DNA from: Streptomyces kanamyceticus
Lineage (GTDB): Bacteria; Actinomycetota; Actinomycetes; Streptomycetales; Streptomycetaceae
Reading direction: 5' to 3'
Assembly (NCBI RefSeq): GCF_008704495.1
Contig: NZ_CP023699.1
Location: forward strand, 6,510,001-6,574,000
Length of the DNA: 64,000 bases
Below are positions 1-64,000 of the stretch, one piece after another. A model generated the notes under the pieces. It searched no databases. It was given only the letters and a program-made list of their open reading frames with translations, and was not told the origin of the DNA. The position numbers and the translations under genes were made by a program. The first letter of the stretch is position 1. Each line of letters opens with the position of its first letter.

Positions 1-713
1 TCTCCGACGCCCGCCGCGAGCACGGCATCACCCTCTTCGGGGTCGGCGTCGGCAGCGACTACGGCGACGCCCTGATGGAGCGGCTCGCCGACAAGGGCGA
101 CGGCCACACCGCCTACGTCTCGGACGTCGAGGACGCCCGCGAGGTCTTCTGCGAGCAGCTCCCCGCCCACGTCGAACTGCGGGCCAGGGACGCGAAGGCG
201 CAGGTCGCCTTCGACCCGGAGACCGTCGAGCGGTTCCGCCTCATCGGCTACGACAACCGCCGGGTCGCCGACGAGGACTTCCGCGACGACTCCGTGGACG
301 GCGGCGAGATCGGCCCGGGACACACGGTGACGGCGCTCTACGCGGTACGGGCCAAGCCCGGCGCCGACGGACACCTCGCCACGGCGAGCGTGCGCTGGCT
401 CGACCCGGAGAGCCGCGCCCCGCACGAGGAGTCGGGCCGGATCGAGGCCGCCGACCTGGAGGAATCCCTGTGGCGGGCGGACGGCGGACTCCAAGTCAGC
501 GCCATCGCCGCCTACTTCGCGGACGGACTGCGCTTCGGTGCGGAGAACTACCCGCGGCCGCGGGGTGTGCGGCCGCTCCCCGGCACGCCCTCACTGGAGG
601 AACTGACGCAGCGCGCTCATGAGTTGCCGGGCGACACGGCCGAACGCGAGCCGGTCCGCGAACTGACCACCGCGATCGAACAGGCGGCCCGTCTCGAAGG
701 GCGGGAGCTCTAG
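1..713 (+). CDS. VWA-domain protein (YfbK-like), 3' part only
   Basis: The frame is open from the left edge (first whole codon at base 3), so the N-terminus lies outside the window. The first visible residues, ITLFGVGVGSDYGD, are the late beta-strand and metal-site surroundings of a von Willebrand factor A fold. A C-terminal region of about 170 residues follows, of the kind found in YfbK-type secreted or membrane-anchored VWA proteins. It is rich in VTALYAV-type strands and ends in a charged helix. In this family VWA domains bind divalent cations and protein partners; the role in Streptomyces is unknown. Its stop lies 4 bp from the end of a convergent gene. The family call is good; function is not inferred. 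Confidence 0.7.
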   Translation, partial: SDARREHGITLFGVGVGSDYGDALMERLADKGDGHTAYVSDVEDAREVFCEQLPAHVELRARDAKAQVAFDPETVERFRLIGYDNRRVADEDFRDDSVDGGEIGPGHTVTALYAVRAKPGADGHLATASVRWLDPESRAPHEESGRIEAADLEESLWRADGGLQVSAIAAYFADGLRFGAENYPRPRGVRPLPGTPSLEELTQRAHELPGDTAEREPVRELTTAIEQAARLEGREL

Positions 714-717
714 GGCC

Positions 718-1059
718 TCAGGGCGCGATCAGCGGAGGAATCTCCGACTCGACGGCCAGGTCGGCGTCCTGGGTCAGCGAGGTATCGGTCAGCGTGTCAT
801 CGACCACCGTGTCCTCGGTCGGCGGGACGACGTAGACGTCCATGGCGGAGGTGACGGTCCCGCCGAGGTCGCGGCACCGCTGTGCGGTGATGGGGTGCGG
901 GATGGACGTGACCGTGATGTAGGGCCCCTGATCGGCGGTGTGTCCGGTGATCCGGCAGGACTGGGTGTCGAGCGGGGCGGTATCCGCTCGCGCTGCGGCG
1001 ACGGGGCTCAACGCGAGCGTGGCAAGGGTGAGCACGGCGAGGGCACGGCGACGGGACAT
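718..1059 (-). CDS. small secreted protein, unknown function
   Basis: 113 residues. The start is set at the ATG at 1059 because AAAGGA lies 7-8 bp upstream and a clear Sec signal peptide begins there (MSRRRALAVLTLATLALSPVAAARA, cleavage near residue 25). Longer in-frame starts upstream would put arginine-rich sequence before the signal. The mature part has two cysteines (SCRITG and QRCRDLGG) that could form one disulfide, followed by an acidic Asp/Thr-rich tail. I do not recognise a family. It converges on the VWA gene with only 4 bp between stops. It is one of five small exported proteins in the first 3.7 kb. Confidence 0.6.
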   Translation of the reverse strand: MSRRRALAVLTLATLALSPVAAARADTAPLDTQSCRITGHTADQGPYITVTSIPHPITAQRCRDLGGTVTSAMDVYVVPPTEDTVVDDTLTDTSLTQDADLAVESEIPPLIAP

Positions 1060-1289
1060 GCGATTCCTTTCACGGAGGGAAGATCCAGCCAGCGTGCAGG
1101 CGTCCCGGTGCGCCCGCCATTCGTCGGGGTGCGGACGGTGGGGGGTTGGTCTGTACGGAGTCATGAAGATGCGTGGTCCGCGCGGCGGGTGCAGGGTCAA
1201 AACAGGCGGAGGTCGGCCGACTCCGCCGGGCCCTGGTCAAAGGGGCCTTTCTGCCACGGCCGGAACACCCTCGAAAGGACCGCATCAAG

Positions 1290-1541
1290 ATGCGCAGCAT
1301 TGCCAAGTACGTCGCCGTCGGTGCCCTCGTCACCCCGCTGGTCATCGGAACCGCCGGCATGGCGTCCGCGAACGACGGCCCGGCCTACGAGAAGTCGCAG
1401 AACTCGGCGAACAGCAGTGGCGGCCAGCGGACGGAGACCGTCAGCGGCTTCACCCCCGACGGCAAGGCGTACTTCCTGACCACGACGAAGCAGGCCGGCC
1501 CCTCCGGCGCGACCGGCCACAGCACGGGTTCGCGTTCCTGA
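1290..1541 (+). CDS. small secreted peptide, MRSIAKY family, copy 1
   Basis: 83 residues with a Sec signal (MRSIAKYVAVGALVTPLVIG...ASA). The ATG at 1290 follows GAAAGGACC. The mature peptide is about 55 residues, hydrophilic, rich in Ser, Gly, Thr and Asn, without cysteine. It carries the block SGFTPDGKAYFLTTTKQAG and ends GSRS. The paralog at 2387 is near-identical, including the ribosome-binding leader; a diverged copy lies at 2746. I know no function for the family. Size, secretion and abundance of Ser/Gly suggest a released extracellular peptide, which is inference. A strong terminator follows. Confidence 0.75.
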   Translation: MRSIAKYVAVGALVTPLVIGTAGMASANDGPAYEKSQNSANSSGGQRTETVSGFTPDGKAYFLTTTKQAGPSGATGHSTGSRS

Positions 1542-1562
1542 CGCTGACACAGCTGGCACAGA

Positions 1563-1603
1563 CGAAGGCTCCCTGCCCACAACTGACGGGCAGGGAGCCT
1601 TCG
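1563..1603 (+). terminator. hairpin terminator after secreted peptide copy 1
   Basis: Perfect 16-bp inverted repeat, arms 1563-1578 and 1588-1603 with a 9-base loop, lying 22 bp after the stop of the peptide gene and just before the 3' end of the convergent gene at 1626. It probably ends transcripts from both sides. No T-tract, as is usual in Streptomyces. Confidence 0.7.
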
Positions 1604-1625
1604 TGCGTGCGGTGGGGCGGGCGCG

Positions 1626-2048
1626 TCAGGCCGGGGCGCGCAGCGTGAGGGTGGCGCGGGCGTCGGCGGTGGAGAACACGTACGGGCCGGGGCCGACGCC
1701 GAGGCTCGCGGTGATGACGGCGTCGGCATCGGCCGCGGCCACGGGGCCCGCGCCGCGCGCGGCGGAGACGACCGACCGGTGCCACGTGCCGTCACAGGTC
1801 GGCGCGGCGGTGGCGGTGTAGACGCCGCCCTCGCGGGTGTCGGCGAGGGAGACCGCCAGCGTGTCGGTGCCCAGCTCCGCCTCGCACCGATAGCGGACGG
1901 TCACCCGGACGTGGTCGCCCGCAGCGGTGGCCTCGACGATGCTCAGGCGGTCGACCGCGGCGGCGGTCCCGGGGGTGAGCGCCGCCGCGGCGGCGCCGAC
2001 GGCGAGGACGGACAGGGTGCGGGCGAGCCGGTTGCGGACGTGCGACAT
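1626..2048 (-). CDS. secreted beta-rich protein, unknown function
   Basis: 140 residues. The start at 2048 is chosen because GGAGGG sits 6 bp upstream and a signal peptide follows (RNRLARTLSVLAVGAAAAAL...TAAA). The mature part alternates hydrophobic and polar residues (DHVRVTVRYRC, TDTLAVSLAD), which suggests a small beta-sandwich. Two cysteines (YRCEAE and PTCDGT) could be bridged. It converges with the peptide gene at 1290 and is divergent from the paralog at 2387, so the promoters of both lie in the gap at 2049-2386. No family recognised. Confidence 0.6.
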   Translation of the reverse strand: MSHVRNRLARTLSVLAVGAAAAALTPGTAAAVDRLSIVEATAAGDHVRVTVRYRCEAELGTDTLAVSLADTREGGVYTATAAPTCDGTWHRSVVSAARGAGPVAAADADAVITASLGVGPGPYVFSTADARATLTLRAPA

Positions 2049-2386
2049 GGACCCTCCGGGAAGGTCGTGGGGGCTGGGTTCACACCCAGGGACAGATCGA
2101 GTCTGTGCCGATCCCGCCGGGCCCGCAAAGGCAGCCCGCCCGACGCCGTCCGCCACCCGGATGCACCGTCAGGAGGAGAATCCGCAGCCGATCCGACGCG
2201 GCATCAGTACTGGTCAACTGCCATATGGCAGGCGACGCGACGGATGTTCCTCACTGCGGGTAATCGCCCCGGATGCGGCCTCCCCGGTGGCGGGGCAAGA
2301 TCGCTCACGGCGGAAGGTGGCCGATTCCGCTGACCCCTGTGAAGGGGTTTCCCGTGGCCGGCGAACTCTGAAAGGACCGCATCAAG
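2049..2386. promoter_or_regulatory. 338-bp divergent intergenic region
   Basis: No convincing gene. It separates the secreted protein at 1626 (leftward) from the peptide at 2387 (rightward), so it must hold both promoters. The last 22 bp before the ATG at 2387 (GAAAGGACCGCATCAAG region) are almost the same as the leader of the paralog at 1290, so the duplication included the translation signal. The middle (2205-2240) is locally AT-richer. I could not fix promoter hexamers. Confidence 0.4.
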
Positions 2387-2641
2387 ATGCGCAGCATTGC
2401 CAAGTACGTCGCTGTCGGCGCTCTCGTCACGCCCCTCGTCATCGGCAGCGCGGGCTTCGCGTCCGCCCACGACGGCGGCCCCGGCTACAAGAAGTCGCAG
2501 GACTCCGCGAACTCCAGCGGCGGCATGTCGTCGAGCACGGTCAGCGGCTTCACCCCTGACGGCAAGGCTTACTTCAAGACCACCACGAAGCAGGCCGGCC
2601 CCTCGGGTGCCACGGGCAACTCGACGGGTTCGCACTCCTGA
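2387..2641 (+). CDS. small secreted peptide, MRSIAKY family, copy 2
   Basis: 84 residues, about 80 percent identical by eye to the product at 1290. It has the same signal peptide start (MRSIAKYVAVGALVTPLVIG), the same SGFTPDGKAYFKTTTKQAG block and a GSHS end. The mature part begins HDGGPGYKKSQDSANSSGG, more basic than copy 1. The identical leader and 1.1-kb spacing point to a local duplication followed by insertion or rearrangement of the gene between them. There is no cysteine, so it is not a chaplin. Function unknown. A strong hairpin follows at 2683. Confidence 0.75.
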   Translation: MRSIAKYVAVGALVTPLVIGSAGFASAHDGGPGYKKSQDSANSSGGMSSSTVSGFTPDGKAYFKTTTKQAGPSGATGNSTGSHS

Positions 2642-2682
2642 CGTGGTCCCCCTGCTGTCCGGCCGCTGAGCCGGATCGCCTC

Positions 2683-2714
2683 GTGAGCCCCGAAGCAACT
2701 GCTTCGGGGCTCAC
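2683..2714. terminator. bidirectional hairpin terminator
   Basis: Perfect 14-bp arms (2683-2696 and 2701-2714) with a 4-base loop between the convergent peptide genes ending at 2641 and 2746. No T-tract. Confidence 0.75.
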
Positions 2715-2745
2715 GCCTGTGTGCGGCCGAGGCCGCTGACGAGGG

Positions 2746-3033
2746 TCAGGAGTGGGATTCCGTGGTCGTGTAGCGGATGTGTTCAGGACCGCCCACCGTC
2801 AGTCGGCTCTGCTCGAAGTAGGCGGTCCCCGCGGCGTCGAACCCGGACTCCGTCTCGCGGTAGTCGAGGACGCCACCGGCGAAGTCCACACTCTGCTGGT
2901 GCCAGGACGGACCGGGATCCGTCCGCTGCGCCGCGACGGCGGCGCCGCCCGAGGCCAGACACAGACCCGTGGACAGTACGAGGGTGCAGACGGTGAGGCG
3001 GAACGGTCGGTGGGTGGTGAGCGCAGTCAACAT
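2746..3033 (-). CDS. small secreted peptide, diverged third member of the family
   Basis: 95 residues from the ATG at 3033 (GAGGG and AAGG lie just upstream). The signal peptide is FRLTVCTLVLSTGLCLASGG...AVA. The mature peptide keeps the skeleton of the two neighbours: a WHQQS start in place of YKKSQ, then ESGFDAAGTAYFEQ in place of SGFTPDGKAYF, then GGP and a TESHS end. I read it as an old paralog in inverted orientation. Three copies within 1.8 kb make this a local family. Role unknown. Confidence 0.65.
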   Translation of the reverse strand: MLTALTTHRPFRLTVCTLVLSTGLCLASGGAAVAAQRTDPGPSWHQQSVDFAGGVLDYRETESGFDAAGTAYFEQSRLTVGGPEHIRYTTTESHS

Positions 3034-3100
3034 GCCTTGACCCTCAGCCCTCACGGCGGCCCTTTCCGGGCGACGCACCGGCGACTGCCCGCTTTCGACC

Positions 3101-3679
3101 CTAGTGGGCGTCAGGAACGGGGCTGCTCGACGGGGTCGCGCTCGGGGTCGCGCTCGGGGTGGCGACGGCCTCGGGCGTGACCGAGGGAGTCGCGGCCGGG
3201 GGAGTCGCGGCCGGTGGGGTGGGCGCGGTAGGCACGGGGGCGATGGTCGTGCTCGCCGTCCCGGGGGCGAACAGGGCGTTGCCGGGGAAGATGACGGTGG
3301 CTGAGGCCGTGTCATCGGCGGCGACGTGGAAGGTACAGGTGAAGCGGCCCTCGCGGGTGGTCACGGTGTTGCACCGCTGGACGGCACCGGCCGTACTGGT
3401 GATCTCCACGGACACCGCGAGCTGCGACAGCGGGAACACGAGCGTGTCTCCGTCCACCAGACGGCCGCTCACGTGCAGGGTCGCCCGGTCACCGAGGGAG
3501 ACCTCCTGGGCGCTGAGCTCGGTGACGACGCTGGCGGTCCGCGTCGAAATGGCCGTGCCGCCGTCCGGCAGCGTCGAGGGAGCGGGCGGCAGGGGATCGG
3601 CACCGGCCGGCAGAGCTGTCACTCCCATGGCCAGGGGTACGGCTGCCAAGAACAGTAGATGTCTGCGGGCACCCATCAC
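3101..3679 (-). CDS. secreted Ig-like protein with Pro/Thr-rich tail
   Basis: About 192 residues; start is the GTG at 3679 or the ATG at 3676, with GGGAG upstream. A signal peptide ends near ALPAGA. Residues 45-140 form a single beta-sandwich-like domain with one probable disulfide (QRCNTV and RFTCTF) and strands such as LAVSVEITSTAGA, like bacterial Ig-like or invasin-type domains. The last 45 residues are a low-complexity tail of repeated ATPP/ATPS units, typical of an extended wall-spanning or O-mannosylated linker. No LPXTG motif or membrane anchor follows the tail, so it is probably released or held by its tail. Confidence 0.6.
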   Translation of the reverse strand: MMGARRHLLFLAAVPLAMGVTALPAGADPLPPAPSTLPDGGTAISTRTASVVTELSAQEVSLGDRATLHVSGRLVDGDTLVFPLSQLAVSVEITSTAGAVQRCNTVTTREGRFTCTFHVAADDTASATVIFPGNALFAPGTASTTIAPVPTAPTPPAATPPAATPSVTPEAVATPSATPSATPSSSPVPDAH

Positions 3680-3827
3680 ACAACACTCCCAGAGTCTGAC
3701 GTTCGCGGTTTCTCTCGTTTACTCCTGCGATGCATGGAGGGTTATGCCACCGGAGCGCCGACGGATAACAGACCCCGGGTCCACCGGGCGGATAGCCCCG
3801 CCACTCGGGTGACGCGGACACATTGAC

Positions 3828-3866
3828 GTAGAGCCGTAGAGCCGTAGAGCCGTGGAGCCGTAGAAA
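3828..3866. repeat. 8-bp tandem repeat (GTAGAGCC, about 4.6 units)
   Basis: GTAGAGCC occurs three times in a row, then GTGGAGCC and GTAGAAAC. It lies between two leftward genes, just past the terminator of the rodlin at 3934. Non-coding. Confidence 0.75.
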
Positions 3867-3872
3867 CGCGAA

Positions 3873-3921
3873 ACGGCCGCGCGGGTCCCCTGTCGCACCT
3901 GAAGGGGACCCGCACGGCCGT
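3873..3921 (-). terminator. terminator of the third rodlin gene
   Basis: Inverted repeat with 19-bp arms (3873-3891 and 3903-3921, one mismatch) and an 11-base loop, 12 bp beyond the stop of the rodlin gene. Strong enough to insulate it from the secreted Ig-like gene downstream. Confidence 0.75.
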
Positions 3922-3933
3922 GGGCGGTACAGG

Positions 3934-4341
3934 TCAGCTGTTGCCCGCGCCGTTGCCCGAGAGGACCGGGATGTTGTCCAGGATGTGCGACAGCGGCTCG
4001 TCGCCCTTGGCCTGGGTGGAGTTCTCGGTGCACTGCTGGTTCTGCGGGGCCGACAGGACCGGGATGTCCTGGACCGCGACCGGCACGACGCCGACGAGCG
4101 AACCGATGTTGGCCTTGGCCGGGAGGCCGATGCAGGGCTTGTTCAGCGAGCCCTGGACCAGGGACATCTGCGGGCTCATGTCGCCGTGGGTGGCGGAGTT
4201 GCCGAAGCTCTGCGTCGCGCCGTTGCCGCTGGACGAGGTGGTGCCCGAGTCGTCACCGATGGCCATGGCCGAGGGCGCGGTGACGGCGGACATACCGGCG
4301 ACGGACGCGGCGAGCGCGGCCGTTGCGAGCAGCTTCTTCAT
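3934..4341 (-). CDS. rodlin (third copy)
   Basis: 135 residues. Rodlins are secreted proteins that, with chaplin fibres, form the rodlet layer on aerial hyphae and spores. The sequence has a signal peptide (MKKLLATAALAASVAGMSAV...AMA) and then the family signatures [47 protein letters not shown] and a SGNGAGNS end, with two conserved cysteines. The start at 4341 is preceded by GAAGGGAACCCC, the same leader as the other rodlins. S. coelicolor has two rodlins next to each other; here a third lies 1.7 kb away beyond an LCP gene. A sigma-BldN-like promoter sits at 4392-4419. Identification is firm; whether this copy is needed is unknown. Confidence 0.95.
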   Translation of the reverse strand: MKKLLATAALAASVAGMSAVTAPSAMAIGDDSGTTSSSGNGATQSFGNSATHGDMSPQMSLVQGSLNKPCIGLPAKANIGSLVGVVPVAVQDIPVLSAPQNQQCTENSTQAKGDEPLSHILDNIPVLSGNGAGNS

Positions 4342-4391
4342 GGTGTGGGGTTCCCTTCGAAGACCGGCTCCGTTGTGGAGCCGCATGTCTA

Positions 4392-4419
4392 TCAACTGAG
4401 TGGCAGCCAGGTAGTTGCG
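4392..4419 (-). promoter_or_regulatory. candidate sigma-BldN-type promoter of third rodlin
   Basis: On the minus strand, CGCAAC (4419-4414), a 16-bp spacer and AGTTGA (4397-4392). My recollection of the sigma-BldN consensus is CGTAAC-N16-CGTTGA, so five of six match in each hexamer. The predicted start point near 4385 gives a 5' leader of about 44 nt. The same hexamers form a CAACT/AGTTG inverted repeat, as in the rdlA-rdlB gap. Confidence 0.5.
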
Positions 4420-4455
4420 GTGAGTAGCCCGTTCAGCCGAGTGCGGTGCTCACCG

Positions 4456-5550
4456 TCAGTCACACGCGACCTTGTCGCCGTGGAAGATTTCCCTGCTGCC
4501 GAGCCGGGGCGGGTCGGAGGGGGCTCCCGCGGATTTGCGGGCATCGAACGCGTGACCGCGGTTCAGGGCACCGAAGACCTTGGCGGCCCGCGGCTTGTCC
4601 CAGTCCAGCGTGGCGCCGATCCCGTCCTGCGACGCGCTGAACCCGCGGATGGGGACCGTCGTGAATTCGATCTTCGAGGGCGGGAGCTCGCGCAGGGCCG
4701 TGGCCAGCGAGGCGAGCTGATCGACGGTGAACCCCTGGTCCACGCGCGAGGACCCGAGGACGGCGCGGGCCAGCCGGGCCGTGCGGAGGGGGTCGGTGAA
4801 CGCGCGGTCCGAGGAGAGGGTGCGCAGGACCCCCACCAGGAAGCGCTGCTGGCGTTGGATGCGGCCGAAGTCCGCGCTGTCGTCCACGTGCCGGGACCGG
4901 ACGTACTGCAGCGACTGGCCACCCGTCAGGTGATGCGTGCCCGGCGGGAGGTCCATCTTGGTGGCGAAGTCCTTGAGGCGCCGCGGGGTGCACACGCGGA
5001 CGCCGCCGACCTGGTTCACGCTGTCGATGAACCGCCTGAAGTTGATCTCCAGATAGCGGTCGATCCGTACCTTCGTCATCCGCTCGATCGTGCGCACCGC
5101 GAGCCGGGGACCGCCTTCGGCGTAGGCCGCGTTGAGTTTGGCGGGATGCGCCGCACGCGTGGCGCCGGTCGCCCGGTCGCGGTGCGCGGGGATGACGGCG
5201 CGGGAGTCCCGCGGCAGACCGACGACGCTGACCCGGTCCTTCCGCGGCGATACGTGGATGAGCATGATCGTGTCGGAACAGTTGCAGCCCACGCTGCCGG
5301 TGGAGAAGCGTTCTTTCTCGGCCTTGGTGATGCCCGCGCGGGTGTCGGTTCCCAGCAGCAGGATGTTCGTGCCGGGACCGTTCTCCGGGCGGTTCGTCAT
5401 GCCGTCGAAGACCGAGAGTCGCTGGGCGGGCCCCGGCGCCGCGACGGCGGTGAGCCCGGTCAGGGAAGCGGCGAGCGCGACCCCCAGGGTGATGGCGCCG
5501 AGGCACTTTCCGCCTCGTCCACGCGACGGTGCGCGGGGGGTCGTCCTCAT
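4456..5550 (-). CDS. LytR-CpsA-Psr (LCP) family protein
   Basis: 364 residues from the ATG at 5550 (GGAG 7-9 bp upstream; an in-frame ATG at 5613 is possible). LCP enzymes transfer lipid-linked glycopolymers, such as teichoic acids or capsule chains, to peptidoglycan on the outer face of the membrane. The N-terminus is a signal or anchor segment (LGAITLGVALAASLTGLTAV). LCP motifs follow in order: ILLLGTDTR, SDTIMLIHVSP, SVVGLPRDS (Arg and Asp of the pyrophosphate site), KLNAAYAEGG and SLQYVRSRH. An extra pair of cysteines (VGCNCSD) sits before the second motif. It lies between rodlin genes, which would suit attachment of a surface polymer in the differentiating wall; that link is inference. 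Confidence 0.88.
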   Translation of the reverse strand: MRTTPRAPSRGRGGKCLGAITLGVALAASLTGLTAVAAPGPAQRLSVFDGMTNRPENGPGTNILLLGTDTRAGITKAEKERFSTGSVGCNCSDTIMLIHVSPRKDRVSVVGLPRDSRAVIPAHRDRATGATRAAHPAKLNAAYAEGGPRLAVRTIERMTKVRIDRYLEINFRRFIDSVNQVGGVRVCTPRRLKDFATKMDLPPGTHHLTGGQSLQYVRSRHVDDSADFGRIQRQQRFLVGVLRTLSSDRAFTDPLRTARLARAVLGSSRVDQGFTVDQLASLATALRELPPSKIEFTTVPIRGFSASQDGIGATLDWDKPRAAKVFGALNRGHAFDARKSAGAPSDPPRLGSREIFHGDKVACD

Positions 5551-5733
5551 GCTGTTCTCCGCTGGCTTGGTGAGAGGGAGGAAGTCTCGGGTCACCGTAG
5601 AACGGGATGACATGTCATTCCGCCGTGGTTCTGGCGCGGCGCACAGGAACAACTCTTTCGCCACAGCGTGCTGTTTTGATGGCGAGACGGGTTGGAACAA
5701 GAGCAGCGACTCTCCAACCAGGACGGGGAACCA

Positions 5734-5925
5734 ATGGCTGATGGCGCAGGACGCTGGCAGAGGGTCGGGGTGATCCCGGCGAGCAGGAAGCCCCCGGAAA
5801 GCCGCACCGACCCGGTCTATGAATCCCTGATCAGAATGTGGCGCGAGCAGGGAAGGACGATTCCAGGACTTCCCGACCACGAATGGAACAGGCTGATCGA
5901 GCAGGATCCCTGGCCCCGATATTGA
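5734..5925 (+). CDS. small hypothetical protein
   Basis: 63 residues if started at the ATG at 5734 (MADGAGRWQRVGVIP); an in-frame ATG at 5692 would add 14. It is hydrophilic, has no signal or membrane segment, and ends in a tryptophan-rich helix (EWNRLIEQDPWPRY). RTDPVYESLIRMWREQG looks like an amphipathic helix. I believe similar short proteins occur in other streptomycetes but can name no family. It is divergent from the LCP gene and convergent with rdlB. The reading frame is short, so it could be spurious. Confidence 0.5.
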   Translation: MADGAGRWQRVGVIPASRKPPESRTDPVYESLIRMWREQGRTIPGLPDHEWNRLIEQDPWPRY

Positions 5926-5961
5926 AAAGCACGGATTGAACAGCACAGATGGAACAGCACA

Positions 5962-5990
5962 GCGGGCCGCCACAGGAGGTGGCGGCCCGC
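5962..5990. terminator. bidirectional hairpin terminator
   Basis: Perfect 12-bp arms (5962-5973, 5979-5990) with a 5-base loop, between the small gene ending at 5925 and rdlB ending at 6005. Confidence 0.75.
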
Positions 5991-6004
5991 TGAATTGCTG
6001 AACG

Positions 6005-6415
6005 TCAGTTGTTGCCCTCGCCGTTGCCGGAGAGGACCGGGATGTCGTCCAGGATGTGCGACAGCGGCTCGTCGCCCTTGGCCTGGGTCGAGTTCTCGGT
6101 GCACTGCTGGTTCTGCGGCGCCGACAGGATCGGGATGTCCTGGACCGCGACCGGCACCACGCCGACCAGGGAGCCCGCGTTCACCTTGGCGGGCAGGCCG
6201 ATGCAGGGCTTGTTGAGCGAGCCCTGGATGAGGGCCATCTGCGGGCTCATGTTGCCGTACGTGGCGGAGTTGCCGAACTCCTGGATGGCGCCGTTGCCGC
6301 TCATCGTGTTGGTGCCGCCGTCGTTGCCGGTGGCGAGCGCCGTGGGGGCCGCAGCGGCCGACATGCCGACGACGGAAGCCGTGACCGCCGCAGCGGCCAT
6401 AACCTTCTTGAGCAC
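6005..6415 (-). CDS. rdlB: rodlin RdlB type (divergent pair, leftward)
   Basis: 136 residues from a GTG at 6415. A longer ATG at 6430 exists, but the preferred start has AAGGGA 6 bp upstream, in the same AAGGGAATCCC leader seen before the other leftward rodlin, and it yields the usual rodlin length. A signal peptide ([17 protein letters not shown]) ends near ALA. Family signatures: [55 protein letters not shown]. The product should be exported and join the rodlet layer. It shares a 238-bp promoter region with rdlA. The letter rdlB follows from position relative to the chaplin at 7373, not from sequence alone. Confidence 0.93.
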
Positions 6416-6455
6416 AGGGATTCCCTTCATGACTGAGCCCCGTCCGCGGAGCACC

Positions 6456-6490
6456 CTGAGCAACTACCCCGGCCGCGATGAGTTGCTCAG
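6456..6490. promoter_or_regulatory. palindromic promoter candidate between rdlB and rdlA
   Basis: Perfect 10-bp inverted repeat CTGAGCAACT (6456-6465) and AGTTGCTCAG (6481-6490). Read rightward it gives AGCAAC-N16-AGTTGC (6459-6486); read leftward it gives the same pair with the same N16 (6487-6460). Each hexamer matches the remembered sigma-BldN consensus at four of six positions. Leftward transcription would leave a leader of about 38 nt before rdlB, rightward about 160 nt before rdlA. It could instead be a dimeric-regulator operator. Confidence 0.45.
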
Positions 6491-6653
6491 ATTCACTCTG
6501 ATGGCCCAAACCCCCGGCGAGGCCCGACTCGGGACCGCGCCGATCGCACGGTTTCGAAAGGCGATCCGATGGAGTGAATGGGCGGAACCAAAAGCCGCAG
6601 GGCGAGTTGGGCAGTCCGCAGTTACCTGTGGTCGGTCCAGAAAAGGAACAGCA

Positions 6654-7067
6654 ATGCACTACAAGAAGGCAATGGCCGCGGCCGCGGTCGCCGTCTCGGT
6701 CGTCGGCATGTCGGCTGCCGCGGCTCCCACCGCGCTCGCCATCGGTGACGACGGCGGCACGACGTCGATGAGCGGCAACGACGCCAAGCAGGAGTTCGGC
6801 AACTCCGTCACCAAGGGCAACATGAGCCCGCAGCTGTCCCTCGTGCAGGGCTCGCTGAACAAGCCCTGTGTCGGCCTCCCGGTCAAGGGCAACGCGGGCG
6901 CCCTGGTCGGCCTGGTGCCGGTCGCGGTCCAGGACATCAACGTCCTCTCCGCGCCGCAGAACCAGCAGTGCACCGAGAACTCCACCCAGGCCAAGGGCGA
7001 CGAGCCGCTGTCGCACATCCTGGACCAGATCCCGGTCCTCTCCGGCAACGGCGAGCACAACAGCTGA
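6654..7067 (+). CDS. rdlA: rodlin RdlA type (divergent pair, rightward)
   Basis: 137 residues from the ATG at 6654, with AAAAGGAACAGCA just upstream. The signal peptide begins [19 protein letters not shown]. It shares the rodlin blocks [47 protein letters not shown] and SGNGEHNS, with two cysteines conserved. It is the copy next to a short chaplin, as rdlA is next to chpD in S. coelicolor. The mid-protein region ([20 protein letters not shown]) is nearly identical among all three local rodlins, so recent gene conversion or duplication is likely. It ends at a very strong terminator. Confidence 0.94.
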
Positions 7068-7088
7068 TCCGCCCCACCGCGGACATCG

Positions 7089-7137
7089 CTCGGGCCGCCT
7101 CAGGTGAACTTCACCTGAGGCGGCCCGAGTTCTTTTT
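7089..7137 (+). terminator. intrinsic terminator after rdlA
   Basis: Perfect 20-bp arms (7089-7108 and 7110-7129, so the stem closes almost without a loop and the tip must open) followed by a T-rich run, TTCTTTTT. One of the few hairpins here with a U-tract. Confidence 0.85.
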
Positions 7138-7256
7138 CGTGTCGCGAATTCATGTCGCGCATCACCACGGGACGTGCCGTTGCAACTCCGCCTGTGAGGC
7201 GCCTGCTTGGGTACTGGTCCGCGTTCGAGTGAACTTCCGAAATCTGCCCGTATTCC

Positions 7257-7284
7257 GGTTTCCTCACCCGCGAACGCTCGTTGA
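7257..7284 (+). promoter_or_regulatory. weak sigma-BldN-like promoter candidate of chaplin gene
   Basis: A perfect CGTTGA (7279-7284) with, 16 bp before it, GGTTTC (3 of 6 to CGTAAC). It would give a leader of about 80 nt before the GTG at 7373. Only the -10 half is convincing. Confidence 0.3.
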
Positions 7285-7372
7285 GTAGGACTCAGGTCAC
7301 GGTGCGAGAAGGGGACCTTCCCGCCCGGTCTGCAACCGCCGTTGAGGCGTGACCCTAAAGAAGGGATTACCC

Positions 7373-7606
7373 GTGAAGCTCAAGAAGAGCGCGACGATCG
7401 TTGCCGGTGTCATCATGGCGCTGAGCATGGGCGCCCCGGCCTTCGCCGACTCCGGCGCCGAGGGTGCGGCCACCGGCTCCCCGGGTGTGCTCTCCGGCAA
7501 CGTCGTCCAGGTGCCGGTCCACGTTCCCGTCAACGTGTGCGGCAACAGCGTCGACGTCATCGCTCTGCTGAACCCGGCGTTCGGCAACACCTGCGCCAAC
7601 GACTGA
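7373..7606 (+). CDS. chpD: short chaplin (ChpD position)
   Basis: 77 residues from a GTG at 7373, preceded by AGAAGGGA 7 bp away; the in-frame GTG at 7349 is less likely because it precedes the Shine-Dalgarno sequence. Chaplins are secreted amyloid-forming surfactants that coat aerial hyphae. The signal peptide ends at APAFA; the mature peptide of about 52 residues is one chaplin domain: SPGVLSGNVVQVPVHVPVNV, then CGNS...LLNPAFGNTC with the two cysteines that form the conserved intramolecular disulfide. There is no sorting signal, so it is of the short type. The symbol rests on position beside rdlA. Confidence 0.93.
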   Translation: MKLKKSATIVAGVIMALSMGAPAFADSGAEGAATGSPGVLSGNVVQVPVHVPVNVCGNSVDVIALLNPAFGNTCAND

Positions 7607-7638
7607 CGTAGCGGCCAAGCCGTCTCAGTCGCGTCGAA

Positions 7639-7674
7639 TCCGGCCCCAGCGCTCCCCGAGTCGCTGGGGCCGGA
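7639..7674 (+). terminator. terminator after chaplin gene
   Basis: Perfect 13-bp arms (7639-7651, 7662-7674) with a 10-base loop, 33 bp after the chaplin stop, followed by CCCCTTTAC. Confidence 0.75.
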
Positions 7675-7737
7675 CCCCTTTACACGGGTCTGGTGCTCGG
7701 CGGTGGGGTGCGGGGGAGAACCTCGCGTACAAACGCG

Positions 7738-7779
7738 CGTCGGCAGGGAAGCCAGGTGCGCGAGGCTTCCCTGCCGACG
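7738..7779 (-). terminator. second hairpin, probably terminator of the flavoprotein operon
   Basis: Perfect 16-bp arms (7738-7753 and 7764-7779), 10-base loop. It lies 120 bp beyond the stop of the leftward flavoprotein gene and, with the hairpin at 7639, insulates convergent transcription. Confidence 0.65.
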
Positions 7780-7901
7780 TGGGAGGGATGGCAATCCAGA
7801 CCGTAGGGGGATGCCGCTCATCCACGGCAATGATGCCGACGGCTGGCGGATGGCGACCCGGTCTGTCCCATGAAGCACGTCCAGTGCATCACTCGGCGAC
7901 T

Positions 7902-9170
7902 TCAGCCAGGAACAAGGTTCACCCGTTCGCCCGATGCGTCACTCGTAAGAGGGTGGACGACACCGCGTGTCGGCCGTCCGCGCAGGTGCCGCTCGACGCC
8001 GCGGACCAGGCGCCCGGCGGTGAACGAGGCCCCGTACACGAAGCGCATGGCGGGGCCGAAACTCGAAGCCGTCGTCAGCCCGGCGAGGAAGAGCCCGGGG
8101 CAGCTCGTCTCGAACGCGTTGCTGACGTAGGGGGTTTCGTCGTCGAGGGAGTCCAGCGCGAGGCGCAGCTCGGGGGCGAGCACGTGGATGCGCCGGGTCG
8201 TCGCCCTGAACCCCGTGGCGGCGATGATGTGGTCGGTCGCGAACGAGGGGCCCTCGCCGTCCGCGCCACTGGTCCTCACCCGTACGCGACCGCCCGCGAG
8301 TTCGACGCTGTGGACCTGCCGTCCGACGAGTGTCTCGACGCCTGATTCGACCCGCTCCCTGACCCACCACGCGCCTGCCGGGCCGAGCGCCGAAGCGGCG
8401 ACCTGGGCGCGCATCGGCTCGGGGAGCCGCCGGAAGAGGTGGGGCGTCCGGGCGTAGAACCAGTTGCGCCAGCCGCAGCCGAGACCGGTGTGCGGGGCGC
8501 GCATCGCCTCCCACCACGGCCGCTCCCAGGCCGGGGGCAGGGTGTTCCAGTTTACCTGCGGCGACCGGGCGAGGATCCGGACGCGGGTGCCCTGTTCGGC
8601 GAGGAGCGCGGCGGTCTCCAGCGCGGCCTGCCCCGCGCCGAGCACGGTCACGTCCTGGTCGCGGAAGCGCGCCAGATCGCCGTGGTGACTGCTGTGCGAG
8701 GCGTGCTCGGGGCCGAGGCCCCGTAGCGCGGGGGGTGTCTGGGTGAACGGCATGACGCCCACGGCCAGTGCCACGGCTCGCGCGTGGTGCACCTCGCCGT
8801 CCTGGGTGCGGGCCTCGAAGCCGCCGCCGGCGCAGGCGCGGACCGAGGCGATGAGCCGCTCGTCCACGGGTGGCGCGGCCCGCTCCGCGAACCACAGTCC
8901 GTAGGCGGAGAAGTGCCCGATGGGCAGGGGGTGTCCGTGCTCGGCGCGCAGTCCTTCACGGGCGCAGAACGCGGCCAGGCCGTAGTGCCCCGCGGGGTCG
9001 GACAGATCGGAGGCCCAGGGTTCCGACTTCAGGAACATGCCCTGGGCCATGTGGTCCCGCCAGGAGGCCATGGGGCGGCCGAAGATCCGTACGTCGAGTC
9101 CGGCCGCGGCGGCGTGCGAGGCGATCGACAGGCCGTAGGGGCCCGCTCCGACAATCAGCAGGTCATGCAT
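7902..9170 (-). CDS. FAD-dependent NAD(P)-binding monooxygenase-like protein
   Basis: 422 residues; the ATG at 9170 overlaps the end of the upstream gene by 8 bp, so the two are translationally coupled. Two Rossmann motifs: an FAD-binding GAGPYG at residues 8-13 and an NADPH-type VLGAGQAALETA near 175. The ATGFR motif typical of flavin-containing and L-ornithine/lysine N-hydroxylase-like oxidoreductases comes late in the chain. There is no signal peptide, so it is cytoplasmic. The substrate cannot be read. Its ATP-grasp partner and the polysaccharide operon next to it suggest modification of an amine or amino-acid-containing substituent, which is speculation. Confidence 0.75.
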   Translation of the reverse strand: MHDLLIVGAGPYGLSIASHAAAAGLDVRIFGRPMASWRDHMAQGMFLKSEPWASDLSDPAGHYGLAAFCAREGLRAEHGHPLPIGHFSAYGLWFAERAAPPVDERLIASVRACAGGGFEARTQDGEVHHARAVALAVGVMPFTQTPPALRGLGPEHASHSSHHGDLARFRDQDVTVLGAGQAALETAALLAEQGTRVRILARSPQVNWNTLPPAWERPWWEAMRAPHTGLGCGWRNWFYARTPHLFRRLPEPMRAQVAASALGPAGAWWVRERVESGVETLVGRQVHSVELAGGRVRVRTSGADGEGPSFATDHIIAATGFRATTRRIHVLAPELRLALDSLDDETPYVSNAFETSCPGLFLAGLTTASSFGPAMRFVYGASFTAGRLVRGVERHLRGRPTRGVVHPLTSDASGERVNLVPG

Positions 9171-10488
9171 CGGTGGCTGCTCGCTCTCTGTTCGGTGTGG
9201 GCAGGACGGCCGGGGCCTGCGCCGGGGTCCGCCGGGACAGGGGGGTGAGGAACAGCTGCGACCGGCGGCCGACACCGGCCCGCAGGCGCTGTCCCATGTG
9301 GCGGCGCCACAGGCGGCGTAGCGCCGCCCCCGGCGCGGGGTCGTCGTCGGCGTGCCAGGCGAGTTCACCGGCCGGTGAAGGCTCGGCCGACCGCGGCCGG
9401 GGCAGGGAGCGAAGCGCCGTGAGCGGCGCGTAGTTCTCCACCACGAACGTGCGCCCGGGGGAGGGTTGCGGGGGCGGTACGGGCCGGTGCGTCAGGCCCA
9501 GGTGGAGGGCGCGGACGACATCGGTGCCCGCCGCGTCGGCGAAGAGCCGGAACTGTGCCCCCGGGCGGGGGTTGAAGTCGATGAGGTAGAAGTCGCCGGT
9601 CGCGGCGTCCTTGCGGAAGTCCAGGTCGAAGACCCCCCGGTAGCCCAGCGCCGCGACAAGGCGCTGGGCCGTGGACCACAGCCGCGGGTTGACGGTCCAC
9701 TCGCCGCTCACCGTCAGGCCCGCGGCCCGCGGCCAGGAGCGGTGCTTGCGGCCCGTCCCGCCCCCGCGCACGGTCCCGTCAGGACCCGCGCAGCCGTGTA
9801 CGAACCAGTCCGCGTCCCGTACGCCGGGCACGAACGCCTGCAACAGCAGACGGCAGCCCGCCTCGGCCCCGCGCGCGAAGAGCTGCTCGGCCTCGCGCGC
9901 CGAGCCGATCACCGTCGTACTGCGCAGCCCGACGCCCTGCGGCAGCGTCCAGGGGCGGCTCCACTTGGCCACGGTGGGCACGCCCAGGAGCGCCACGGCG
10001 CCCGCGGCCTCGGCTGCCGACTCCGGCACCAGGGTCACCGGATGGGCCACCCCCGCCTGCGCGCAGACCTGCGCCAGGGTCGCCTTGTCCGCCACCCGCT
10101 CGGCCACGCCACCGGCCCGCCCCGGCAGCAGGTAGCGGCTGCTCAGGTCCTCGTGCAGGGCGCTGATGGCCAGGGCGCTGATGTCGTCCATGGGGATCAG
10201 GACGGCCGGGGCGCTCACGCGTGTCGCGACCGAGCGCAGCACGGCGGCCACCTCCGGGAGCGAGGCACCGGGCGAGGGCGGTGGGTGCATCTGGTGCAGG
10301 TACCGGGACTGCTGCACGGGGCTGCCGTGGTCGTCGGCCACGAGGTGGACCTCCACGCCCGCGCGTCCCAGGGAACGCACGGCACCCAGAGTTCCATGAT
10401 GAAAAGGATTCCTGTCGATCCGCAGGAGGACAGCAGGAGTTCGCGTGTCCAGAGGCTGCAAAGTCACCCTTACTGTTCGATCGCCCAA
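9163..10488 (-). CDS. ATP-grasp superfamily ligase-like protein
   Basis: About 441 residues from a TTG at 10488; the true start may be later, because homology-like sequence begins near RTPAVLLRIDRNPFHHGTLG. ATP-grasp enzymes join a carboxylate to an amine or thiol through an acyl-phosphate. Visible family features are the N-terminal pre-ATP-grasp fold (SLGRAGVEVHLVADD), the ATP-binding strand PTVAKWSRPW, the LLLQAFVPG...DWFVHG core and the metal-binding end FDLDFRKD...YLIDFNPRPG. A basic C-terminal tail of about 60 residues follows. It is the first gene of a two-gene unit with the flavoprotein and diverges from the GH26-like gene. Substrate unknown. Confidence 0.75.
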   Translation of the reverse strand: MGDRTVRVTLQPLDTRTPAVLLRIDRNPFHHGTLGAVRSLGRAGVEVHLVADDHGSPVQQSRYLHQMHPPPSPGASLPEVAAVLRSVATRVSAPAVLIPMDDISALAISALHEDLSSRYLLPGRAGGVAERVADKATLAQVCAQAGVAHPVTLVPESAAEAAGAVALLGVPTVAKWSRPWTLPQGVGLRSTTVIGSAREAEQLFARGAEAGCRLLLQAFVPGVRDADWFVHGCAGPDGTVRGGGTGRKHRSWPRAAGLTVSGEWTVNPRLWSTAQRLVAALGYRGVFDLDFRKDAATGDFYLIDFNPRPGAQFRLFADAAGTDVVRALHLGLTHRPVPPPQPSPGRTFVVENYAPLTALRSLPRPRSAEPSPAGELAWHADDDPAPGAALRRLWRRHMGQRLRAGVGRRSQLFLTPLSRRTPAQAPAVLPTPNRERAATDA

Positions 10489-10591
10489 GCGGGCGATATA
10501 GGGGAACGGGGGATTAAGGACTCGATTGGCGTAATAGATATAAATATGACGGTCTATTAGCTATCGGATGGCTCGGGAACGAGGAGAAGTC
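10489..10591. promoter_or_regulatory. AT-rich divergent promoter region
   Basis: Between the leftward ATP-grasp gene and the rightward glycoside hydrolase. Positions 10530-10565 (TAATAGATATAAATATGA and following) are strikingly AT-rich for this genome and GAGGAGAAG precedes the ATG at 10592. A hexamer pair could not be fixed. Confidence 0.5.
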
Positions 10592-11911
10592 ATGGCCCCA
10601 GAGCGTCGCCAGCGCGGCAAACGACTTGCTTTCATCGCGGGCGGAATCATCTCGTCGGTGGCCTTGGCCTGTGCGCCGGGATACACGGTGGGCATCGTGC
10701 GCGACGGTGAACCACCACCTGCCGCCGCCACGCCCCTGACGCCCGAGGTCCCTTCGGTGCCCACTCCCGCGGAGCCCGTGCCTTCGGTGCCCACGCCGGA
10801 GGTGCCCACGCCGTTCGTCCCCGCGCCGCAGACTCCGCCGGCCCCGGCGGAACCGACGGATCCGGCGGCGTCCACGTCGCCGAGCGCCGCCCCCGCCCCG
10901 GCCAAGGCTCCCGCCATCGGCGCGTACCTGGACTTCGGTCCGCGCGGCGTACGGCGCATCGAGCAGCTCAGCGAGTGGCTCGACGGAACCGAACTGAGGG
11001 TCGGGCACACGTACCTCCCCGGTGACCGCTGGAACAACATCGAGGGGTCGCCGGGATTCCTCGAGGACTGGGCGAAATGGCGCCAGGAGAAGGACGACAG
11101 GATGTTCGTCCTCAATGTGCCGATGCTGGAGAAGAACGAGGAAGGCGTCGGCGACACCGAAGTCGCCGCGCTCCTGAAGCAGGGCGCGGCCGGTGATTTC
11201 GACAGCCACTTCACCAAGCTGGCCGAACGCCTCGTCGCTCTCGGGGTGCCCGACACGGTGATCGTGCTGGGCTGGGAGATGAACGGCACGACGTACACCC
11301 ATCGTTGTGGCCCGGACCCGGAGTCCTGGAAGACGTACTGGAAGAAAATCGTCACCGCGATGCGTGCGGTTCCCGGACAGAAGTTCTCGTTCGACTTCAC
11401 GCCGAGCAGAGGCCGCGACGCCGTCCCCTGGACCGACTGCTACCCGGGTGACGACGTCGTCGACATCGTCGGCATGGACTCCTACGACCAGCCCCGCGGC
11501 ATGTCCTTCGACGAGCAGGTCAAGGAGCCCTACGGACTGCAGGCGCACGTCGATTTCGCCGCGGCCCACAACAAGCCCGTCTCCTACCCCGAGTGGGGGC
11601 TCTTCCGTAACGGCGACAACGAGGAGTACATGCGCCGGATGCTGGAGTGGATGGACGAGAAGAAGCCGCTGTACAACACGGTCACCGACTACTGTCCGCA
11701 CGGCGTGTGGCAGTGCAAGCAGAACCCGGAAGCCTCGGAGGTGTACCGGAAACTGCTCTCCGGCCGCACCGAGAACCCGACTCCCGAGCCGACCGAGCCC
11801 GTGACGCCGCCGACCTGCTCGCCGCTGGAACTCGGCGACTGGGTCGAGTACTGGCTGGGCGGCAAGCTGTGCGTCCGGTTCGACTGGTGGCAGGAGAAGA
11901 ACCGCTCGTGA
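10592..11911 (+). CDS. secreted GH26-like glycoside hydrolase
   Basis: 439 residues from the ATG at 10592 (GAGGAG upstream). Residues 10-35 are a signal peptide with a cysteine near its end (SSVALACAPG), so a lipoprotein is possible. Residues 40-105 are a Pro-rich linker built from repeated VPTPE/PSVPTP units. The catalytic barrel covers about 108-385, with an acid/base-like glutamate in LGWEMNG (E229) and a nucleophile-like glutamate in YPEWGL (E334), the arrangement of GH26 beta-mannanases. Three further cysteines occur in the barrel. A short tail (PTCSPLELGDWVEYW) may be a small binding module. It faces the polysaccharide operon, so a role in trimming or releasing that polymer is a reasonable guess. 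Confidence 0.75.
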   Translation: MAPERRQRGKRLAFIAGGIISSVALACAPGYTVGIVRDGEPPPAAATPLTPEVPSVPTPAEPVPSVPTPEVPTPFVPAPQTPPAPAEPTDPAASTSPSAAPAPAKAPAIGAYLDFGPRGVRRIEQLSEWLDGTELRVGHTYLPGDRWNNIEGSPGFLEDWAKWRQEKDDRMFVLNVPMLEKNEEGVGDTEVAALLKQGAAGDFDSHFTKLAERLVALGVPDTVIVLGWEMNGTTYTHRCGPDPESWKTYWKKIVTAMRAVPGQKFSFDFTPSRGRDAVPWTDCYPGDDVVDIVGMDSYDQPRGMSFDEQVKEPYGLQAHVDFAAAHNKPVSYPEWGLFRNGDNEEYMRRMLEWMDEKKPLYNTVTDYCPHGVWQCKQNPEASEVYRKLLSGRTENPTPEPTEPVTPPTCSPLELGDWVEYWLGGKLCVRFDWWQEKNRS

Positions 11912-11941
11912 GGCGAGGGAGCACCGCGGTGGCGCGGGCCG

Positions 11942-13066
11942 TCATGACGAGGCCCCGCCGTCGCGGTGCTCACCGCGGCGCTGCCGCTGCTGCCGGAGCC
12001 ACTGGCGGGCGGCCGCGTCACCGGACGCGGCGCACAGCAACGGCGCCGTTCTCCTGCGGGCGAGGAGGAACCGCTGATTGGTGACCGGCTCGGGACGCCA
12101 GTGCTGCTTGTAGGGCTCGGTGCCGCGCAACAGGCTCAGGGCGCGCGGGTGTTCGCCACCGGTGTGCCGCGTGCAGGCCTCCAGGAGCATCGTGGCGACA
12201 TCCACCTTGCGCTCCCTGAGCTGCGGATCGGCGCCGTACAGATAGCCGCCCGCCAGCGTGTCCGAGAGCAGGGTCAGGTCCGCCGCCACCACCTGCCCGT
12301 CGAGGCGGAACTCGGTCACCACCGCCTCACCGGCCGCCACCATCGGCCGCATCGAGCGCAGCAGATGCTCGCGGAACCGCGGCTGCAGGTGCTCGGAGGT
12401 CACCTTGCGGCCGCGCCACTGCAACTGGTGCAGGTGCAGCAGGGTGCGCACCGACTGCTCGACGTCCGTACAGGGCACGATGCGGCTCTCCACACCCAGC
12501 GCCGCCAGCTTGCGCATCTTGGCGCGAGTGCGCTGCGCGCGCGGTGCGGGCAGGCGCTTGAGCAGGTCCTCCATCGGCATGGCGGGCAGTTCCAGGCACG
12601 CCGAGTCGACCAGGGTCTTCTTGGGTCCCGGCCAGTCCCGGTAGATGTCCTCGACGCAGGCGCCTGGCCGGGCCTCGCGGAAGTCGAGCAGCGCGGTGCG
12701 GGCCAGGCCGAACAGGGCCGCCCTGAGCGCCCGCGCCCCTTCCTCGCGGCGGGCGTCGTCCACCAGCACGTCGGTGAAGTCGGAGATCGCGCCGCCCAGC
12801 GGCTTCAGCGCCGGAATGGGACGGTGCACCCGCATCAGCGGCGCCGCCGCCACGAGCCGGTCCTCCTCGTCACGGACCAGGAGCACCCGCAGCGTCCCGC
12901 GTCGGCCGTAGGAGTGCCACCACGAGGACAGCCACGCGTGGCTCTGGAACGGCGTCGCCGCCCCGCACGCCCGGTACAGCCGACCCCACGGTGCGGCGAG
13001 CGCCGCGAACGCGTCCTTGTCGACGCAGAGTTCCGCCCGCAGAGCGGGAGCGGAGGCCGCCCTCAC
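11942..13066 (-). CDS. FemAB/CelD-like GNAT acyltransferase
   Basis: 374 residues; the GTG at 13066 overlaps the stop of the Wzz-like gene (GTGA). The pattern PFQSHAWLSSWWHSYG...LRVLLVRDEEDRLVAAAPL is that of the CelD/BcsL and FemAB acetyltransferase group, with two GNAT halves (second half LDGQVVAADLTLLSDTLAGG and YDAT-like DPQLRERKVD...LLLEACT). These proteins acylate polysaccharides or aminoacylate wall precursors. No membrane segment. As the last gene of the polysaccharide operon it probably decorates the repeat unit. The basic, Gln/Arg-rich C-terminus (RQWLRQQRQRRGEH) is unusual. Confidence 0.75.
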   Translation of the reverse strand: MRAASAPALRAELCVDKDAFAALAAPWGRLYRACGAATPFQSHAWLSSWWHSYGRRGTLRVLLVRDEEDRLVAAAPLMRVHRPIPALKPLGGAISDFTDVLVDDARREEGARALRAALFGLARTALLDFREARPGACVEDIYRDWPGPKKTLVDSACLELPAMPMEDLLKRLPAPRAQRTRAKMRKLAALGVESRIVPCTDVEQSVRTLLHLHQLQWRGRKVTSEHLQPRFREHLLRSMRPMVAAGEAVVTEFRLDGQVVAADLTLLSDTLAGGYLYGADPQLRERKVDVATMLLEACTRHTGGEHPRALSLLRGTEPYKQHWRPEPVTNQRFLLARRRTAPLLCAASGDAAARQWLRQQRQRRGEHRDGGASS

Positions 13067-13713
13067 GCGTTGCTCCTGACCAGGCCTGAGGCCGGACCGG
13101 GAACGGCCGCCGCGCTGGCCGCCTCCGCGCGCCTGCGCGGGCGGACCAGCAGCGCGAGACCGCCGATGAGGCCGCCCGCGCAGCCGCCCACCAGCACGCT
13201 CACCCCGGTGGAGAGCGAGGTGGGCTCGGTGGGCGGCACCGCACGCGAGAACGCGAGCAGTTTGACCCGGGTGCTGTCCTTGGCGTGGTTGGCGCTGCTC
13301 GCCAGCGAGCGTGCCACCGCGTTGGCGGTGATCGCGGCCTCCCCGGGGCGGTCCGCCGACGCCGATACGGCGATCATCGGAGCGTCCGGCGAGGTGGCCA
13401 CCTGCACGCGGTCCCGCAGTTCGGCGGCCGACATGCCCGCGGCCACCTGGGCGTCGCCGAGCACCGCGAGCTGCGTCGCCACCCGGCCGTACGCCTGCGC
13501 GAACCCGAGCGCCGTGGCGGGATCCGACCGCTCCTGCGGCACGGCGATGACGTAGCTCGTCGCCGTGTACTGGGGGGTGTGCAGCACGCCGTATCCGGCA
13601 CCGGCGAGTGCGCCGAGCGCCGCACAGGCGGGCAGGGCCCACCAGCGGGGCAGCCGGGCGGCGCGGGCGCGCAGGGCGCCCGTGCGGGGGCGCTCGGTTG
13701 CGGAGTCGTTCAT
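13063..13713 (-). CDS. Wzz-like polysaccharide chain-length protein
   Basis: 216 residues; its ATG shares one base with the stop of the upstream glycosyltransferase (TGATG). Two membrane segments flank an external domain: WALPACAALGALAGAGYGVL (residues 26-45) and STGVSVLVGGCAGGLIGGLA near 165-190. The Wzz motif TPQYTATSYVIAVPQ follows the first, and a Pro-containing stretch (VPPTEPTSLS) precedes the second, as in Wzz/YveK co-polymerases that set chain length. There is no fused tyrosine kinase and none in the operon. It is short for the family because the periplasmic coiled region is reduced. Confidence 0.75.
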   Translation of the reverse strand: MNDSATERPRTGALRARAARLPRWWALPACAALGALAGAGYGVLHTPQYTATSYVIAVPQERSDPATALGFAQAYGRVATQLAVLGDAQVAAGMSAAELRDRVQVATSPDAPMIAVSASADRPGEAAITANAVARSLASSANHAKDSTRVKLLAFSRAVPPTEPTSLSTGVSVLVGGCAGGLIGGLALLVRPRRRAEAASAAAVPGPASGLVRSNA

Positions 13714-14873
13714 CAAGGACTCACCTTCGGGGTCAGGCCCGAGACAACTGAGGCATAGACGTCCATCAGCTGGTCGGCGCTGCGGGTGATGCTGTAGTGC
13801 CGCACGGCGGCCGCCGCCGTGCGGTGCGAGAGGTCCCGGCCGCGGAGGCGGAAGAGGACCTGCGCGAAGGCGTCCGGATCGCTCGGGCAGTGCGAGGCGT
13901 TGGCCTGTTCGCCCGGGCGCAGGTCGTCGAGGGGGAGGCCGTCGATGGCGGGGCACGAGGTGTAGAGCACGGGCAGTCCGTTGGCCAGACCTTCGACCAG
14001 CGCGAGCCCGAAGGCCTCCTCCGGGGAGGGGGAGGCCAGCGCGTCCATCGCCGCGAGCAGCGACGGCAGGTCCGGCGCGCGTCCGGCCGCGCGGCCGTCC
14101 TCGTGCTCCGCCTCGCCGACGAAGCGCACCCGGTCGGCCAGGGCGAGCCGGTCGGCGAGCCGCCGCAGTTCCTGCTCCTGGTCACCGGCGCCCACCAGCA
14201 GGACCACGACGTCGTCGGGCAGTTGGGACGCGGCACGCAGCAGGACGTCGAAGCGCTTGCCGCGCGTCAGCCGTCCCACGCCGCCGACGACGAAGGCGTG
14301 CTCGGGCAGGTCCAGGTGCTCGCGGGTCCTGGCGCGGGCGTCCGGGTCGAACAGGAAGCGATCGACGTCGATGCCGTTCGGCACCACCCGGATCCGCTGC
14401 CGAGGCACGCCCCAGCGGTGCAGCCGCTGCCCGACGGCCGGGGAGACGGCGACCGTCATCCGGCCGAGGCGCTCGCCGGTCAGGTAGAGCCCGCGGACGC
14501 CCGCCGTCAGCCTGCGGCCTTCCATCTGGGTGTCTCCCAGCGAGTGTTCCGTGGCCACCACGGCGCGTACCCCGGCCGTCCGCGCCGCGATGCGCCCGTA
14601 GAGGCAGGCCCGGAAGAGGTGGGTGTGGACCAGGTCGTAGCGGCCGCCCTTGATGAGCCGGGAGAGGCGGGGCAGTGCCGCGACGTCCCGGTTGCCGGAC
14701 ATGCCGAGGTCGCTCACGCGCGCGGACCCGTCGGCCACGATGCCGTCCGCCACCGTGCCCGCGTTGGTCAGCGTGATGACGTCGCAGTCCGCGGGCTGGT
14801 GCCTGAGCAGCAGCCGCAGTTGCTGCTCCGCGCCGCCCATGCCGAGTCCGGTGATGATGTGCAGCACCCTCAT
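13713..14873 (-). CDS. GT4-type glycosyltransferase
   Basis: 386 residues; the ATG overlaps the deacetylase stop (ATGA). A GT-B fold is indicated by the N-terminal MRVLHIITGLGMGGAEQQL, the acceptor region DLVHTHLFRAC, the linker VVPNGIDVDRF, the nucleotide-binding start VGGVGRLTRGKRFDVLL, and the C-terminal EX7E motif SPSPEEAFGLALVEGLANG. GT4 enzymes use nucleotide-sugars with retention of configuration. Cytoplasmic or membrane-associated. Within this operon it should add one sugar to the lipid-linked unit. Confidence 0.85.
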   Translation of the reverse strand: MRVLHIITGLGMGGAEQQLRLLLRHQPADCDVITLTNAGTVADGIVADGSARVSDLGMSGNRDVAALPRLSRLIKGGRYDLVHTHLFRACLYGRIAARTAGVRAVVATEHSLGDTQMEGRRLTAGVRGLYLTGERLGRMTVAVSPAVGQRLHRWGVPRQRIRVVPNGIDVDRFLFDPDARARTREHLDLPEHAFVVGGVGRLTRGKRFDVLLRAASQLPDDVVVLLVGAGDQEQELRRLADRLALADRVRFVGEAEHEDGRAAGRAPDLPSLLAAMDALASPSPEEAFGLALVEGLANGLPVLYTSCPAIDGLPLDDLRPGEQANASHCPSDPDAFAQVLFRLRGRDLSHRTAAAAVRHYSITRSADQLMDVYASVVSGLTPKVSP

Positions 14874-15658
14874 CCGGTCACCGCCGCCCGGTCGAAGGCG
14901 CGGCCCCTGAGCCGGTTCGTCCACACCTTCAGGGCCAGTCGCGGTGGCGTGTCGCCCTGCCCGATGTGGACCCGGGGCAGCGCGAGAGGGCCGCGGAGCG
15001 CGCCCGGATCGATGGCGCAGGCGTAGCGGTATCCGGCGTCGCGCACGGCGGCCACCACGCGCTCGTCCACGTGCCCGTAGGGGTAGCAGAAGCCCCGCAC
15101 CTCGGCGCCGGTCAGTTCGCTCAGCTTCGCGCGGCTGTCGTCGACCTCGCGCCGCAGCAACTGGTCGTCGGCCAGGGTCAGATCGACGTGGGTGAGCCCG
15201 TGCGAGGCGATCTCCATGCCGCTCTCCGCCACGTGCCGGATGCCGTCGGCGCCCAGGAGCGGTTTGCGCGGGCCCAGCGGGTCCCACGCGTTGTCACCGT
15301 CGAGGCGGCCGGGCAGGACGAACACGGTGGCCGTGCAGTCGTGGCGCCGCAGCACGGGCAGCGCCTGTTCGACGAAGTCGCGGTACCCGTCGTCGAAGGT
15401 GAGCCCCACCAGATTGCGCTGCTCGCCCCGGGCGCACGCCTCCATCAGCTCCCGCATCGACACCCCGCGCAGCCCCCGGCGCCGCAGCCACCGCAGCTGG
15501 GCGTCGAGGCGCTGGGGCGAGACGGTGATCCGGTACGGGTCCTCGGAGGCGTTCTCCACGGAGTGGTACATCGCCACCCACGCGGGGGTGTTGGGCGGGC
15601 GGCGAAGGAGGAAGGGCTCCGCCCCGTGCGGGGCGTTCGGTCTGAGGTCAACGGGCAT
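14870..15658 (-). CDS. polysaccharide deacetylase (NodB domain)
   Basis: 262 residues. CE4 metal-dependent deacetylases remove N- or O-acetyl groups from polysaccharides. The catalytic TFDDG lies at residues 87-91 and the metal-binding SHGLTH at 152-157; a later motif RGFCYPYGHVD is also typical. No signal peptide is evident, so it may act on cytoplasmic lipid-linked intermediates, unlike exported CE4 enzymes. The start overlaps the flippase gene by 11 bp and its stop overlaps the next start by 4 bp, so it is tightly coupled. Confidence 0.88.
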   Translation of the reverse strand: MPVDLRPNAPHGAEPFLLRRPPNTPAWVAMYHSVENASEDPYRITVSPQRLDAQLRWLRRRGLRGVSMRELMEACARGEQRNLVGLTFDDGYRDFVEQALPVLRRHDCTATVFVLPGRLDGDNAWDPLGPRKPLLGADGIRHVAESGMEIASHGLTHVDLTLADDQLLRREVDDSRAKLSELTGAEVRGFCYPYGHVDERVVAAVRDAGYRYACAIDPGALRGPLALPRVHIGQGDTPPRLALKVWTNRLRGRAFDRAAVTG

Positions 15659-17273
15659 GGCGGAGCCTTCCTGTGACGGAGCGGACGACGGACGGCCAGG
15701 GCTGCGCCCGCAGGGCCAGACCGAGGAGCACGAAGGAGACGGTGACCACCGCGCTGCCCGCCACGACGGCGAGGAGCGGCCCCGCCATCCGTTGGGCGCA
15801 GAGCGCGCCGAGTACCGCGGCGACGGCCGCGGCCAGCGCGAGCCTGGCCAGCTGCCCCACCACCGCGCGGGTCCTGACGGGTACGGTGCGCGGCCCGAGG
15901 CCCCGCAGCAGCAGCGCCGCGGTCACGCAGATGCCGGTCGCGTTCGCCCCCGCGATGCCGTAGACGCCCCACGTGCCCACGCTCAGGAAGCCGAGCCCGG
16001 CCGTGGCGAGGACCCCGATGAACATCGAGAACAGCGGGACCCAGGTGGTGCGGGCGACGGAGAAGTAGGCGCGGGCGAGTGCCCCCACCAACGTGTGCCC
16101 CAGCAGCCCGAGCGTGTACACGCGCATGACCGCCGCCGTGGCGGCGGTGTCCCGGGCCCCGAAGGCGCCGCGCTGGAAGAGCAGTTCGATGAGCGCGGGC
16201 GCAGTGGCGATGACCGCGGCCGCTCCGAGCAGCACGATGCAGCCCGCCAGGACGAGATCGCGTTCGACGCGGTCGCGGGCCCGCTCGATCTCGCCGTCGG
16301 CCAGGGCGCGGGCGACCACGGGGAAGGTGACGGTGCACAGCATGAGGGAGAGCACCATCGGCATCTGCGCCACCTTCTGGGCGTAGTTCAGGTGCGAGAT
16401 GGCCCCGGCGGGCAGCGACGACGCGAGGAACCGCTCGATGAGGACCTGCGACTGGCGGCAGAGCGCGAACAGCAGGACCGTCCAGATGATCGCGCTCTGC
16501 ATGGTCGGCGCCGTCGGCCCCGGCGCCTTGGCGGGGTTCGGGATGAACACCTTCGGGCCGCGCCGGAGCTGACGCCACAGGGACGGCGCCTGCGCCGCCA
16601 CCATGAGCACGCCGCCCACCGCGACGCCCGCCGCGGCGGCCCGGATGCCCCAGCGGCCCGCCAGGACGAACAGCGCCGCGATGATCGCGGTGTTGTAGGC
16701 CACGTAGACCGTCGCGGGGGCCACGAACCGCCGGTGCGCCCGCAGCGCGGCGCTGCAGTACCCCGTGAGGCCGAAGGTGAGGGCGCAGGTGGCGGTCAAC
16801 CGGGTGCAGTCGACGGCCAGTTGGGGGTCGGGGAGGCCGGGGGCGAGCAGCGCGACGATGTACGGCGCCGCGGCGATCAGCGCGAGGGCCGTGGCCGCGA
16901 AGCACAGCGTCATCCGCGGCAACGACGTCCGCACCAGCGCCCGCACCGGGTCCCCGTGCGGAGTGTCCGCGCGGCGGGCGAGCGCCAGACTGAACGCGGG
17001 GACGAGGAAGAAGGCGAGCCCGTCCTCGATGAGCAGCGTCGCCGCCAGTTCCGGCAGCGTCCAGGCGACCAGGAAGGCGTCGGTGTCGGTGCCGGCGCCG
17101 AAGTAGTGCGCGAGCGCCTGGTCGCGTACGAGCCCCAGCAGCGATCCCGCCACCGAGAGCGCGGCGGTGACCAGCGCCGCCTTGGCGAGGAACGAGCCGC
17201 TGCTGGCCTTGTCCCTCGCGGGTGGCGCGGGCGGCGGCGCGAGGTCCACCACCGCCTGCGGCTCTGTAGTCAC
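15648..17273 (-). CDS. MurJ/MviN-type flippase (Wzx-like)
   Basis: 541 residues from a GTG at 17273 that overlaps the stop of the ligase gene. It is a MOP-superfamily integral membrane protein with about 13-14 hydrophobic segments. The N-terminal VAGSLLGLVRDQALAHYFGA and the AFLVAWTLPELAATLLIEDG region match MviN/MurJ. These transporters flip polyprenyl-linked saccharides to the outer face. Given its operon, this copy probably serves the exopolysaccharide, not lipid II; the housekeeping murJ is expected elsewhere. Confidence 0.85.
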   Translation of the reverse strand: MTTEPQAVVDLAPPPAPPARDKASSGSFLAKAALVTAALSVAGSLLGLVRDQALAHYFGAGTDTDAFLVAWTLPELAATLLIEDGLAFFLVPAFSLALARRADTPHGDPVRALVRTSLPRMTLCFAATALALIAAAPYIVALLAPGLPDPQLAVDCTRLTATCALTFGLTGYCSAALRAHRRFVAPATVYVAYNTAIIAALFVLAGRWGIRAAAAGVAVGGVLMVAAQAPSLWRQLRRGPKVFIPNPAKAPGPTAPTMQSAIIWTVLLFALCRQSQVLIERFLASSLPAGAISHLNYAQKVAQMPMVLSLMLCTVTFPVVARALADGEIERARDRVERDLVLAGCIVLLGAAAVIATAPALIELLFQRGAFGARDTAATAAVMRVYTLGLLGHTLVGALARAYFSVARTTWVPLFSMFIGVLATAGLGFLSVGTWGVYGIAGANATGICVTAALLLRGLGPRTVPVRTRAVVGQLARLALAAAVAAVLGALCAQRMAGPLLAVVAGSAVVTVSFVLLGLALRAQPWPSVVRSVTGRLRHAR

Positions 17274-18664
17274 CGCGCCGCCGCCTCTCCCGGCAGCGCG
17301 CGGGCGCCCACGGCCCACCAGGCCGCGAGACCGAACGCGACCGCGGTCAGCACGGTGGAGGGCCCGCCGATGTCCGCGTACACGAAGTCGACCAGCTGCC
17401 AGACGAGCAGCCCGCACGCCAGCAGCGCGCAGTCCAGTTCGGGACCGCCCGCGCCCGCCCGGCGCGGCCGCTGCCGCGCCCAGCGGCGCAGCGCGCACAC
17501 CAGCACGGCCAGCCAGCTGCCCGCCAGTGCGGCGAGACCGATGAGACCCTGCTCGCTGAGGACGAGCAGGTACATGTTGTGCGGCGAAAGCAGCGGCTGT
17601 CGTACGAAATCGCTGCCGGCGCCCGCGGTGTCGCTGCCGGAGGACAGGGCGAGCGAGGCATGGCCGTCCCGGTGCTCGGGGAATCCCTTGAGCCCGACCC
17701 CGGTCATCGGCTGCGCGCGCCACATGTCGACCGAGGCCGCCCACATCGTGTACCGGTCGGTGACCGACTGGTCGGGGGTGTCCGTGACCTGGGTGATGCT
17801 GCTCAGGCGTTCCTGCAGCATCGCGGAGCCCACGCCGAGCCCCGCCACCAGGACCACGGCGGCCGCGCCACCGGCGAGGAGCACCCGGCCCGCCCGCCGT
17901 ACCCCGGCGAGGAAGAGGACAGCGGCGCAGGCCACCGCGGTCGCGATCCACGCGCCGCGGCTGAAGGACAGCGCGAGCGGAACGGCGAGCAGGGCCGCGC
18001 AGAGAACCGCGGCGGACCGCTGGCGCCGCGCGCCGGGCCGGAAGGCGAGCGCCAGGGAGCTGACGAGTCCGTACGAGACGACGGTCGCCATTCCCATGAC
18101 GTCCGTCGAACCGAACGTGCCCACCGCGCGGATGTCCTCGCCCATGTACGAGGCGCCGGTCCCGGTGAGGTACTGGTGTACGCCCAGGGCGCCCTGCCAC
18201 AGCGCAAGGCCGATGAACGACCAGGCCAGCAGGCGGAAGTGGTGCGCGCCCCGGATCAGGATCAGCACCGCGGCCGGTACAAGGACGAAGATCTGCAGGT
18301 AGCGCGCGGCCCCGGGGACCCCGGTCGCGGCGGACGCGGCACCGCACGCGGCCACGGTGATGCCGACGACGGGAAGCGCGAGGAGCACCGCGGCCGTGCG
18401 CGTCAGTGGCCGCCGTCGGCCGCGCAGGACGAATACGACGCAGTAGCCGACGACAAGGGCCGAGACCGCGTCGGCGACGGTTCCCGCGCCGGAGGTGTCG
18501 GCGGCGGACGGCGGCGGCACGGCGAGCAGCGCGACCACCAGGACGACGGGCAGGACCGGAGCGTACCGGGCGAGCGCGCGCAGGACGGTGGCGCGCGGCC
18601 CGGCAGGGCGCGCGGCACGTGCCGCGTCAGCGGCGGGCCAGGAGCGGAGTGCGGACTCGGTCAC
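17270..18664 (-). CDS. O-antigen ligase/polymerase-like membrane protein
   Basis: 464 residues from a GTG at 18664. At least ten hydrophobic segments and the Wzy/WaaL-type external loop (MWAASVDMWRAQPMTGVGLK then SPHNMYLLVLSEQGLIG), in which the MxxxxPxxGxG and H-N motifs are those of O-antigen ligases and polymerases. It should polymerise flipped repeat units at the outer face. Five base pairs separate it from the upstream sugar transferase stop and it overlaps the flippase start by 4 bp. Confidence 0.82.
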   Translation of the reverse strand: MTESALRSWPAADAARAARPAGPRATVLRALARYAPVLPVVLVVALLAVPPPSAADTSGAGTVADAVSALVVGYCVVFVLRGRRRPLTRTAAVLLALPVVGITVAACGAASAATGVPGAARYLQIFVLVPAAVLILIRGAHHFRLLAWSFIGLALWQGALGVHQYLTGTGASYMGEDIRAVGTFGSTDVMGMATVVSYGLVSSLALAFRPGARRQRSAAVLCAALLAVPLALSFSRGAWIATAVACAAVLFLAGVRRAGRVLLAGGAAAVVLVAGLGVGSAMLQERLSSITQVTDTPDQSVTDRYTMWAASVDMWRAQPMTGVGLKGFPEHRDGHASLALSSGSDTAGAGSDFVRQPLLSPHNMYLLVLSEQGLIGLAALAGSWLAVLVCALRRWARQRPRRAGAGGPELDCALLACGLLVWQLVDFVYADIGGPSTVLTAVAFGLAAWWAVGARALPGEAAAR

Positions 18665-18669
18665 CGCGC

Positions 18670-20166
18670 TCAACTCCCCGTACGTCGTACGAGACAGCCC
18701 AGCGTGCGCAGCAGGATGGCTAGGTCCTGCCAGAAGGACCAGCTGTCGATGTAGGCGTTGTCGAAGCGGCACCGGTCCTCGATGGAGGTGTCCCCGCGCA
18801 GCCCGTGGATCTGGGCCAGGCCGGTGATCCCGGTCGGCATCCGGTGCCGTTGTGCGTAGTTGGGGTAGGTCTGGCTGAACTGGGCCACGAAGAAGGGGCG
18901 TTCGGGACGCGGGCCCACCAGGCTTATGTCACCGCACAGCACGTTCCACAGCTGCGGCAGCTCGTCCAGCGACGTGCTGCGCAGGAAGCGGCAGAACGGG
19001 CCCATCCGCTGCTCGTCGGCGACGCTCCAACGCGTCGCCGCCTCCTGCGGGTTGGCGGGCCGGTGGGTGCGGAACTTCAGCAGGGTGAACAGCCGCCCGT
19101 CCTTGCCGACCCGTTCCTGACGGAAGATCACGCCGGGTCCCTCGACCACGCGGAGCACCAGGGCGCAGCCCAGCAGGACCGGCGCGGCGACGAGCAGCAG
19201 GACGGCCGACACCGCGATGTCCAGCGTCCGCTTGTCCGCGCTCGTCCCGCGGTCACCGGCGGACAGCGGACGGCAGGCGAAGCCCGCGACGTGGTACCGC
19301 CGCCCCCGGTCGGGCAGCGGGGCGGCCGGTCCTGGGCAGCAGGCGTCGAGCTCCCAGAGGTCGCAGCCCAGGTCGTCGAGGACCCGCCGCCCGGCCGGGG
19401 ACTCGACGCCGTGCCCGGCGAGGATGAGGACGCTGCGGACGTCGTTCTGGATCACGGCCCGGTGCAGTTCGTCCTCGGTCGAGAGCACCGGCAGCTCGGG
19501 AGGGGCCTCCGGCGCCGGATCACCCGTCCTGTCCTGCGCCTCCTCGGGCGAGGCGCTCACCACGCCGACGGGCCGCATGCCGCAGCCGGGCCGCCGCAGC
19601 AGCGCCGCGGCGACGCTCCGCGCCTGACCTGCCGGGCCGAGCACCAGGACCGGGCTCGGCCTGCGCCGGACGCCCGAGCGCTGGTACCAGTGCACGAGGG
19701 CGCGTCCGCACACGCACAGCAGGGTCTGCACCGCGACGACCGTGACCAGCGTGGTCGGGCTCAGCCACACGCGGGGCGGCAGGACCGTGCCGAGGACGGC
19801 CAGGACGCACCAGCTCAGCGCGATCCGACCGGCGAGCGCGGGCGCCTCGTCGAGGGTGGCGGGCAGCACGGCGCACTGGTACAGCCGACCCCGTACGTTC
19901 AGGGACAGCACCCCGGCGAGGAGCAGGCACGCGAGCACGCCGTACTGCCGGGGTTCGTCGAGGCACAGGACACCGGCGAGCGCGGCCACCGCGTCGACCG
20001 TGGCCAGGGCCGCCGTCGAACGGCGGGCGCGCGCGGGCCGCCGCGCCCGTGTCCCGGCGCGGCCGCCCGTCGCCGCCCGCGGGGCGACGACGAAGGGCCC
20101 GGACGCGGCCTGCTCGTCCAGCCGCTGGTGCCCTGACGAGGAGGCAACGGTTCGTTCGGCACTCAC
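18670..20166 (-). CDS. polyprenyl-phosphate sugar-phosphotransferase (initiating enzyme)
   Basis: 498 residues from a GTG at 20166 overlapping the preceding stop. It has four to five N-terminal membrane segments, a soluble Rossmann-like middle (RPSPVLVLGPAGQARSVAAAL), then the PglC/WbaP catalytic domain. The membrane re-entrant segment follows DKRTLDIAVSAVLLL, then VIFRQERVGKDGRLF and LLKFRTHR, and near the end SLDELPQLWNVLCGDISLVG with PRPE. It loads the first sugar-1-phosphate on undecaprenyl phosphate. A cysteine pair in the linker (LDACCPG) is unusual. Confidence 0.9.
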   Translation of the reverse strand: MSAERTVASSSGHQRLDEQAASGPFVVAPRAATGGRAGTRARRPARARRSTAALATVDAVAALAGVLCLDEPRQYGVLACLLLAGVLSLNVRGRLYQCAVLPATLDEAPALAGRIALSWCVLAVLGTVLPPRVWLSPTTLVTVVAVQTLLCVCGRALVHWYQRSGVRRRPSPVLVLGPAGQARSVAAALLRRPGCGMRPVGVVSASPEEAQDRTGDPAPEAPPELPVLSTEDELHRAVIQNDVRSVLILAGHGVESPAGRRVLDDLGCDLWELDACCPGPAAPLPDRGRRYHVAGFACRPLSAGDRGTSADKRTLDIAVSAVLLLVAAPVLLGCALVLRVVEGPGVIFRQERVGKDGRLFTLLKFRTHRPANPQEAATRWSVADEQRMGPFCRFLRSTSLDELPQLWNVLCGDISLVGPRPERPFFVAQFSQTYPNYAQRHRMPTGITGLAQIHGLRGDTSIEDRCRFDNAYIDSWSFWQDLAILLRTLGCLVRRTGS

Positions 20167-21338
20167 GTTGTGGTGCACTCCCTGTCCTTGATGGGCGCCG
20201 TGCCCAGAACCTCGCGGTACACCGCCGTGACGGCCTCGGCGGACCGCTCCGCATCGTGCCGAGTCAGGACGTGGCGACGGCCCCTGGCGCCCAGCTGCTC
20301 CCGCAGTTCGCCGTCCCGCAGCAGCGCGACCAACGACCGGGCCAGCGCGCCGGAGTCCTCCGGCGGGACGAGGCACCGCCCGCGGTCGACCAGCGGAAGG
20401 CTCTCCCGCGCTCCGTTCACATCGGTGACCACGACCGGCCTCGCGCAGGCCATCGCCTCCAGCGGGGCCAGGGCCATGCCCTCCCACCGGGACGGCAGGA
20501 CGACCACGTCGGCCGCCTGGTACCAGGGGCCCGCGTCGGCGACCGCCCCGGCGAACGTCACGGTGCGCCCCGCCCTGGCGCGCAGCGGCGCCGACTCGGG
20601 ACCCTCTCCCACCAGCACCAGCTGGGTCCCCGGCACCTCGCAGGACACCTGGGGCCAGGCCCCGAGCAGGACGTCCTGGCCCTTCTGACGACAGAGCCTG
20701 CCCACGCACACCACCAGCGGAGCGCCCTCCCGCGCCGGATGGCCGGGTGGCAGCAGGCGTTCGCGGGCCGCGGCCCGGTCGCCCGGCGAGAAGCGTTCCG
20801 GGTCGACTCCGTTGGGGATCACCGAGTAGTCACCGGTGATCCCCGCCCGGCGGCCGGTCACCCACTCGGCCTCGCTGACGCACACGATGCGGGCCGCCCA
20901 GCGGGCCGCGGCGCGTTCCCAGCGCCGGGCGAGCAGACCGGTGACCCCGTCGGCGGCCTCGAACGACCAGGCGTGCGGCTGGAAGACGGTGGGCACCTTG
21001 CCGCGCAGGGCGAGCCGCGCGGCGAGACCGGCCTTGGCGCTGTGCGCGTGGACCAGGTCGGGCGCCACGGCGTCGACGACGCGGCGCACGCCCCGTACTT
21101 CGGACGCGAGCGTACGACCGGGTGACCTGGACGCCGCCCAGGGGTGCACCCGCACGGTGCCGGGCAGCGCGCCGAGGGACCGGGACAGCGGGCTGTCCGC
21201 CGGACAGGCCACGTGCACCTGCGCCCCGGCCGCGGCCTGCGCGGCGGCGAGATCGACGACGACGCGTGCCACCCCGCCGTCCACCGGCTGACAGATATGC
21301 AGGACCCGCACGGGAGGGGAGGCTTGAGGTGGATACAT
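20163..21338 (-). CDS. GT4-type glycosyltransferase
   Basis: 391 residues; ATG at 21338 with AAGGGAG 6-7 bp upstream. GT-B signatures: RVLHICQPVDGGVARVVVDL at the N-terminus, DLVHAHSAKAGL, VIPNGVDPERF, VCVGRLCRQKGQDVLL, and the C-terminal PSRWEGMALAPLEAMACARP with the EX7E pair. Together with the enzyme at 13713 it gives at least two sugar additions after initiation. It is the first glycosyltransferase of the operon, 36 bp after the secreted protein gene, so both may share a promoter in 22470-22863. Confidence 0.87.
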   Translation of the reverse strand: MYPPQASPPVRVLHICQPVDGGVARVVVDLAAAQAAAGAQVHVACPADSPLSRSLGALPGTVRVHPWAASRSPGRTLASEVRGVRRVVDAVAPDLVHAHSAKAGLAARLALRGKVPTVFQPHAWSFEAADGVTGLLARRWERAAARWAARIVCVSEAEWVTGRRAGITGDYSVIPNGVDPERFSPGDRAAARERLLPPGHPAREGAPLVVCVGRLCRQKGQDVLLGAWPQVSCEVPGTQLVLVGEGPESAPLRARAGRTVTFAGAVADAGPWYQAADVVVLPSRWEGMALAPLEAMACARPVVVTDVNGARESLPLVDRGRCLVPPEDSGALARSLVALLRDGELREQLGARGRRHVLTRHDAERSAEAVTAVYREVLGTAPIKDRECTTT

Positions 21339-21374
21339 TTGCGACTCCCTTGAGTCGATGCGGAGCGACGCGGG

Positions 21375-22469
21375 CTAGCGCCCGGCGTCGACGGCGGCGA
21401 AGACCACGCCGATCCAGGCCGGGTCCTGCGAGGCGAGGTGCACGGTCAGATCGCCGCGCCGCGTGCCGGAACCGCTGGTGAAGGGCAGGACGTCCGAGTC
21501 GTAGCCCAGGGTGTTGGCGTACGCCGGTTCCCTGCGGGTGGGGCTGTCGGGACCGCTGATCGTCGAGTTCAGTACGTCGCCCTCGGGGTTGGCGGTGTTC
21601 GACAGCGGCGCGGGCCTGCCCCGTCCGTCGGACACGCTCACCGTGTCGCGGCCGCTGCCGCGGTCGCCGTCGTAGGCCACCACACCGGCCTGGCCCTTCG
21701 CGCCCGGGGCGAGCGGCACGTCGCGCAGCCGCACCGCGTGGCGGGGGCCGTCGGCGCCGATCCGGTCGAAGCCGTCCCACACGGCGATGGCGCGGCGCGG
21801 CTCGGCCGCGTTCTCGTAGGCGACGACCAGCGTCCAGCCGCCCCACGCACCGGCCTTGGAGTGCCCCATCGCGACATTGACCTGGGCGACGGTGTACGAG
21901 CCGGCCCCGGCGCCCCGTACGAGCCCGGTGACATCGGCCGACGCCTGGAAGGCATCCGCGTCGCCGGTGACGCGATGGCCCACCAGGGAGTCGGCGCGGA
22001 CGGCCTTGTAGTTGCCGCCCGGCTCGGCGATCAGTACGCGTCCGTTGTCCTTGGCCGGTTTCTGCTCGCCGACCCTGAGGTTGCCTCCCCAGTACAGGCG
22101 GGCGTAGGAGACGCGGGAGTGCGGGGGCAGGCGTACTTCGCCGGTGGACGAGTTGTAGGTGTTCGGGTCCTTGTCGACGTCGATGTAGAACATGTCGAAG
22201 TCGCTGTTCGTCCCCGGCTTGCCGCCGCGCACATCGGCGCAGGACGCGGTGGTGCGCACCACGGGACGGCGGCAGGTGATGGCCGAGTTGGCGGCCCGGA
22301 CGACGCCGCCGTGCTGCAGCGCGTGGAAGCGCTGGGTGAATTCGAGGCGGCTTCGCTCGTTGCCGGGCGGGCCGGGCGGGGCCGCTGCCCCGGTGCCGTG
22401 CGTGGTGAGGCACGCGGTGAGTACGAGCAGTGGGACGAACACACGGCGCAGGCCCAGAGAACGGCGCAT
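21375..22469 (-). CDS. secreted beta-rich surface protein (possibly DUF3344-like)
   Basis: 364 residues from the ATG at 22469 with GGAAGG upstream; an earlier ATG at 22532 would add a hydrophilic leader. The signal peptide runs MRRSLGLRRVFVPLLVLTAC and on. The mature protein is rich in beta-strands (VSYARLYWGGNLRV, GGWTLVVAYENAAEP, WIGVVFAAVDAG) with acidic loops (FYIDVDKDPNTYNSSTG) that could bind calcium. I recall similar proteins under DUF3344, uncertainly. It ends 36 bp before the polysaccharide operon and may be its first gene. Confidence 0.6.
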   Translation of the reverse strand: MRRSLGLRRVFVPLLVLTACLTTHGTGAAAPPGPPGNERSRLEFTQRFHALQHGGVVRAANSAITCRRPVVRTTASCADVRGGKPGTNSDFDMFYIDVDKDPNTYNSSTGEVRLPPHSRVSYARLYWGGNLRVGEQKPAKDNGRVLIAEPGGNYKAVRADSLVGHRVTGDADAFQASADVTGLVRGAGAGSYTVAQVNVAMGHSKAGAWGGWTLVVAYENAAEPRRAIAVWDGFDRIGADGPRHAVRLRDVPLAPGAKGQAGVVAYDGDRGSGRDTVSVSDGRGRPAPLSNTANPEGDVLNSTISGPDSPTRREPAYANTLGYDSDVLPFTSGSGTRRGDLTVHLASQDPAWIGVVFAAVDAGR

Positions 22470-22863
22470 GACGGCATTGGCCTTCCGGGGTGTGACGACC
22501 TGGGAACCACAGCGGAGATGAGAACTTCGCATGTAATGCGCTCTTCTGTGGGCTTATGGGTGGAATGCCCCCGATGGGGAAGCGCAACTGTAGCGGCTCG
22601 AAGGAGTCACATCCGTCAACTCCGTGACGTATGTCGGAACAGTGAAGGGTGTGAGGAGGCGGCGAGGCCGCGACGACCCGCCCGCATCCAGCCGCGGCCG
22701 CGCCACGACTCTGCTCAACGCCCTCGCGCAGGTTTCGTCAGCACGGGGGACACGCGCCACGGATCACCCGTCTGGGCGCACAACTTGGCACCCGGATCGG
22801 CCGTTCACACACAGGACGGGCAACCGCCCATCCCTCGCAATACCCAGCAAGGAGCAGTACCCC
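22470..22863. promoter_or_regulatory. 394-bp divergent intergenic region
   Basis: Lies between the leftward polysaccharide-linked operon and a rightward chaplin. No credible gene. It should hold the operon promoter and the chaplin promoter. AAGGAG sits before the chaplin ATG at 22864. I found no good match to the sigma-BldN hexamers here. Confidence 0.4.
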
Positions 22864-23103
22864 ATGTCGCGTACGACCAAGGCTCTCGCCCTCTCCGCCG
22901 TTGCCGCCGCCGCCATGGCGGGAACCGCCGGCGTCGCCGCCGCCGACTCCGGCGCGCAGGGCGCGTCCACCGAGTCCCCGGGCGTCATCTCGGGCAACAC
23001 CGCCCAGGTGCCGGTCCACGTTCCCGTCAACGTGTGCGGCAACAGCGTCAACGTCATCGGCCTGCTGAACCCGGCGTTCGGCAACCAGTGCGCCAACGAC
23101 TAA
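22864..23103 (+). CDS. chpF: short chaplin (ChpF position)
   Basis: 79 residues; AAGGAG is well placed before the ATG at 22864. The signal peptide ends at GVAAA. The mature peptide is a single chaplin domain (SPGVISGNTAQVPVHVPVNV, CGNSVNVIGLLNPAFGNQC) with both cysteines, almost the same as the copy at 7373. It forms amyloid surface fibrils that lower surface tension and let hyphae grow into air. In S. coelicolor chpF lies between rdlA and melD1, which fits this copy. A strong hairpin follows. Confidence 0.93.
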   Translation: MSRTTKALALSAVAAAAMAGTAGVAAADSGAQGASTESPGVISGNTAQVPVHVPVNVCGNSVNVIGLLNPAFGNQCAND

Positions 23104-23121
23104 GTGCGTCGTCCGCACCCG

Positions 23122-23157
23122 CGACGGCCGTCCCTGCTTCCGCAGGGGCGGCCGTCG
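23122..23157 (+). terminator. terminator after chaplin gene
   Basis: 16-bp arms (23122-23137, 23142-23157) with a single G-T type mismatch and a 4-base loop, 18 bp after the stop. Confidence 0.75.
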
Positions 23158-23379
23158 TGCGTGGGGGCCGGGGCGCGCCCGGTCGGGCGAGCGGGGTGTG
23201 CCCCGAATGGCGGGCGCGGCGCGGGCCGCTGACCGTCCACCACATCAGCGCCTCACCTGCATGTATGCCGCACCGGTCGGGTGAACGACGAGATGTGCGG
23301 CAGGCGCTCGGTTGCGGCGGGCCTGGGGCGATTCCACGGTGATCACAAGATCCGACGCATCACCGAAAGGGAAACACCT

Positions 23380-24132
23380 ATGCGCGCTCTGCCCGTACGG
23401 CGTATCGCCACCACCACCCTGTGCGCGACGCTGCTCCTCGGTACGGCGGGACCCGCCGTCGCCGCCGCAGGCGACGTCACCCACGACGAAACCCGGTCCG
23501 CTCCCCGCGCGCCCGTCCCCGCCCCGGACGCACTGCTGGCCCAGGTCAAGCAGCTCGCAGACGTCGGTGGGGTCCTCACCCCGGTCACCGGACTGCTCGA
23601 CGCCGTCCTCAAGGCCGACGGCAACAAGCTCTCCCCCGAAGACGCCAAGAAGCACGCCGACGCCGTGAAGGCGGCGATCGACGCGGCGGCCAAGGCGGCC
23701 CCCGAAGCCCCGGCCGCCAAGCTGCCCGCCACGCCGGAGGCCCCCAAGCTGCCCGCCGCCCCGGCGGTTCCCAAGCTCCCGCTCGGCGGTGCCGAGCGCG
23801 CCGCCGAGGTTCCGCTCGACGTCAAGGCGGACGCGCTCGCCGCACTGCAGTCGGCGGTGGACGCCCTCGTCAAGGCCGCCACCGCGGGCGACGCCAAGAC
23901 GGTGCTCACACAGGCTCCGGTGGTTCTCACCGCCCTGGTCAACGTGGCCGTCGCCACGCTGCTGAGCGGCGGGCTGCCCGCGCCGAGCCTGCCGGGCCTC
24001 CCGCCGCTGCCGAAGCTGCCCACCGGGGCACTTCCGGAGGCGCCGAAGCTGCCCACCGGGGCGCTTCCGGAGACGCCGAAGCTCCCCACCGGGGCCCTGC
24101 CCCAGGCGCCGTCCCTGCCCGTCGCCCCCTGA
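23380..24132 (+). CDS. secreted Pro/Ala-rich helical protein with repeat tail
   Basis: 250 residues; GAAAGG upstream of the ATG at 23380. Signal peptide to about residue 29 (GPAVAA). Two helical Ala/Val/Leu-rich segments (DALLAQVKQLADVGGVL and DALAALQSAVDALVKAATAG) are separated by a PAAPKLP linker. The C-terminal 55 residues hold the 11-residue repeat KLPTGALPEAP about three times. Alternating hydrophobic helices and Pro linkers suggest an extracellular or wall-embedded assembly protein. No family recognised. It sits between chaplin genes, and similar PKLP motifs occur in the products at 24437 and 26607 only weakly. Confidence 0.65.
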   Translation: MRALPVRRIATTTLCATLLLGTAGPAVAAAGDVTHDETRSAPRAPVPAPDALLAQVKQLADVGGVLTPVTGLLDAVLKADGNKLSPEDAKKHADAVKAAIDAAAKAAPEAPAAKLPATPEAPKLPAAPAVPKLPLGGAERAAEVPLDVKADALAALQSAVDALVKAATAGDAKTVLTQAPVVLTALVNVAVATLLSGGLPAPSLPGLPPLPKLPTGALPEAPKLPTGALPETPKLPTGALPQAPSLPVAP

Positions 24133-24160
24133 CGCGAGGTGGCCGCGGCTTGTCCCCGGC

Positions 24161-24223
24161 CACCGGCACGCGAGAGCCCGCCATGCCGATCTCCCCGGCA
24201 TGGCGGGCTCTCGCGTGCCGGTG
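24161..24223. terminator. very long perfect hairpin
   Basis: Perfect 27-bp arms (24161-24187 and 24197-24223) with a 9-base loop, 28 bp beyond the stop at 24132. Probably a terminator, but the stem is about twice as long as others here and has no T-tract. Confidence 0.7.
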
Positions 24224-24436
24224 TGGCGACGGGGGTGACGGCGTCAACAAGGACCACATATAGGCCAGTTGATATGAGAATGGGACGCGCTCGACATTCG
24301 GTCCTGTTGCCGGAATTCCTGCCGTCGGGAGTTTCCTTATCGGCCCGCGCTCGTTGGTCCCCGTGAACAGAGACGACAGGTAATCAACGCCTGAACGGTA
24401 CCCCCATAGGCGGCAATAGCCGCCAAGGAAAGGAAC

Positions 24437-24718
24437 ATGATGAAGTCCCTGAAGGCTGCTGCTGTCCTCGCAGGATCGATCGCTCTCGCCGCCTCCGCCG
24501 CGCCCGCTTTCGCCAGCGACCTGACGCCGACCAGCCTGAACGGCGGCCTGGAGACCATCGCCAGCCAGGATCTGCTCGGCACCCAGCCGCTCAGCAGCAA
24601 CATGCTTGACACCGAGAACGACGACTCCGTCGTCAACACGGTCAAGGATGCCGCGGACGGTCTGAACGCCGCCGGTGGGCCCACTCAGGTTCTCGGTGGA
24701 CTTCCCCTCGCCAAGTAA
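24437..24718 (+). CDS. small secreted protein of the coat region
   Basis: 93 residues from tandem ATG codons at 24437 and 24440, preceded by AAGGAAAGGAAC. Signal peptide MMKSLKAAAVLAGSIALAAS...AFA. The mature peptide of about 65 residues is acidic, without cysteine, and ends VLGGLPLAK. Mean hydrophobicity is moderate and no membrane anchor is present. I do not recognise it. Its place directly before a chaplin and its leader, close to that of chaplin genes, suggest it is a co-expressed coat or signalling peptide. A weak stem (24732-24739 with 24764-24771) follows. Confidence 0.65.
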   Translation: MMKSLKAAAVLAGSIALAASAAPAFASDLTPTSLNGGLETIASQDLLGTQPLSSNMLDTENDDSVVNTVKDAADGLNAAGGPTQVLGGLPLAK

Positions 24719-24849
24719 TCCCCCTCGATTCCCTCTCCCGTAAGGCGAATTGGGTCGAACGGTGGAGAGGGCTTATCGGCGTGTTGTTGCGAGGCAACTC
24801 GCAGGCGAATCCATAGGGTGAAACAAACCCCCAAGGGAAGGTTTAGACA

Positions 24850-25101
24850 ATGAAGAACGTCAAGAAGGCCGCACTCGTTCTCGCCGCTGCCGGTCTCGCC
24901 GCGGGCGCCGCTTCCGGCAGCGCCTTCGCCAACGACGGTGACGGCGCCAGCGCCCAGGGCGCAGCCGTGAAGTCCCCCGGTGTCGCCTCCGGCAACGTCG
25001 GCCAGGTTCCCGTCCACGTTCCGGTGAACGTCGCGGGCAACACCGGCACGCTCATCGGTGGTCTGAACCCGGCGTTCGGCAACGAGGCCGTCAACGACTG
25101 A
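24850..25101 (+). CDS. cysteine-less short chaplin (ChpE-like)
   Basis: 83 residues; AAGGGAAGG before the ATG at 24850. The signal peptide ends near SAFA. The chaplin domain is clear (SPGVASGNVGQVPVHVPVNV, then AGNTGTLIGGLNPAFGNEAV) but both cysteines are replaced by alanine, so the intramolecular disulfide cannot form. In S. coelicolor the Cys-free chaplin is ChpE, which lies elsewhere in the genome; here the Cys-free type is inside the coat cluster. It should still make amyloid but with different stability and solubility. Terminator at 25145. Confidence 0.9.
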   Translation: MKNVKKAALVLAAAGLAAGAASGSAFANDGDGASAQGAAVKSPGVASGNVGQVPVHVPVNVAGNTGTLIGGLNPAFGNEAVND

Positions 25102-25144
25102 ACGACACCCCCTCGGGGACGCCCCGGTCACGCACCGGAGGCGC

Positions 25145-25180
25145 AAGGGCCGACCCACCTCTTCCACAGGGTCGGCCCTT
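25145..25180 (+). terminator. terminator after Cys-less chaplin
   Basis: Perfect 12-bp arms (25145-25156, 25169-25180), 12-base loop, then CGGTTTGT. Confidence 0.75.
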
Positions 25181-25276
25181 CGGTTTGTCCCCCCATCGTG
25201 TGATGGAGACCCGGGGCTCGGCCACACGGGTGAACAACGGCCAGGGGTGGTGTCCGCGCCTCTATACGGTTCCCCC

Positions 25277-25780
25277 ATGACCTCAACAACCAGCGAACAG
25301 CGTCCCCTCCACGCGGCAGACCTGGGCACCCTCGCGGTCATCGCCTGGAGCGGCGAACACCCCGAGGACCAGAAGGACATGCCCTTCCTGCTCGCCTACT
25401 CGCTCGGGGACACCGAGGGCGGTCCGGAGTCCACCGCCGAGGCGCTGACCACGCTGCTCGCCAACGCGGGCCTGCCCATCGGCGGCCCGGTCGTCGACGG
25501 ATCGCGTGCTCCGTCGATGCCGGTCAGCCTCCTCGTCGAGGCCGACCAGGCCGTCGTCACCATGCCCCACGTCAACGCGCAGTGCGCGGTGCCGCCGGAG
25601 TGGCTCGCCGCCGTCAAGCAGCGCGGCCACGCCTACTTCATGGTCACCACCCGGGCCTGGCCCGAGGGCAAGCCGGGGCAGCAGGTCGGCGAGGAACAGC
25701 TCGGCGAGTTCGCCGGTGACGAGGAGACCCTGCTCAACGCCGCACACTGTCTGCTGCCGGCTCGCAGCCTGCGTGCCTGA
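25277..25780 (+). CDS. DUF5949-like hypothetical protein
   Basis: 167 residues from the ATG at 25277. No signal or membrane segment, so cytoplasmic. Features are a DLGTLAVIAWSGEHPED start, PFLLAYSLGDTEG, VSLLVEADQAVVTMPHVNAQ and an end LPARSLR. I recall this layout as DUF5949, a Streptomyces-restricted family without assigned function. Its stop shares one base with the start of the VKOR gene (TGATG), so the two are co-translated. Acidic overall. Confidence 0.65.
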   Translation: MTSTTSEQRPLHAADLGTLAVIAWSGEHPEDQKDMPFLLAYSLGDTEGGPESTAEALTTLLANAGLPIGGPVVDGSRAPSMPVSLLVEADQAVVTMPHVNAQCAVPPEWLAAVKQRGHAYFMVTTRAWPEGKPGQQVGEEQLGEFAGDEETLLNAAHCLLPARSLRA

Positions 25781-26466
25781 TGCGCACCACCTCCGCGCCC
25801 GGCCGGGTTCCGCCGCAGGCCGTCGGTGCATCCGACCCGGTCGCCCCCGGCGAGGCCGCTGCCCCCGTGCCGGGCTCGGGGTGGGCCCCGGAGAACGGGG
25901 CGAGCCGCGCGTTCGGACTGCTCCTGGTGGTGACCGGTGCGCTCGGTCTGCTGGCGGCGTGGGTCATCACTCTCGACAAGTTCACGCTCCTGGCGGACCC
26001 GGACTTCGTGCCCGGCTGCAGCCTCAATCCCGTGGTGGCCTGCGGCAACATCATGAAGAGTGAGCAGGCGGCGGCCTTCGGGTTCCCCAACCCCCTGCTC
26101 GGCCTGGTCACTTACCCCGTCGTGAGCTGTGTGGGCCTCGGCCTGCTCGCCGGAGCGCGCTTCCCGCGCTGGTACTGGCTCACCTTCAACGCGGGCACGC
26201 TCTTCGGCGTCGGATTCTGCACGTGGCTGCAGTTCCAGTCCCTGTACCGCATCAGTTCCCTGTGCCTCTGGTGCTGCCTGGCATGGGCCGCCACCCTCCT
26301 CATGTTCTGGTACGTGACGTCGTACAACGTCAGCCGGGGATTCCTCCCCGTACCCGCGGGAATCCGCGTCGTCCTCACCGATTTCCCGTGGGCGGCGCCC
26401 GTCCTCCACATGGGGATCATCGGCATGCTGATCCTTACTCGCTGGTGGGATTTCTGGACCAGCTGA
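25780..26466 (+). CDS. vitamin K epoxide reductase (VKOR) family protein
   Basis: 228 residues. VKOR homologs in actinobacteria recycle the DsbA-type oxidant and so drive disulfide formation outside the membrane. After a 40-residue Pro/Ala-rich cytoplasmic tail there are about five membrane segments. The external loop pair C80 and C88 (PGCSLNPVVACGN) and the active CXXC at C162-C165 (CLWCC) are present, as is the family motif FGFPNPLLGL. The gene overlaps its upstream partner by one base and stands among chaplin and rodlin genes whose products carry conserved cysteine pairs. No DsbA-like partner is in this window. Confidence 0.9.
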   Translation: MRTTSAPGRVPPQAVGASDPVAPGEAAAPVPGSGWAPENGASRAFGLLLVVTGALGLLAAWVITLDKFTLLADPDFVPGCSLNPVVACGNIMKSEQAAAFGFPNPLLGLVTYPVVSCVGLGLLAGARFPRWYWLTFNAGTLFGVGFCTWLQFQSLYRISSLCLWCCLAWAATLLMFWYVTSYNVSRGFLPVPAGIRVVLTDFPWAAPVLHMGIIGMLILTRWWDFWTS

Positions 26467-26530
26467 GGCGCCGGGACCCGCGCTTCAACAGCTTTTCAGT
26501 ACAGGGAAATTGATGCAGTCGGGCGAATTC

Positions 26531-26558
26531 CGCACTACTGGCACAGCCGGGTCGTTGA
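26531..26558 (+). promoter_or_regulatory. sigma-BldN-like promoter candidate
   Basis: CGCACT (26531-26536), 16 bp, then a perfect CGTTGA (26553-26558). The -35 half matches only 3 of 6. The implied leader before the ATG at 26607 is about 42 nt. Confidence 0.35.
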
Positions 26559-26606
26559 GTGGGTTACGGATCGTGTGATCGGCACAGCGAAAGGACGAAT
26601 CGAGCA

Positions 26607-27119
26607 ATGAAGAAGTCAACCAGAGGAGCCCTCGCCGTAGCCCTTGCCTGCGCGGCCGCCGCGGGCGCGGGTGCGGGCACGGCGGCCCAGGCGGCGGAAC
26701 AGCCCTCGGTGACCGTCCCGTTGAACGGGCTCGAGTACGCCCTGGACATGGAGGCCCCCGAACTCACGACGGGCGTCCCGGTGCCGCTGCCCGGCGAGGG
26801 CCTCGACGGACCGCGCTACGCACAGGACAGCCTGCTGCCCGAGCGCGCGGTCCCGCGCTTCCCGGTCAGCGGCGTCCTTCCCGACACGCAGCTGTCGGCA
26901 CCGCTCTCGGAGGTGCTGGGCGAGGACACCGTGGAATCCCTCGGCGCCGAGGCCCAGGGGTCGTCCATCGAGGCGGTCACGCCGACGCCCAACCTGGACC
27001 TTCCCTTGACGGCCCCGCAGCCCGATCTGTGGGGCCTGCCCGCGCCGAAGCTGCCCAGCGCGGGACTTGAGGCACCGGAACTGCGCGCGCAGCCCGCGGC
27101 CAACCTCGGGCTCGCCTGA
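26607..27119 (+). CDS. small secreted protein upstream of tyrosinase genes
   Basis: 170 residues; AAAGGA upstream of the ATG at 26607. Signal peptide to about residue 30 (AAAGAGAGTAAQAA). The mature part is acidic and Pro/Leu-rich (TTGVPVPLPGEGLDGP, NLDLPLTAPQPDLWGLPAP, LEAPELRAQP), has no cysteine and no anchor. It is 2 bp from melD1 and thus almost surely in one transcript with the tyrosinase pair. Similar Leu-Pro-rich secreted proteins accompany the chaplins here (23380). Unknown role; an extracellular matrix partner or copper-independent helper is only a guess. Confidence 0.65.
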   Translation: MKKSTRGALAVALACAAAAGAGAGTAAQAAEQPSVTVPLNGLEYALDMEAPELTTGVPVPLPGEGLDGPRYAQDSLLPERAVPRFPVSGVLPDTQLSAPLSEVLGEDTVESLGAEAQGSSIEAVTPTPNLDLPLTAPQPDLWGLPAPKLPSAGLEAPELRAQPAANLGLA

Positions 27120-27121
27120 CG

Positions 27122-27640
27122 ATGGCCCCCCAGTCGAGGTGCGAGGGCCAGGCCGCGGGCCGGGCCCTCGCGGTGCTGCCCGTGGCCGCCCCGGCCGTGC
27201 CGGAGGTCCTGGAGGCCCCGGCCGCGCCGGAGGTCCCGAGCGTCCCCAAGCCGCCGCGAAAGTCCCTCATCGACCGTCTCACCCGCCGCCACCTGCTGGG
27301 CGTGGCCCTCTCATCGCTGCTCGGCGCCGCGGGCATCTTCCGTACGGCACAGACGCAGCCCGCGCCCGATCCGGCGGGTCCCTCGCGCGATCCGCTGTTC
27401 GACGAGATGTACCGGGGGCGCCGCATCGTGGGGCAGCCGCAGGCCGGTCAAGGCTCCGACACAGCAGGCGACTTGAGCGTCACGGTCGACGGGCGGCCGC
27501 TGGGCCTCATGCGCCGCGCGGACGGCAGTTACCTCAGCATGGTGGACCACTACGAGTCGTACGCGACACCGCTGAGTGCCACCAGGGCAGCGGTCGACGA
27601 GCTCGGCAGCCACCAGAAATTGAGCGGTCGTCACCACTGA
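27122..27640 (+). CDS. melD1: tyrosinase cofactor/chaperone MelC1 (MelD1 type)
   Basis: 172 residues. MelC1 binds apo-tyrosinase, delivers copper and takes it through the Tat pathway. A twin-arginine signal (LTRRHLLGVALSSLLGAAG) sits at residues 53-71, after an unusually long Pro/Ala/Val-rich N-terminus. The conserved C-terminal core is present: FDEMYRGRRIVGQPQ, VTVDGRPLGLMRRADGSYLS, VDHYESYATPL and RAAVDELG. The true start may be nearer the Tat motif. The tyrosinase gene follows at once. By position next to a chaplin this is the melD1 (SCO2701-like) copy, not the classical melC1. Confidence 0.88.
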   Translation: MAPQSRCEGQAAGRALAVLPVAAPAVPEVLEAPAAPEVPSVPKPPRKSLIDRLTRRHLLGVALSSLLGAAGIFRTAQTQPAPDPAGPSRDPLFDEMYRGRRIVGQPQAGQGSDTAGDLSVTVDGRPLGLMRRADGSYLSMVDHYESYATPLSATRAAVDELGSHQKLSGRHH

Positions 27641-27670
27641 GTGCGGCCGCCGCCCGTGGAACGGATGGAC

Positions 27671-28543
27671 ATGGCTCATACGCGCAAGAACCAGAGCGGC
27701 CTCAGCCGCGCGGAGCGCCGCAGGTTCGTCGACGCGGTGCTCAAGCTCAAGCGCTCGGGCCGGTACGACGAATTCGTGCGCACCCACATCGACTACTACG
27801 TGTCGGACGGGGAGCGCACCCTGCGGGTGGCCCACATGACACCGTCCTTCTTCCCCTGGCACCGCCGCTTCCTGCTGGAGTTCGAGCGCGCGTTACAGCG
27901 CGTCGACGCGGGCGTCACGGTGCCCTACTGGGACTGGACGAAGGACCGTACGCCCGCCGTGTCACTGTGGGGCGCCGACCTGATGGGCGGCAACGGACGG
28001 CCGTCCGACGGGCAGGTCACGACCGGGCCCTTCGCCTACGGGAGCGGTCACTGGACCGTCAAGGAAGGCGTCACGGACGGCGAGTACCTCACCCGCAACC
28101 TGGGCAGGGCCCAGGACCCCATGGACCTGCCCACCGCGCGCGACGTGGCCTGGGCCATGGAGGACTCCGCCTACGACGCCGAGCCGTGGGACTCCACGTC
28201 GGAGGGAGGGTTCCGCAACAGGCTCGAGGGCTGGACGTCCGCGAGCGGCACGGAGCGGTGGCGGAACCACAACCGCGTACACCGCTGGGTGGGCGGACAC
28301 ATGCTGGGCGGGGCCTCGGTGAACGACCCGGTCTTCTGGCTGCACCACGCTTTCGTGGATCTCCTGTGGGACCGCTGGCAGCGCCGCCATCCGGACTCCG
28401 CTCCCTATCTGCCCGAGCGGCCGCCCCGGCTGGGGGAGGCCCAGTACCGGCGCATCGTCGCGCGGCACGAGCCGATGCCGCCCTGGGACGTCAGGCCGGA
28501 CGATCTCCTGGAGCACAAAAAGCTCTATCGCTACGGGAGTTGA
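27671..28543 (+). CDS. melD2: tyrosinase MelC2 (MelD2 type)
   Basis: 290 residues from the ATG at 27671; a GTG at 27641 would add ten. This type-3 copper enzyme oxidises monophenols and diphenols to quinones, giving melanin. CuA ligands: H39 (VRTHI), H55 (VAHMTPSF) and H64 (PWHRRFLLEFERAL). CuB ligands: H200 and H204 (NHNRVHRW) and H226 (DPVFWLHHAF). The YWDW motif and the length are as in Streptomyces MelC2. It has no signal of its own and would be exported with its chaperone. The end is followed by a hairpin facing a convergent chaplin. Confidence 0.95.
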   Translation: MAHTRKNQSGLSRAERRRFVDAVLKLKRSGRYDEFVRTHIDYYVSDGERTLRVAHMTPSFFPWHRRFLLEFERALQRVDAGVTVPYWDWTKDRTPAVSLWGADLMGGNGRPSDGQVTTGPFAYGSGHWTVKEGVTDGEYLTRNLGRAQDPMDLPTARDVAWAMEDSAYDAEPWDSTSEGGFRNRLEGWTSASGTERWRNHNRVHRWVGGHMLGGASVNDPVFWLHHAFVDLLWDRWQRRHPDSAPYLPERPPRLGEAQYRRIVARHEPMPPWDVRPDDLLEHKKLYRYGS

Positions 28544-28579
28544 GCCGACCCACCTCGACAGCCGCCCATGCCAAACGCC

Positions 28580-28598
28580 CGGCCGGGAGTCCCGGCCG
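28580..28598. terminator. short GC hairpin between tyrosinase and chaplin
   Basis: CGGCCGGG paired with CCCGGCCG around a 3-base loop, between the convergent stops at 28543 and 28627. Probably terminates both. Confidence 0.6.
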
Positions 28599-28626
28599 AG
28601 CGCCTCGTCTAGCAGCCCTGGAGGGG

Positions 28627-28890
28627 TCAGCCGCCGTAGCCGGCGTCGCCGCCCGTGTTGGCGCACTGGTTGCCGAAGGCCGGGTTGAGAGCGCCGATGC
28701 CGTTCACGGTGTTACCGCAGACGTTGACCGGGATGTTGACCGGGACCTGGAGCAGGTTGCCCGAGATCACACCGGGGGAGCCGGCGGCTTCACCGTGCGC
28801 GCCGGCGTCCGCCATGGCCAGACCAGCGCCGCCGAGCACGACGGCTCCCGTGCCGAGGGTGACGGCGGCTGCCTTTGCGATGCGAGACAT
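28627..28890 (-). CDS. chpG: short chaplin (ChpG position)
   Basis: 87 residues from the ATG at 28890 with AAAGGAGAACG upstream. Signal peptide MSRIAKAAAVTLGTGAVVLG...AMA. Chaplin domain SPGVISGNLLQVPVNIPVNV then CGNTVNGIGALNPAFGNQC, both cysteines present, with a C-terminal extension ANTGGDAGYGG not seen in the other local chaplins. Next to the tyrosinase pair it occupies the chpG place of S. coelicolor. A promoter candidate lies at 28944-28972. Confidence 0.92.
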   Translation of the reverse strand: MSRIAKAAAVTLGTGAVVLGGAGLAMADAGAHGEAAGSPGVISGNLLQVPVNIPVNVCGNTVNGIGALNPAFGNQCANTGGDAGYGG

Positions 28891-28943
28891 CACGTTCTCC
28901 TTTGACTCGAAAGTGCGGCTGCATAGGTGCAGTCGCACTTCGT

Positions 28944-28972
28944 GTAACGCTGATCGTCATCCCGAGGTCACG
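28944..28972 (-). promoter_or_regulatory. sigma-BldN-like promoter candidate of chpG
   Basis: Minus strand CGTGAC (28972-28967), 17-bp spacer, CGTTAC (28949-28944): five of six and four of six to the remembered consensus. Leader of about 47 nt. Confidence 0.35.
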
Positions 28973-29046
28973 GTGTGATTTTCCCACCGAGGAAGTCCAC
29001 TTCGCGCTTCATGCCGCACCGGGAAGGAAAGCGGAATTGTCTCCCG

Positions 29047-29074
29047 AATAACCGTGCACATATGCGCCCCTTGA
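29047..29074 (+). promoter_or_regulatory. sigma-BldN-like promoter candidate
   Basis: AATAAC (29047-29052), 16 bp, CCTTGA (29069-29074): four of six and five of six. The implied transcript start near 29081 lies after the upstream ATG at 29075 and supports the GTG start at 29129. Confidence 0.38.
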
Positions 29075-29128
29075 ATGAGAACATTGCGGGAGCCGTGTCT
29101 TTCCCCGGACTCAGCCGTTTCTGAAAAC

Positions 29129-29410
29129 GTGACTTCTCCCCGACGACTCATCGCTGCTGTCTCGCTGGCGGCCGGAGCAGCCGCTCTGCTCGCGCCGACA
29201 GCCCACGCCACCGACCGCGCCGACGCGACGGGTGCTCCGTCCGTACTCAGCGCCATCGACAAACTCGGCACCACCGCCATCCCGGAAGAGCACCGGGCCC
29301 AGCTGCCCACCGTGGAGAGCCAGCTGAGCGGCCTCCAGCGGCTGAACGACCTGCACCAGCTCACGGACCTGGTGGCGCCCGTCACCAACGCCGTGCCCGC
29401 TGTTCAGTAA
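29129..29410 (+). CDS. small secreted protein
   Basis: 93 residues from a GTG at 29129, chosen because the signal peptide (TSPRRLIAAVSLAAGAAALLAPTAHA) begins there and a promoter candidate ends at 29074; no strong Shine-Dalgarno is visible. The mature part of about 66 residues is one or two amphipathic helices (VLSAIDKLGTTAIPEEHRAQ, LQRLNDLHQLTDLVAPV) without cysteine. Similar in style to the peptide at 24437. Unknown function; located between chpG and a His-rich peptide gene. Confidence 0.6.
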   Translation: MTSPRRLIAAVSLAAGAAALLAPTAHATDRADATGAPSVLSAIDKLGTTAIPEEHRAQLPTVESQLSGLQRLNDLHQLTDLVAPVTNAVPAVQ

Positions 29411-29417
29411 TCCGCCT

Positions 29418-29466
29418 GACACACGAGATGGCCGCCACGACAGTCGTGGCGGCCATCTCGCGTGTC
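29418..29466. terminator. long bidirectional hairpin
   Basis: Arms of about 23-24 bp (29418-29441 and 29443-29466, one mismatch) between the convergent stops at 29410 and 29475. Hairpin tip must open. Terminates both genes. Confidence 0.75.
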
Positions 29467-29474
29467 AGGTCAGG

Positions 29475-29693
29475 TCAGAGCAGGATGCCCAGACCGACAC
29501 CCAGACCCACTCCCACGCCCGGGTAGTAGTGGTGGTGGTAGTGGTGCCAGTCGTCGTCCCAGTCGTGGCTCGGGGCGCTCTGGGTGGTCGCGGGCGCGAC
29601 CGCGGGGGCGGTCGCCGAGGCGATCCCGACCGTGGGAACCGTCAGGGCCGCGGTGAGGGCGACGAACGTCAGGGCGCGTGCTGTGCGCTTCAT
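29475..29693 (-). CDS. secreted His/Tyr-rich mini-protein
   Basis: 72 residues from the ATG at 29693 (GAAGGA upstream). Signal peptide MKRTARALTFVALTAALTVP...ASA. The mature peptide of about 45 residues has the block DWDDDWHHYHHHYYPG followed by a Gly-Val-Leu repeat tail (VGVGLGVGLGILL). Six histidines with Asp and Tyr in 15 residues make a likely site for copper or zinc; the tail could insert in a membrane or aggregate. It stands about 1 kb from the copper enzyme tyrosinase. No family recognised; the metal role is inference from composition. Confidence 0.65.
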   Translation of the reverse strand: MKRTARALTFVALTAALTVPTVGIASATAPAVAPATTQSAPSHDWDDDWHHYHHHYYPGVGVGLGVGLGILL

Positions 29694-29829
29694 CCGGGAA
29701 TCCTTCGATGGGGACGTACACACGCCAACAAGGGCGTGCAGGGACATCGCCCACGCTGCCCGACACCGGGCGCCGCAGCGCGTCGAGTACGGCCAGCCGG
29801 GTGAACCCGTCGGGCGTCCCGGTGCGGGC

Positions 29830-31545
29830 CTAGGAGGCACCTCCGCAGGCCGCCCGCTCCGCCCGCACCGGATCGTCGGGGAAGCGGAAGGACGTGCGCT
29901 GCGCCGCGCCCGTCAGGTTCCGCCAGAACCGTGCCGCTGTCAGCGGCTCGCGGGTGGCCGCCCGCAGTTCCGCGAAGGGACCGCAGCGCAGCGCGCGCCG
30001 GGCCGCCTCGACCCGCGCCGGATCGAGCCCGGCGGGCAGTGCCCCCGCGCTGCCCCGGTCGGCGACGATCCACTCGTCGGGCAGCCGTTTGTCGTGCCCC
30101 ACACGGCCGTTGATGCCTTCGGAGTGGGCGGCCAGCGGGTAGGCGAGGCCGATCGGGTCGAGGGCGGCGCCCGTCAGCGGTACGACGGTGCCGCTGAAGC
30201 CGAGCGTGTTGTAGACCCCCGTCACCCCCGGCGCACCGGCCTCGGCGGGTGTCCTGCCGAGCAGCAGCACGGGCGCCCCGCCGCCCGCCGCGTCGTGGAC
30301 GAGGCGGGCGTACGCCCTGTTGCCGGGGAAGCCCGCGAAGCCGTGGTGCAGGGGGTGGGGCGCCGCGTTCTGCTGTACGTAGACGCCTCGTTCGTCGGCG
30401 ACGCCCGAGGGTCCGATCCGCCCCTCGTAGGGGATGCGCAGGACGCTGGCGCACGCGAGTGCCCAGATGCCGACGCCGAGAGCGGCGATGGTCCACGCGC
30501 GCGTGAGGGGCACCAGGAAGACGGGGAGCAGCAGCAGGAAAAGACCCGGCAGGAACATCCGCGCGTGCATGAAGTCGCCGCCGACCTTGATGACGTACAC
30601 CCAGCACAGCAGGCCCGCGACGACAGGGGCGAGCGCGGGGACCAGGGGTACTGAGTGCCGTACGCGCCCCGAGGGCAGTGCGACGGCGGCGAGGAACAGC
30701 AGCGGCACCCAGAGGAGATAGGGCCCCGCGAAGTCCGCGAGGTAGCCGAGTCCCCGCGTCCACAGGCTGCGCGACGCCTCCTTGGTGATGCCGGGCAGCG
30801 GCATCAGGTGTCCGTAGTAGCCCATGCGGAAGATCTCGTACGCGACGGGCAGCGCGCCCGCGGCCGCCGCTCCCGCGAGCGCGCGGCGCCAGGAGGGGCG
30901 CGCCACGAGCCACTGCGCGGCCAGGAAGACGAGCGAGACCAGCGCCAGGTCGGGGCGGACCAGCGGGCCGAGGCCCAGGACGACGCAGGTCGTCCAGGCC
31001 CGTGGCCGGGCGACGAGCGCGAGCCAGGCGCCCGCGAGCCAGCAGGTGGCGAGCCCGGTCTCCAGGCCCGAGGTGGCGAAGTCCCAGACGGGCGGCAGCG
31101 CGAGGAGCACGAGCGCGCCGCAGGGGAGCAGCGCGCCGCCCTGCCGGTCCCCGTCGCGCAGCCGCAGTGCGCCGAGGCCCGCCAGCGCGAACCCGGCGGC
31201 GGTGAGCAGCAGTCCGCCGTACATCGCGGCGGTGGCGATGTCGGCGCCGGTCGCGCCCGCGGCCACGAGCAGCCACTGCCAGAGGGTTCCGGTGGACGAC
31301 TCGGCGCGTTCGCCCGCGTTGAAGACGGGTCCGTTGCCCGCGAGGATCTGCCGGACCGTGCGTACGTAGATGTGTCCGTCGTCCGACATCCAGCGCCGCT
31401 GGAACCCGGCGACGAGGATCACCAGGGCGGGCACCAGCGCGAGGGGGAGGCGCCAGCGGTCCCACCGGCCGCCGCGCGCGGTCGACAGGAGCCCGACGAC
31501 GGCTTCGGGGGGACGGCCTCGGGCCGGGGAGTGCGTAGACGTCAT
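29830..31545 (-). CDS. GT-C-type membrane glycosyltransferase (AftB-like)
   Basis: 571 residues, ten or more membrane segments. The N-terminal external loop FQRRWMSDDGHIYVRTVRQI with LAGNGPVFNAGERAES is strongly reminiscent of mycobacterial AftB, where the Asp pair after the first membrane helix is catalytic and arabinofuranose is taken from decaprenyl-phospho-arabinose. A long extracytoplasmic C-terminal domain follows (from about residue 385). Streptomyces lacks arabinogalactan, so the donor is probably another polyprenyl-phosphate sugar. Not in an evident operon. Confidence 0.75.
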   Translation of the reverse strand: MTSTHSPARGRPPEAVVGLLSTARGGRWDRWRLPLALVPALVILVAGFQRRWMSDDGHIYVRTVRQILAGNGPVFNAGERAESSTGTLWQWLLVAAGATGADIATAAMYGGLLLTAAGFALAGLGALRLRDGDRQGGALLPCGALVLLALPPVWDFATSGLETGLATCWLAGAWLALVARPRAWTTCVVLGLGPLVRPDLALVSLVFLAAQWLVARPSWRRALAGAAAAGALPVAYEIFRMGYYGHLMPLPGITKEASRSLWTRGLGYLADFAGPYLLWVPLLFLAAVALPSGRVRHSVPLVPALAPVVAGLLCWVYVIKVGGDFMHARMFLPGLFLLLLPVFLVPLTRAWTIAALGVGIWALACASVLRIPYEGRIGPSGVADERGVYVQQNAAPHPLHHGFAGFPGNRAYARLVHDAAGGGAPVLLLGRTPAEAGAPGVTGVYNTLGFSGTVVPLTGAALDPIGLAYPLAAHSEGINGRVGHDKRLPDEWIVADRGSAGALPAGLDPARVEAARRALRCGPFAELRAATREPLTAARFWRNLTGAAQRTSFRFPDDPVRAERAACGGAS

Positions 31546-31600
31546 GATCGCTACATCGGCCCGGCCCGGGAGCCGCTTGAACGGGAGGGGTGCGGTGTGC

Positions 31601-32098
31601 TTACGCCTTCGGGATGTCGAAGTAGCGGGTGAGTCCGGCGGCGAGCGCGACGTCGCCTGCGATCTTCACCTTGCGCGTCATGAACATCGCGACCGGACTC
31701 GCGTTTCCCGAGACCAGTTTGAGGAACTCGGCGTCGGCCAGGATCAGGGTGACGCGCGGGTCGGCATCGGAGCGGCCCTCGCGGACGGTGCAGGTGCCGT
31801 CGGCGATGTCCGTCTCGTACACCGCCTCTTCGTTGTCCCCGCTGCCGGTGATCTTCCAGCGGATGAGTGCCTTGAGGGGGCCCGCCGTGTCCGGCCTGAA
31901 CTGCCGCTCCATGCGCGTGAACACCTCGGCGAGCACGCGGCCGCGCAGCTCGGTGTCCTGGGCGAGTTCGGCGATCTCCTTGCCGGAGAGGCCCTTCACG
32001 ATCTGCGCGAACTCCTCGGGGGTGACGCTCGCGAAGTCGAGCCCGGCAAGGCCCCGCACGCCGCCGAGATCCTCGATGCCGTCGGTCCCGTCCGCCAT
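31601..32098 (-). CDS. SCP2 sterol-binding domain protein
   Basis: 165 residues; ATG at 32098. The SCP2 fold, which binds fatty acyl chains or sterols, is indicated by IRWKITGSGDNEEAVYETDI, GRSDADPRVTLILADAEFLK and the end VKIAGDVALAAGLTRYFD. A helical N-terminal extension of about 55 residues precedes it. It faces a TetR regulator across a 16-bp palindrome (32124-32139), which lies 26 bp before its start, so repression by that regulator is likely. It probably carries or senses acyl lipids. Confidence 0.85.
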   Translation of the reverse strand: MADGTDGIEDLGGVRGLAGLDFASVTPEEFAQIVKGLSGKEIAELAQDTELRGRVLAEVFTRMERQFRPDTAGPLKALIRWKITGSGDNEEAVYETDIADGTCTVREGRSDADPRVTLILADAEFLKLVSGNASPVAMFMTRKVKIAGDVALAAGLTRYFDIPKA

Positions 32099-32123
32099 GG
32101 CAATCTCCTGACTCTGAAGTAAA

Positions 32124-32139
32124 CTTACTAAATAGTAAG
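32124..32139. promoter_or_regulatory. TetR operator candidate, site 1
   Basis: CTTACTAAATAGTAAG: perfect 6-bp arms around AAAT, between the divergent SCP2 and TetR genes. AT-rich for this genome. The outer arms and spacing, CTTAC-N6-GTAAG, recur before the acyl-CoA ligase gene at 32896. Confidence 0.75.
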
Positions 32140-32167
32140 GTAGAACGGACCGAGGAGGCTGACAAGG

Positions 32168-32806
32168 GTGACCGGCAGGCGGCGCGTCCCACGGCACGAG
32201 CGCGAGCAGCAGATCATCGATGTGGCGGTCCAGGTCTTCGCCAAGCGTGGCTTCCACGCGGCGTCGGTGGACGAGATCGCCGAACTCGCGGGAATTTCCA
32301 AGCCGATGGTGTATCTCTACCTCGACTCCAAGGAGGGCCTCTTCCTCGCCTGTCTGCGCCGCGAGGCGGACCGGCTCGTCGCGGCGTTCCAGGGCGCGGC
32401 GGCGACGGGTGGAGCGGCCCCCGAACTCCGGCTGCACGCCGCCCTCCTGGCGTTCTTCGCCTTCGTCGCCGAGCACCGCGACAGCTGGGTGGTGCTGCAC
32501 CGCCAGGCGTCCGAGCTGAGCGAGGCCATCGCGACCGCCGTCGCCGGGGCGCGCCGCGCGGTCCTCGCCGAGGTGGCGGGCCTGGTCCTGGCCGGTATCA
32601 CGGAGAGCGGCGACTCCCAACTGGACGATGAGGACGCCGACTTCGTCGCCCACGCGCTGGTCGGCGCGGCGGACTCGCTGACCGACTGGATGGCCGACCA
32701 CCCGGACCAGTCGCCGGAAGGGGTGACGCTGCGCTTGATGAACATGGTGTGGGTGGGTATGGGGCGGGTTCTGGAGGGGGAGGTCTGGAGCCCCGCGCGT
32801 CCGTGA
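32168..32806 (+). CDS. TetR-family regulator, probably of fatty-acid genes
   Basis: 212 residues from a GTG at 32168. The helix-turn-helix is standard (IIDVAVQVFAKRGFHAASVD, EIAELAGISKPMVYLYLDSK, EGLFLACL). The C-terminal ligand domain is helical and lacks metal motifs. Two matching operators flank it: one in its own divergent promoter and one before the acyl-CoA ligase gene. With an SCP2 lipid-binding protein and a fatty acyl-CoA ligase as apparent targets, an acyl-CoA or fatty-acid ligand is the best guess. Confidence 0.9.
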   Translation: MTGRRRVPRHEREQQIIDVAVQVFAKRGFHAASVDEIAELAGISKPMVYLYLDSKEGLFLACLRREADRLVAAFQGAAATGGAAPELRLHAALLAFFAFVAEHRDSWVVLHRQASELSEAIATAVAGARRAVLAEVAGLVLAGITESGDSQLDDEDADFVAHALVGAADSLTDWMADHPDQSPEGVTLRLMNMVWVGMGRVLEGEVWSPARP

Positions 32807-32838
32807 AGGTGAGGCCCGCGTCCGTGAAGGTGAGCCCC
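32797..32838 (+). repeat. 21-bp direct tandem repeat
   Basis: CGCGTCCGTGAAGGTGAGGCC at 32797-32817 is repeated at 32818-32838 with one change near the end, and a degenerate third part (CGCGAATGTGAGGCC) follows. The first copy includes the stop codon of the TetR gene, so slippage here would not change the protein. Confidence 0.8.
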
Positions 32839-32895
32839 GCGCCGCGAATGTGAGGCCCGCTTCGCGGATTTCGCCGTCCAGCCCATTGAATTTTC

Positions 32896-32911
32896 CTTAC
32901 GTGTCGGTAAG
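32896..32911 (+). promoter_or_regulatory. TetR operator candidate, site 2
   Basis: CTTACGTGTCGGTAAG: the same CTTAC-N6-GTAAG as site 1, 70 bp before the start of the acyl-CoA ligase gene. Confidence 0.6.
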
Positions 32912-32981
32912 TTGACCCCCGAGTAAGTACGCGCGCCGATCGCCTGCACATCAGCTGGGAACGGGAAGCCGGGGAGCCGTC

Positions 32982-34904
32982 ATGGGCGTACGCAAGGATC
33001 TGAAGAGAGCGCGACGGCACAGTGGTCTTGCCGGGCGCGGTGAGGTCGAGCTCGTCAGGGACGAACACGGCACCGTGCGCGAGGTGCGCACCGCCCCGCT
33101 CGTGCCGCGCGCCGCCACGGGCAGCACCGCCGACATCCCCTTCACCAACGCCACCGAGGCACCCGACGCCGTGGTGCTTCGCCGCAAGGAGGGCGGGCAG
33201 TGGCGGCCGGTCACCGCCACTGCCTTCGCCCGCGAAGTCACCGACATCGCGAAGGGGTTGATCGCGGCGGGCCTCGAACCGGGCGGCCGGGTCGCGCTGA
33301 TGTCCCGTACCCGCTACGAGTGGACCGTCCTCGACTTCGCGATCTGGGCGGCGGGCGGTCAGAGCGTGCCCATCTACGCGACGTCGTCGGCCGAGCAGAT
33401 CGAGTGGATCGTCCGGGACTCCGGCACCCGCCTCCTGATCACCGAGACGGCCGAGAACGCCGCGACGGTCCAGGGGGCCCTGCGGGACCTCGCCGAGCCG
33501 CCGACGGTGCGGCACATCGACGGTGGCGCGATGGCCGAACTCACCGCGCTGGGCGCCGACTTGTCCGACGAGGAGGTCACCAAGCGGCGCGCCGCGCTCA
33601 CCCCCGACTCCATCGCCACCCTCTGCTACACCTCTGGCACCACGGGCAGGCCCAAGGGCTGCGTCCTCACCCACGGCAACCTGCACGCCGAGGCCGCCAA
33701 CACCGTCGACCTGCTGCACCCGATCTTCAAGGAGATCACCGGGCAGGTCGCCGCCACCCTGCTCTTCCTGCCGCTCGCCCACATCCTCGGCCGCACCATC
33801 CAGATCTCCTGCATGCTCGCCCGCATCGAGCTCGGCCACTGCCCGAGCATCAAGCCGGACGAACTCCGCCCGGAACTGCGCTCGTTCAAGCCCACCTTCG
33901 TCATCGGCGTCCCGTACCTCTTCGAGAAGATCCACGACGCGGGACGGGCGACCGCCGAGAAGATCGGCCGCGGTGCCTCGTTCGACCGTGCGGAGCGGAT
34001 CGCGGTGCGCTTCGGCGAGGCGTACCTCGACAAGTTCCTCGGCAAGGGAGGGCCCGGGCCCTCGCTCGGCCTTTATCTGGGTTGGGCGCTGTACGAACTC
34101 CTCGTCTACCGCCGCATCCGCAAGGAGGTCGGCGGCCGCCTGCGCTACGCGATCAGCGGCGGATCGCCCCTGGACCGCGACCTCAACCTCTTCTTCTACG
34201 CCGCGGGAATCATCATCTACGAGGGATACGGCCTCACCGAGACCTCGGCGGCCGCCACCATCAGCCCGCCGCTCGCGCCGCGGCCCGGCACGGTGGGGCT
34301 GCCCGTCCCCGGCACGGCCGTGCGCATCGCGGACGACGGGGAGGTACTGATCAAGGGCGGCATCGTCTTCGGCTCGTACTGGAACAACCCGGCCGCGACC
34401 GACGCCGTGCTGACCAACGACTGGTTCGCCACCGGTGACATCGGCGCGCTCGACGACGACGGCTACCTCACCATCACCGGGCGCAAGAAGGACATCCTGG
34501 TCACCTCCGGCGGCAAGAACGTATCGCCAGCCGTCCTGGAGGACCGGCTGCGCAGCCGCGCGCCCGTCGGTCAGTGCATCGTCGTCGGCGACAACCGCTC
34601 CTACATCGCCGCGCTGATCACCCTGGACCCCGAGGCCGTCGAACACTGGCTCACCGTGCGCAAGCGCCCCAAGGACACGCCGCTCGCCGACCTCGCCCAG
34701 GACCCGCAGCTGCTCGCCGACGTCCAAAAGGCCGTGGACCATGCCAACGCGGCGGTCTCCAGGGCCGAGTCGATCCGCAAGTTCGCCGTCGTGGAGGGCG
34801 AGTTCACCGAGGACAACGGACTGCTCACGCCCTCGCTGAAGATCAAACGGCATGCGGTGACGGCGGCGTACGCGGGGGAGATCGAGGCGCTTTACGGGGA
34901 GTGA
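32982..34904 (+). CDS. long-chain fatty acid-CoA ligase
   Basis: 640 residues from the ATG at 32982. It activates fatty acids to acyl-CoA through an acyl-AMP. Motifs: YTSGTTGRPKG (residues 216-226, AMP/phosphate loop), YGLTETSAAATISPP (A5), WFATGDIGALDDDGY (A7) and GRKKDILVTSGGKNVSP (hinge A8/A9), with a catalytic lysine region PSLKIKRHAV near the end. The long-chain FadD15 type is suggested by the LFLPLAHILGRTIQISCML and FIGVPYLFEKIHDAG-like segments. It probably belongs to the regulon of the adjacent TetR protein. Confidence 0.93.
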   Translation: MGVRKDLKRARRHSGLAGRGEVELVRDEHGTVREVRTAPLVPRAATGSTADIPFTNATEAPDAVVLRRKEGGQWRPVTATAFAREVTDIAKGLIAAGLEPGGRVALMSRTRYEWTVLDFAIWAAGGQSVPIYATSSAEQIEWIVRDSGTRLLITETAENAATVQGALRDLAEPPTVRHIDGGAMAELTALGADLSDEEVTKRRAALTPDSIATLCYTSGTTGRPKGCVLTHGNLHAEAANTVDLLHPIFKEITGQVAATLLFLPLAHILGRTIQISCMLARIELGHCPSIKPDELRPELRSFKPTFVIGVPYLFEKIHDAGRATAEKIGRGASFDRAERIAVRFGEAYLDKFLGKGGPGPSLGLYLGWALYELLVYRRIRKEVGGRLRYAISGGSPLDRDLNLFFYAAGIIIYEGYGLTETSAAATISPPLAPRPGTVGLPVPGTAVRIADDGEVLIKGGIVFGSYWNNPAATDAVLTNDWFATGDIGALDDDGYLTITGRKKDILVTSGGKNVSPAVLEDRLRSRAPVGQCIVVGDNRSYIAALITLDPEAVEHWLTVRKRPKDTPLADLAQDPQLLADVQKAVDHANAAVSRAESIRKFAVVEGEFTEDNGLLTPSLKIKRHAVTAAYAGEIEALYGE

Positions 34905-35038
34905 CGCGCTTTGCGGTGAGTGAGGTGAGCGAGGTGGGTGAGGGGTCGCGAGGGCGGTGCTGGTGAGGCCAGGGGCGCCGCTGGCTTCACCGGTTCAACG
35001 GCCGGGCAGGAGCGTGAAGTTCCCGATCTCCCGGCTCG

Positions 35039-36424
35039 TCACCAACCGGTCAGCAGCAGGTGGTTGAGGAGCAGGGCGACGGTCGCCTGGGCGGCCAGCC
35101 ACGGCCGTGGGCGGTCGAGGAACGCGCAGGCGGGCAGCAGCCACATCGCGAACGGCAGCCAGATGCGTTCCGTCTCCGCCTTGCTCATCCCGGACAGGTC
35201 GGCGGCGAGCAGCATGAGCAGGGCGGCGAGCACGAGCAGCGCGAGCCGGGACCGGCCCGTGGCGGGGGATCCCACGGCGGTCGCCGCGCGGCGCAGTCCG
35301 GCCGCCGTCGCCAGACCCACCACGAGCACGGTGCACGCGAGGTTGGCCCAGACCCAGTAGCCGTACGGCCGGATGCCGCCCGCGCCTTGGTAGTAGCGCT
35401 CGACGAGCAGGTGGTACGCCTCCCACCAGTTGAAGCCGGTGAGGGTGAAGAGGAGCGGGACGACCGTCAGCCCGGCGAGGAGGAAGGGGAGGGCGGGGAG
35501 CAGGGTCCGGTTCCGGTTCCGGTTCCGGAGGGTGCGGGGCCTTTCGGGCCGGACCCGTGCGCTGCCCAGGAACACCACCGCCGCCGCGAGGATCGCGAAC
35601 AGCGTGAGCCCGTACGACAGGTAGCAGGTGAGCCCGAAGAGCAGCCCCGAGCCGAGCGCGGCGGTCCGCGGCCCGCGGCCCGTCACCGCGAGCGCGAGCA
35701 GCGCGACGGCCCAGGCGGCGACCGCCGCGAAGTACCCGTCGGCCGATGTGCCCATCCACACCGCGGCGGGCGCGAGGACCAGGAAGGGCGCGGCCCGCCG
35801 GGCGAGCTCCTCACCGGCCAGCGCCCGCACCGTCACCAGGACGCCGAGGCAGGCCGTGGCGCCGACGGTGACGCACCAGACCCCGGCCCAGGCGCCGCCC
35901 CCGAGGCCGATCCGGTCGAGCAGCACGAAGGTGAGGGGCGCGGCGGGCGGGTGGCCCGCGGTGTGCGCGGGCCAGGGGTCGGGCGAGTCGATCAGGATGT
36001 GCCGCGTGAAGTCCCGCAGGGTGCCGGGGATGTCCTGGAAGCGGTCGACGACCCGCAGATACTCGTACTTCGTGGTCAGTCGGCCCGCGATGCCGCGCTG
36101 CCAGCCGTCGATCAGCGCGAGCGAGAACGTCCACGCCGTCGCGGTGCCCCAGGCCGCGCCGAGCAGCGCGCGCCACGGCAGCCGGGCGGCGACGCGCGGC
36201 CCGTAGGCGACGACGGCGACCGCCACGGCGAGCGCGGCCGGGGTGCCGGGCCCGATGTGCGGGTCCCAGCGGGCGTACAACGGGGGCCAGTTGACGTGCA
36301 GGGTGCCGTCCGAGTGCTCGATGGCGGTGCCGACGGCGACGGCCGTCACGACGAGCAGGGCGGCGGCGAGAGCGGCGCCCAGGTCACGCAGGTCACGACG
36401 GTCACGCTGGAGATCGCGGTTCAC
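35039..36424 (-). CDS. integral membrane protein, GT-C-like
   Basis: 461 residues from a GTG at 36424; about eleven membrane segments. A loop with Trp/Tyr/Asp (VNWPPLYARWDPHIGPG) follows the first helix, and a later amphipathic loop (FNWWEAYHLLVERYYQGAGG) lies outside, both usual in mannosyltransferase-like GT-C proteins. A run of Arg-Asn dipeptides (LRNRNRNRTLL) is encoded by a repeated GGTTCC hexamer near 35508-35530. No operon partner. The enzymatic role is uncertain; it could be a general polyprenol-sugar transferase. Confidence 0.6.
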   Translation of the reverse strand: MNRDLQRDRRDLRDLGAALAAALLVVTAVAVGTAIEHSDGTLHVNWPPLYARWDPHIGPGTPAALAVAVAVVAYGPRVAARLPWRALLGAAWGTATAWTFSLALIDGWQRGIAGRLTTKYEYLRVVDRFQDIPGTLRDFTRHILIDSPDPWPAHTAGHPPAAPLTFVLLDRIGLGGGAWAGVWCVTVGATACLGVLVTVRALAGEELARRAAPFLVLAPAAVWMGTSADGYFAAVAAWAVALLALAVTGRGPRTAALGSGLLFGLTCYLSYGLTLFAILAAAVVFLGSARVRPERPRTLRNRNRNRTLLPALPFLLAGLTVVPLLFTLTGFNWWEAYHLLVERYYQGAGGIRPYGYWVWANLACTVLVVGLATAAGLRRAATAVGSPATGRSRLALLVLAALLMLLAADLSGMSKAETERIWLPFAMWLLPACAFLDRPRPWLAAQATVALLLNHLLLTGW

Positions 36425-36473
36425 ACTGGGAACGCTAGGCGTGAACAGGGCGGACGAGGCCGATCGCGGCCCG

Positions 36474-36550
36474 GACGTCAGCGTTTCGTCATGAGTCGTA
36501 CGCCGGGCTTCGCCAAGAGGGCGACGTCAGCGTTTCGTCATGAGTCGTAC
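36474..36550 (+). repeat. 28-bp perfect direct repeat pair
   Basis: 36474-36501 and 36523-36550 are identical (GACGTCAGCGTTTCGTCATG and 8 more bases), 49 bp apart start to start, with further similarity just beyond each copy. They lie between two divergent genes, immediately before the oxidoreductase gene, so they may carry a duplicated regulator or promoter element. Confidence 0.85.
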
Positions 36551-36587
36551 CCCGTGTTCGGGGGCGGCCCCGGCCTACCTTCGGGGC

Positions 36588-37838
36588 ATGAGCGACCCAC
36601 GGCTCCCCTCATCACCCGGTTTCTGGCGCAGCCCCGTGCGCGGCCCCTGGTTCACCTCCGTGCTCGGACTCGTCCTGCTGGCCGGGATCACCGTGCTGTT
36701 CGTGACGGGCCTGCTGTCGTACGCCGCGTACAACCCGGACCTCGCGCCGGTCAACGACAAGACCCCGGACAAGGGGCTGCTCGGCTTCTACCTCTTCTCC
36801 TGGCCGACCGACCCGCCGTGGCTGTACCGGCTCACCCAGGGCGTCCACGTGACGCTGGGCATCACCTTGATCCCCGTACTCCTCGCGAAGCTGTGGTCGG
36901 TCGTGCCGAAGCTGTTCGCGCTGCCGCCCGTCCGGTCCTTCGCCCACGCGATCGAGCGGATCTCGCTGCTCCTGCTGGTCGGCGGCGCGCTCTTCGAGTT
37001 CGTGACGGGCGTGCTCAACGTGCAGCTCGACTACCTCTTCCCCGGCTCGTTCTACCCGCTGCACTTCTACGGGGCCTGGGTGTTCTTCGCCGCGTTCGTG
37101 ACGCATGCGGTGCTGCGGGTGCCGGTGGCGCTGCGCAACCTGCGGGAGATGCGTGGGGCGGGCGGAGGGGATCCGCTGGTCTCCCCGCGGCCCGATGCGC
37201 CTGATGTGCCTGACGCGCCCACCGTGTCCCGGCGCGGCGCCCTCGGTCTGGTCGGCGGCGGCTCGCTCCTCCTGTTCGGTACGACGTTCGGGCGCGGCTT
37301 CGACGGGCCGCTGCGGCGGACCGCGGTGCTCGCCCCGCACGGCGGGCCCGAACCGGGCGGCGGGCCCGGCGGCTTCCAGATCAACAAGACGGCCGCGTAC
37401 GCCGGGATCCGTGAGCGGGAGACGCGCGACGACGCCTGGCGACTGGAAGTCGTCGGCCGTACCGGAACCGTCCGGCTCAGCCGGGCCGACCTGTGCGAAC
37501 TCCCCTCCCACGGCGCCGCGTTGCCCATCGCCTGCGTGGAGGGCTGGTCGACGTCCGACCAGGAGTGGCGCGGCGTACGGCTGCGGGACCTCGCGGCGCT
37601 CGTCGGTCATGACGCCCCGACGGACGTCCTGGTGGAGTCGCTCCAGCGGCACGGCGCGTTCCGCAGGGCCGCCCTGCGCGCCAACCAGGTCGGCGACGAG
37701 CGCTCCCTGCTCGCCCTGCGCGTCAACGGCGCGGACCTGACCCCCGACCACGGCTACCCGGCGCGGATCATCGTGCCCGCCGCGCCCGGCGTGCTCAACA
37801 CCAAGTGGGTGGCCCGGATGACCTTCGGAGAACTGTGA
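36588..37838 (+). CDS. membrane cytochrome-b561-like / molybdopterin oxidoreductase fusion
   Basis: 416 residues from the ATG at 36588. The N-terminal 180 residues have four membrane helices with histidines placed for heme (H87, H120, H159, H173), as in b561/NapC-like diheme modules. A twin-arginine stretch (VSRRGALGLVGGG, about 213-225) leads into a sulfite-oxidase-type molybdopterin domain with the Mo-binding cysteine in IACVEGWS (C316). This should be an extracytoplasmic oxidoreductase wired to the quinone pool through its own anchor. The substrate is unknown. It shares one base with the next gene. Confidence 0.82.
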   Translation: MSDPRLPSSPGFWRSPVRGPWFTSVLGLVLLAGITVLFVTGLLSYAAYNPDLAPVNDKTPDKGLLGFYLFSWPTDPPWLYRLTQGVHVTLGITLIPVLLAKLWSVVPKLFALPPVRSFAHAIERISLLLLVGGALFEFVTGVLNVQLDYLFPGSFYPLHFYGAWVFFAAFVTHAVLRVPVALRNLREMRGAGGGDPLVSPRPDAPDVPDAPTVSRRGALGLVGGGSLLLFGTTFGRGFDGPLRRTAVLAPHGGPEPGGGPGGFQINKTAAYAGIRERETRDDAWRLEVVGRTGTVRLSRADLCELPSHGAALPIACVEGWSTSDQEWRGVRLRDLAALVGHDAPTDVLVESLQRHGAFRRAALRANQVGDERSLLALRVNGADLTPDHGYPARIIVPAAPGVLNTKWVARMTFGEL

Positions 37839-38338
37839 TGGCTTCTCGCTCGCGTCGTGGCTTTCGCCCCGTGCTGGGTAGCCCGTTCCAACTGCTGTTG
37901 CTCGCCTGCACGTTCGCGCTCGCAGGGTACGCGGGGGTGCGGCTGCTCGCGGGGGACTGGTTCGGGGTGGCCCTGTGGTTCGTGGGGGCGGCGCTGGTGC
38001 ACGACCTGGTGTTGCTGCCGCTGTACGCGGGGCTCGATCGCCTGCTCGTACGGGCGGCGGGGCGGCGCCGGGACCTCGTCATGTACGTCCGCGTGCCCGC
38101 CGCGCTCTCCTGTCTGCTCCTGCTCGTGTGGTTTCCGCTGATCAGCGGGCAGGTGGCCGGGCGCTACGCGTCCGCCACCGGGCTCTCGGGGGACGGGTTC
38201 GCGGCGCGCTGGCTGTTGATGACGGCGGTGCTGTTCGGCGGCTCCGCGCTGCTCCTCGTGCTGCGGTCGCGGCCGTGGTCGCGGCGCTGGTCGCGGCTGC
38301 GCAGCGCGACGAAGGAGCGGCCGCCCGCCGTCCACTGA
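37838..38338 (+). CDS. small membrane protein, partner of the oxidoreductase
   Basis: 166 residues; its ATG overlaps the upstream stop (TGATG). Four hydrophobic segments, with conserved-looking loops WFVGAALVHDLVLLPLYAGL and MYVRVPAALSCLLLLVWFPL. A basic, Arg-rich C-terminus. It is probably a companion subunit or assembly factor for the b561/molybdopterin protein. The last 175 bp lie antisense to the methyltransferase gene at 38164, an unusual convergent overlap. Confidence 0.65.
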   Translation: MASRSRRGFRPVLGSPFQLLLLACTFALAGYAGVRLLAGDWFGVALWFVGAALVHDLVLLPLYAGLDRLLVRAAGRRRDLVMYVRVPAALSCLLLLVWFPLISGQVAGRYASATGLSGDGFAARWLLMTAVLFGGSALLLVLRSRPWSRRWSRLRSATKERPPAVH

Positions 38339-39006
38339 CCGGCGGCGCGCCAGCCTGCCCGCTCGGCGTGCCGGAGCAGGGCGGGGGTGCCGAGGCGGGC
38401 CCAGGGGAAGGGGCCGTCGTCGGCCCGAAGTCCGTCGTCGGTGGCGTGCACCAGGTGGACGTGGACGCGTTCGTCGATGTCCAGCGGCGCGGTCTCGGCC
38501 AGCAACAGGCCACCGGGTACGAGGAGTTGGGCGACCCTCTCCAGGAGGGCGTGCGGATCGCCGCCGATGCCGAGATTGCCGTCCATCAGCAGCGCGGTGC
38601 CCCAGCGGCCCTCGCCGGGCAGCGGCTCGAAGACGGACCGGTGCAGCGCCTGGCCGCCGAGCCCGACCGTGTGCGCGACGGCGGCCTCGCTGACGTCGAT
38701 GCCCAGGGCGCGCCCGCCGCGCGCGCCGAGGGCGGCGACGAGCCGCCCGGGACCGCACCCGATGTCGAGCACGGCGCCCTCGCAGTGCTCCACCACCCCC
38801 AAATCGGTCTCGTCGGCCCGCGCGCACCAGCGCTCCACGTCGAGGGGGAGCAGCCAGCCGTCGGCGCGCCGCAGGAAGAGCGGCCCGCGGCCCGCGCGCA
38901 GGGCGTCGGCGTAGGGGTCGGCGCACCAGGAGGGCGGCGTCGAAGCGGGACGGGGCGCCGTGGTGCGGTGCACGGAGTGGTGTACGGCGTGGTGTGCGGT
39001 GCTCAT
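38164..39006 (-). CDS. SAM-dependent methyltransferase
   Basis: 280 residues; the ATG at 39006 overlaps the DUF2064 gene stop (ATGA). SAM motif I is VLDIGCGPGR (residues 79-88); motifs LGIDVSEAAVAH and GTALLMDGNLGIGGDP and GGLLLAETAPLD follow in class I order. The N-terminus is His-rich (MSTAHHAVHHSVHR). The natural end may be near GGRSFVALRSR; the last 40 residues are Arg/Ser-rich and run antisense to the neighbouring membrane gene. It is the last gene of a three-gene operon with two glycosyltransferase-type proteins. Substrate unknown. Confidence 0.78.
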   Translation of the reverse strand: MSTAHHAVHHSVHRTTAPRPASTPPSWCADPYADALRAGRGPLFLRRADGWLLPLDVERWCARADETDLGVVEHCEGAVLDIGCGPGRLVAALGARGGRALGIDVSEAAVAHTVGLGGQALHRSVFEPLPGEGRWGTALLMDGNLGIGGDPHALLERVAQLLVPGGLLLAETAPLDIDERVHVHLVHATDDGLRADDGPFPWARLGTPALLRHAERAGWRAAGQWTAGGRSFVALRSRDQRRDHGRDRSTRSSAEPPNSTAVINSQRAANPSPESPVADA

Positions 39007-39668
39007 CGGCCGGTGACCGCCCCGAGTCGGCCGAGCTCCGCCGCGAACCTGCCGTGCGGTGCCGCGGCGGCGACCGATGCCGCGTCGGCGGCCGTGTCCA
39101 CGTCCCGGAGGCGCCGCAGATCGCGTACGCGCAGTCCCGCGGCGACCAGTCGGGCGCGTTGGACGGCGCCCGTCGTGGGCGTCGACATCGGTACGCCGCG
39201 CAGGAGTTCGGGGTCGGGGCGCGCGAGGCCGAGCGCCCAGAAGCCGCCGTCGTCGGCGGGCCCGAAGCACGCGTCGTAGGACTCGTCGTAGGAGTCCTCG
39301 TAGGGGTCGTCGTGCGAGTCGCCGAGGCCGTCGAGGCCCGCGCCGAGCAGCTCCGGCGTCACCTGAGGTGTGTCCATGCCGATGAGCAGGGCGGGCCCCG
39401 TACAGCCCGCGAAGGCCGCGGCGAGCCGCTCGTCCAGGCCGCCCGCGACCTGCGGTACGACGTCGAAGCCGGTCGGCAGCCAGGGGCCTGGCGTGCCGTC
39501 GAGGACCAGCACGCGGCGCCGTACCGGAGTCGCCGCCACCGCCCGCAGCGTGTCGACGAGCGCGGCCTCGGCGAGCCGCGCGGCCTCGGTGGGGGTGAAG
39601 GGCGGGGTGAGCCGCGTCTTCACCCGCCCGGGCAGCGGTTCCTTGGCGATGACGAGGAGCGTGGTCAC
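39003..39668 (-). CDS. DUF2064 family glycosyltransferase-like protein
   Basis: 221 residues from a GTG at 39668 that overlaps the upstream stop (GTGA). TTLLVIAKEPLPGRVKTRLT is the nucleotidyl/glycosyl-transferase start typical of DUF2064 (TIGR04282). GMDTPQVTPELL and CFGPADDGGFWALGL are the metal-binding and substrate loops. An insert of Asp/Ser/Tyr/Glu repeats (DPYEDSYDESYD) replaces the short loop before CFGPADDGG, and is encoded by a repeated TCGTAGGA-like unit near 39270-39320. The standard partner is the GT2 gene just upstream. Confidence 0.85.
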   Translation of the reverse strand: MTTLLVIAKEPLPGRVKTRLTPPFTPTEAARLAEAALVDTLRAVAATPVRRRVLVLDGTPGPWLPTGFDVVPQVAGGLDERLAAAFAGCTGPALLIGMDTPQVTPELLGAGLDGLGDSHDDPYEDSYDESYDACFGPADDGGFWALGLARPDPELLRGVPMSTPTTGAVQRARLVAAGLRVRDLRRLRDVDTAADAASVAAAAPHGRFAAELGRLGAVTGR

Positions 39669-40489
39669 GGGGTGGTTCCTCCTGGGGGAGTGGTGCTGGG
39701 GCGGGCGCCGAGGCCGTCGTGCGCGTGCTCGTGCGCGGGCGGCTCGGCCAGGACGCGACTCATGTCGCGCACCGCCTGCCAGGTGCCGCGCCAGGTGCCG
39801 GTGACCTTCGACGCGCCGGTGCGCGGGAGGTAGGGCACGTCGTGTTCGGTGACCCGCCAGCCCGCGTCGGCGGCGCGGACCACCATCTGCAGGGGGTAGC
39901 CGCTGCGACGGTCGGTGAGGCCGAGCCCGATGAGTGGTGCGCGGCGTGCGGCGCGCAGCGGGCCGAGGTCGTGCAGGCGCAGTCCGGTGCGGCGGCGCAG
40001 CATGTGGGCGAGGGCGAAGTTCCCGGCCCTGGCGTGCGCGGGCCAGGCGCCCCGACCTCGTGGCCTGCGCCGTCCGAGCACCAGGTCGGCCCCGCCCTCC
40101 CGCACTTCTCGTACGAAGGGCAGGAGCAGGGACGGATCGAGCGACGCGTCGCAGTCGCAGAAGCACACGATGTCGGCGGTGGCGGCGAGGAGCCCCGCGT
40201 GGCAGGCGGCGCCGAAGCCGCGGCGGTCCTCGTGGACGACGGTCGCGCCGAGCGCGCGGGCGATGTCGGCCGAACCGTCCGTGGACCCGTTGTCCACGAC
40301 GATGGCGCGCCAGCCCGGCGGCACGCGGTCGAGCACCCAGGGCAGGGCGTCGGCCTCGTCGAGGCAGGGGAGGACCACGTCGACTTCCGGTCCGCCCGGC
40401 CATGCGGGGTTCGGCGGGCTCGTGGGGGTGGGGTCGGTGAGGTCAGTGGGATCAGTGGGATCCGGTGGAGGGGGTGTCACGGCTTTCAC
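39665..40489 (-). CDS. GT2 family glycosyltransferase
   Basis: 274 residues from a GTG at 40489. A low-complexity start of DPTD/LTDPT repeats precedes VDVVLPCLDEADALPWVLDR. Motifs: IVVDNGSTDGSADIARALGA, the DXD-like CDCDASLD, and GYPLQMVVRAADAGWRVTEH. These resemble dolichol-phosphate mannose synthase-type GT2 enzymes that load sugars on polyprenyl phosphate. It lacks C-terminal membrane helices. The tail (EHAHDGLGARPSTTPP) is poor in structure. The DUF2064 gene overlaps its end. Confidence 0.85.
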   Translation of the reverse strand: MKAVTPPPPDPTDPTDLTDPTPTSPPNPAWPGGPEVDVVLPCLDEADALPWVLDRVPPGWRAIVVDNGSTDGSADIARALGATVVHEDRRGFGAACHAGLLAATADIVCFCDCDASLDPSLLLPFVREVREGGADLVLGRRRPRGRGAWPAHARAGNFALAHMLRRRTGLRLHDLGPLRAARRAPLIGLGLTDRRSGYPLQMVVRAADAGWRVTEHDVPYLPRTGASKVTGTWRGTWQAVRDMSRVLAEPPAHEHAHDGLGARPSTTPPGGTTP

Positions 40490-40603
40490 CCTACGAGCGC
40501 GAAAGGTGCATATCGGACTTCAGGTCCTTACGAAACACGGACGTCGGGGCGGGTGCGCCCCTCGGGTGCGGCGCCGAGAGCGCCACGGTGCGAGGCTGGC
40601 GAC

Positions 40604-41410
40604 ATGGAGTACGAACCGCAGGAGGCGACGGGGACAGTGAAGGCATCCGCCGCACCTCCACCCCCACCCCCCGGACCCGACCGGATCCTCGTCGTCGACG
40701 ACGATCCGACCGTCGCCGAGGTCGTCGCCGGGTACCTCGAGCGCGCCGGGTACGTCGTGGACCGCGCGGCGGACGGGCCCGCCGCGCTCGCGCGGGCCGC
40801 CGCGCACCGGCCCGACCTGGTGGTCCTCGACCTCATGCTGCCCGGCATCGACGGCCTTGAGGTCTGCGCGCGGCTGCGTGAGCGCGGCCCCGTACCCGTC
40901 ATCATGCTCACCGCGCGCGGGGACGAGGACGACCGCATCCTGGGGCTCGAAGTGGGCGCGGACGACTACGTCACCAAACCCTTCAGCCCCAGGGAGCTGA
41001 TCCTGCGGGTCGGTTCCGTGCTGCGCCGCACCCGCCCCGGCGCCGCCGCCCCGGCCCGCCCCCTCGCCGCCGCAGGACTGACCGCCGACCCCGCCGCCCG
41101 CCGCGCCACCAAGAACGGCACCGAACTCGCCCTCACCCTGCGCGAGTTCGACCTGCTCGCTTTCTTCCTGGCCCACCCCGGTCACGCGTACGGCCGCGAG
41201 GACCTGATGCGCGAGGTCTGGGGCTGGGACTTCGGCGACCTGTCGACCGTCACGGTCCACGTCCGCCGCCTGCGCGGCAAGATCGAGACGGACCCGGCCC
41301 GCCCTCAGCTGATCCAGACGGTCTGGGGCGTGGGCTACCGCTTCGACCCGGCGGGCCCGCCCGCACCCGGGGACGACCGGCCCGCCGCCCGTACGGATGC
41401 GGACGGCTGA
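40604..41410 (+). CDS. OmpR-family response regulator
   Basis: 268 residues from the ATG at 40604; a GTG at 40637 with AGGAGG upstream is an alternative and would remove 11 residues. Receiver domain: acidic triad VDDD near residues 31-34, phospho-acceptor D76 in VVLDLMLPG, LTARGDEDD, and the conserved lysine in YVTKPFSPREL. A winged-helix OmpR DNA-binding domain follows (LTLREFDLLAFFLAHPG, TVTVHVRRLRGKIE, VWGVGYRFD). Partner kinase is the next gene, 5 bp on. Divergent from the GT2-DUF2064-methyltransferase operon, which may be a target. Confidence 0.93.
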   Translation: MEYEPQEATGTVKASAAPPPPPPGPDRILVVDDDPTVAEVVAGYLERAGYVVDRAADGPAALARAAAHRPDLVVLDLMLPGIDGLEVCARLRERGPVPVIMLTARGDEDDRILGLEVGADDYVTKPFSPRELILRVGSVLRRTRPGAAAPARPLAAAGLTADPAARRATKNGTELALTLREFDLLAFFLAHPGHAYGREDLMREVWGWDFGDLSTVTVHVRRLRGKIETDPARPQLIQTVWGVGYRFDPAGPPAPGDDRPAARTDADG

Positions 41411-41415
41411 CGGCC

Positions 41416-42528
41416 GTGCGCGACATACTCCTCATCGCCCTGTTCGCCTTCCTCGGCGCGCTCGGCGCCGGACTGCTCGGCGCCGTCGCGCTGCGCCTGC
41501 TGCGCCGCCGCTCGCTCACCGCGTCGATCGCGGTCGTCGCCTCCGTGGCCGTGGGCGCGATGCTCGCCGGGACGCTGGCCGTGGCCTGGGCGATGTTCCT
41601 GTCCCCGCACGACCTGACCGTGGTCACCACCGTCGTCGCGATGGCCGCCGCCGTCTCGCTCGCCAGCGCGCTGCTGCTCGGCCGCTGGGTCGTCGCCCGG
41701 AGCCGCGAACTCGCCGTCGCCGCACGCTCCTTCGGTGACGGCGGCGACTTCGCGGCCCCCGACGTACCGGCGACCGCCGAACTGGAGGCCCTCGGCAGGG
41801 AACTCGCCGCCACCAGCGCCAAGCTCGCCGAGTCCAGGGACCGCGAGCGCGCCCTGGAGACCTCCCGGCGGGAACTCGTCGCCTGGATCTCCCACGACCT
41901 GCGTACGCCGCTCGCGGGCCTGCGCGCGATGTCCGAGGCCCTGGAGGACGGGGTCGCCGCCGATCCCGACCGCTATCTGCGTCAGATCCGTACCGAGGTC
42001 GAACGCCTCAACGACATGGTGGGCGACCTCTTCGAACTCTCCCGCATCCACGTCGGCGCCCTCGCCCTCTCCCCGTCCCGGATGTCCCTGTACGACCTGG
42101 TCGGCGACGCCCTGGCGGGCGCGGACCCGCTCGCCCGCGAACACGGCGTCCGCCTGGTCGGCGACCACGTCGAGCCGGTGCCGGTGGAGGTGGACGGCAA
42201 GGAGATGAGCAGGGTCCTCGGCAACCTGCTGGTCAACGCGATCCGCCGGACACCGGCCGACGGCACGGTCGCGGTGACCGCCGAACGTTCGCCCGAAGGC
42301 GTGGTCCTGTCCGTCACGGACGGCTGCGGCGGCATCCCCGAGGAGGACCTCCCGCGCGTCTTCGACACGGGCTGGCGCGGCACCCACGCGCGTACGCCTC
42401 CCGCGGGCGCGGGCCTCGGCCTGGCGATCGTCCGGGGCATCGTCGAGGCGCACAAGGGCCGCGCGGCCGTACGGAACATCCCGGGCGGCTGCCGCTTCGA
42501 GGTGACGCTGCCCGCGGTGGAGGGGTAG
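41416..42528 (+). CDS. sensor histidine kinase
   Basis: 370 residues from a GTG at 41416. Two membrane helices (residues 1-25 and 40-90 region) with a very short external loop, so it probably senses the membrane itself. A HAMP-like stretch, then H160 in the H-box WISHDLRTPLAGLR; N-box NLLVNAIRRTP, G1 DGCGGIPEED, G2 GAGLGLAIVRGI. Forms a two-component pair with the gene 5 bp upstream. The signal is unknown. Confidence 0.93.
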   Translation: MRDILLIALFAFLGALGAGLLGAVALRLLRRRSLTASIAVVASVAVGAMLAGTLAVAWAMFLSPHDLTVVTTVVAMAAAVSLASALLLGRWVVARSRELAVAARSFGDGGDFAAPDVPATAELEALGRELAATSAKLAESRDRERALETSRRELVAWISHDLRTPLAGLRAMSEALEDGVAADPDRYLRQIRTEVERLNDMVGDLFELSRIHVGALALSPSRMSLYDLVGDALAGADPLAREHGVRLVGDHVEPVPVEVDGKEMSRVLGNLLVNAIRRTPADGTVAVTAERSPEGVVLSVTDGCGGIPEEDLPRVFDTGWRGTHARTPPAGAGLGLAIVRGIVEAHKGRAAVRNIPGGCRFEVTLPAVEG

Positions 42529-42569
42529 GCGGGGCGAAGGGGGAAGGACCGTGCGGACACGGCCAAGCG

Positions 42570-43020
42570 CCCCGCCCGCTCCGCTCGCCCGCTTCGCCCC
42601 GTCTGCTTCGCCCGCCTGCTCGCCTGCTCGGCCCGCTCGCCTGCTTCGCCCGCCCGTCTGCTTCGCCCGCCTGCTCGGCCTGCTCGCCCGCCTGCTCGGC
42701 CTGCTTCGCCCGCCTGCTCGGCCTGCTCGCCCGCCTGCTTCGCCCGCCCGCCCGCTCGCTTCGCCCGCCCGCCCGCTCGCTTCGCCCGCCCGCCCGCTCG
42801 CTTCGCCCGCCCGCTCGCCCGCCCGCCCGCTCGCTCGCCCGCCCGCTCGCTTCGCCCGCCCGCTCGCCCGCCCGCTCGCTTCGCCCGCCTGCTCGGCCCG
42901 CTCGCCCGCCTGCTCGCCCGCCCGCTTCGCCCGCCTGCTCGGCCCGCTTCGCCCGCCTGCTCGGCCCGCTCGCCCGCTCGCTCGGCCCGCTCGCCCGCCT
43001 GCTCCGCCCCTCCCTGCTCC
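42570..43020. repeat. 450-bp low-complexity CGCTCG/CGCCCGC repeat tract
   Basis: Degenerate array of modules such as CTGCTCGGC, CTGCTCGCC and CGCTTCGCC, with one regular block of three perfect 21-bp copies (GCTTCGCCCGCCCGCCCGCT plus C at 42737-42799). Fills the gap between the kinase stop (42528) and the end of the epimerase gene (43046). Long open frames on both strands are produced by the repeat and I do not count them as genes. Confidence 0.85.
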
Positions 43021-43045
43021 GTCCCTCCCTGCCCCGTCCCCCTCC

Positions 43046-44071
43046 TCACTCCCCCCGCAGCGGCGCCCCCGCGAACTCCTTCATCCCCTCCTGGAAGCCG
43101 ACTTCGGCCCGCCACCCCAGCTCGGCCCGCAGCCGGGACGAGTCCGCCGTGATGTGGCGTACGTCGCCGAGTCGGTACTCCCCGGTGACGACGGGGTCGG
43201 GACCGCCGTACGCGTCGGCCAGGGCCCGTGCCATCTCGCCGACGGTGTGCGGCTCACCGCTGCCGGTGTTGTAGACGGCGAGGGTGCCGTCCTCCCGGCC
43301 GGGCCCCGCCTCCAGCGCCGCGACGTTGGCGGCCGCCACATCTCGTACGTGGACGAAGTCCCTGCGCTGCGCGCCGTCCTCGAAGACGCGGGGCGCCTCG
43401 CCGCGGGCGAGCGCGGAGCGGAAGAAGGAGGCGACGCCCGCGTACGGGGTGTCGCGGGGCATCCGGGGCCCGTACACGTTGTGGTAGCGCAGCGACACCG
43501 CCGCGCCGCCCGTCGACCTGGCCCAGGCCGCCGCCAGATGCTCCTGCGCGAGCTTGGTCGTCGCGTACACGTTGCGGGGGTCTACGGGGGCGTCCTCGCC
43601 GACGAGCCCCGGCCGCAGTGCCGCGCCGCAGGAGGGACAGGTGGGCTCGAAGCGCCCGGCCGCCAGATCCTCGGAGGACCGCGGTCCCGGCCGCACCACA
43701 CCGTGCCGCTCGCAGGCGTAACGGCCCTCTCCGTAGACGACCATCGACCCGGCGAGCACGAGCCGTCGCACCCCGGCATCGGCCATGGCGCCGAGCAGTA
43801 CGGCGGTGCCGAGATCATTGCGCGACACGTACTCCGCGGCGTCGGCGAAGCCGTTCCCAAGGCCCACCATCGCCGCCTGGTGGCACACGGCGTCCACGCC
43901 GGACAGCGCGCGGGAGACGGCGTCGCGGTCCCGGACGTCACGTCCCGGAACCTCCGGAGTCACTTGATTCTCCTGGAGGTCGAACACCACGGGCTCGTGC
44001 CCGCGCGCCGCGAGCGCCTCGACGACATGGGACCCGATGAACCCGGCTCCGCCGGTGACCAGTACACGCAT
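43046..44071 (-). CDS. NAD-dependent sugar epimerase/dehydratase with zinc-ribbon insert
   Basis: 341 residues from the ATG at 44071. Extended SDR: GGAGFIG (residues 7-13), catalytic YATTK (Y169, K173) and a substrate domain with RYHNVYGPRM and DFVHVRDVAAANV. GalE/RmlB-like enzymes act on nucleotide sugars in the cytoplasm. Between the catalytic Ser region (LAGSMVVYG) and the Tyr lies an inserted segment with C120, H123, C145 and C148 (CERH ... CPSC), which would make a zinc knuckle not usual in this family. It may serve the nearby GT2/DUF2064 glycosylation genes. Confidence 0.88.
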   Translation of the reverse strand: MRVLVTGGAGFIGSHVVEALAARGHEPVVFDLQENQVTPEVPGRDVRDRDAVSRALSGVDAVCHQAAMVGLGNGFADAAEYVSRNDLGTAVLLGAMADAGVRRLVLAGSMVVYGEGRYACERHGVVRPGPRSSEDLAAGRFEPTCPSCGAALRPGLVGEDAPVDPRNVYATTKLAQEHLAAAWARSTGGAAVSLRYHNVYGPRMPRDTPYAGVASFFRSALARGEAPRVFEDGAQRRDFVHVRDVAAANVAALEAGPGREDGTLAVYNTGSGEPHTVGEMARALADAYGGPDPVVTGEYRLGDVRHITADSSRLRAELGWRAEVGFQEGMKEFAGAPLRGE

Positions 44072-44156
44072 GCCCCGCACGCTAGGCGTCCCACCGTCCG
44101 GACCCCAGCGCCACGCCCCGCACGTCACCGCTCCGTAAGACCCCGCATTAGTCGTA

Positions 44157-46634
44157 TCAGTCAGCGGAGCGGCGCAGACGCTCGCGCAGGCTCTCCGTCA
44201 GCGGGCTCCCCATGTCCGCATGGATGGTGATGGCCCTGGTCAGGTCATCCCGCAGGGTGGAGCGGTCGGCGCCGGGGCGTTCGGCGATGGCGACGAGGTC
44301 GAGGAGGGCCTCCGCCTCGTACGCGTGTCCTTCGAGCCGTTCCAGCGTCCGCGCCGCCTCGCGCAGGGTCGGCACGGCTTCGCCGGTGCGGCCCAGGTTG
44401 TCGAGGGCGCGGCCGAGCGCGGCGGTGGCCCGGGCGGCCATGCGGTGGTCGGGCGTCGGTAGTGCGAGCAGATCCGCGCGGGCTCGGCGAAGCGTGCCGA
44501 TGGCCTGGTCGTGGTCGCCGCGCGCGTCCTGGGCGCGGCCGAGGAAGAACGCGGCGATGGCCGCCCCGCGTGGCTCGCGGCCCTGCGCGTTGAGCTCCAT
44601 GGAGCGCCGGTACGCCGCCACGGCCCGGTCCGGATCGAAGCGGTCCCAGTACCGGCCGGAGAATTCGAGGACCGAGGCGTGCAGTACCGGGTCGTCGGCG
44701 ATCTCCGCGCAGGTGAGCGCCGTCGTCAACTCCCGGTGTGCCCGCTCGTGTTCGCCGGTGTCCATCAGGGGGCGGGAGAGCAGACTCCGTAGCCGCGCCT
44801 CGGCGGCCGGGGCCACCGCGGCGGCCGCGTAGCGCGCGCCCAGTTCCAGGGACTCCTGCCAGTCGCCGAGGTGGCGGTGGTGCAGGAACAGGACGGTGAA
44901 GCACTCGGCCAGCTGCCAGCCGGGCGCGTGCAGCGAGGGGTCGTCGGCCGCGCGCAGGACCGCCATGATGTTCGCGCGCTCGGCCGCCAGCCAGTCCAGC
45001 GGTCGCGGCCCGTTCGGCGCGGCGAACGGATCGGGCCGTCCCGCCGGCACGGTGCGCAGCTCGGCGACGCGCAGCCGGTCCGCACGCACCGAGCGGTCCG
45101 CGAGCGCCGTCAGGATCAGATAGTGCGTCAGTACGCGCTCCGTCACCGCGAGTCCGGTGCCGAACCGCTCCTCCACGCGCGCGCGGTCGCGCGCGTGGAG
45201 CCGGACGAGACCGTGGAACCGGTACCGGCGTTCCTCCGTGAGCTCCAACAGGCTCATGTCTTCGAGGACGTCGAGGAGCACCTGGGCCGATTCCAGGTCC
45301 CGGCCGACGGCCGCCGCCGCTGTCGCCGCGTCGAAGGTCGGGCCGGGGATCCAGCCGAGGAGCCGGTAGCCGTGGGCCATGTCGGCCGACAGTTGCCGGT
45401 AGGCGGAGTCGAGGACCGCGGCCACCGGGGACTCGCCGCCCACGCTCAGGGCGGACAACCGCCCTTCGTCGTCGGTGAGTTCCGTGGCAAGGGCGTCCAG
45501 CGTGAGGCGGGGTTCGTTCACCAGTCGAGCCGCGGCCACCTGCAGCGCGACCGGCAGGCCCGCACAGAGGCCGACCACGCGCTCGGCGGCTTCGGGATCG
45601 GCGGCCACGCGCTCCTGACCGCACCGGTCGGCCAGGAGCAGGAGACCGGCGGCCTCGGTGAGGGGTTCGAGGGGCAGGGGGCGGGCGCCGTCGAGGGTGA
45701 GTTCGCCCAGCTTGCCCGTGCTCGTCGCGAGTACGGCGCTGCCCGGACCGTTCGGGATCAGGGCCCGTACCTGCGCGGGAGAGGAAACGTCGTCGAGTAC
45801 GAGCAGGACGCGCAGGTCGGCGGTCCGGTCACGGAAGAGCGCGGTGCGTTCGCCGAGGGACGGGGGCAGCAGGGCATCGGCCACTCCGAGGGAGCGCAGA
45901 CAGTGGCCGACGGCCTCCGTGACGTCCGCGCCCGCTGCCGCGAAGTCCACGTAGAGCCGGCCGTCGGAGAACCGCTCGCGTGTCCGGCGCGAGTGCGCCC
46001 AGTAGTGGGCCAGTGCCGACTTCCCGACTCCTGGGGGACCGGCGAGGACGCGGACGTCCACGTACGAGGAATCGGTGTCCCGGTCGAACTGCCCGTCCAG
46101 CACGGCCAGCTCGTCCGAGCGATTGATGAAGTGGTGGCGCAGGGCGGGTACTTGTGACGGCGGGCCTTGGCGTCGCAGGGCTTCGGGTACGTGGTACGAG
46201 ATCGGGGAGTTGGAGTTGGAGTTGGAGTTGGAGCTGGAGCTGGAGCTGGAGCTGGAGCTGGAGGTGGAGGTGGAGGTGGAGCCCATGTCACCCGTGTCGC
46301 CCATGTCGCCCATGTGGCTTAAGAGATCCACGAGTTCCCGAGCGGTCTCGGAGCCTTGCCGCAAGGAGTGCCGCAGCCGCCGCCGCAGCTGATCGGCGCT
46401 GTCACCCACGTCGTGGGTGCTGCCCGACTGCAGTGAGCCTGCCAACTGCTCGATGGCGGAGCGAAGTTGCTCGACGTCATCGGTGTCAGCGTCATCGGTG
46501 TCAGCGTTTTGGGAGCGGCGGCTGAACAGACGGGTGAGGCGAGTGCGTGCCTGGGTCCACGCCTCGGTGACGGCGAGTCCGACCACCGTGCTCGTCGCAC
46601 CCGACGCGGCGAGCGCCGCCACCTCGATCGCCAC
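44157..46634 (-). CDS. STAND-type NTPase with TPR repeats (NLR-like)
   Basis: 825 residues from the GTG at 46634 (GAAGGGGA 4 bp upstream). An earlier GTG at 46697 lacks such a site. Order: a short N-terminal hydrophobic segment (VAALAASGATSTVVGLAVTE) of the kind in bacterial NLR-like proteins; a linker of MGD and Ser/Thr/Asn repeats; the NACHT/NB-ARC-like NTPase with GPPGVGKSALAH (199-210), LLVLDDVSSP, GLPVALQVAAARL; a winged helix; then TPR-like helices to the end. STAND proteins switch on ATP binding after ligand sensing. The effector is not evident: no nuclease, protease or TIR domain is fused. The gene at 46771 may be its partner. Confidence 0.82.
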   Translation of the reverse strand: MAIEVAALAASGATSTVVGLAVTEAWTQARTRLTRLFSRRSQNADTDDADTDDVEQLRSAIEQLAGSLQSGSTHDVGDSADQLRRRLRHSLRQGSETARELVDLLSHMGDMGDTGDMGSTSTSTSSSSSSSSSSSNSNSNSNSPISYHVPEALRRQGPPSQVPALRHHFINRSDELAVLDGQFDRDTDSSYVDVRVLAGPPGVGKSALAHYWAHSRRTRERFSDGRLYVDFAAAGADVTEAVGHCLRSLGVADALLPPSLGERTALFRDRTADLRVLLVLDDVSSPAQVRALIPNGPGSAVLATSTGKLGELTLDGARPLPLEPLTEAAGLLLLADRCGQERVAADPEAAERVVGLCAGLPVALQVAAARLVNEPRLTLDALATELTDDEGRLSALSVGGESPVAAVLDSAYRQLSADMAHGYRLLGWIPGPTFDAATAAAAVGRDLESAQVLLDVLEDMSLLELTEERRYRFHGLVRLHARDRARVEERFGTGLAVTERVLTHYLILTALADRSVRADRLRVAELRTVPAGRPDPFAAPNGPRPLDWLAAERANIMAVLRAADDPSLHAPGWQLAECFTVLFLHHRHLGDWQESLELGARYAAAAVAPAAEARLRSLLSRPLMDTGEHERAHRELTTALTCAEIADDPVLHASVLEFSGRYWDRFDPDRAVAAYRRSMELNAQGREPRGAAIAAFFLGRAQDARGDHDQAIGTLRRARADLLALPTPDHRMAARATAALGRALDNLGRTGEAVPTLREAARTLERLEGHAYEAEALLDLVAIAERPGADRSTLRDDLTRAITIHADMGSPLTESLRERLRRSAD
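46206..46283 (+). repeat. hexanucleotide microsatellite, 13 units, inside the STAND gene
   Basis: (GGAGTT)4-(GGAGCT)5-(GGAGGT)3-GGAGCC. On the coding (minus) strand it encodes the Ser-Thr / Ser-Ser / Ser-Asn linker. Because the unit is six bases, gain or loss changes linker length without shifting the frame. Confidence 0.95.
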
Positions 46635-46770
46635 AGGGTCCCCTTCACGTACCGGCCGTGCTGCCGCATCAGCCGTGCCTCTCGTATGGATGACCACCGT
46701 AGAGGGATCGTCATCGCGTGGGTAGCAGGTCCATGAAGCAGGTCCGTGAAGAACGTCGAGGTCGGGCGCT

Positions 46771-48555
46771 TCAGGGCACGGCGGGGCGCAGGCGCAGGCG
46801 GATCTCGCGGCCGTCGGCGGCCGCGCCGTCGAGGCGCAGCGCCGCTTCGATGCCGTACGGGGGAATGCCGGTGCGCAGGCAGGCGTAGACGGCGGAGGCG
46901 GCGAGTGCTGGATCGGTACCGGTGCCGGGGGCGGTACCAGGGGCGGGGGCGCCGGTGGAGGACACCTCCACGGCGCTCCCGTCGCGAAGGCTCACCAGAC
47001 ACACCCCGGAGCTCACCCCGTTCGCGGCGAGGAGGCTTCCGGGCCAGCGCGCGAGGGTGTCGCGTGCCCAGTGCCGTGCGGCGGCGAGGTCCGGGGCAGG
47101 GGCGGAGCCGAGCAGAACGGAGGCGTTTTCGCTCAGGCGCCGGTCGCGTTCCTCGGCCGGTTTGACCGCGCGGTGCCAGAAGGAGTGTTCGGTCTCGGGC
47201 CGCTCCCGGCCGACGGAGGAGGGAAAGCGGCTGACGTCGATGGTGAGGAGTCCGGGGGGAGTGGTCTCGGTCTCGGTCTCGGTCGCGGCGTCGGCGTCCA
47301 GGCGGGTGCCCACGATCCATGAGGTGACAGGGGTCGCGGGATCGGCCGGGGTGGTGAGGGCGCGGGGGCGTGGCGCTTCGGTCGCCGGAAGCGGGAGGCG
47401 GAGCAGGTCGTAGACGGCCTCGCGCAGGCGGGCGAGCGCGGTGCCCGGTGGCTCGAAGGCGCGGGCGACCACGTCCGCGTACGGATCGTGACGGCGGCCC
47501 GCGTGATCTCGCATGAGGCCATCGACCTGCGCGAGGAGCCCGCCAGCGGGATCGAGCCGGGGTGCGATCCGGGCCAGATCGGCGCTCGCGGTGCCGGGCA
47601 CGGCCTCGCTGCCGTGTGCGGCCAGCGCGGTCGGTCTGCCGAGCGCCGCCCCGTAGAGGGTGACGGATCCGTGGTCGCCGATCACCGCGTCGGCGGCGAC
47701 GAGCGCGGGCCGCCAGTCGTGCACGGGCGGCATGAGCAGCAGACCGGCGTCGAGGGCGGCGGCCTGGAGCGTCCGGATGTGCCACGCTCCGTGGGCCGAC
47801 CATACGTTGGGGTGCAGGATCAGGCCGACTCGGTGGGTGTCCCAGGGCAGTTGGCCGAGGAGCCGTGCGGGCAGCTCGGGGTTCCGGGCGATGAGCGAGG
47901 TCGGCCCCCACGTCGAACTGACCATCACCAAGCGCTGGTTGTCCTGAATGCCCAGAGCATCCCGGTAATCCTTCCGCCGGTCCTCGCTCACGAGCAGCTC
48001 GTCGAGGCAGGGATCGCCGACGAGCAGCGTGCGTCCGGCGGTCTTCGGGTGGGCGGCGGTCAGCTGCCGCTCCTGCTCGGGGTGCGAGACCGCAAGCCAG
48101 GCCCGCCCCGCCTCCAGCAGCTCGTCCGGCACGACGCCCGAGAGGCGCTCGCGCGAGGCACGGGAGTCCGGAACGTACTTCTGGAAACCGACCCCGTGGG
48201 GGAGCACCAGGACCGGGCAGTGTCCCGCGGGCAGGTCGATGTGCTCGCTGGCGCTGAGGATCAAGTCGGGTTCGACGTATGAGAGCTGCTCCCAGGGCAT
48301 GACCCGGCAGCCCGAGTCGTGCAGGAGATCCATCGAACCGTCGCTGAAGGCGGACCCGGGGTCGTGCGCGAAGACCACGGTGATCCGGGCATCGCCGCGC
48401 AGCAGCGCGGGCAGTACTTCCAGGATGCGGATGGTCGAGGTGAGGGTGCGTGCCGCGACGACGAGCGTGCGCTCGCCGGGGAAGGTCCGCCAACGATGGG
48501 CATCCTCACCTACGGGGACCCGCAGGAACGGGACGTCAGCGAAGCGCGCGGCCAC
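46771..48555 (-). CDS. GT-B-like protein, CDP-glycerol glycerophosphotransferase-like
   Basis: 594 residues from a GTG at 48555; the start is uncertain. The first 400 residues have alternating Rossmann-like strands (RTLVVAARTLTSTIRILEVL, ITVVFAHDPGSAFS, PDLILSASEHIDLP, VLVLPHGVGFQKY) and a nucleotide-binding second half (RLVMVSSTWGPTSL, VGLILHPNVW, AVIGDHGSVTLYGAALGRPT), which is the layout of TagF/CDP-glycerol glycerophosphotransferases. A C-terminal 150-residue region follows, with Asp/Ala/Thr/Glu repeats (DADAATETETETT) and unknown fold. Soluble, no signal. 136 bp upstream of the STAND gene in the same direction, so the pair may be one unit. Confidence 0.6.
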   Translation of the reverse strand: MAARFADVPFLRVPVGEDAHRWRTFPGERTLVVAARTLTSTIRILEVLPALLRGDARITVVFAHDPGSAFSDGSMDLLHDSGCRVMPWEQLSYVEPDLILSASEHIDLPAGHCPVLVLPHGVGFQKYVPDSRASRERLSGVVPDELLEAGRAWLAVSHPEQERQLTAAHPKTAGRTLLVGDPCLDELLVSEDRRKDYRDALGIQDNQRLVMVSSTWGPTSLIARNPELPARLLGQLPWDTHRVGLILHPNVWSAHGAWHIRTLQAAALDAGLLLMPPVHDWRPALVAADAVIGDHGSVTLYGAALGRPTALAAHGSEAVPGTASADLARIAPRLDPAGGLLAQVDGLMRDHAGRRHDPYADVVARAFEPPGTALARLREAVYDLLRLPLPATEAPRPRALTTPADPATPVTSWIVGTRLDADAATETETETTPPGLLTIDVSRFPSSVGRERPETEHSFWHRAVKPAEERDRRLSENASVLLGSAPAPDLAAARHWARDTLARWPGSLLAANGVSSGVCLVSLRDGSAVEVSSTGAPAPGTAPGTGTDPALAASAVYACLRTGIPPYGIEAALRLDGAAADGREIRLRLRPAVP

Positions 48556-48586
48556 CCCGACCCCCCGAGCGTCCGGCGCGGGTTAC

Positions 48587-48633
48587 GCGGCTCGCGGCTC
48601 GCGGCTCGCGGCTCGCGGCTCGCGGCTCGCGGG
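48587..48633. repeat. 7-bp tandem repeat GCGGCTC, six perfect copies
   Basis: Six identical units 48587-48628 then GCGGG. It lies just upstream of the GTG at 48555, so it could fall in the promoter or leader of the GT-B-like gene. Confidence 0.9.
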
Positions 48634-49011
48634 CATGATCACTAGCGTAGTTCAAGCTGCCTCGCAACCTTCAGATGTGCGGCTGGGGACCCGGGCGTCC
48701 CTGACAACCGTAAAGGGCGCGGCGCGTGCTTCCAGGCGGGCTGGGGCTCGGGGCGGGGTGCGGGCGGAGGTGACGGCGGCGCGGGTTTCGCCGTAGATGC
48801 GGCGGCCGCCTCCACGTCGTCCCCTCGCGGAGTGCGCCCCTGTGCCGCGGGGCGGATCACTGGGCTCGAACAAGGCGTCGAGGGCGCTCCCGACAGCGTC
48901 CGATCGACCATGTGAAGTGATCCTCAGCCGGACCCTCATCCGCCTCACCAGGGAGCTCGTCAGGTCTTACGGCACCACTACGCTCGGCGCGCTAACGTGC
49001 CTCTGACCAGC
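48634..49011. other. 378-bp region without recognisable gene
   Basis: Between the heptamer repeat and the tRNA terminator. Short frames on both strands show no signal, motif or codon pattern that I can support. The sequence is less GC-rich at 48640-48660 (TGATCACTAGCGTAG). Confidence 0.4.
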
Positions 49012-49036
49012 AAAAATGCCCTCCCAAAGGGAGGGC
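49012..49036 (-). terminator. intrinsic terminator of tRNA-Arg
   Basis: On the minus strand GCCCTCCC-TTT-GGGAGGGC followed by ATTTTTG, 21 bp past the tRNA 3' end. A perfect 8-bp stem with a U-tract. Confidence 0.85.
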
Positions 49037-49057
49037 GCAACGTCGCGCGAGAAAAAG

Positions 49058-49130
49058 CGCCCCCGGCAGGACTCGAACCTGCGGCCAAGCGCTTAGAAGG
49101 CGCCTGCTCTATCCACTGAGCTACGGGGGC
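49058..49130 (-). tRNA. tRNA-Arg (anticodon TCT)
   Basis: Full cloverleaf on the minus strand: acceptor GCCCCCG (49130-49124) pairs with CGGGGGC (49065-49059) with discriminator G at 49058; D-arm AGCTCAGTGGATAGAGC; anticodon arm with loop CTTCTAA, anticodon TCT; T-arm GCAGGTTCGAGTCCTGC. CCA is not encoded, as expected. It reads AGA codons, which are rare in Streptomyces. 73 nt. Confidence 0.97.
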
Positions 49131-49401
49131 CGGGTGTGGCCGGGTGGCATGGAGTCCGGATGTGGGGGAGATCCGTGACCTTGCCGGGGACAAGGATAGG
49201 GCTCCCGGGGCCCTGTCCCTGATGCTTCACCTCCGCGCCGTGATGTGGAGGTTCAGTGAAGCGGTCCTGATAATCGCAGGCAGGTGCGAATCTCGCATCG
49301 CTTTTGGCGTCTCACGCCCCGGGTGTTGTGCACTCGTTATGCCTGCGCCCCCAGTCGCCCCTTCCATCCCCTGTGCCTGATCGGCGCGCAGAGGCGTCCA
49401 T

Positions 49402-51099
49402 ATGCTTCAGAAAGCCGCCAAAATTGGGCATTCTTCGCATGTGGTGACCTTGGACGTACGGCCTCAATTGCTTGACGCACTCTCCGCCCTGCGCGAGCGT
49501 GTCGCCGCCGCACGCTTTCCGCTCCCCCTGCCAGGGGCGCCACGCGCGCGTGCCAACCGGGACGAGCTTCTCGCGCAGCTCGACGACTATCTCGTGCCCC
49601 GGCTGAGGGCGCCCGAAGCGCCCCTTCTCGCCGTCGTCGGCGGGTCCACCGGAGCGGGTAAGTCCACTCTGGTGAACTCCCTGGTGGGGCGGCAGGTCAG
49701 CGAGGCGGGGGTGCTGCGGCCCACGACGCGTACGCCGGTGCTCGTCTGCCATCCGGATGATCACCACTGGTTCGCGGGGATGCGCGTCCTGCCGGACCTC
49801 ACGCGCGTGTGGATGCCCCAGGAACAGCCGTCGGAGGGCGAGGACGACGAGGACGGCGACGACGATCTGCTGGGGATCGACAGCGGCACGGACGGGGCCG
49901 ACGGGGAGCGGGCGCTGCGGATCGAGACCGCGGAGAGCCTGCCCCGGGGGCTCGCCCTCCTCGACGCCCCGGACGTCGACTCGCTCGTCGCCGACAACCG
50001 GGTCCTGGCCGCCGAGCTGATCTCCGCGGCCGACGTATGGGTGATGGTCACCACCGCGTCCCGGTACGCCGACGCCGTCCCCTGGCACCTGCTGCGCACC
50101 GCCAAGGAACACGACGCCACCCTCGTCACGGTCCTCGACCGCGTCCCCCACCAGGTGGTGACCGAGGTGTCGCGGCAGTACGGGGCGCTGCTCAGCAAGG
50201 CGGGCCTCGGCGACGTCCCGCGCTTCACCGTGCCCGAGCTGCCCGAGTCCGCGGGCGGCGGCGGGCTGCTCCCCGCCACCGCCGTCGCGCCGCTGCGCGC
50301 CTGGCTCACCCACCGAGTCCAGGAGCCCGCGGCACGCGCCCAGGCCGTCGCCCGTACCGCGCACGGCGTCATCGGCTCGCTCAGCGCCCGGATGCCGGAA
50401 CTCGCGAGCGCCGTCGCCGCGCAGTACGCGGCCGCGCTGCGGCTCACGGCCGCCGTCGACGAGGCGTACGAAAACGAGCACGCGCGCGTACGGGGCCGTC
50501 TCCAGGCGGGTGGCGTGCTCGCCGGTGGAGCCCTGAAGCGGTGGCGCAGCTACCCGCTCGACTGCGGCGCGGGCGAACTGCTCGACGCCATCGCCGAGAG
50601 CCTGGAGGCGCTGCTCCTGTGCGCCGTCACCGCCGCCGACGAACGCATCGACGAGGCGTGGCGCCGCGAACCCGCGGCGGGCGCCCAGGGACTCGCCGAC
50701 CGCGACCCGGAGGCGGAGAGCGCCGAACACCGCATCGGGATGGCCGTCCGCAGGTGGCGGCGCGTCCTGGAGGAGTACGCCGAGGACGAGGTGCGCGGCA
50801 TCGAGCGGATCGACAAGAGCCCCTTGCCCGACCCCGAAGTCGTCGCCGCGCTGCTCGCCACCGCCCTGCTCGGCGGACGCAGGGCCCGCGCGGCGGGCGA
50901 GATCCTCGCCGAGCGGATCGGCGCCCAGGGCGCGGTCCGGCTGCGCGACCGGGGCGGGCGCCTGCTGACCGACTACCTGGAGAAGGTCCTCGGCGCCGAG
51001 CGCGAGCGCAGGCTCGCCCCCCTGGACGCCCTCGACGTCCACCCGGAACCCCAGGCCGAGCTGATCGCCGCCCTGTCCGTACTGCAGAAGGAGAGGTGA
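49402..51099 (+). CDS. dynA: dynamin-like GTPase DynA type
   Basis: 565 residues from the ATG at 49402 (GAGGCG upstream). The G domain has G1 [10 protein letters not shown] (80-89), a switch region with [14 protein letters not shown]3 [10 protein letters not shown] and G4-like TVLDRVP. An acidic loop ([12 protein letters not shown]) sits between G2 and G3. The C-terminal half is helical, with an amphipathic [20 protein letters not shown] but no clear double membrane hairpin. In S. venezuelae a tandem pair of such proteins, DynA and DynB, stabilises FtsZ rings at sporulation septa. I use the name on order, size and ssbB linkage; family certain, name probable. Confidence 0.8.
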
Positions 51100-51103
51100 C
51101 CGC

Positions 51104-52939
51104 ATGACCGCCGTCACTGATCACGCCGATCACGCCGATCACGCCGATGACACCGAGTACGAGGAGCGGACCGGCCGTCCGCACGGTGGCTCTGAAGGCG
51201 CCTGGGACGACGGCCTCATCGCGCGGCGCGTGGCGGGCGGGCCACGGGACCCCGGCACTGGAAGCGGCAGCGGCAGCGGCAGCGGCACCGGCACCGGCAC
51301 GCACGCGTACCTGCCGACCGCGCCCCCCACGTCGTACGAAGGGCCGCTCCGCGCCCGGCTCGACGCGCTGCGCGAGCTCGTCGGGCTCTCCCGCACCCGG
51401 CTCGACGGCGGGACGCTCGCCGAGGCGGGCCGCGTCCTGGACGAGGCCGCCGCCCGGCGCAGGCTCTCCGAACGGCACACCGTCGTCGCCATCGCGGGCG
51501 CCACGGGCAGCGGGAAATCAACCCTCTTCAACGCGCTCGCCGGGGTCATGATCTCCGAGACCGGCGTGCGCAGGCCGACCACCGCCGCGCCCATCGGGTG
51601 CAGCTGGACGGACGGCGCGGCGGGACTCCTCGACCGGCTCGGCATCCCCGGACGGCTGCGCCGCCGCCCGCTCCAGGGGCCCGGCGCCGACGACCTCCAG
51701 GGGCTCGTCCTGGTCGATCTGCCCGACCACGACTCGGCGGTCGGCGAACACCGCGAGCAGGTCGACCGGATCCTGGCCCTCGTCGACGCGGTCATCTGGG
51801 TCGTCGACCCCGAGAAGTACGCCGACGCGATGCTCCACGAGCGGTATCTGCGGCCCATGGCGGGCCACGCGGAGGTCACGTTCGTCGTGCTCAACCAGAT
51901 CGACCGGCTCCCGGGGGACGCCGCCGACCAGGTGCTCGACGATCTGCGGCGGCTCCTGGACGAGGACGGCATCGCGCTCGGCGAACACGGCGAGCCGGGC
52001 GCCACCGTCCTCGCGCTCTCCGCGCTGACCGGCGACGGACTCGGTGAACTGCGCGAAGCGCTCGGCCAGTTCACCCAGGACCGCGGCGCCGCGGCCCGCC
52101 GGATCTCGGCCGACCTGGACGCGGCCGCCGTCCGGCTGCGCCCCGTGTACGTCAACGGGACGACGCAGGGCCGGGGGCGCGGGCGGATCGGGCTCAGCGA
52201 GGAGGCGCGCGAGGAGTTCGCCGACCGGCTCGCGGACGCCGTGGGGGCGACCGCGGCGGGCGACGCGGCGGAGCGGTCCTGGCGCAGGAACGCGGGCAAG
52301 GCGTGCGGCGATCCCTGGTTCAGGCTGTGGCGGTGGTACGAGGTGCGGCGCACGCCGCAGATCGGCACCGGGCCGGTCGCGCAGCCGCCCGCGGACGAGG
52401 AGGCGACGGCCCGCCAGCGCGTCGAGCACGCCGTGCGCACGGTGGCCGACGAGGCGGCGACCGGACTGCCCGCGCCCTGGGGGCAGGCGGTGCGGGAGGC
52501 GGCGGTGCGCGGCGCCGAAGGGCTCCCGGAGGCGCTCGACGAGCTGGCGGTGACCGCGGGCGTCCCCGCGGGGCGGCCGCCGCGGCCCGGCTGGTGGCCG
52601 GTCGCGGTCCTCGCGCAGGCGGCGATGACGATGCTGCAGGTCGTCGGAGGGCTCTGGCTGATCGGGCAGATCATCGGCATCGCCCAGCCGAATCTGGGCG
52701 TGCCCGCGCTGCTGATGCTGGCGGGCATCGTGGGCGGTCCGTGCGTGGAGTGGGCGAGCCGGATGGCGGCGCGGGGCCCCGCGCGCCGCTACGGCCTCGA
52801 CGCGGAACGGCGGCTGCGCGAGGCGGCCGCCGGGTGCGGGCGGGCGCGGGTCCTCGATCCGGTGGCGGCGGAACTGCTGCGGTACCGCGAGGTCAGGGCG
52901 CAGTACGTCCGGGTGGCCGGGGCTCCCTCCGTCGGGTGA
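51104..52939 (+). CDS. dynB: dynamin-like GTPase DynB type, membrane-anchored
   Basis: 611 residues; AGGAGAGG precedes the ATG at 51104, which is 4 bp after dynA's stop. The N-terminus has DHA repeats (TDHADHADHADD) and a Gly-Ser/Gly-Thr run (GTGSGSGSGSGTGTGT), both encoded by tandem repeats. G1 is GATGSGKST (132-140), then TTAAPIGCSW, VDLPDHDS and NQID. Near residues 500-540 a hairpin of two membrane helices (VAVLAQAAMTMLQVVGGLWL and VPALLMLAGIVGGPCVEWAS) anchors it. Expected to act with DynA at sporulation septa. Downstream is ssbB. Confidence 0.8.
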   Translation: MTAVTDHADHADHADDTEYEERTGRPHGGSEGAWDDGLIARRVAGGPRDPGTGSGSGSGSGTGTGTHAYLPTAPPTSYEGPLRARLDALRELVGLSRTRLDGGTLAEAGRVLDEAAARRRLSERHTVVAIAGATGSGKSTLFNALAGVMISETGVRRPTTAAPIGCSWTDGAAGLLDRLGIPGRLRRRPLQGPGADDLQGLVLVDLPDHDSAVGEHREQVDRILALVDAVIWVVDPEKYADAMLHERYLRPMAGHAEVTFVVLNQIDRLPGDAADQVLDDLRRLLDEDGIALGEHGEPGATVLALSALTGDGLGELREALGQFTQDRGAAARRISADLDAAAVRLRPVYVNGTTQGRGRGRIGLSEEAREEFADRLADAVGATAAGDAAERSWRRNAGKACGDPWFRLWRWYEVRRTPQIGTGPVAQPPADEEATARQRVEHAVRTVADEAATGLPAPWGQAVREAAVRGAEGLPEALDELAVTAGVPAGRPPRPGWWPVAVLAQAAMTMLQVVGGLWLIGQIIGIAQPNLGVPALLMLAGIVGGPCVEWASRMAARGPARRYGLDAERRLREAAAGCGRARVLDPVAAELLRYREVRAQYVRVAGAPSVG

Positions 52940-53080
52940 CCTCCCTCCGTCGGGTGACGGAGATATCCACAACCGGGCGGTCGTACACAGGGCTCAGCGG
53001 GCTCGGCGGGACCGGTGCAATCTGAGATCGCAGCCGCGGAGGGCGCGGCGGCGGAAGCGGACGCACGGGAGGGGTTCGGC

Positions 53081-53533
53081 ATGAACGAGACCATGGTGAC
53101 GGTGGTGGGGAACGTAGCGACGACGCCGGTGTACCGGGAGTTGCCGACGGGACCGGTGGCGCGGTTCCGGCTCGCGGTTCCCACGCGGAAGTACGACCGC
53201 GTGCAGAACACGTGGTCCGACGGGCACACCAACTTCTTCACCGTGTGGGCCTGGCGGGCGCTCGGCACCAATGTGCAGGGGTCGGTGTCGGTGGGTGAAC
53301 CGGTCATCGTGCAGGGGCGGTTGAGGGTGCGTGACGAGGAGCGCGGCGGGCAGCACTGGACGTCGGCGGACATCGAGGCGGTCGTCGTCGGGCATGATCT
53401 CTCGCGCGGTACGGCGGCGTTCCGCCGGGTGCTCAAGGCGAACCCGGCGCTGACGGAACCGGCGCTGAGGGAACCGGCGCTGAGGGAACCGGCGGCCGAG
53501 CGGGACGGAGAGCCGTCGCCGGTGGGGCGATGA
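53081..53533 (+). CDS. ssbB: single-stranded DNA-binding protein, SsbB type
   Basis: 150 residues from the ATG at 53081 (GGGAGGGG upstream). OB fold: MNETMVTVVGNVATTPVYRE, RFRLAVPTRKYD, HTNFFTVWAWRALGTNV, GEPVIVQGRLRVRDEE. It is the second Streptomyces Ssb type, SsbB, needed for chromosome segregation in sporulation; it lacks the acidic DDDIPF-type C-terminal tip of housekeeping SsbA. No cysteine at all: residue 7, which I recall as the disulfide-forming Cys7 in S. coelicolor SsbB, is Thr. The tail has ALREPALREPA repeats. It follows dynB by about 140 bp. Confidence 0.88.
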   Translation: MNETMVTVVGNVATTPVYRELPTGPVARFRLAVPTRKYDRVQNTWSDGHTNFFTVWAWRALGTNVQGSVSVGEPVIVQGRLRVRDEERGGQHWTSADIEAVVVGHDLSRGTAAFRRVLKANPALTEPALREPALREPAAERDGEPSPVGR

Positions 53534-53596
53534 GTGGGGCGACGAGTGTGGTGATGAGCCGTCAGTTCGGGTCCCGGCGAAGGTGCCCGATGTGCG

Positions 53597-53635
53597 GCTT
53601 ATCGACGAATGGCTGCCGTTGATTTGTCGATAAGC
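53597..53635 (+). terminator. hairpin after ssbB
   Basis: 14-bp arms (53597-53610 and 53622-53635, one mismatch) with an 11-base loop, about 65 bp after the ssbB stop. AT-richer than other hairpins here. A second stem (GTCGGAT ... ATCCGAC) lies near 53673-53691. The 53534-53855 gap holds these and the promoter of the next gene; no other gene seen. Confidence 0.55.
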
Positions 53636-53855
53636 CCAGCTCGGAAAGGGTGTTGGGGGTAACGATTCCGAGTCGGATCGGTTATCCGACGGTATGACTG
53701 GGGACGGTGGTGTGCCACTTCCTTAGGATGCCGAACGTAACTCACGGGGCAGTTGGCAGGCATTGTCATGCAGGTGGCGGATGATCCTGCCCTTTTCAAT
53801 CTGCTGGCGGGACCACCCCCCTCATGCGAACGGGTCCCGCCCGGAGGGGAATTCA

Positions 53856-55286
53856 GTGTTTTCAGCGTTGAGCGCGCGTAGCGCGTCGTCCATGCGTGGC
53901 CGCGGCATCGGGGCCCGCCTCGCCGCCGTCGTCGCGGTCTCCGGGATCGTCGCCGCGGCCGCGATAACCGGCGCCGGTGCGGCCGAGGCGGAAGAGGCAC
54001 CGCAGCACCGGGGCGGAGCGGTCGCGACACTGAACGGCCTGCAGACGTACGGCCAGGCCGTGGTCAGAGACGGCGGCAGCACGGAGCAGGTGCCCGCGGG
54101 GCTCTTCGAGATGTCCGTGGAGAACGGCGGCACCCTGCAGACGTACTGCATCGACATCCACAACCCCACGCAGAAGGACGCCGAATACCAGGAGACCCCC
54201 TGGAGCGGCACCTCGCTGAGCGCCAATCGCAACGCGGGCAAGATCCGTTGGATCCTGCAGCACTCCTACCCGCAGGTGAACGACCTCGCCGAGCTCGCCG
54301 AGAAGGCGGGTGCGCGCTCCCTGACCGAGGAGACCGCGGCGGCCGGTACGCAGGTGGCGATCTGGCGGTACTCGGACGGCGCCAAGGTCGACGCGATCGA
54401 CCCGCAGGCCGAGAAGCTCGCCGACTACCTGCACAAGAGCGCGCGCAGCAGCGCGGAGCCCAAGGCGTCGCTGACGCTCGAACCGCCGGCCGTCTCCGGG
54501 CGGGCGGGGGAGCGCATCGGGCCGGTCACCGTGCGGACGGACGCGGACGCGGTGACGGTGACGCCGCCCGCCGACTCCGCGGCGAGCGGTGTGAAGGTCG
54601 TCAGCAAGGACGGCAAGCCCGTGAAGTCCGCGGCCAACGGCAGCCGCATCTACTTCGACGTGCCGAAGGACGCGCCGGACGGCTCGGCAGCGCTCTCGGT
54701 ACAGGCGTCGACCACGGTCCCCGTCGGACGCGCCTTCGCCTCCGAGACCAGAAGCCAGACGCAGATCCTCGCGGGCTCCAGCGAGTCCACGGTCTCGGCG
54801 ACGGCGACCGCCAACTGGGCCGAGAAGGGTGCGATACCGGCGCTCTCGGCGGAGAAGAACTGCGCCAAGGGAGGCGTGGACATCACGGCGGGCAACAAGG
54901 GCGACGAGCCGTTCACCTTCCAGCTCATGGGCTTCAAGCACACGATCAAGGCGGGCGCGTCGCAGACGGTGACGATCCCGCTCCAGGAAGACCAGCCCTT
55001 CGACTTCACGATCAAGGGACCCAACGGCTTCGAGAAGCGCTTCAAGGGCGTACTCGACTGCCGCACCGAAGGCGCCGCGCTCGACAACAAGGCCCAGCCC
55101 GTCTCCGAGCCGAGCCCCGCGTCGGCAGGCGGCACCTCGGGCGGCGGCGACCTGGCCGAGACGGGCAGCTCCAGCAATACGCCCCTGATCGCGGGGGTCG
55201 CGGTGGCGTTCGTCGTGATCGGCGGCATGGCGATCTTCCTCCTCCGCAAGAAGAAGGACCCGGCGCAGGCGCCGACCGAGGAGTGA
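53856..55286 (+). CDS. thioester-domain (TQXA) surface protein with LAETG sorting signal
   Basis: 476 residues from the GTG at 53856, with GGAGGGGAATTCA upstream. Signal peptide about 12-42. A TQXA thioester domain is indicated by C98 in QTYCIDIH and Q166 in TAAAGTQVAIWRYSDG: in this family the Cys and Gln side chains join as an internal thioester that binds host or matrix amines. Two beta-sandwich repeats follow. The C-terminal sorting signal is LAETG (433-437), a hydrophobic helix and RKKK, matching class-E sortases that recognise LAXTG, as for the long chaplins. It should be wall-anchored. No sortase in the window. Confidence 0.9.
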   Translation: MFSALSARSASSMRGRGIGARLAAVVAVSGIVAAAAITGAGAAEAEEAPQHRGGAVATLNGLQTYGQAVVRDGGSTEQVPAGLFEMSVENGGTLQTYCIDIHNPTQKDAEYQETPWSGTSLSANRNAGKIRWILQHSYPQVNDLAELAEKAGARSLTEETAAAGTQVAIWRYSDGAKVDAIDPQAEKLADYLHKSARSSAEPKASLTLEPPAVSGRAGERIGPVTVRTDADAVTVTPPADSAASGVKVVSKDGKPVKSAANGSRIYFDVPKDAPDGSAALSVQASTTVPVGRAFASETRSQTQILAGSSESTVSATATANWAEKGAIPALSAEKNCAKGGVDITAGNKGDEPFTFQLMGFKHTIKAGASQTVTIPLQEDQPFDFTIKGPNGFEKRFKGVLDCRTEGAALDNKAQPVSEPSPASAGGTSGGGDLAETGSSSNTPLIAGVAVAFVVIGGMAIFLLRKKKDPAQAPTEE

Positions 55287-55401
55287 GCGCACCGTAGTGC
55301 GCAGGGGTCCCGCCGCCTACGGAGAAAGGGCGATGGCGGCGGGCGCGGCAGGGCAAGAAGGTGGGTGCCAGCGAACCTGCCTTCTTCGGGGTGGTGCTGT
55401 C

Positions 55402-55929
55402 ATGGATCTCACCGAGGCCGTCACAGCGTTCCTGGCGTCCGTCCTCGGGGCCGTGGCCGGGGCGGGGATGGCCGTCCACGGTGCTCGTGAGGCGGCTCGC
55501 CGACTGGTGGAAACCAACGACCAGGAGCAGCGCCGCGCGGAGACGGCGGCTCTCCGTGCCGCTGTCATGGAGGTGGGCGTGGCGGAGCGGATCGCGAAGG
55601 CGCGGTCGACCACCGATCTGCCGACGCAGATGCTCACGACAGTGCTGCCGGTCGTGCACCACATGAAGCCCGAGCAGCAGCAGGCGATGATCGCCTACTC
55701 GCAGAGTGTGCTGCGCTACAACGGGCAGGTGCAGCGCATCGTCGCCTACGGTGCGGCGGAGACGATCAAGGATGAACACGCGGGTGCCGAGAAGCTCACG
55801 GAGCATTCCGACGCGGTGCGTGACACCGCTCCTGCCGCGAGTGACGCCTTGAAGAAGCACATGGCCTTGCCACGACGTCCCGACGGCGATCCTGGCGAGC
55901 GACCGGTCACCGATAGTGACAGCCGGTGA
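55402..55929 (+). CDS. hypothetical protein with N-terminal membrane helix
   Basis: 175 residues from the ATG at 55402 (GGGGTGG upstream). One membrane segment (VTAFLASVLGAVAGAGMAV, residues 6-24), then a cytoplasmic helical region with Arg-Glu-rich stretches (EARRRLVETNDQEQRRAE-like) that may form a coiled coil, and a basic/acidic tail. I do not recognise a family. Between the thioester protein and ettA, same strand, without evident coupling. Confidence 0.5.
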   Translation: MDLTEAVTAFLASVLGAVAGAGMAVHGAREAARRLVETNDQEQRRAETAALRAAVMEVGVAERIAKARSTTDLPTQMLTTVLPVVHHMKPEQQQAMIAYSQSVLRYNGQVQRIVAYGAAETIKDEHAGAEKLTEHSDAVRDTAPAASDALKKHMALPRRPDGDPGERPVTDSDSR

Positions 55930-56060
55930 TGGGTTGGCTACCCAAGTGGCCGAGGAACGTCCAGGTCACGAGCCCCCGGCAATACGGGTTTCCTCCGGGA
56001 GGTGGCCGTCAGGCAAGATGGGGTGTATCTGCCCACACACTGATTGCCGGACGGTTTCTC

Positions 56061-57725
<1,665 letters not shown>

Positions 57726-57732
57726 GGCAGCT

Positions 57733-58173
57733 GTGACTCGGCACATCTACCAGTGCCCGCTGCGCTGGTCGGACATGGACGCCTTCGGGCACGTCAACAA
57801 CGTCGTCTTCCTGCGGTACCTGGAAGAGGCGCGGATCGACTTCATGTTCCGGCTCGCGCCCGGGGACGGCTCGCCGTCGTTCTCCGGCGGGTCCGTGGTG
57901 GCCCGCCACGAGATCGACTACGTACGGCCGTTGGTGCACCGGCACGAGCCGGTCACCGTCGAGTCGTGGGTGACGAAGATAGGTGCGGCGTCGCTCACGA
58001 TCGCGTATGAGATCAAGGACGACGAGCAGGTCTACGTGCGGGCTTCGACGGTGGTCGTGCCGTTCGATCTGGAGGCCCAGCGGCCGCGCCGGATCACCAA
58101 GGAGGAGAAGTCGTACCTCCAGCTGTACGTGGACGACAGCGCCGACGGTGGCTCGGGGGCGCTTGCCGCATGA
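57733..58173 (+). CDS. acyl-CoA thioesterase (hot-dog, 4HBT type)
   Basis: 146 residues from a GTG at 57733, 7 bp after ettA. YbgC/4-hydroxybenzoyl-CoA thioesterase signature WSDMDAFGHVNNVVFLRYLE with D14 and D16 near the catalytic site. HEIDYVRPLVHRHEPVTVES follows. Cytoplasmic, probably tetrameric. It may hydrolyse short or aromatic acyl-CoA. The stop overlaps the next gene by ATGA, so they are coupled. Confidence 0.88.
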   Translation: MTRHIYQCPLRWSDMDAFGHVNNVVFLRYLEEARIDFMFRLAPGDGSPSFSGGSVVARHEIDYVRPLVHRHEPVTVESWVTKIGAASLTIAYEIKDDEQVYVRASTVVVPFDLEAQRPRRITKEEKSYLQLYVDDSADGGSGALAA

Positions 58174-58856
58174 CCGCGCGGCTGCACTTCGCCGACGCCG
58201 GGGAGGCGGCAGATCTGGCCGCCTTCCTGGCCCGGCTCATCCACTACGACAAGGCGGCCGCGGTGCGGCTGCAGGCGGCGGGGGACACGCTCGCCGTGTT
58301 CGGGCGGCCGCCGTCCTTCGAGGTGCTCGCCATTCGTACGGCACGGCTCGCCAAGCCGTACGAGGACGGGCTCGAGACGACGCTCGACGTCACCGTCTCC
58401 GCGGGTGAACTCCTGGAGTCCGTGGCCGCGTCGGCCGAGTCGGTGCGGACGGCGGGCGTCGCCGCCGTACCGACGGCCGTGACCGGGCCCCCGTGGGCCG
58501 GAGTGCTTCCGCCGCGCGGCGGCTGGCGGCAGGAACCGGGGCTGCCCGCTCCGGAGGCGGTGCGGGGCCTGGTGGCGGCCGCCGTCGCCGAATTCAAGGC
58601 CCGTGTCGAGGAGTTGCCGCAGGAGCGGCGGGTGCGGGCCGAGCTCGACCGGGTGGGCCGCGAGATCTGGTCGCGGACCATCGCGGACACCGGTCTCCCT
58701 GTGCGGGTCGCGCATGCGGCGCAGGCGCTGGGCTTCCTGCGCGGGCACACGCTCGACCTGCTCTCGGCCGGGGCGTGGATGCGGCTGCGTACGGACTTCG
58801 GGTCCATCGCCGTGCGGCGGTCCGGCGTCGGAGGGCTCTCGGTCACGCCCGCGTAG
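58170..58856 (+). CDS. hypothetical cytoplasmic protein coupled to thioesterase
   Basis: 228 residues; ATGA overlap with the thioesterase. No signal or membrane helix. N-terminus ARLHFADAGEAADLAAFLAR, middle PPWAGVLPPRGGWRQEPGLP, C-terminus VRVAHAAQALGFLRGHTLDL. Mostly alpha with some strands; I know of no assigned function but similar genes accompany this thioesterase in actinobacteria. The coupling suggests it acts with the thioesterase. It converges on the ABC operon. Confidence 0.65.
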   Translation: MTARLHFADAGEAADLAAFLARLIHYDKAAAVRLQAAGDTLAVFGRPPSFEVLAIRTARLAKPYEDGLETTLDVTVSAGELLESVAASAESVRTAGVAAVPTAVTGPPWAGVLPPRGGWRQEPGLPAPEAVRGLVAAAVAEFKARVEELPQERRVRAELDRVGREIWSRTIADTGLPVRVAHAAQALGFLRGHTLDLLSAGAWMRLRTDFGSIAVRRSGVGGLSVTPA

Positions 58857-58879
58857 GCAGGCAGGGGGGAGCGGCCGGC

Positions 58880-59848
58880 TCAGCCCCTCTCGTCCGGCCA
58901 CACGCCGATGTGGTCCTTCTCCAGTTCCAGCGCGACCCGGTCCCGCATGTCCAGGGCCTCCGTGTACTCGGCGGGCAGTTGCAGGCGGCCCGCGCGGTCC
59001 AGCATCGCGTACTCGCGGGAGATCAGTGACTCCTGGCCCGTCGACTCGTCGACCTCCGTGCGGCGCAGGACCTCCGTCGAGGTGCGGCCGTCGCGGATGG
59101 CGACCGTGCGGCGGACCTCGGAGGCGACCGCCTGGTCGTGGGTGACGATGACGATCGTGGTGCCGAGTTCCTCGTTGGCGGTGCGGAACGCGGCGAAGAT
59201 CCGTTCCGCGGTGTGCGAGTCGAGTTCGCCGGTGGGCTCGTCGGCGAGGAGCACCGCGGGATCGTTGGCCAGCGCCACCGCGATGGCGACGCGCTGCTGC
59301 TGGCCGCCGGACATCTGGTGCGGGCGCCGGTCGCGGCATTCGGCGACCTCCAGCATCTGCAGGAGCCGGTCGGCGCGTTCGGCCTTGGCCCGCTTGGAGC
59401 GGGCGGTGCGGCCGCGCAACTGCATGGGCAGCGCCACGTTCTGCGCGGCCGTCAGATAGGGCAGGAGGTTGCGGGCCGTCTGCTGCCAGACGAAGCCGAC
59501 CACCTCGCGCCGGTAACGCAGCCGCTCCTTCGAGCCCATGCCGAGCAGGTCGCAGCCCGCGACGCGCGCGGCTCCCGCGGTCGGCTCGTCCAGGCCCGCG
59601 AGGATGTTCATCAGCGTCGACTTGCCGCTGCCCGAAGCACCGACCAGGGCCATCAACTCGCCGTCGCGGACGAGCAGATCGAGGCCCTGGAGCGCCTGCA
59701 CCTCGACGCCGTCGGTGGCGAAGACGCGGACCAGCCGGTCGCAGGTGATCAGCGCGTCGTGTCCGTAGGCGGGCCGGTCGCGGCGCGCGGTGGCCCGCGC
59801 CTCCAGATCGGCGAGCGAGGGGCCGGTCGCGGCGGTGGTCTCGGTCAT
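58880..59848 (-). CDS. ABC transporter ATPase (MacB/LolD-like)
   Basis: 322 residues from the ATG at 59848, overlapping the permease stop by ATGA. Walker A GASGSGKST (70-78), Q-loop FVWQQTARNLLPYLTAAQNV, signature MSGGQQQRVAIA, Walker B VLLADEPTGELDSHT, H-loop VTHDQAVA. The C-terminal 55-residue extension (ISREYAMLDRAGRLQLPAEY) is extra and looks like an AbrB-type strand-turn. With two FtsX-type permeases upstream it forms an export or lipoprotein-handling ABC system. Substrate unknown. Confidence 0.9.
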   Translation of the reverse strand: MTETTAATGPSLADLEARATARRDRPAYGHDALITCDRLVRVFATDGVEVQALQGLDLLVRDGELMALVGASGSGKSTLMNILAGLDEPTAGAARVAGCDLLGMGSKERLRYRREVVGFVWQQTARNLLPYLTAAQNVALPMQLRGRTARSKRAKAERADRLLQMLEVAECRDRRPHQMSGGQQQRVAIAVALANDPAVLLADEPTGELDSHTAERIFAAFRTANEELGTTIVIVTHDQAVASEVRRTVAIRDGRTSTEVLRRTEVDESTGQESLISREYAMLDRAGRLQLPAEYTEALDMRDRVALELEKDHIGVWPDERG

Positions 59849-62739
59849 CGGTTGTCTCCTGTCCTCAAGTCGACGGCGGCCGTGCGCCGGGTGGTCCACC
59901 AGGCCTGGGCGAACGCCACCCCGGCGACGAGTACGACGATGCCCGCGGCGGGCAGCAGCAGGGACCAGGGGTCGGCCCGCAGGGTGACCTCGCCCAGGCC
60001 GGTGAGGCCGCCGTGCGCGGCGAGCGCGATGCGGCGCAGATCGAGTCCTTCCGCGAGCAGGCCGATCGCCGCCCACCCCGCGAGGACGCCGCCGACCGCG
60101 GCGAGCAGGGCCTGCGGCAGGGCTTCCAGGGCGAGCAGGCCGCGGCCCTGGCGGGCGCTCAGGCCCATGGTGCGCAGTCGGCCGAGCAGCATGCGGCGCC
60201 GGGGCGCGGACTGCAGCAGGGAGAGCAGTACGGCGAGGGCGGCGTATCCGGCGGCCGCGGCGACGGCGGCCGCGTAGACGTTCTCGGCGCCGGACTGCAG
60301 GGGCGAACTGGTCAGCGCCGCACGCGCGTCGGCACGCACCTGGACTTTGACGACACCGGCTTCCGCTTCGGCGCGGGCCTCCGCGTCGGTGTTGGTCTCC
60401 GCCTCGTCGGCACCAGCCTGCGCATCGGCGTCCGCCTCCGCCGCCGCCCTCGCTGCCGCGATCCCCTTCCGCGTGATGCCGTCACCCGTCGCGAGCAGCG
60501 CCGTGTCCTTGGCCTTGGGCAGGCCCGCACGGTCGATCAGGAGGAAGCTGCCGTGCGTGGGGAGCGCGGGGGTGGTCGTGCGGATGGGGCCGACCTTCGC
60601 GGTGAAGTCGCCGGAAGGGGTGCGGAAGGAGTGGGTGGCGGTGCCCAGGCGTCGGGCGACGTCGGGGGAGGCGACGGCGGGCAGCGGGGCGGAATCCGCC
60701 GGGCGCGCCGCGGTGAGGTCCATCTTCGTGACGCGGCCGAGGCCGGTGGCCGCGGTCAGTCGCGCGTACGTCTCCGGTTCCACCGCCACCAGCGGGACGG
60801 CCGAACCGTCGGGCAGCGTCAGGGTCCAGTCGATGTGCACGGCCGACACCTCGCGCACCCCGGAGGCCTTGCGGAGCTCGGCCGCGAGGGAGGCGGGCAG
60901 CGGCTTGCCGGTGCGTTCCACGCGGGCGTCCGCGCCCACCGTGAGGAGCGCCGTGCGGTCGCGGGCGTCGTGCACACCGGCAAGGACCGAACCGCCGAAG
61001 GCCGCCGTCGTCAGGGCGAGCAGCAGGCCGAGCAGCGGCAGGACATGGGCGGCGGAGGCCCGGCCCGCGCTCGCCATCGACAGGAAGCCGAGCGGGCCCC
61101 TGCGCCGCGCGAACGGGCGCGCGAGGAGACGCAGCGGCAGGGGATAGAGGCGTACGAGAACGAGCGCGGCGATGCAGCCGATGAGCACCGGGGCGGCGCT
61201 GACCAGCCAGTCCGCCGAGCCGACGGTCGAACCAGAACCAGTACCGGAAGAGGAACCAGCACCAGAACCGGCGCCGCCGCTTCCCGACGCGGGCGAGCCC
61301 CCGTCACCCGTCCCCCGCCTGCGCAACGTGACCACCGCCCCCACCGCGAGGACGAGCAGCACCAGTTCGGCCACCGTCCGGCGCCGCGAGGGGCGGGCCG
61401 TCAGGACGTCGTCGCGGCCCGCGTGCGCGCGCGGCCTGCGGTGCGCGACCGCGGCCCGCACCGGAAGGACCACACAGGCCAGCGCGCCCACCGCGGCCGC
61501 GGCCCAGAGCGAGGGCCCCACGCGCGCGTGCGGCACGGCCAGGACCGCGGCGAGCAGTCCGAGGCCCGCCGCGGGCACGGCCACCACGGAGGTCTCGGCG
61601 AGCAACCGGCCCGCGATGCCGCGCACGGAGCCGCCGCGCGAGCGCAGCAGCGCCAGTTCGTCCTGCCGACGCGCGGCGCTCAGCGCGCAGGTCATCAGGA
61701 GGACGACCGCCGCGACCCCGCCGACGCCGTACGCGGCCACGGCGACCACCGGCGTGACCGCGTCGCGCAGCCCCGCGTGCTCGTTGAGGACGTCGTCGAG
61801 GTCGCTGGAGACCTGGGCGCTCCTGTCCGTGAAGCCCCGCAGCCGGGTGAGCAGCGGGCCGCTCTCCAGCGACGCGATGCGCGCCTTGAGCGCGCTCATG
61901 TCGCGGGCGGTGAGGTCGCCGGACGCCGGAGCGACGCGCCAGTACCGCTGCGGGCTCTGGTCCACGGCGGGCAGGAAGCCGCCCGCCTCGGGCGCCAGGA
62001 GCAGCCCGGCGTGCCAGCGCCTCTGCTGCGGGGCGGGTCCTGGGGCGAGTTCCGTGACGGGGGCGGCGATGACGGAGTCGTACGCCCAGTAGCCGCCCGA
62101 GGGGCGCACGGGCTCGACGATGCCGGTGATCCGGACGGTGACGCGCGGGCCGTAGGTGGTCGGCAGGTGGACGGACGTGCCGACGCGCAGCTTCATCACG
62201 CGCGCGGTGTCCGCGGTCACGGCCGCTTCGACGCGGCGGCTGTTCGACGTGACGCCCTCGCCCCGGGGCAGCCGCCCCTCCCGCACGCGCGCGTGCCGGT
62301 CGAGTCCGGCCTGGGCGGCCAGCGTGAACTGCGGCGGGAGCGCGTCGAGCCGGGGCAGCCAACGGTCCAGGCCGCTCGGCGACCTGACGGTCCGCGCGCC
62401 GTACGTCGACTGGTCCCGGTCCACCCGGATCGGCGCGGGCACGGCCTTGAGCGTCTTCGCGTACCGCTCGCCCAGCGGACCGGGGTTCAGCGCCTCCTCG
62501 CGGTCGCGCCGGTCGGCCTCCAGACCCGGTGCGGGGGCGGTGAGTTCGATGCCGGTACGGGCGGCCCCCGCGTCGGCGACGGCGGTGCGGAGCGCGTCGT
62601 TCTCGTACGTCTCGACGGCGCGCGGGAAGAGCGCGGCGAGGAAGGCGGTCACGGCCACCAGCGCGGCGAGCGCGACCGCGGCGCCGGGAGCGGCGCGCAG
62701 CCGGGTGCGGACCCAGGGGGCAACGGCGGGTACGGGCAC
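59845..62739 (-). CDS. FtsX-type ABC permease (large)
   Basis: 964 residues from the ATG at 62739. Two FtsX-like halves, each with four membrane helices and a large external domain: helix 1 AVALAALVAVTAFLAALFPR, then an external domain of about 280 residues, then helices; the second external domain includes a low-complexity Ala/Asp/Glu repeat (TNTDAEARAEAEAGV) around residues 795-812. Helical pairs like ALSLLQSAPRRRMLLGRL-type coupling follow. Works with the upstream permease fragment and the downstream ATPase. Substrate not predictable. Confidence 0.82.
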   Translation of the reverse strand: MPVPAVAPWVRTRLRAAPGAAVALAALVAVTAFLAALFPRAVETYENDALRTAVADAGAARTGIELTAPAPGLEADRRDREEALNPGPLGERYAKTLKAVPAPIRVDRDQSTYGARTVRSPSGLDRWLPRLDALPPQFTLAAQAGLDRHARVREGRLPRGEGVTSNSRRVEAAVTADTARVMKLRVGTSVHLPTTYGPRVTVRITGIVEPVRPSGGYWAYDSVIAAPVTELAPGPAPQQRRWHAGLLLAPEAGGFLPAVDQSPQRYWRVAPASGDLTARDMSALKARIASLESGPLLTRLRGFTDRSAQVSSDLDDVLNEHAGLRDAVTPVVAVAAYGVGGVAAVVLLMTCALSAARRQDELALLRSRGGSVRGIAGRLLAETSVVAVPAAGLGLLAAVLAVPHARVGPSLWAAAAVGALACVVLPVRAAVAHRRPRAHAGRDDVLTARPSRRRTVAELVLLVLAVGAVVTLRRRGTGDGGSPASGSGGAGSGAGSSSGTGSGSTVGSADWLVSAAPVLIGCIAALVLVRLYPLPLRLLARPFARRRGPLGFLSMASAGRASAAHVLPLLGLLLALTTAAFGGSVLAGVHDARDRTALLTVGADARVERTGKPLPASLAAELRKASGVREVSAVHIDWTLTLPDGSAVPLVAVEPETYARLTAATGLGRVTKMDLTAARPADSAPLPAVASPDVARRLGTATHSFRTPSGDFTAKVGPIRTTTPALPTHGSFLLIDRAGLPKAKDTALLATGDGITRKGIAAARAAAEADADAQAGADEAETNTDAEARAEAEAGVVKVQVRADARAALTSSPLQSGAENVYAAAVAAAAGYAALAVLLSLLQSAPRRRMLLGRLRTMGLSARQGRGLLALEALPQALLAAVGGVLAGWAAIGLLAEGLDLRRIALAAHGGLTGLGEVTLRADPWSLLLPAAGIVVLVAGVAFAQAWWTTRRTAAVDLRTGDNR

Positions 62740-62789
62740 GTCAGTAGCCTTCTCGGGCGGTCAGGGGGCAGAGGGTGGGCGTCCGCATG

Positions 62790-64000
62790 TCAGTGGCCCC
62801 CTTCGTGGCGCAGGGACACCTTCGGGTCGCCGCGGCGCAGCGAGAGCGCCGCGATGATCAGGAGCGGCACCGCGGCGGTCGCGGCGAGCAGCAGGGCGAC
62901 GCGGCCCAGGGGGAGTTCCACCAGGACCGGTGGCACCGGCTGGGCCGCCTCGCCGGTGAGGACGATCAGGGGGATCACGGCGCGGGTCAGGACCGCGCCG
63001 AGGCCGAGGCCGACCAGGAGCGCGAGCCCGAGCAGGAAGCCCTGCTCGGCGGCGATGAGCCGGGCCAGTTGACGCCGTGGCGCGCCGAGCCCGCGCAGCA
63101 CCGCGAACTCCGCGGAGCGCTCGCGCAGCGACCCCGCCGCGCTCACCGCGAAGCCGACGGCGGCCAGCGCCGCGGCGGCCGCGGCCACCGCGAGCAGCGC
63201 GGCCTGCGGTCCCGCGCCGAGCGGGTCGTCGCGCAGCTGGGCGGCGATCTCGTCGCGCACCAGGACCTGTTCGGGGTCGATGTCGGGGCGGGAGCGCAGC
63301 GCGGCGGCCGCCTGCGCCGCCTCGCCGTCGCCGGTGGTGAGCCACCACTCCGAAGGGGCCAGCGGCTTGGCGCCGTCCTTGGCGAGGCGGGCGTCGAGGG
63401 TCGGCAGGTCGAGCAGGATGCCGCCCCCACCGGGTCCCGAGGCGCCCTCGGGCGCGCCCGCCGTGGGCAGTTCGGGCACCGCGTCGGAGATGCGCACCGG
63501 GACCTTCCTGCTCCCCGCGGGCACCTCGATCCGGTCCCCGACCCGGGAGCCGCTCGCGTCGAGGAAGGCGTCGGTGACCACGGCGCGCGGCTCCGCGGCC
63601 GCCTTCGTCGGCTCCCGGTCAGGTGCGAGCGCCGCGGTGATCGTGGCGCCGTTCCCGAGGTCGTCGCGGGTCAGCAGGCCGGGCACGGCCTTCGCGGTGT
63701 CCAGGGCGAGCACCGTCGCCTGCCGGTCGTCCGACAGGCTCATCGTGTCGCGGACGGCGGGCGCGGCCGCGCGCACCCCGGGCAACGCGCCGAACACCCC
63801 GGCCTGTTCGCCGTCGGCCACCCGGCTGCCGAGCACCCGGATCTGGGCGCCCGCGCGGAAGTCCGCCTGGTCCTCCTGCGACCGGTCCCAGGACGCGCCC
63901 TGGCCGACCGCCAGCATGCCCATCGCCACGGAGAGCACCAGGAGCAGCACGGGTCCCGCGCCGCGCAGCGGCCGCCTGCTGAGCTGCCACCCCGCGAGCG
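62790..64000 (-). CDS. FtsX-type ABC permease, N-terminus outside window
   Basis: The frame is open to the right edge, so the start is not visible: upstream residues WQLSRRPLRGAGP join VLLLVLSVAMGMLAVGQGAS, the start of an FtsX half after a membrane helix. It continues with an external domain (KVPVRISDAVPELPTAGAPEG), then three helices (AVGFAVSAAGSLRERSAEFA, LGLALLVGLGLGAVLTRAV, LLAATAAVPLLIIAALSLRR). The visible part is 403 residues and looks like the second half of a two-FtsX protein similar to its neighbour. Last 50 bp before the next gene hold no signal. Confidence 0.78.
   Translation of the reverse strand, partial: LAGWQLSRRPLRGAGPVLLLVLSVAMGMLAVGQGASWDRSQEDQADFRAGAQIRVLGSRVADGEQAGVFGALPGVRAAAPAVRDTMSLSDDRQATVLALDTAKAVPGLLTRDDLGNGATITAALAPDREPTKAAAEPRAVVTDAFLDASGSRVGDRIEVPAGSRKVPVRISDAVPELPTAGAPEGASGPGGGGILLDLPTLDARLAKDGAKPLAPSEWWLTTGDGEAAQAAAALRSRPDIDPEQVLVRDEIAAQLRDDPLGAGPQAALLAVAAAAAALAAVGFAVSAAGSLRERSAEFAVLRGLGAPRRQLARLIAAEQGFLLGLALLVGLGLGAVLTRAVIPLIVLTGEAAQPVPPVLVELPLGRVALLLAATAAVPLLIIAALSLRRGDPKVSLRHEGGH

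Follow-up and report, generated by a model that had tools for sequence, protein, structure and literature searches.

Two divergently transcribed rodlin genes of Streptomyces kanamyceticus are separated by a region that carries a perfect inverted repeat, which raises the question of whether one symmetric promoter serves both genes or each gene has a promoter of its own. An earlier note on this DNA had favored the former, proposing that a single symmetric element drives rdlA and rdlB at once and that the two rodlins are made in a fixed ratio. We analyzed a stretch of 64,000 nucleotides (the window) from the genome of this species, a single 10.13-Mb contig with three rodlin genes. The features of the locus, in window positions, are as follows.

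3934..4341, minus strand: third rodlin gene (NCBIfam NF041022, 226.8 bits)
4392..4419, minus strand: sigma-BldN-type core of the third rodlin, CGCAAC-N16-AGTTGA, 10/10 match, 50 nt to the ATG
4420..4440, minus strand: upstream element at the third rodlin, possibly degenerate, TCGGCTGAACGGGCTACTCAC, matrix (PWM) score only 1.2
6005..6415, minus strand: leftward rodlin gene, GTG start at 6415 (NCBIfam NF041022, 226.5 bits)
6456..6490, no strand: perfect 10-bp inverted repeat (palindrome) with a 15-nt loop, arms 6456-6465 and 6481-6490
6460..6487, minus strand: sigma-BldN-type core of the leftward rodlin, -35 AGCAAC at 6487-6482, -10 AGTTGC at 6465-6460, 44 nt to the start codon
6493..6508, minus strand: activator-like element upstream of the leftward promoter, TGGGCCATCAGAGTGA, ending 5 nt from the -35, PWM score 17.1
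6562..6577, plus strand: activator-like element upstream of the rightward promoter, CGATCCGATGGAGTGA, PWM score 17.2
6583..6610, plus strand: sigma-BldN-type core of the rightward rodlin, -35 CGGAAC at 6583-6588, -10 AGTTGG at 6605-6610, 43 nt to the ATG
6654..7067, plus strand: rightward rodlin gene, ATG at 6654 (NCBIfam NF041022, 224.1 bits)

The geometry described in the earlier note was borne out: both 10-bp arms were perfect, AGCAAC-N16-AGTTGC was read on both strands (rightward at 6459-6464 and 6481-6486, leftward at 6487-6482 and 6465-6460), and the pair before the third rodlin was exact at 4419-4392. An LCP-family glycopolymer transferase gene (TIGR00350; 4456-5550, minus strand) separates the third rodlin from the rodlin pair, and gaps of 1.5-1.7 kb between rodlins also occur in several relatives.

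Sigma-BldN-type boxes at rodlin genes

Upstream regions of up to 200 nt were scored by the number of matches to the 10 specified bases of CGNAAC-N16/17-NGTTGA, which we take to be the sigma-BldN consensus (box score). A rodlin match was present in 179 of the 246 sampled genomes of the genus, and regions from 80 of the 178 other genomes with such a match gave, with the window included, 217 rodlin genes in 81 loci. In the scan against shuffled controls for which the earlier note had called, a full 10/10 box preceded 104 of the 217 rodlin genes and none of 1,085 control sequences (five dinucleotide shuffles each), in agreement with its expectation. The best score was 9 in 53 genes and 14 shuffles, 8 in 33 genes and 166 shuffles, 7 in 20 genes, and 6 in 7 genes; given these shuffle counts, scores of 9-10 are far beyond chance. 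The palindrome has a score of 8, which by itself is not rare per 200 nt, yet its distance to the gene is as expected and relatives retain it.

A set of 366 rodlin promoters was obtained by adding the best 80 of 512 named loci and removing exact duplicates. Boxes scoring below 7 were excluded from this set and from a set of 205 boxes, and those below 8 from a set of 331. Because the genomes are related and close relatives remain, the 217 and 366 promoters and the 58 divergent pairs described below are not independent. With the search limited to 28-72 nt, the distance from the end of the -10 hexamer to the start codon had a median of 45 nt in the 366 promoters (5-95% range, 38-53 nt), and the cores assigned to genes 6415 and 6654 lie at this canonical distance (44 and 43 nt, respectively). 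A G was also found 8 nt after the -10 hexamer (frequency 0.91), followed mostly by CTCC, and these bases are probably the transcription start and a conserved leader. The predicted leaders are about 37 nt for the leftward rodlin (6415) and about 43 nt for the third rodlin.

In the whole genome, CGNAACN{16,17}NGTTGA had 24 matches versus 8 for the reversed control, and 12 of the 24 had a mechanically called ORF of at least 55 aa with a Shine-Dalgarno-like stretch within 200 nt. Two genes were identified among the 24 matches, namely the third rodlin and a bldM-like gene (203 aa, named from its first residues), which has CGTAAC-N16-CGTTGA 132 nt upstream. Bibb (2000, 2012) is reported to have described sigma-BldN dependence for promoters at rodlin, chaplin, bldM and rsbN genes. 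Targets of sigma-BldN given in the available text of PMC4125116 and PMC4255298 include bldM, chaplins and rodlins. The window is like the known sigma-BldN promoters in its hexamers, the 16/17-nt spacer and the target genes, and the same genome also has the bldM-like gene with its box. From the enrichment at rodlins, the distance, the bldM-like gene's box and the known targets taken together, the rodlin motif is almost surely a sigma-BldN promoter, and the resemblance of the hexamers to the sigma-BldN consensus, which the earlier note had pointed out, is supported both at the rodlins and at the bldM-like gene.

Conserved element upstream of the -35 hexamer

When the 366 rodlin promoters were aligned on the -35 hexamer, a conserved block appeared at -17 to -5, CC[AG][TA][TC]CG[GA]GTGAA. 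The element is 13-16 bp long and reads about CCRWYCGRGTGAA. Its information content was 1.06 bits per position, compared with 1.56 in the hexamers, 0.13 in the 4 nt adjoining the -35 and 0.04 in the region from -60 to -22. A matrix made from one half of the loci scored above 5 in 173 of 180 promoters of the held-out half versus 3 of 1,800 shuffled upstream sequences, the two halves sharing related species; the best register was at -17 in 171 of these 180 promoters. The element was directional: among the 331 promoters with boxes of at least 8, on which the matrix used here was also trained, it was found forward in 313 and reverse in none.

At the palindrome, the element was present on the leftward side (+17.1) and absent on the rightward side (-16.3), and it was found again at the rightward rodlin's box at 6583 (+17.2). 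The combined pattern GTGA-N6-GNAAC-N16/17-NGTTG had four matches in the 10.13 Mb, two of which are the rodlin pair analyzed here, and the reversed control had one. RGTGA was missing at the exact place in 119 of the 366 rodlin promoters, the third rodlin of this genome included, and inspection of the bldM promoter by eye revealed no such upstream element. Since the bldM promoter and most chaplin families lack the element beside their assigned boxes, it is not part of sigma-BldN recognition, and its presence is shown for a part of the regulon. The available text of PMC4125116, PMC4255298, PMC12096830, PMC5650626, PMC5069765, PMC3293853, PMC6428758 and PMC11005364 contained no description of this upstream element, and we regard it provisionally as novel.

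Promoter assignment in the divergent pair

The rightward rodlin (6654) has a box of its own at 6583-6610, which matched the consensus at 9 of 10 bases versus 8 of 10 for the palindrome. With the core matrix alone, the palindrome scored 21.3, equally in both directions by symmetry, versus 20.6 for 6583-6610. When the core and the upstream element were scored together, the values were 38.4 for the palindrome leftward, 37.8 for 6583-6610 and 5.0 for the palindrome rightward, and these totals decide for 6583-6610 over the palindrome as the rightward promoter. As the rightward promoter, the palindrome would give a leader of about 160 nt versus box-to-start distances of 38-53 nt at rodlins, and the element score on that side is -16.3. 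The proposal of one element for rdlA and rdlB thus survived in its leftward half, with the palindrome as the predicted promoter of the leftward rodlin, and was not supported in its rightward half, where the gene has its own box and element. A single bidirectional promoter implies that neither gene has another one, and here a box with an element occupies 6562-6610. Divergent promoters with a shared symmetric core are likewise placed between divergent genes, as in the window, but the window differs in that each gene has its own promoter at the canonical distance.

Divergent rodlin pairs of other genomes were arranged similarly. From 72 pairs, 58 distinct ones were retained and the others dropped as duplicates. 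A box of at least 8/10 was found within 28-72 nt of both genes in 44 of the 58 pairs, of one gene in 12 and of neither in 2. With no distance limit and the core matrix only, 108 of the 116 best cores still lay at 28-72 nt. Under these conditions, overlap between the two genes' best cores was seen in 3 of the 58 pairs, the window among them because the rightward palindrome (21.3) edges out 6583-6610 (20.6). Under the 28-72 nt limit no overlap occurred in the 58 pairs, a result that is largely built in by the limit and carries little weight. Own boxes in 44 of 58 pairs and 108 of 116 cores at 28-72 nt suggested that two back-to-back promoters are the normal architecture; against this reading stand the 14 pairs in which one or both genes are without a box reaching 8/10.

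The symmetry itself was also analyzed. Inverted repeats at the 205 rodlin boxes scoring at least 7 were 3-7 bp long, and the palindrome was the sole 10-bp case. The mean reverse-strand match was 6.55 at real boxes (n = 331) versus 4.89 in shuffled contexts, which indicated that the sigma-BldN core is intrinsically near-symmetric. The bidirectional look of the palindrome can be explained by this near-symmetry of CGnAAC...nGTTGA (CAAC...GTTG) together with lineage-specific flanking bases that complete the dyad; AGCAAC and AGTTGC of the leftward rodlin depart from the consensus at two positions, those on which the symmetry of the core depends. Selection for symmetry at divergent loci was rejected, as the reverse-strand match was the same at divergent (6.61, n = 67) and non-divergent boxes (6.55, n = 138).

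The palindrome was then compared with the six nearest relatives (S. atriruber, S. lasiicapitis, S. flavofungini, S. alboflavus, S. silaceus and one more). CTGAGCAACT, on the -10 side of the leftward core, was retained in five of these genomes, S. atriruber having one base inserted there, and the outer CAG of the right arm was retained in none. The rightward rodlin's box at 6583-6610 could be aligned in all six. The dyad is therefore not conserved as such, its right flank varying in this alignment. At the palindrome position, a rightward score of 8/10 persists in four of the six relatives, and weak rightward initiation there is conceivable for this reason.

Among the alternatives, we give a small but real chance to a mixed case, in which the palindrome acts mainly leftward and also supports a weak secondary rightward start, yielding a long-leader 6654 transcript that runs through the main promoter of that gene. 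The reverse core of 8/10 in five of seven aligned genomes, the window included, and a rightward core that scores no lower than the box of gene 6654 itself are consistent with it; the rightward side, however, has no activator element. That a single palindromic sigma-BldN promoter fires both ways and fixes the rodlin ratio is very improbable. Its core scores equally in both directions and is the best rightward core when distance is ignored, and four of the six relatives keep the reverse match, but gene 6654 carries a box and an element of its own, a leader of about 160 nt would result, the flank of the dyad varies among relatives, the reverse direction lacks the element, and symmetry is no greater at divergent boxes than elsewhere. 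The fixed ratio also sits badly with RT-PCR in S. coelicolor, in which, according to the available text of PMC5650626, rdlA rose 414-fold and rdlB 147-fold over their own 36-h values, figures that are not between-gene ratios. One bidirectional promoter is thus not supported as the main reading, and weak rightward firing is what may be left of it. Least probable of all is that the dyad overlaps the leftward promoter as the operator of a dimeric regulator. Two perfect 10-bp arms set 25 bp apart could conceivably accommodate a dimer, but the six relatives conserve the promoter part and not the outer CAG of the right arm, and a 10-bp dyad is unique among the 205 boxes.

Spacing of the element in rodlins and chaplins

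The gap between RGTGAN and the -35 hexamer in the 366 rodlin promoters was 4 nt in 247, 5 nt in 2 and 14 nt in 6 (one of these beside a weak 7/10 box), and gaps of 6-13 nt did not occur. Beyond 14 nt, a further 31 occurrences of RGTGA were spread over gaps of 20-52 nt. In S. atriruber (locus L137, 806-1082), the gap of the leftward promoter is 10 bp longer than at 6456-6508 of the window, with both element and core preserved. An activator that contacts RNA polymerase would need such shifts to come in steps of one helical turn.

Chaplin promoters were compared in the same manner, although the rodlin matrix is unreliable on them because their boxes differ (CGTRRC...CGTTRN) and automatic starts are often wrong. 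One round of start calling covered 39 loci, 6 of them without a start, and another gave at least 280 candidate starts, some inside genes. In a family that is presumably chpH-like, judged by the signal peptide, RGTGA was located at 14 nt in 14 of 14 promoters, and the rodlin element matrix exceeded 5 in 10 of 14 versus 9 of 140 shuffled sequences. The matrix exceeded this value in 1 of 10 SR..K and 1 of 53 K.KK chaplins. RGTGA was found within 32 nt of the chosen box in 3 of 10 SR..K, 17 of 53 K.KK (mostly 23 or 26 nt away), 0 of 16 N[ST]AKK, 1 of 46 K[YF].K and 3 of 74 R-type chaplins. In the chpD-like family, 23 or 26 nt separated it from the selected hexamer, the choice of which is uncertain. 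The genome pattern with a 14-nt gap had two matches, one at a chpH-like chaplin, and its reversed control had one.

In the available text of PMC5069765, chpH is counted as early and the rodlins as late, so the presence of the element alone cannot encode timing. We speculate that its position may do so.

Candidate regulators of the element

Candidate consensuses were scored on the column frequencies of the element and compared with 2,000 permutations of their own letters. The available text of PMC4125116 gives the BldM Group I site as TCACcCgnncGgGTGA and the BldM-WhiI Group II site as TGnnCCGnnCGGGTGA. Each of the two outscored all 2,000 permutations, at offset -21. The best Group II match fell at one register in 315 of the 366 promoters, with a median of 9 of 12 bases per promoter, and 222 of the 366 had at least 9 versus about 20 expected from shuffles. 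The right half of the BldM site, CGGGTGA, is found at a fixed register in the rodlin element consensus as CGRGTGA, and the inner CC is likewise shared. The element differs from the BldM sites in its weak left half and in position -10, which is G or A. The left half TCAC of the Group I palindrome was not found, as columns -21 to -18 favor T/C, G/A, G/C and G/C, and the TG columns of the Group II left half were partly matched (T 0.42, G 0.35). The main text available from PMC4125116 and the other papers named above made no mention of rodlins as direct BldM targets. BldM or BldM-WhiI is our best guess for the activator on the strength of these matches, a candidate that falls just short of an even bet and is not established.

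We rate at even odds that the element is real and is bound by PhoP, MtrA or an undescribed regulator instead, an alternative that concerns the BldM step only. The reverse complement of the element fits a PHO direct-repeat unit, with 6 of 2,000 permutations as good. On the other hand, a single unit is conserved, whereas two tandem PHO units failed (725 of 2,000 permutations as good), and the BldM consensus fits better across 16 positions. MtrA activates the rdl genes, and "loosely conserved" sites lie upstream of them, according to the available text of PMC5650626.

Other candidates were rejected since many permutations fitted equally: OsdR (1,960 of 2,000), WhiA (840), the two-unit PHO box (725), AdpA (201) and a lone AGTGA BldD half-site (117).

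Proposed model of the rodlin intergenic region

Here, we propose that the intergenic region consists of two separate back-to-back sigma-BldN promoters, each with a directional element, and that the leftward promoter has the palindrome as its core; from the DNA sequence, we consider this reading likely. The two promoters, one per rodlin, would lie 95 bp apart, and RNA polymerase with sigma-BldN would use their boxes, with leftward transcripts starting near 6452 and rightward ones near 6618. Each would carry a 13-16 bp directional element, usually 4 nt and sometimes 14 nt, or one helical turn more, upstream of the -35 hexamer, and an activator bound there on one helix face would select the direction. 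If this activator is BldM or BldM-WhiI, a feed-forward loop would result, because sigma-BldN itself switches on bldM.

A bolder proposal, which we hold with low confidence, is that the near-symmetric core barely gives direction and that an asymmetric BldM-type operator, kept on a single helix face 4 or 14 bp from the -35, sets direction and perhaps timing. If so, the coat genes would be controlled by a feed-forward loop from sigma-BldN through BldM, the position of the operator could separate early from late coat genes, and the window would be an extreme case with a perfectly symmetric core and an operator on one side only. In the available text of PMC5069765, sigma-BldN controls all chaplins and rodlins, which leaves unexplained why some chaplins are early and others, with the rodlins, late. 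A second conserved site, strictly spaced by helical turns and similar to the target of a regulator that sigma-BldN induces, would offer concrete bases for this timing question. The locus also advises caution, in that symmetric sigma-BldN boxes between divergent genes are not automatically bidirectional promoters. The paired directional activator-like element of each rodlin promoter is a more interesting object than the palindrome.

Weaker pairs before other genes of the window

The earlier note had also listed weaker hexamer pairs before further genes of the window, at which the following features were found.

7221..7233, plus strand: element-like GCGTTCGAGTGAA upstream of the chaplin at 7373, PWM score 18.2
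26531..26558, plus strand: CGCACT-N16-CGTTGA upstream of the gene at 26607, by eye
28944..28972, minus strand: chaplin-type box CGTGAC-N17-CGTTAC upstream of the chaplin starting at 28891, by eye

By eye, the pairs at 28944-28972 and before the gene at 26607 could be recognized, and that before the peptide at 29129 was not convincing as a hexamer pair. At the chaplin at 7373, CGTTGA (7279-7284) is clean, but the hexamer 16 nt upstream of it is GGTTTC. This promoter region (7221-7284) combines a strong RGTGAA element and the unusual core GGTTTC-N16-CGTTGA with a 23-nt gap, and element gaps of 23 or 26 nt recur in several relatives. At the gene at 26607, CGGGCGAA precedes CGCACT-N16-CGTTGA (window 26531-26609) in a near-rodlin arrangement, and this gene is possibly a further member of the coat regulon.
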